Below are positions 1 to 14,701 of a DNA stretch of 14,701 bases, piece by piece. The notes below the pieces were generated by a model, which saw only the letters and a list, made by a program, of their open reading frames with translations, did no database searches and was not told where the DNA came from. Origin of the DNA: Planctomycetota bacterium (GTDB lineage Bacteria; Planctomycetota; Planctomycetia; Pirellulales; Pirellulaceae); assembly GCA_019347795.1 (NCBI GenBank), contig JAHWKS010000030.1, positions 1 to 14,701 on the forward strand, in the 5' to 3' direction. The stretch's first letter is position 1, and every line of letters starts with the position of its first letter. A program made the translations under genes and the position numbers.

Positions 1-76
1 GCACGTTGGGAAAAAGACGTCCGCCGAGTGGCGTGAGCGAATCAACCGTTACCGAGAACTGCTGGGAGAATCCTGA
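1..76 (+). CDS. 3' end of unknown protein (partial)
   Basis: The frame starting at base 2 is open to a TGA at 74-76 and gives a C-terminus reading HVGKKTSAEWRERIN followed by RYRELLGES. It is charged and helical in character. The TGA overlaps the ATG of the next gene (TGATG), the usual sign of translational coupling, which supports it being a real gene end. Too little is present to assign a function; the start lies outside the window. Confidence 0.55.
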   Translation, partial: HVGKKTSAEWRERINRYRELLGES

Positions 77-399
77 TGACGTCCGACGAGAAATTGCAGG
101 AGTTATTGTTTGCCGTCTTTGACGAACTTCGGGAAGGCGTCCGAGAGCAATCGTCGGCCGAGGAATACCATCGTATGAAAGAGGACTTCGCGTTTCATCT
201 AACCGATTGGCGCGATGACCTTCAACAGATAAGGGACCTCCTTAAACGGCCGGACGATTGGTCGGCGGATGACGCCGCTCGCTTTCTCGTCGGCTTCCTC
301 TATCACGTCGTTCCCCATTTGACCGCAGCGCGTGATCTGCTGCTGGATGCGCCGGCATCCGCATCGCCGGAGAAGGGAAAGAAGGTCCGAACTCGATAA
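76..399 (+). CDS. hypothetical protein, 107 aa
   Basis: The ATG at 76-78 overlaps the stop of the upstream gene, so the two are probably cotranscribed and coupled. The product is acidic and largely helical (MTSDEKLQELLFAVFDELRE start), with no signal peptide or clear membrane span. A hydrophobic patch near residues 72-82 (FLVGFLYHVVPHL) is too short and polar to be a convincing transmembrane segment, and the tail is basic (KGKKVRTR). I do not recognise a family. The gene is convergent with the MscS gene, with only about 11 bases between the two stops and no clear terminator there. Confidence 0.6.
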   Translation: MTSDEKLQELLFAVFDELREGVREQSSAEEYHRMKEDFAFHLTDWRDDLQQIRDLLKRPDDWSADDAARFLVGFLYHVVPHLTAARDLLLDAPASASPEKGKKVRTR

Positions 400-410
400 A
401 AAGGGATTCC

Positions 411-2441
411 TTACCGGTCCGCTCTGGCGTACGGGCGGCGGGCGTCGGGCGCCTCGCGATGGTAGACCGTGCGATGCGGGAAGGGGATTTCGATCCCCAG
501 CTCGTCAAACCTGTTCTTGATCCGCCGGTTCAGCTCGCGGCGAACCGGGAATTGCTCCAGCGGCCGGGTCTTGATGAAGAACTTGATCACCACGGCCGAG
601 TCGCCGAAGGCGTCCACGCCCAGCATCTCTAAGTCGTCCAGGATCAGCGGTCCGAATTTCGGGTCATCCCGAATCTCCCGCCCGAGCTGCGTCAGCACCT
701 CCATGACCTGATCGACATCCTCTTTGTACGCGACGCCGACCTCGAACAGCGCCCGCGACCAGCCGTGGGTCAGGTTCGTGACGGTCTTGATTTGTCCGTG
801 CGGCACAAAGTGCACCACGCCGTCCAGGTCGCGGAGGACGGTCATCCGCAGCGTGACGCGCTCCACGGATCCGACCACGTCGCCGATCTTCACGATGTCG
901 TCAATCCGATATTGGTTCTCCAGCAGCATCACGAAGCCGAAGAAGTAGTCGCGGATCAAGTCCTGCGCCCCCAGCCCGACCGCGATGCCCACCACGGCCA
1001 GCGAGGCGATCAGCGGGGCGATCCAGTCGGGATTGATTTCCGCCACCACCAACAGCACGGCGCCGACGGCGGCCACCATCGTCGCCGCGTTGCTGAACAC
1101 GCTGGCCAGCGTCTTGGCGCGGTTCTCGCGCTCCTGCCGGCGGCCGCGGTCTGCGCGAATGCGAAGCTGAAAGATTCGCTTGCTGCCGATGCGAATCAGA
1201 TACTCGAGGACGATAAACCCGAGGAGGATCACCAGCAGCCGCACGCCGTGTTGCTTGAGCCATTCGACCGCCTCGATTCCCAGCGACTTGAACCAGGTGA
1301 CGTTCGCCTCGCGCTCCATTCGCCGGACGTCGCTTTGGGCCTGCGCCAACTGGGCCGCCAGGGCTTCGCGGCGCGACTGCGCGCGCTGGAGGGCGGCTTG
1401 CGATTGGTCCACTTCCAGTTGCGCCGCTCGGTAAGCCGCTTCGGCCTCGGCGATCTGCTGCGTCAATTCCGCCAGGTCGGCGGGATCTTCCTGGGCGACG
1501 CGCTGCCGGTATTCCTCGGTCAGTTCGGCTAATCGCCGCCGCGCGTTTTGCGCCATCTGGCGCCGCGTCTCCAGCAGCCGCTGCTCGTGCTCGATCAGTT
1601 CGTCGAGGTCGTCCAGCCGGGCTTGGGTCCTTTGGATGTCGGACGCCGCTTCGGCGAGCGTCTGCCGTGTCGCCTCCGCTTCCTCCCGGGCCTTCTGGAC
1701 GGTCTGGCTGACGGGAGGCGTCACGCTCTTCGGCGCCTCGCTAGTCGGCGATGGATCCGCTCCGGGCGCCGCGTCTCGGGAAAGAAAAGGCCAGGGGAAA
1801 GCGCCGGGCGGATCAGCGGGGGACGGCCCGCCCGGCGCCGTCTCCGCGGCCGGCGATTCCTCCGGCGCCGGTTCTTCCTCTCGCGGCGCGGGCGGGGCTT
1901 CTCCCTTCAGCCGGGCAAGCTCGACCTGGTCGCCGGCCAGCTTCCTCTCGAGAAGAGCGATTTGCTCCTGCAACGCGCTCCGCTCCTCCAGCGCCAGTTG
2001 AAAACGATCCTCAGCCGCCTTCCAAGCGCCCTCGAAATCGGCGCTCGCTTCCGCCGCTCGCTTCGCCTCTTCCGGCTGCTTCGCGGGATCGAGCGCCTCC
2101 AGCTCCTGTGTCAATTCTTTGTGTCGTTCGTCGAGCCGGCGAAATTCCGCCTCCGCCGTCTCGAACTCGCCGCGCGATTCGCTTAGCTGCGACTTCAGTT
2201 GCTCGAGGCGATCTTCATCCAGATCGATCTCGCGGCTCAACTCCGCAATTCGCCCCGCGTCCGAGCGGCTGGCCGGCGCTGCCTCGCCGGCAGGAGTTGG
2301 TTCCTCCGTCGAATCCGGGACGGCGTCCGAAGCGTTCTGCGCGGCAACGCCCGTCCGGGGCGCGAGGTGAAGGGCCAGCGCGGCAGCCAGAAGGAGATGA
2401 ATCGTTGTTATCGCGGCGGGAGCTCTCGCGATGAAATTCAT
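411..2441 (-). CDS. MscS-family mechanosensitive channel with periplasmic coiled-coil domain
   Basis: The 676-aa product begins with a hydrophobic signal-like segment (residues about 1-34). Two long Glu/Gln/Ala/Arg-rich coiled-coil stretches follow (about 60-180 and 245-380), separated by a Pro/Ala-rich linker. Hydrophobic segments at about 397-413, 448-467 and 471-495 form the membrane part. The last runs into the MscS hallmark, a glycine/alanine-rich pore helix (SLAVVGIAVGLGAQDLI) and the beta domain (YRIDDIVKIGDVVGSVERV, then VPHGQI). Known members open under membrane tension to release solutes in hypo-osmotic shock. The long N-terminal coiled coil recalls MscK/YnaI-type large MscS proteins and probably lies in the periplasm. 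The ATG at 2439-2441 is chosen because it directly precedes the signal segment. The gene stands alone on the minus strand. Confidence 0.9.
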   Translation of the reverse strand: MNFIARAPAAITTIHLLLAAALALHLAPRTGVAAQNASDAVPDSTEEPTPAGEAAPASRSDAGRIAELSREIDLDEDRLEQLKSQLSESRGEFETAEAEFRRLDERHKELTQELEALDPAKQPEEAKRAAEASADFEGAWKAAEDRFQLALEERSALQEQIALLERKLAGDQVELARLKGEAPPAPREEEPAPEESPAAETAPGGPSPADPPGAFPWPFLSRDAAPGADPSPTSEAPKSVTPPVSQTVQKAREEAEATRQTLAEAASDIQRTQARLDDLDELIEHEQRLLETRRQMAQNARRRLAELTEEYRQRVAQEDPADLAELTQQIAEAEAAYRAAQLEVDQSQAALQRAQSRREALAAQLAQAQSDVRRMEREANVTWFKSLGIEAVEWLKQHGVRLLVILLGFIVLEYLIRIGSKRIFQLRIRADRGRRQERENRAKTLASVFSNAATMVAAVGAVLLVVAEINPDWIAPLIASLAVVGIAVGLGAQDLIRDYFFGFVMLLENQYRIDDIVKIGDVVGSVERVTLRMTVLRDLDGVVHFVPHGQIKTVTNLTHGWSRALFEVGVAYKEDVDQVMEVLTQLGREIRDDPKFGPLILDDLEMLGVDAFGDSAVVIKFFIKTRPLEQFPVRRELNRRIKNRFDELGIEIPFPHRTVYHREAPDARRPYARADR

Positions 2442-2502
2442 TCCATCACTTTAGCAGATTTCTGAGGTCCTGACTCGCCTTGGGGCTTCGTCATGCCACG
2501 TT

Positions 2503-2521
2503 GCCCGGCAAGAGGCCGGGC
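2503..2521. other. perfect 7-bp inverted repeat, possible terminator-like hairpin
   Basis: GCCCGGC (2503-2509) and GCCGGGC (2515-2521) flank the loop AAGAG. On the plus strand it is followed by TTACTTCTTCTT, pyrimidine-rich but not a clean U-tract. It lies between the start of the minus-strand MscS gene and the plus-strand promoter of the next operon, so it is not an obvious terminator for either. It could be a dispersed palindromic repeat or a barrier element. Confidence 0.35.
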
Positions 2522-2539
2522 TTACTTCTTCTTGGCGCC

Positions 2540-2567
2540 TTGTATTTCCCGCGCGTCGGCCTAGAAT
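2540..2567 (+). promoter_or_regulatory. candidate sigma-70-type promoter for leader RNA A and the signalling operon
   Basis: TTGTAT (2540-2545) and TAGAAT (2562-2567) are separated by 16 bases. The conserved RNA element starts about 45-65 bases after the -10. The promoter before the second element set (10796-10823) has the same spacing and a similar -35 flank (TTGTNTTTTCC or TTGTNTTTCCC), which raises confidence in both. Transcription would begin near 2574. Prediction from sequence only. Confidence 0.45.
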
Positions 2568-2610
2568 CAAGGGATGGAGGAAGTCGGCGCCATACCGTTT
2601 CTTCCCCAAA

Positions 2611-2717
2611 ATCGTCGGGTGACTAAATCAAGGGCAAGCCGGCCTCGCCGGATGGCCCGTTAGCGAGTAAGCCGACGTGATCGAACGCTCTTGGTGTTCG
2701 GCCACGTCGGCTTTTTT
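2611..2717 (+). promoter_or_regulatory. structured leader RNA, copy A (riboswitch-like attenuator) before the PP2C gene
   Basis: The 5' segment is CGTCGG (2613-2618). The core hairpin has GGGC (2632-2635) pairing with GCCC (2655-2658) around an inner CCGGC/GCCGG stem (2639-2643 and 2647-2651, loop CTC). The conserved stretch GTTAGCGAGTAAG follows. A long terminator hairpin closes the element: AGCCGACGTG (2670-2679) with CACGTCGGCT (2703-2712), an upper stem CGAACGC/GTGTTCG, and a six-T run to 2717. CGTCGG can pair over 6 bp with CCGACG (2672-2677), the 5' arm of the terminator, so two exclusive folds are possible. The Shine-Dalgarno of the PP2C gene starts 15 bases after the T-run. Two further copies occur at 10874-10979 and 10994-11098. 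It shares a GGGCAA string with c-di-GMP-I aptamers but lacks their conserved GCAAAGCC and tetraloop-receptor parts, so I do not assign it to a known class. Confidence 0.7.
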
Positions 2718-2747
2718 CGTCTCAATGGCGCAAGGATTTGTAACGAT

Positions 2748-3659
2748 ATGAGCAAGCCTCTAGACGCATCGGACGGGACCGCCGTGAACCGGCAAGACGC
2801 GGACACAGTGACACTACCGGATGCTCACCCGGCGCTATCGGTGGTCAGCTTTGGCATTACCGACGGCGGCAAAGTCCGCGCCGTCAACGAGGACCAATTT
2901 CTGATCGCGGTGCTGCTTAAAGCCTTGCAGGTCCAGCAGACGAGTCTCCCGCAGCCGACGGTGCAGCGCAGCAGCGACCGGAGCTATCTTTTCGTCGTGG
3001 CTGATGGCATTGGCGGCCATGCCGGAGGGGAACAGGCCAGCGCCCTGGCCATCGACTCCGTCGAATCGTTCATCCTGGGGACCTTTAAATGGTTCGCGCA
3101 CTTCAAGGGGCCGGAGCAAGACCAGGTGCTGGCTGACTTTCAGAGCGCTCTGAGCGAGGCCCATGACCGTATCCGGGCCGAGGCGGTGGAACATCCGGAA
3201 CTGCACGGCATGGGGACCACCCTGACGTTGGCCTACAGCCTGAATGACGTGCTGTTTGTGGCCCACGTCGGCGACAGCCGCTGCTACTTGTGCCGCCGAG
3301 GAAACCTCTACCGGCTGACCCGCGACCACACCCTCGTGGAAGATATGGTCCGCCGCGGTGAGTTGTCGGCCGATGAGGCGATTCGGCACCGCTGGCGCCA
3401 CATTATCACCAACTCCGTCGGGGGCAATTCGGCCCAGATCGAGGTCCAGGTGCACAAAATTCGCCTGGAAGTCGCCGACCGGATGCTGCTCTGCTCCGAT
3501 GGGCTGACCGAAATGGTGTCCGAGGAGGAAATCAAACAGATTCTTCACGCGGAAGCCGAACCCGAGCAGGCATGCCGGCGACTCGTGAAGCGGGCCAACG
3601 TTTCGGGCGGCCGGGACAATATCACCGCCGTGGTCGCCCATTTCCGCCGCGCCGATTGA
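2748..3659 (+). CDS. PP2C-family Ser/Thr protein phosphatase (PrpC/Stp type)
   Basis: The 303-aa soluble product carries the full set of PPM/PP2C motifs in order: VRAVNED (metal-binding D49), VVADGIGGHAGGE (D86), GMGTTLT, VAHVGDSRCYL, LTRDHTLVEDMV, ITNSVGG, LLCSDGLTEMV (D251) and GGRDNITAVV (D290). Members dephosphorylate Ser/Thr-phosphorylated proteins with Mn2+/Mg2+ and usually oppose Hanks-type kinases; no such kinase is in this window. Residues 1-30 precede the catalytic domain and look disordered. The ATG at 2748 is chosen because AAGGA lies 11 bases upstream and because earlier starts fall inside the leader hairpin. It is the first gene of the operon behind leader RNA A; the hybrid kinase follows within about 60 bases. 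Confidence 0.92.
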   Translation: MSKPLDASDGTAVNRQDADTVTLPDAHPALSVVSFGITDGGKVRAVNEDQFLIAVLLKALQVQQTSLPQPTVQRSSDRSYLFVVADGIGGHAGGEQASALAIDSVESFILGTFKWFAHFKGPEQDQVLADFQSALSEAHDRIRAEAVEHPELHGMGTTLTLAYSLNDVLFVAHVGDSRCYLCRRGNLYRLTRDHTLVEDMVRRGELSADEAIRHRWRHIITNSVGGNSAQIEVQVHKIRLEVADRMLLCSDGLTEMVSEEEIKQILHAEAEPEQACRRLVKRANVSGGRDNITAVVAHFRRAD

Positions 3660-3716
3660 CGTCCGACACTCGAGACCGAAATGAAGAATCGCGATCCAAA
3701 TAAGAGGATGCCGGTG

Positions 3717-6368
3717 ATGAACCAAGAACCGCTGGTGGACGATATTCAGAACTACGCCCTCAACATCGTGGACACGGTGCGCGAGCCCCTGTTGATTCTG
3801 AACGCCACCTTGCGCGTGCAATCCGCCAATCGGGCTTTCTATCAAACCTTTCACGTCACTCCCGAAGAAACCGAGAACCGCCTGATTTACGAGTTGGGCA
3901 ACGGCCAGTGGGACATCCCCGCCCTGCGAACCCTGCTCGAAGACGTGGTCCCCCAAAGCTCCGTCTTCAATGATTTCGAGCTGGAGCATACTTTTCCCGT
4001 GATCGGCCGCCGGGTGATGCTGCTCAACGCCCGCAAGCTCCAGGCGGGGCGCCACGGCGAGCTGCTGGTCCTGGCCATGGAAGACGTGACCGCGCGGAAG
4101 CAGGCGGAAGAAGCGCTGGTCGAAGCGGGGGCGTTGCAAAGCGCGATCTTCAACAGCGCCAATTTCTCCAGCATCGCCACCGACGATAAGGGCGTCATTC
4201 AAATCTTCAACGTCGGCGCCGAGCGGATGCTGGGCTATGCGGCCGCCGAAGTGATGAACAAGATTACCCCGGCCGACATTTCCGATCCGCAGGAAGTGAT
4301 TGCCCGCGCCAAGGCGTTGAGCGCCGAGTTGGGAACCGCGATCACGCCCGGCTTTGAGGCCTTGATTTTCAAGGCCGCGCGCGGGATCGAAGACATCTAC
4401 GAGCTGACGTATATCCGCAAGGACGGCAGCCGTTTCCCGGCCGTCGTCTCGGTCACCGCGCTCCGCAACCCGCAGGGGGGAATCATCGGTTATCTGTTGA
4501 TCGGCACCGATAACACCGCCCGCAAGCAAGTCGAGGCCGAGCGAATGCTGCTCGATCAGCGCGTGCGAGATCAACAGTTTTACACCCGCTCGCTGATTGA
4601 ATCGAACATCGACGCCCTGATCACCACCGATCCCCGCGGAATCATTACCGACGTGAACAAGCAGATGGAGGCGCTCACCGGATGCACGCGCGACGAGCTG
4701 ATCGGCGCGCCGTTCAAGGACTACTTCACCGACCCGGAGCGGGCCGGGGCCGGCATCAAGCTGGTGCTGGGCGAAGGTAAAGTCACCGACTACGAGCTTA
4801 CCGCGCGGGCCCGGGACGGCAAGGAAACCGTGGTGTCGTACAACGCGACCACCTTTCACGACCGCGAGCGGAAGCTGCAGGGCGTGTTCGCCGCCGCCCG
4901 CGACGTGACCGAACGCAAACGCTACGAGCAATCGTTGCAGCAGGCCAACCGCGCCAAGAGCGTCTTTCTGGCCAACATGTCGCACGAAATCCGCACTCCC
5001 ATGAACGCCATCCTGGGATTCTCCCAATTGATGCTTCGCGACCAGGACCTCACGCCCCGCCAGTGCCAGTACCTGGGGACCATCAACCGCAGCGGCGAGC
5101 ATCTCCTGGCCCTGATCAACGACATCCTGGAGATGTCCAAGATCGAAGCGGGCCGCACAACGTTGAATCTCTCCACGTTCGACTTGCCGCTCTTGCTCAA
5201 AGACCTGGAGATGATGTTCCGCGTGCGCACCGATGAGAAGAAGTTGTCGTTCTCGGTGGACATCATCGGCGATGTGCCGCAATACATCGTGACCGACATC
5301 AACAAGCTGCGCCAGGTCTTCATTAACGTGCTTGGCAACGCCGTCAAGTTCACCGACGAGGGAGGCATCGGCCTGCGCGTGCGCGCCGACCGCGACGGCG
5401 CGGAGGGGCCTTTTCTCCGGGTCGAAATCGAGGACACCGGCCCCGGCATTTCGCCCGACGAGCAAGAAAAATTGTTCCGGCATTTCGAGCAAACCAAGAC
5501 CGGGCAACAAACCGGGACCGGCACCGGGCTGGGGTTGGCCATCAGCCGCGAGTTCGTTCGCCTGATGGGCGGCTCCATAACGGTCAGCAGCCAGTTGGGC
5601 CAAGGCAGCGTGTTCGCCCTGCACCTGCCTTTGAAGGAGGGGGAAGCCCAGGCGGTTCAAGCGAAAGATGCGCCCCGCCACGTTCTGCGCCTCCAGCCCG
5701 GCCAGGCGACGTGCCGGGTGCTGATTGCCGACGACATCGAGGACAACCGCCGGCTCCTGGCGGAGCTTCTCGGCCCGGTGGGGTTTGAAATTCGGGTGGC
5801 GACCAACGGCGCGGAAGGCGTCCAGGCGTTTGAGGAGTGGCGGCCCCATCTGATCCTGATGGACTTCCGCATGCCGGTGATGGACGGCCACGAGGCGATC
5901 CGCCGAATCCGGGACATGCCCGGGGGGAAGGATCCCAAGATTATTGCGGTGACCGCCAGTGCGATGGACGAAAACCGCGCGGAGTTGATGGAGATCGGCG
6001 CCGACGACTTTATCGGCAAGCCGTTCCGGGAAGCCGAGCTATTCCAGAAGATTCACGCCCACGTGGGAGTAGAATACGTTTACGCCGAGCATCCCCCGGA
6101 CGCGGTCCCGGAGACCGCGGCCGAGTTGACCGCCGAGTCCCTCGCGAATTGGCCGCCCGAGCTCATCGATCCCCTGCGTGAAGCCGTCCTCACGGCGGAC
6201 CTGGACGAGTTGCTGGCGAAGATCCAGGAGATTGAATCCCGCGATCCCCGCATTGCTCAAGCGCTGCGGCGCCTGGCCGAAGGCTTCCAATACCAGAAAC
6301 TTCTCGATTTATTCGGCCCGGGGGAATCTTCGGTAAGTTCGTTAAACCTTGTCGGGAGCCGTCCATGA
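3717..6368 (+). CDS. soluble hybrid histidine kinase: PAS-PAS-PAS-HisKA-HATPase-REC
   Basis: The 883-aa product has no membrane segment, so it senses an internal signal. Order: three PAS-like domains (about 10-125, 135-260, 285-405); HisKA with FLANMSHEIRTPMNA and phospho-acceptor H423; HATPase_c with N box NKLRQVFINVLGNAVKF, G1 EDTGPGI and G2 GTGTGLGLAI; and a receiver (about 668-785) with D672/D673, phospho-acceptor D716 in LILMDFRMPVMDG, and K768. The tail (about 800-883) is helical like an HPt domain but has no histidine in its helices, so it is unlikely to relay phosphate. An ATG at 3681 is in frame, but GAGGA (3704-3708) sits 8 bases before ATG 3717, so 3717 is preferred; the longer form adds 12 residues. 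The stop overlaps the next gene's ATG (ATGA), implying coupled expression with the response regulator. Confidence 0.92.
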   Translation: MNQEPLVDDIQNYALNIVDTVREPLLILNATLRVQSANRAFYQTFHVTPEETENRLIYELGNGQWDIPALRTLLEDVVPQSSVFNDFELEHTFPVIGRRVMLLNARKLQAGRHGELLVLAMEDVTARKQAEEALVEAGALQSAIFNSANFSSIATDDKGVIQIFNVGAERMLGYAAAEVMNKITPADISDPQEVIARAKALSAELGTAITPGFEALIFKAARGIEDIYELTYIRKDGSRFPAVVSVTALRNPQGGIIGYLLIGTDNTARKQVEAERMLLDQRVRDQQFYTRSLIESNIDALITTDPRGIITDVNKQMEALTGCTRDELIGAPFKDYFTDPERAGAGIKLVLGEGKVTDYELTARARDGKETVVSYNATTFHDRERKLQGVFAAARDVTERKRYEQSLQQANRAKSVFLANMSHEIRTPMNAILGFSQLMLRDQDLTPRQCQYLGTINRSGEHLLALINDILEMSKIEAGRTTLNLSTFDLPLLLKDLEMMFRVRTDEKKLSFSVDIIGDVPQYIVTDINKLRQVFINVLGNAVKFTDEGGIGLRVRADRDGAEGPFLRVEIEDTGPGISPDEQEKLFRHFEQTKTGQQTGTGTGLGLAISREFVRLMGGSITVSSQLGQGSVFALHLPLKEGEAQAVQAKDAPRHVLRLQPGQATCRVLIADDIEDNRRLLAELLGPVGFEIRVATNGAEGVQAFEEWRPHLILMDFRMPVMDGHEAIRRIRDMPGGKDPKIIAVTASAMDENRAELMEIGADDFIGKPFREAELFQKIHAHVGVEYVYAEHPPDAVPETAAELTAESLANWPPELIDPLREAVLTADLDELLAKIQEIESRDPRIAQALRRLAEGFQYQKLLDLFGPGESSVSSLNLVGSRP

Positions 6369-7555
6369 ATCCGGAGCAACATAACAGCGATGCCGCCCAA
6401 CCCGCCAGCATCTTGGTCGTGGACGACACCGCCGCCAATCTCCAGGTGCTGGCCGGCATGCTCAAGGAGCGCGGGTACAAGGTCCGTCCCGTTCTCAGCG
6501 GCAAGCTGGCGCTGCTGGCCGCCGAGCGCGATCCCCCGGACCTGATCCTGCTGGACATCAACATGCCGGAGATGAACGGTTACGAGGTGTGCCAGCGCCT
6601 CAAAGCCGACGACGCCCTCGCGGGGATTCCGGTCATCTTCATCAGCGCTCTCACCGAGCAATTGGACAAGGTGAAGGCCTTTGCCATCGGCGGGGTCGAT
6701 TACCTCACCAAGCCGTTTCAAATGGAGGAACTGCAAGCCCGCGTCGAAACCCACCTCAAGCTCCGCCGCCTGCAAATCGAACTGGAGGAATACAGCCAAA
6801 GCTTGGAAGCGGCGCGCGAGCGGCTTGCGCTCGACCTGGAGTTGGCCCGCCAGGTGCAACGAGGACTGCTGCCGCTGCGGCTGCCCGAAATCCCGGGCTA
6901 CGAGTTTTTCGCCCACTACGAGTCGGCCCACGAGGTGGGGGGCGATTATTACGACTTCATCCTGCTGCCGCGACAGCGCGTGGCCGTCTTGTTGGGGGAC
7001 GTCTGCGGCAAGGGAGTGGTGGCGGCTCTTCTCATGGCCAAACTCAGCGCCGACGCCAGGTTCTGCATGCTGACGGAGCCCGACCCCGCAGCCGCCGTCA
7101 CGAGGCTCAACTCGCTGATGTGCCAGTCGGGGAACGATCGTTTTGTAACTCTGGCGGCCGCCGTCCTCGATCCGGTCAACCACACCGTGACGCTGGTCAA
7201 CGCCGGCCATCCCCCTCCGCTGATCTATCACCGGGCCACGCGCACGGTGGAAGAGGCGATCGGCGACGCGATGGCCGGCACGCCCCTGTGAATCCTCGAC
7301 GATTTCGAGTACGAGTCGTGCCAGGTCTCTCTCGAGCCGGGCGACAGCATCCTGGCGTTCACCGACGGCGTGACGGAGGCCATGGACGTCCACGACCGCC
7401 AACTCGAGACGAAAGGGGTGTATGACGCCGTGCAAGGGGAGGCCTACTCTCCCAGCGGTCTGGTGGAGCAAGTGGTCAAGGCCGTCGAGAAATTCGCCGC
7501 GGGCCGGAGCCAGAGCGATGATATCGCCGTGGTGGGCTTCGGGAGGACGGGCTAG
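6365..7555 (+). pseudogene. REC-SpoIIE/RsbU-type phosphatase response regulator, interrupted by in-frame TGA
   Basis: The N-terminal receiver (residues about 15-130) has VVDDTAANL, phospho-acceptor D64 in LLDINMPEMNG, and YLTKPF. A linker helix leads to a PPM phosphatase of the SpoIIE/RsbU type: GGDYYDF (D194), LGDVCGKG (D212) and NAGHPPPLI. After MAGTPL the frame meets TGA at 7289-7291 (codon 309), then continues uninterrupted for 88 codons with the rest of the domain: LAFTDGVTEA (D334) and QSDDIAVVGFG (D385/D386), ending at 7555. Homologues usually have Gly after PL, and GGA to TGA is a single change. The 308-aa product lacks the two late metal-binding motifs and should be inactive unless the TGA is read through or is a sequencing error. 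Family members act in partner switching, dephosphorylating an anti-anti-sigma protein. The ATGA overlap with the kinase makes it the probable partner of that kinase. Confidence 0.8.
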
Positions 7556-7563
7556 GCGGGTCG

Positions 7564-8508
7564 ATGCAGCGCATCTTCGTAATCGGATCATTGCTTAAGG
7601 AGGCGGCTCGAGGCTGGAGCGAGCATCGGGCGCAGAGCCTGGGCGCCGCCTTGGCCTTCTACGCGACTTTGGCGATCGCGCCGCTGACAATCATTGCCTT
7701 TGCCGTAGCCGGCTATGTCTTCGGGGAAGAGGCGGCTCGCGGCGGCATCGTGGACCAGATTGAAAACTGGGTGGGACGGGACGGGGCGGTTGCCATCGAG
7801 ACCTCGGTCCACAAGGCCGACACGCCTCGTCAAAGCTGGATTGCAGCGACGCTCAGCATCGCTCTCTTGTTGTTCGCCGCCACGGGCGTCTTCGTCGAAC
7901 TCAAGGACTCGCTGGACAGAATCTGGGAAGTGAAGCCCAAGCCCGGTCTCGGGCTGTGGACGATGCTCAAGACCCGACTGTTGTCGTTCGTGGTCGTGCT
8001 GGGGACGGGCGCCTTGCTCCTGGCGTCGCTGCTCTTGACCGCCGCGCTGACGGCCTTCACCCACTGGCTCGACCAATGGCTGCCGGTAACGGTCTGGACG
8101 GCCTATCTCTTGGACGTGCTGGTCTCGTTCCTCGTCAGCACGATCTTGTTCGCACTGGTTTTCAAGCTGCTCCCTGACGTGAACGTGAAGTGGAGCGGCG
8201 TGTGGATCGGCGCCGTCGCGACGGCGGTCTTGTTCATGCTCGGCAAGTTCCTGTTCGGCGTCTACATCGGCAGCGCGGGCGTCCGTTCGATCTATGGCGC
8301 GGCGTCGTCGCTGGTGATCGTCCTGGTTTGGCCTTATTACTCGTCGCAGATCCTCTTCTTCGGCGCGGAACTGATCCGGGCCTATGCCCAGCGTTTCGAT
8401 CCGGACCCCATCGTCCCCACCGAGCAGGCCGTGCTCATGACCGAGGCGGAGATTGCCAGGCAGGGCCTGCCCAGCCCGCCGGACCTGGATCGGCCCGCCT
8501 CGAGCTAA
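7564..8508 (+). CDS. YihY/BrkB-family inner-membrane protein
   Basis: The 314-aa polytopic protein shows about six hydrophobic segments. It has the YihY/virulence factor BrkB signatures: an N-terminal LGAALAFYATLAIAPL segment, ELKDSLDRIWEV, and a C-terminal part reading IYGAASSLVIVLVWPYYSS followed by QILFFGAELIRAYAQRF. The biochemical role of the family is not settled; the old ribonuclease BN assignment was withdrawn. The C-terminal 45 residues are hydrophilic. The ATG lies 8 bases after the end of the broken phosphatase frame, so it belongs to the signalling operon. Read as the last gene, because a minus-strand gene converges on it. Confidence 0.88.
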   Translation: MQRIFVIGSLLKEAARGWSEHRAQSLGAALAFYATLAIAPLTIIAFAVAGYVFGEEAARGGIVDQIENWVGRDGAVAIETSVHKADTPRQSWIAATLSIALLLFAATGVFVELKDSLDRIWEVKPKPGLGLWTMLKTRLLSFVVVLGTGALLLASLLLTAALTAFTHWLDQWLPVTVWTAYLLDVLVSFLVSTILFALVFKLLPDVNVKWSGVWIGAVATAVLFMLGKFLFGVYIGSAGVRSIYGAASSLVIVLVWPYYSSQILFFGAELIRAYAQRFDPDPIVPTEQAVLMTEAEIARQGLPSPPDLDRPASS

Positions 8509-8515
8509 GGGAAAC

Positions 8516-8543
8516 AAAAAACGCCCTCAACAGAGTGAGGGCG
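8516..8543 (-). terminator. intrinsic terminator for the minus-strand secreted-protein gene
   Basis: CGCCCTCA (8522-8529) and TGAGGGCG (8536-8543) form a perfect 8-bp stem with a 6-base loop. On the minus strand the stem is followed by a run of six T (8516-8521). It lies 30 bases beyond the stop of the gene at 8573-8995. On the plus strand no U-tract follows, although the hairpin also lies just after the YihY stop. Confidence 0.75.
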
Positions 8544-8572
8544 CGCGAGCTGATTTCGAGCTGGCGGTCAGG

Positions 8573-8995
8573 TTACCAGCCAATCGAAAACGACGAGTAA
8601 CCGCGAAACGGCGACGAATAGGAACTGTACGGCCGACCCCACGCCGAATAGCCTCCGGAGTACGTCGGGCTACGGTAGTAACTGCCGTACGGAGCGCTGT
8701 AATAGCGCGTCGAGGGCGAGCCATAACCGATCGAGGGGCCATACGACTGGTGCGGCGATGCATAGGAGCCGTAAGGCGAACGGTAAGCATGGTACTGCGA
8801 GTACGGATTCGTCTGACGATGGTGCTGGCGGTGCTCCAGTTGATCGTGGTATTGGCGGTGCTCCAGTTGATCGTGGTACTGCTGATGACTGGAATGACCG
8901 CCGGACCGCGGTCCGTGATAATTTTGGCCGTGGGCTGCGGCGCCGCTCAAGGCGGTCAAGCCGGCGATGCCTAACGTGGCGATTAGAATTCTCAT
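8573..8995 (-). CDS. secreted Tyr/Ser/Gly/His-rich low-complexity protein, 140 aa
   Basis: An N-terminal signal peptide (MRILIATLGIAGLTALSGA, cleavage near AHG-QN) leads into a His/Gln/Tyr-rich section with two exact copies of YHDQLEHRQ (about residues 40-57). A long tail of Tyr/Ser/Gly/Pro repeats such as SPYGSYASP and APYGSYYRSP follows. There are no cysteines and no recognisable domain. AAGGA lies about 9 bases before the ATG, and a strong terminator follows the stop, so it is a single-gene unit. Similar short Tyr-rich exported proteins occur in Planctomycetota; a cell-surface, metal-binding or cross-linking role is only a guess. Confidence 0.75.
   Translation of the reverse strand: MRILIATLGIAGLTALSGAAAHGQNYHGPRSGGHSSHQQYHDQLEHRQYHDQLEHRQHHRQTNPYSQYHAYRSPYGSYASPHQSYGPSIGYGSPSTRYYSAPYGSYYRSPTYSGGYSAWGRPYSSYSSPFRGYSSFSIGW
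8826..8879. repeat. 27-bp direct tandem repeat, two copies, inside the secreted-protein gene
   Basis: Two adjacent 27-base units (8826-8852 and 8853-8879) differ only at the last base (T or C) and keep the reading frame, duplicating nine residues (YHDQLEHRQ and its rotations). This is a recent in-frame duplication that could vary in copy number between strains. Confidence 0.85.
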
Positions 8996-9250
8996 GACGC
9001 GGTCCTTTTATGGTGTGCGTTAGTTGTCGGTTGGAGTCGTGCGATTGTGTCGGGACAAAAGCCCTCCATCACCTTAACCGCAAACCATGTACCGCAGCCG
9101 ACACGAGGGCGCGGATTCAAAGATTGCCTGTCGAAACGATGCATGCCGAAGAATTGCTGCGTCGCTCGCTCTTCTGGGGTCTGATTCGGCTCGGACTGGT
9201 CCTGCCAAATTGGTCGAGTACCAGGACTTTGGGACGCGCGAGGCCTCGGC

Positions 9251-10207
9251 TCAAGACTTGCGGCGTTTCTTCGCCTGCGATTCTTTCGTCGGCAAACGCA
9301 CGTTCCAGGCGAGGCGCAGGGCGGCGAGGGCGCGGATCACCCAATAGCTCATGTCGATCTGCCACCACCGCAGGCCGTGCCGGGCCGAGGTGGGAAAGGC
9401 GTGGTGGGTGTTGTGCCATCCCTCTCCCATGGCGAGATAGCCAAACACCCAGTTGTTTCGGCTTTGGTCGTCGCTTTGGTAGGGCCGGCGTCCCCATAGA
9501 TGACAGGCCGAGTTGATGCTCCAGGTGACGTGGTGGACCAGGAAGATCCGCACCAGTCCGCCCCAGATGAGACCCGTCCAAACGCCCGTCCAGGTTCCCG
9601 TCAGTAGACCGCCGAGAACCGCCGGAATTACTAAGCCCAGAGCGACCCACACCGGAAACAAGGCGCTCGTCACGCGCAAGACGGCGCTCTTGCGGAGGTC
9701 CTGGACGTACCGAGACAGGTCCTCGGGGTCAGGTTGAAATATCCAGCCAATATGGGCGTGCCACGCACCGCGCAGCAGGCCCCGAATGCCTGGACCGCGC
9801 CGGTAGGGCGAGTGGGGGTCCTCCAACGTGTCGCTGTGCTGGTGATGCCGGCGGTGCGTCGCGACCCATTTCAGCAGCGGTCCCTGGACCGCCATCGACC
9901 CGAGGACCGCTAAGATGAACTTCACCACGATGTACGTCTCGAAAGACCGATGGGTGAACAGCCGGTGGAACCCGACCGTGATCCCCAAGGCGGACAGAGC
10001 GTACATGACCAGCAGCAGCCCCAAGTCGGTCCAATGGAAGCCCCGGCCCCAAAGGAAAAACGGGACGGCCGCCGCCCCAAGGAAGGGGACGATAATGGCG
10101 GTGAAATTCGCCAGGCGCACGCCCAGCGCCACGCGCCCCGTCTCGGGTTCGCGGGGCGGCAATTCGCCGAGCGGGTCGGCGATGGGCAACGGGACCAGTT
10201 CTGCCAT
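9251..10207 (-). CDS. acyl-CoA/acyl-lipid delta-9-type fatty acid desaturase
   Basis: The 318-aa membrane di-iron desaturase has the three histidine boxes of the family: HRLFTH (81-86), HRRHH (118-122) and HNTHH (265-269). Hydrophobic segments lie at about 30-55, 60-80, 92-108 and 195-235. Members introduce a cis double bond into saturated acyl chains using O2 and an electron donor, adjusting membrane fluidity. The C-terminus is lysine/arginine-rich (AKKRRKS). The ATG at 10205-10207 (MAELVPLP) is chosen because the in-frame extension to 10303 adds a non-family, cysteine-containing leader; neither start has a clear Shine-Dalgarno. The DUF2294 gene upstream on the same strand ends 110 bases away, so the two may be cotranscribed. 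Confidence 0.9.
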   Translation of the reverse strand: MAELVPLPIADPLGELPPREPETGRVALGVRLANFTAIIVPFLGAAAVPFFLWGRGFHWTDLGLLLVMYALSALGITVGFHRLFTHRSFETYIVVKFILAVLGSMAVQGPLLKWVATHRRHHQHSDTLEDPHSPYRRGPGIRGLLRGAWHAHIGWIFQPDPEDLSRYVQDLRKSAVLRVTSALFPVWVALGLVIPAVLGGLLTGTWTGVWTGLIWGGLVRIFLVHHVTWSINSACHLWGRRPYQSDDQSRNNWVFGYLAMGEGWHNTHHAFPTSARHGLRWWQIDMSYWVIRALAALRLAWNVRLPTKESQAKKRRKS

Positions 10208-10317
10208 CAAAAGAATCCGAGCTCGCGCTGCCGTGTAGTTGTCGCAGCCTCTCCCAGGGCCGCAATTCCTCGTACCGGTGGCCATCAGCACTTTTCGGGC
10301 CAACTAGTGCCGCGGGC

Positions 10318-10701
10318 CTATTTCTTCTTGGCGTTTGGCCGAAAGGACGGCGGATCGGCCAGAGTGAATAGCACCACCTCTTCGCCCGTGACGGTGCTGA
10401 TATCGTGGTGCAGGCTCAGCGGTTTGACGCCCGCGGCCTCTTGGACCATCTTCTCCAGGACCGGCCGGGCCGTTTCGACCAGTTGGGTCCGAACTTGCTT
10501 GAGCAGGTCCCGCCCCTTTTCGGGCGTAAGGGTCGTTACCAGGTGCTGCTCGGCCGCCGTGAGCACGCCTTGGAGTCGGACGACCAGCAGATCGCCGATC
10601 AGATAGGCGTGGATGTCTTTCGGCCCGCGGCCCATGTAATCCTGCTCGAAGCGCGTGACGCCGTCGCAGATGGCAGCTTCGATCTCGCCTTGTGTTTTCA
10701 T
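10318..10701 (-). CDS. DUF2294-family protein, 127 aa
   Basis: The product begins MKTQGEIEAAICDGVTRFEQ and carries the family pattern DYMGRGPKDIHAYLIGDLLV, VRLQGVLTAAEQHL, GRDLLKQVRTQLVETARP, AGVKPLSLHHDIST and VVLFTLADPP. DUF2294 proteins are small soluble alpha/beta proteins of unknown biochemical role. The internal ATG at 10699-10701 is preferred over the longer frame to 10770 because the extra 23 residues do not fit the family start. The C-terminus is basic (NAKKK). A second member of the same family lies at 11588-12013 in the divergent operon. It may lead a two-gene unit with the desaturase. Confidence 0.85.
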   Translation of the reverse strand: MKTQGEIEAAICDGVTRFEQDYMGRGPKDIHAYLIGDLLVVRLQGVLTAAEQHLVTTLTPEKGRDLLKQVRTQLVETARPVLEKMVQEAAGVKPLSLHHDISTVTGEEVVLFTLADPPSFRPNAKKK

Positions 10702-10795
10702 TTCAAAGACGCTCGCGCGTGGGACGGCCCGCCCGTCCGTCTCAGAGGTTATCAAGAAGTATCGTACCAAATGCGGAGTTGAAAGAATTGATCCC

Positions 10796-10823
10796 TTGTC
10801 TTTTCCCTCGCCGCCCCTATAAT
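10796..10823 (+). promoter_or_regulatory. candidate sigma-70-type promoter for leader RNAs B and C and the stress operon
   Basis: TTGTCT (10796-10801) and a perfect TATAAT (10818-10823) are separated by 16 bases. Transcription would start near 10830, about 45 bases before the conserved TCGG of RNA copy B. The same arrangement is seen before copy A at 2540-2567. The first coding start on this transcript is at 11170, leaving a leader of about 340 bases that carries two RNA elements. Confidence 0.55.
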
Positions 10824-10873
10824 ATCGGTGTTGCGGGAGTGGATGCGGTGAACTCCCCTCGACTCCCCCAACC

Positions 10874-10979
10874 CATCGGATGACTGTCTAAAGGGCAAGC
10901 CGGCCTCGCCGGAAGGCCCATTAACGAGTAAGCCGACGTGGTCGAACCCTTCGGGTGTTCGGCAACGTCGTTTTTTTTT
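10874..10979 (+). promoter_or_regulatory. structured leader RNA, copy B (tandem with copy C)
   Basis: It has the same layout as copy A. TCGG (10876-10879) is followed by TGACTGTCTAAAGGGCAA, the inner hairpin CCGGC-CTC-GCCGG (10900-10912) enclosed by GGGC/GCCC (10893-10896 and 10916-10919), and TTAACGAGTAAGCCGACG. The terminator hairpin pairs CGACGT (10934-10939) with ACGTCG (10965-10970). Its upper stem CGAAC/GTTCG is capped by CC-TTCG-GG, an ideal UUCG tetraloop, and nine T follow (10971-10979). TCGG can pair with CCGA (10933-10936) as an alternative to the terminator. The upper stem differs in sequence from copy A but keeps pairing. Confidence 0.7.
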
Positions 10980-10993
10980 GCTCCGGTGGAGAT

Positions 10994-11098
10994 TTTCGGA
11001 AACTAGCTAAAGGGCAACCCGGCCGCGCCGGGAGGCCCGTTAACGAGTAGCCGACGCAGCGGATCGCCTTACGGCGTTCTGTCGCGTCGGCTTTTTTT
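10994..11098 (+). promoter_or_regulatory. structured leader RNA, copy C (tandem with copy B), before the DUF3309 gene
   Basis: TCGG (10996-10999) is followed by CTAAAGGGCAA, GGGC/GCCC (11012-11015 and 11035-11038) around an extended inner stem CCCGGC/GCCGGG (11018-11032, loop CGC), then TTAACGAGTAGCCGACG. The terminator pairs AGCCGACGC (11049-11057) with GCGTCGGCT (11084-11092) and ends in seven T (to 11098). The T-to-C change in the 5' arm relative to copy A is matched by A-to-G in the 3' arm, a compensatory change. The upper stem has different bases but is again paired (CGCC-TTAC-GGCG). The start codon of the first operon gene lies about 70 bases further on. Confidence 0.7.
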
Positions 11099-11169
11099 AT
11101 TGGCGGCGGACATGCGATGAGCGCGCCCGCCGAAAACGAACCGAACGGCCCCTTTTAAGGAGAACGGCA

Positions 11170-11331
11170 ATGTCGACGCTCGGCATCATTCTGATTGTGA
11201 TCCTGGTTCTGCTGCTCTTGGGCGTGCTGCCCGCGTGGCCGCACAGCCGGAGTTGGGGAGCTTTCCCCAGCGGCGCCCTGGGATTGGTGTTGATCATCGT
11301 CGTCGTTCTTTTGGTCCTGGGTCGCATCTGA
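11170..11331 (+). CDS. DUF3309-family small membrane protein, 53 aa
   Basis: The product has two hydrophobic helices, MSTLGIILIVILVLLLLGVL and a C-terminal stretch GLVLIIVVVLLVLGRI, separated by PAWPHSRSWGAFPSGA. This is the typical size and central Trp/Pro/Ser pattern of DUF3309. AAGGAG lies 7 bases before the ATG, a strong site that fixes the start. The function of the family is unknown; members often sit among stress-response genes. It is the first gene behind the tandem leader RNAs B and C. Confidence 0.85.
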   Translation: MSTLGIILIVILVLLLLGVLPAWPHSRSWGAFPSGALGLVLIIVVVLLVLGRI

Positions 11332-11366
11332 TGGCGCCATGGGGATCGCCGTTGTGAAAGACAGCC

Positions 11367-11528
11367 ATGAACAATCTACTTCTCGTCTTGATCGCGATCC
11401 TGCTGCCGCCGCTGGCGGTCGGCCTCAAGGCCGGCCTCGGCGGACAACTGATCCTGAACATTATTTTGACGTTGATCGTCTACTTGCCCGGCCTGCTCCA
11501 TGCGTTGTGGGTCGTGCTGAAAGATTGA
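11367..11528 (+). CDS. YqaE/Pmp3-family membrane protein, 53 aa
   Basis: This small two-helix membrane protein has the family pattern: ILLPPLAVGLKAGLGGQ with the PP pair after the first helix, then LILNIILTLIVYLPGLLHAL and WVVLKD. Pmp3/YqaE proteins (UPF0057) are induced by salt and membrane stress, and loss of yeast Pmp3 alters membrane potential and cation tolerance. The ATG at 11367 lacks a strong Shine-Dalgarno (only GAAAG upstream). It starts 35 bases after the DUF3309 stop, so the pair is probably cotranscribed. Confidence 0.88.
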   Translation: MNNLLLVLIAILLPPLAVGLKAGLGGQLILNIILTLIVYLPGLLHALWVVLKD

Positions 11529-11587
11529 TCGAAATTCCCACCTCCGTGCAGGGCGAGTGTTCTGTGCGCCACGCCGAGGCTCAAGCC

Positions 11588-12013
11588 ATGAACCACATCC
11601 TTCCCACCGTCGCCCAACAGATCGCCCAAGCCGCGATCGCGTTTCAACAGCAGAGAACCGGCCATGCGCCCACGGGGGTGACCGTGGTGCTCAGCGCCGA
11701 CACGTTGGTTGTCACGCTGCACGACGCCCTGACGCCGGCCGAAAAGGTCCTGGCGGCGAACCCGGAAGGGGCGGCGCAGGTGCAGGAGTTTCACCGCCAG
11801 TTGTTCGCCAATTCCTGCGAACTGCTGCGACACGAGATCGGCAACATCACCGGGGTCAAAGTGCGCGAAGCAGCCGCGGAAGTCGAGACGAGATCCGGAA
11901 CGGTTTTCCACGCCTTCACGAGCGGCGCCATGGTGCAGGTCTTCCTGCTCGCCGGCGACGTGCCGGCGGACGCCTGGCGCGGGGATGGAATGAACAAGGC
12001 GCTTCAACCGTGA
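11588..12013 (+). CDS. DUF2294-family protein (second copy), 141 aa
   Basis: MNHILPTVAQQIAQAAIAFQ starts the product, followed by family features: TGHAPTGVTVVLSADTLVVT, LHDALTPAEKVLA, EFHRQLFANSCELLRHEIGN, TGVKVREAAAEVET and MVQVFLLAGDVP. It aligns by eye with the 10318-10701 protein in order and spacing (GVLTAAE/DALTPAE, AGVK/TGVK), but conserved RGP and HHDIST elements are altered, so it is a diverged paralogue. The ATG at 11588 is preferred; the frame is open further upstream but there overlaps the Pmp3 gene. The Shine-Dalgarno is weak. Role unknown. Confidence 0.75.
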   Translation: MNHILPTVAQQIAQAAIAFQQQRTGHAPTGVTVVLSADTLVVTLHDALTPAEKVLAANPEGAAQVQEFHRQLFANSCELLRHEIGNITGVKVREAAAEVETRSGTVFHAFTSGAMVQVFLLAGDVPADAWRGDGMNKALQP

Positions 12014-12084
12014 ACGTGCCTTGGCGCCGGGAGGCGCCACAACCCTGACCACGATTCAAAGACCACTATTCCAAGGAACCACAG

Positions 12085-12366
12085 ATGAGAACGCAAACTC
12101 CACTTACCGAAGCTGCCCGGCAGTACGAGGCGGCTTACGCAGCGCACTATTCAGAACGCGACTTATCCTTGGCGTTCCGGCTTTACAAGGAGCTCCTGGC
12201 GTCGCACCCGGGCGAGCCGGAAGCCGGTTTCTCCCGGATGCAGCTCCAAAACATCGTCAACACGATCGTTCCCAAGCAGGATCGCTTGGATGCTCAGTTG
12301 CAACTGGCGTCTGCCCGGCTTGGGCGCCCGGACGCGGCGCCGGCCCCGATCGCATTGGTTTCGTAA
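12085..12366 (+). CDS. hypothetical protein, 93 aa, helical
   Basis: AAGGA lies 7 bases upstream of the ATG and the gene sits in register within the stress operon. The product is soluble and helical: EAARQYEAAYAAHYSERDLS, LAFRLYKELLASHPGEPEA, then FSRMQLQNIVNTIVPKQDR. The YKELLASHPGEPEA segment resembles a single TPR-like helix pair, but one unit is not enough for a family call. It directly precedes the SPFH gene (62-base gap), suggesting a partner or accessory role. Confidence 0.65.
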   Translation: MRTQTPLTEAARQYEAAYAAHYSERDLSLAFRLYKELLASHPGEPEAGFSRMQLQNIVNTIVPKQDRLDAQLQLASARLGRPDAAPAPIALVS

Positions 12367-12428
12367 TTCCGGACTCCGCCGGCCACCGGCCCGCGGCGTT
12401 CCCTCCTTATTTTCCAGAGATATCGACC

Positions 12429-13445
12429 ATGTTCGAACAACTACTCGTCTTCGCCGCACTAGCGGCGGGGCTCCTGGCGCTCGTGACGCTGGCGCTCACG
12501 TTCTTCACGGTGGAGCAACGCACGGCGGCCATCGTGCAGCGGCTTGGCAAATTCGTCCGCGAGGCGGGGCCGGGCCTCAACGTGAAGGTCCCCTTCATCG
12601 ACCGCGTGGTGGGGCGCACGAACCTGCGGGTCCAGCAATTGGACGTCAAGATCGAGACCAAGACGGAGGACAACGTCTTCGTCCAGTTGGTCGTCGCCGT
12701 CCAGTTCTACGTCCTGCCGGAGAAGGTCTACGACGCGTTCTACAAGCTCGACGACGCACGCCGGCAGATCACGTCGTACGTCTTCGACGTGGTGCGAGCC
12801 CAAGTGCCCAAAATCAAGCTCGACGACGTGTTCGAGAAGAAGGACGACATCGCCGACATCGTCAAATCCGAACTTGCCCAGGTCATGGAAGGCTTCGGCT
12901 ACGGAATCCTCAAGGCGCTCGTGACCGACATCGATCCGGATCCCAAGGTCAAGCAGTCGATGAACGAGATCAACGCCGCGCAGCGGATGCGGGTCGCGGC
13001 GACCGAGAAGGGGGAAGCCGACCGGATCCTCAAGGTCAAGTCGGCCGAAGGGGACGCCCAGAGCAAAGCCTTGCAGGGCAAGGGCATCGCCGAGCAACGG
13101 AAGGCCATTGTCGAAGGCCTGCGGGACTCGGTGGACGAGTTCCGGCGGTCCGTGCCGGGCACGACGGCGAAGGACGTGATGAACCTCGTCCTGATGACGC
13201 AGTACTTCGACACGCTCAAGGAGATCGGCGCCTCGTCCCGCACGAATACGATTCTCATTCCGCACTCGCCGGGGAACCTGACCAACCTGACGGACCAAAT
13301 CCGGAACGCCATGGTGGAGGCCAACCAGGTGGGCGCGAGCTCCCAGGCGCCGGCGGAGAACGGCGAAGAGGCGTGGGAAGAACCGTGGAGAAAAGGCCGG
13401 GATGCCGTTCGCCCGGAGCCGCTGGCCGAAGTCGGCGGTGATTGA
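12429..13445 (+). CDS. SPFH/band 7 stomatin-family protein, closest in style to HIR proteins
   Basis: The 338-aa product has an N-terminal membrane segment (about 2-24). The SPFH domain starts at VEQRTAAIVQRLGKFVREAG and contains LRVQQLDVKIETKTEDNVFV, DARRQITSYVFDVVRAQVPK, DDVFEKKDDIADIVKSELAQ and MNEINAAQRMRVAATEKGEA. The later PGTTAKDVMNLVLMTQYFDT followed by LKEIGASS, with an IPHSPGN end, closely matches what I recall of plant hypersensitive-induced-reaction (HIR) proteins. SPFH proteins form large membrane-anchored oligomeric cages in functional membrane microdomains. ATG 12429 is chosen because it begins the membrane segment; the open frame extends upstream over the previous gene without family sequence. 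The last 30 residues are acidic and probably disordered. Confidence 0.9.
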   Translation: MFEQLLVFAALAAGLLALVTLALTFFTVEQRTAAIVQRLGKFVREAGPGLNVKVPFIDRVVGRTNLRVQQLDVKIETKTEDNVFVQLVVAVQFYVLPEKVYDAFYKLDDARRQITSYVFDVVRAQVPKIKLDDVFEKKDDIADIVKSELAQVMEGFGYGILKALVTDIDPDPKVKQSMNEINAAQRMRVAATEKGEADRILKVKSAEGDAQSKALQGKGIAEQRKAIVEGLRDSVDEFRRSVPGTTAKDVMNLVLMTQYFDTLKEIGASSRTNTILIPHSPGNLTNLTDQIRNAMVEANQVGASSQAPAENGEEAWEEPWRKGRDAVRPEPLAEVGGD

Positions 13446-13474
13446 TCGCCGGTGGTTGGGCGCCGCGTTCACGT

Positions 13475-13495
13475 CCCCTCGCGCCGGGCGAGGGG
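13475..13495. other. perfect 8-bp hairpin after the SPFH gene
   Basis: CCCCTCGC (13475-13482) and GCGAGGGG (13488-13495) flank the loop GCCGG. No U-tract follows on either strand, so it is not a standard intrinsic terminator; it may stabilise the 3' end of the SPFH message or be a repetitive palindrome. The 173-base gap (13446-13618) shows no other recognisable feature. Confidence 0.4.
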
Positions 13496-13618
13496 AGCCC
13501 GGCGTTGCTGGAATGCTCTCGAATATTCACGTGTCGGATTGTTGCGTTCAGTGTCGTTGATTGCGGGTCGCGTGGGCGTTTCGCTCATTCCGACCAACCT
13601 CTTTTCAGGAGCTTGACC

Positions 13619-13795
13619 ATGTTACAGCTAGCAGTTGCCTTGCTCGTCGTCGCTTTGATCGCCGCCCTCTTGGGCTTTGGAGGATTTGCCGGCTCCTTGG
13701 TGGGTTTGGCGAAGATTGCCTTCGTCGTGCTCCTCGTGCTGGCCGTGCTGTCCTTGGCGATGGGCGGTTTCAGACGCCGATCTTTCTGGGGTTAA
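13619..13795 (+). CDS. DUF1328/YtjA-family small membrane protein, 58 aa
   Basis: The product has two hydrophobic helices with the DUF1328 (UPF0391) pattern: ALLVVALIAALLGFGGFAGS, LVGLAKIAFVVLLVLAVLSL, and a basic C-terminus (FRRRSFWG). AGGAG lies 7 bases before the ATG, which fixes the start well inside a longer open frame. Function unknown; family members are often induced in stress or stationary phase. A U-rich hairpin follows the stop. Confidence 0.88.
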   Translation: MLQLAVALLVVALIAALLGFGGFAGSLVGLAKIAFVVLLVLAVLSLAMGGFRRRSFWG

Positions 13796-13840
13796 CCCGG
13801 TTGAACGCCGCTGGACGTGCGGCCACGTAGGGTTTTTTTT
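13794..13840 (+). terminator. candidate intrinsic terminator/attenuator after DUF1328
   Basis: ACGTG (13815-13819) and CACGT (13824-13828) form a 5-bp stem with loop CGGC, extendable by CT/AG with a GG bulge, and eight T follow (13833-13840). An outer pairing of AACCC (13794-13798) with GGGTT (13830-13834) is also possible. It would end the transcript before the cold-shock-like gene, or attenuate read-through into it. The short stem makes it weaker than the leader-RNA terminators. Confidence 0.5.
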
Positions 13841-13898
13841 GGCGCGGGCAGGCCGCAGTTTGTCGCTTGCCCGCTCACTATGAAAAGGAGACAGTTCA

Positions 13899-14180
13899 AT
13901 GTTCCCCGGCACAATAAAAAGGCTCGTTCACTTGTCGCAGCAGACGCATCTGCTGAACGCCGGGCTTGTGAGCAGTCACAACGAGCACGGGTACGGCGTC
14001 CTCGAGGACGAGCAGGGCCGCGAGGTCTACTTTCCCCACGAGGCGGTCGGCGGCCGTTGCGGCTTCGACGATCTGCGCCGCGGCGAGCAGGTCGAGTTCA
14101 CTCTGGAGTCGGGCCCCTACCTGCGCGCGGCCTGGGTTGGAGTTCCCGCGGCCGCGCCCCTTTCCGGCCCTGTAGCCTAA
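13899..14180 (+). CDS. cold-shock-domain-like nucleic-acid-binding protein, 93 aa
   Basis: Residues about 20-82 read like a cold-shock domain: GLVSSHNEHGYGVLEDEQGR (RNP1-like GYGVL), EVYFPHEAVGG (RNP2-like VYFPH), GFDDLRRGEQVEFTLESGPY and LRAAWVGV. The N-terminal 18 residues (MFPGTIKRLVHLSQQTHLLN) replace the short start of typical CspA proteins, so the protein is longer than the usual 67-70 aa. It is expected to bind single-stranded RNA or DNA in the cytoplasm. AAGGAG lies 8 bases before the ATG. The preceding U-rich hairpin may separate its expression from the genes upstream. Confidence 0.75.
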   Translation: MFPGTIKRLVHLSQQTHLLNAGLVSSHNEHGYGVLEDEQGREVYFPHEAVGGRCGFDDLRRGEQVEFTLESGPYLRAAWVGVPAAAPLSGPVA

Positions 14181-14223
14181 GCCGCTGCGCCGCCATCAAC
14201 CATTGCACCGCCAAGGAGAGTTT

Positions 14224-14679
14224 ATGACACCGTCCACACGAGTCTTGAACCGAGAGCCGGAAGTTCGCCCGGAAGGCCTGCGTTCCGCGCCGTCCGGCTA
14301 TCGGGAGTTGTCGATTCCCGCCATCGACCGAAGGCCGTTCACCGAGGCCGCGAAGACCCTCGTTTTCCATGTGGCCTACAAGGACCGCCCGGCGGCGATC
14401 GCCGTGACCGTGAACGAGAAAGGCCGGCTGGTGAACGCCTACGTGGGGGGCGCGTTGGCCAGGGTCGTCCCGGAGCGCGTGCTTCTAGCCATCAAAAAGC
14501 AGCGGCCCGCGTTCGGCGACTGGGCCGCGACAGAACGCTGGCGAGACTTGGAAGACAGCGGCGAGGCGCCGCTCAAAACGCTTGGCGAGAACCTCGCCGA
14601 GATGACGTGCGCCGCCTCGGCGGTCGCCAAAACCGTTCTCGAGTCGCTTGATGTTCGATGGCAAGCCGGTCCGAATTAG
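14224..14679 (+). CDS. hypothetical protein, 151 aa
   Basis: AAGGAG (14213-14218) lies 5 bases before the ATG, so this start is preferred over an in-frame ATG at 14203. After a disordered 35-residue N-terminus comes a compact segment (FTEAAKTLVFHVAYKDRPAA, IAVTVNEKGRLVNAYVGGAL, VVPERVLLAIKK) that looks like a small alpha/beta domain, then helices to the end. No signal peptide or membrane span is seen, and I do not recognise a family. It is only 43 bases after the cold-shock-like gene and is followed by another Shine-Dalgarno, so it sits mid-operon. Confidence 0.65.
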   Translation: MTPSTRVLNREPEVRPEGLRSAPSGYRELSIPAIDRRPFTEAAKTLVFHVAYKDRPAAIAVTVNEKGRLVNAYVGGALARVVPERVLLAIKKQRPAFGDWAATERWRDLEDSGEAPLKTLGENLAEMTCAASAVAKTVLESLDVRWQAGPN

Positions 14680-14689
14680 CAATTTTAAC

Positions 14690-14694
14690 AGGAG
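14690..14694 (+). promoter_or_regulatory. ribosome binding site of a gene starting beyond the window
   Basis: AGGAG occurs 10 bases after the stop of the previous gene, and the window ends 7 bases later (AAAGATC). The spacing predicts a start codon immediately beyond base 14701, so the operon continues to the right. Confidence 0.55.
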
Positions 14695-14701
14695 AAAGAT
14701 C

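Follow-up and report, generated by a model that had tools for sequence, protein, structure and literature searches.

The RAT/BglG-LicT and ANTAR targets are protein-dependent antiterminators; the RAT is about 30 nt long, and the ANTAR targets are a pair of hexaloop hairpins. In their published account, the crcB and pfl motifs are ON-type transcriptional riboswitches in which the aptamer overlaps the terminator (PMC2864571). The same source lists, in a table entry, the Rhodopirellula-1 motif of 2010, found in Planctomycetes and Proteobacteria, likely cis-regulatory and given no Rfam accession there (PMC2864571). The yjbJ motif (WRC-39-1), with 40 representatives all from Streptococcus, was rated a weak candidate by its authors (PMC11109978); compared here by its description only, it consists of two hairpins, one of them terminator-like, before a gene likened to the CsbD stress family.

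The window analysed here, the whole stretch of 14,701 nt of contig JAHWKS010000030.1 from a Planctomycetota bacterium, contains three copies, A, B and C, of an apparently undescribed leader RNA (Table 1). The copies, proposed in an earlier note on this DNA, are real: they lie at 2603-2717, 10864-10978 and 10983-11097, constitute the largest family among the window's listed direct repeats and are the only strong matches in its genome (blastn E 2e-58, 2e-27 and 2e-13; next 0.63), where a covariance model also returned three matches. All three are predicted to fold more stably than 200 dinucleotide-shuffled versions (z -5.8, -3.5 and -5.8 for A, B and C), and they end in the runs of 6-9 T already described, with 6, 9 and 7 T, respectively. 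The string GTTARCGAGTA, said to be common to all three, is absent from copy B, which has ATTAACGAGTA instead. Two elements had been overlooked, namely the 5' end (C)GUCGG, which pairs with CCGAC(G), itself the 5' arm of the terminator, and the sigma70-like promoters upstream of A and B, which align with each other. Copy C starts only 14 nt past the T-run of B, too close for a separate promoter.

Table 1. Positions of the RNA copies, their promoters and the neighbouring genes in the window.
Feature	Position	Strand	Basis or remark
Sigma70-like promoter of copy A	2540-2567	+	TTGTAT 2540-2545, 16 nt, TAGAAT 2562-2567; read from sequence
Copy A core hairpin (P0-P1-P1c-P2-P3)	2613-2677	+	Covariance model match, 80.4 bits
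Copy A P0, 5' strand CGTCGG	2613-2618	+	Pairs with 2672-2677
Copy A P1	ACT 2622-2624 / AGT 2666-2668	+	Encloses P2 and P3
Copy A P2	2632-2635 / 2655-2658	+	
Copy A P3	2639-2643 / 2647-2651	+	
Copy A terminator	2671-2717	+	Hairpin 2671-2711; CCGACG of the 5' arm common with P0; T6 2712-2717
PP2C phosphatase, first gene after copy A	2748-3659	+	Pfam PF00481
PAS - histidine kinase - receiver protein, operon of A	3708-6368	+	Profile scan; start from own gene call
Receiver - SpoIIE (RsbU-like) phosphatase gene, operon of A	6365-7555	+	Pfam scan before the stop; rest by eye
BrkB/YihY-type membrane protein, operon of A	7564-8508	+	PF03631
MpsC-A (DUF2294), divergent from the B/C leader, without RNA of its own	10318-10701	-	PF10057, 1.4e-34; tree
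Sigma70-like promoter of the B/C leader	10796-10823	+	TTGTCT 10796-10801, 16 nt, TATAAT 10818-10823; read from sequence
Copy B core hairpin	10874-10938	+	Covariance model match, 79.6 bits
Copy B terminator	10934-10979	+	Hairpin, then T9 10971-10979; weaker than A and C
Copy C core hairpin	10994-11056	+	Covariance model match, 71.2 bits; tandem with B
Copy C terminator	11050-11098	+	Hairpin and T7 11092-11098
DUF3309 small protein, first gene after B/C	11170-11331	+	PF11752
Pmp3-family proteolipid	11367-11528	+	PF01679
MpsC-B, RNA-led DUF2294 paralogue	11588-12013	+	PF10057; tree
SPFH/Band 7 protein	12429-13445	+	PF01145

By analogy, we rate this RNA as one that would work like an ON-type transcriptional riboswitch or a protein-dependent antiterminator. 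As in crcB and pfl, in the form in which they are published, the 3' part of the leader fold is common with the terminator stem and more effector would raise expression; unlike them, the RNA is one unbranched hairpin without an Rfam match, and it precedes many unrelated stress genes rather than those of one pathway. With the RAT/BglG-LicT and ANTAR targets it shares an imperfect, internally looped hairpin overlapping a terminator, but its core measures about 65 nt against about 30 nt of the RAT, and it has no pair of hexaloop hairpins. A leader controlled by ANTAR proteins was considered and rejected, as these proteins occur in just 10 of 25 RNA-positive and 5 of 25 RNA-negative genomes.

Searched against Rfam 15, the window gave no match up to E 5 except one at chance level (E 4.9) elsewhere in it, and 14 related loci gave only tRNAs at gathering thresholds; no family threshold was reached, that of c-di-GMP-I included, and the RNA stands, as had been suspected, outside the known Rfam families. 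A literature search found no description of it. Judged by its table entry, Rhodopirellula-1 is similar in occurring in Planctomycetes and in being likely cis-regulatory but extends to Proteobacteria; the two might be the same motif, so that the RNA is called only apparently undescribed.

A blastn search of a start set of 60 genomes found matches in 11, the window's own included. Of the 20 matched places outside that genome, 17 were fetched and 16 used, one being dropped as a truncated copy; aligned with A, B and C, they make up a 19-sequence alignment from which a covariance model, R1, was built. R1 matched genomes in three samples: 77 of 296 from the order of the window, 12 of 201 from the order of one further genome (G425), and 10 of 343 from the phylum at large, the ten including the window's genome and one of its family. 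At least 232 distinct copies, mostly from Planctomycetota, were collected after removal of exact duplicate contexts and of antisense shadows of the near-palindromic hairpin; 13 of 81 listed loci were left out because their contigs have the same lengths as regions already searched. There are up to nine matches per genome (G087), a figure in which antisense shadows may be counted. A pattern scan of named genomes gave, among the matches listed, Pirellulales, Planctomycetaceae, Phycisphaerales, Isosphaeraceae, Schlesneria and others, together with one Sumerlaeia MAG (64.7 bits with the model) and, as a named isolate, Bythopirellula polymerisocia Pla144; the RNA is also present on one viral contig.

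The position of the copies is that of leaders. By the rough gene calls of our own script, 220 copies have a gene downstream; it lies on the same strand in 208, at a median of 100 nt from the core, and on the opposite strand in 12 (a further 12 copies have no downstream gene call), whereas the upstream neighbour is on the same strand in 95 of 217 cases. Upstream, 59 of 229 regions contain a sigma70-like promoter scoring at least 9 of 12, compared with 13 of 229 after shuffling; these promoters typically lie about 60 nt before the core. Together with the number of copies and the pair covariation described below, this supports the claim of a structured cis-regulatory leader RNA; neither of the findings named beforehand as fatal to it, an Rfam match or copies outside leaders without covariation, has appeared.

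The core, about 65 nt in length, forms a single long, irregular hairpin (P0-P1-P1c-P2-P3). From the outside inwards, it consists of P0 (UCGG/CCGA, with variable outer pairs), a 3x3 loop (ANG/AAG), P1 (ACU/AGU), a second 3x3 loop, P1c (UNA/UUN), an A/G step, P2 (GRGC/GCYC), a purine loop and P3 with a variable apical loop. Conservation is highest at CGGA-GAC in the 5' strand and at GUA-GCCG in the 3' strand. The strings reported earlier as conserved are indeed so, but their description as unpaired does not hold throughout, as ACU/AGU (P1) and UNA/UUN (P1c) flank the GGGC/GCCC helix.

In the 19-sequence alignment, two-sided changes occur at 9 of 22 pairs, compared with 3.1 in shuffles. Covariation was further assessed on alignments fitted to the model with our own version of the R-scape idea, in which substitutions are reassigned along the tree, leaving out copies with at least 8 gaps, shorter than 58 nt or near-identical (97%). 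In this phylogeny-aware test the 9 strongest of 1953 column pairs all fall within the structure, with 138 sequences and again with 224, and 4 pairs and 1 pair, respectively, individually reach E < 0.05. When the terminator was included, which limited the test to the 109 of 227 copies whose T-run lies exactly 35 nt away (108 sequences in the alignment), every one of the top six among 5253 pairs belonged to the core or the terminator, 2 of them at E < 0.05, and the compensating variation of the terminator stems that had been noticed in the window is seen at columns 75-84. The third pair of P1 changes from U-A to G-C in 26 sequences, and repeated pair changes occur in P2 and P3. P0 shows two-sided changes in 0 of 6 pairs in the 19-sequence alignment, and 18 of 138 sequences have A-G or G-G in place of its outer U-A, so only CGG/CCG can be regarded as general; since the covariation of P0 is weak, the claim for this helix draws mainly on the near-universal CGG/CCG pairing and on the sharing of its strand. 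In the loop between P2 and P3, core columns 25 and 41 show an A-G/G-A exchange, not significant, that hints at a conserved non-canonical pair.

As in riboswitches, a conserved covarying fold in 5' leader position shares a strand with a putative expression platform. A T-run is present in 215 of the 224 copies with enough downstream sequence, at a median of 35 nt from the core end, and in 213 of the 224 it follows a hairpin that uses the P0 3' strand in its 5' arm; the exceptions are 9 copies without a T-run and 2 more with a T-run but without the shared strand. Folding was followed in the 213 copies with a run of at least 5 T, P0 being counted when at least 2 of its 3 central pairs form. P0 is predicted in 208 of the 213 bare cores and in 199 of 213 when the sequence ends ten bases short of the T-run, and in only 5 of 213 complete leaders, in which the terminator is predicted in 206. 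Copies A and C follow this course, from P0 to terminator; the minimum free energy fold of copy B at four bases past the start of the T-run keeps P0, and therefore this copy may be leaky. The geometry of P0 and terminator in these predictions is that of an ON switch, in which a stabilised P0-P1 would prevent termination. The divergent copies L141 and L148 (genomes G123 and G186), which have no T-run, possibly represent a form acting without termination.

On comparison and folding taken together, we consider it probable that each copy is a cis-acting ON-type transcription attenuator. Transcription would begin at the sigma70-like promoter about 50-60 nt upstream of the core, and the nascent RNA would first adopt the conserved irregular hairpin, with P0 (UCGG/CCGA) and P1 closing it. 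The 3' strand of P0 doubles as the 5' arm of the terminator, the T-run of which starts about 35 nt behind the core, and because one strand serves both, the two structures are mutually exclusive. If no effector were bound, the terminator would win and the operon would be off; an effector holding P0-P1, with its conserved core GGANGAC/GUAAGCCG, would lead to read-through into the stress operon, and tandem copies such as B-C would form a two-step gate. As for the effector, a small stress-related metabolite or ion could well play this role, although we hold to this with some reserve; a protein is a more tentative proposal, with MpsC-A as the best single candidate, and it seems unlikely that the RNA itself senses, for example, temperature or elongation speed, with no separate effector.

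MpsC-A, the DUF2294 protein encoded divergently from the B/C leader, might be a trans-acting antiterminator that binds the hairpin, holds P0 and switches on operons including that of its own paralogue, MpsC-B. Within the order, 67 of the 77 genomes with the RNA encode a member of its family (PF10057), as do 23 of the 219 without the RNA, and in a set of 50 genomes MpsC is found in 25 of 25 RNA-positive and 3 of 25 RNA-negative ones, while CsbD (19 of 25 and 13 of 25) and CsrA (50 of 50) are less specific. In a quick tree, the two paralogues part on a branch of 2.99: 78 of the 84 rows of group B lie within four genes behind an RNA and none is divergent from one, whereas the 100 rows of group A comprise 57 divergent from an RNA, 19 behind one, 3 in both positions and 21 others. 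MpsC is the divergent upstream neighbour of the RNA in 63 of 232 cases, and it is this position, together with the co-occurrence across genomes and the paralogue groups, that makes MpsC-A a natural candidate regulator. The protein is strongly conserved, with a basic tail, and a phage-like contig with terminase, portal and integrase genes has MpsC-A behind its copy of the RNA. We nevertheless hold its role as antiterminator to be doubtful: 10 RNA-positive genomes, 8 of them at least 95% complete, have no MpsC; S. aureus MpsC, which belongs to the same family by Pfam name only, is dispensable according to the published report, mpsC deletion having no growth phenotype there (PMC6689103); and the predicted structure of MpsC-A (pLDDT 91.9) has no significant relative by Foldseek, the first rows being mostly ribosomal-protein chains (E 0.014 to about 0.2, TM about 0.3) that we do not count as evidence. 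The tailed-phage-like contig (IMGVR_UViG_3300032397_001619, 2306-2937) may carry a phage copy of the host stress switch.

GGA is the core of the CsrA site, and GGA at core positions 5-7 of the RNA is 95-99% conserved. CsrA could bind it, unpaired, in the terminated form (UCGGANGAC) and lock the OFF state, and csrA genes in RNA-led operons would then provide feedback. There are 39 CsrA-like operon genes (5 of them checked with Pfam), 20 in one family (f8) and 19 elsewhere, and csrA matches were found in all 50 planctomycete genomes tested, 3-17 in each. CsrA is, however, as common in RNA-negative genomes, the RNA has no second strictly conserved GGA, and the 3' partner GUAAGCCG is equally conserved, which a single-stranded site would not need; we therefore regard control by CsrA as improbable. 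The gene order MpsC - CsrA - MpsC is found in 15 RNA-led operons, all of family f8.

A compact unit of about 105 nt with conserved stretches and a strong terminator at its end could also be a small regulatory RNA with its own terminator instead of a leader. This is very improbable given that nearly all copies precede a same-strand gene, as counted above, and that P0 and the terminator exclude each other in nearly all of them. Furthermore, copy C, with no promoter room behind the T-run of B, could be reached only by read-through of B, which favours leaders in series. Close tandems of this kind, 55-65 nt apart with no gene between, number four (the window, L112, L193 and L200), and copies within 1.2 kb of each other include 12 divergent and 0 convergent pairs; the pairs facing away are 192-791 nt apart (L120, 1730-2050, and 11 others). 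That the copies are a functionless dispersed repeat or mobile element, as their number per genome, often on the same contig, and the one on a phage-like contig might suggest, can be practically dismissed, being contradicted by the pair covariation, the fixed leader position, the divergence between copies within one genome and the failure of copy B to match any plasmid or phage record by blastn.

Returning to the attenuator, the genes that it would control do not belong to one pathway. Among 212 first genes, the MpsC (DUF2294) cluster is the commonest with 63, followed by 7 of the CsrA cluster and 142 others; the 5 of 96 MpsC and 5 of 39 CsrA cluster members that were checked all match PF10057 or PF02599. 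A Pfam scan, in which long proteins were cut, covered 117 of these 142 genes and 148 of 175 second or third genes. Among the 25 commonest families listed for the 117 are receiver (11), BON (8), histidine kinase (6), CsbD and Transgly_assoc (5 each), KaiC and desaturase (3 each), ferritin-like and P-type ATPase (2 each), and many genes have no family in this list; among the 25 listed for the 148 are BON (8), receiver and glycosyltransferase (6 each), CsbD (5), DUF1328 (4), DUF3309 and FloA (3 each) and chaperonin (2), with dodecin and glycan enzymes as well. One copy in B. polymerisocia leads acetate kinase, DUF302, P-type ATPase and phosphoketolase. In the window, copy A leads PP2C, kinase, RsbU-like and BrkB genes, and B-C lead DUF3309, Pmp3, MpsC and Band 7.

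From these gene families we infer that the RNA may mark a general stress regulon, a reading weakened by the presence of CsbD also in 13 of 25 RNA-negative genomes. What emerges is a well-supported and apparently unlisted, switch-like class of leader RNA found across a phylum and linked to stress, membrane, chaperone and energy genes. More broadly, many Planctomycetota might run a general stress regulon by RNA, with ordinary promoters, the antitermination element in place of an alternative sigma factor, and DUF2294/MpsC proteins as hitherto unrecognised RNA-linked sensor-regulators, one of them copied by a phage; we think this rather unlikely as a whole. The RNA makes both general stress control in planctomycetes and the role of the DUF2294/MpsC proteins accessible to experiment. 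Two minor observations concern the surroundings of copy A. The receiver-SpoIIE gene is interrupted in frame by a TGA (7289-7291), genuine or the result of an assembly error, beyond which the frame stays open to 7555 and is SpoIIE-like by eye. On the minus strand, divergent from copy A, the region 411-2441 encodes what appears by eye to be an MscS-like channel with a long N-terminal extension.
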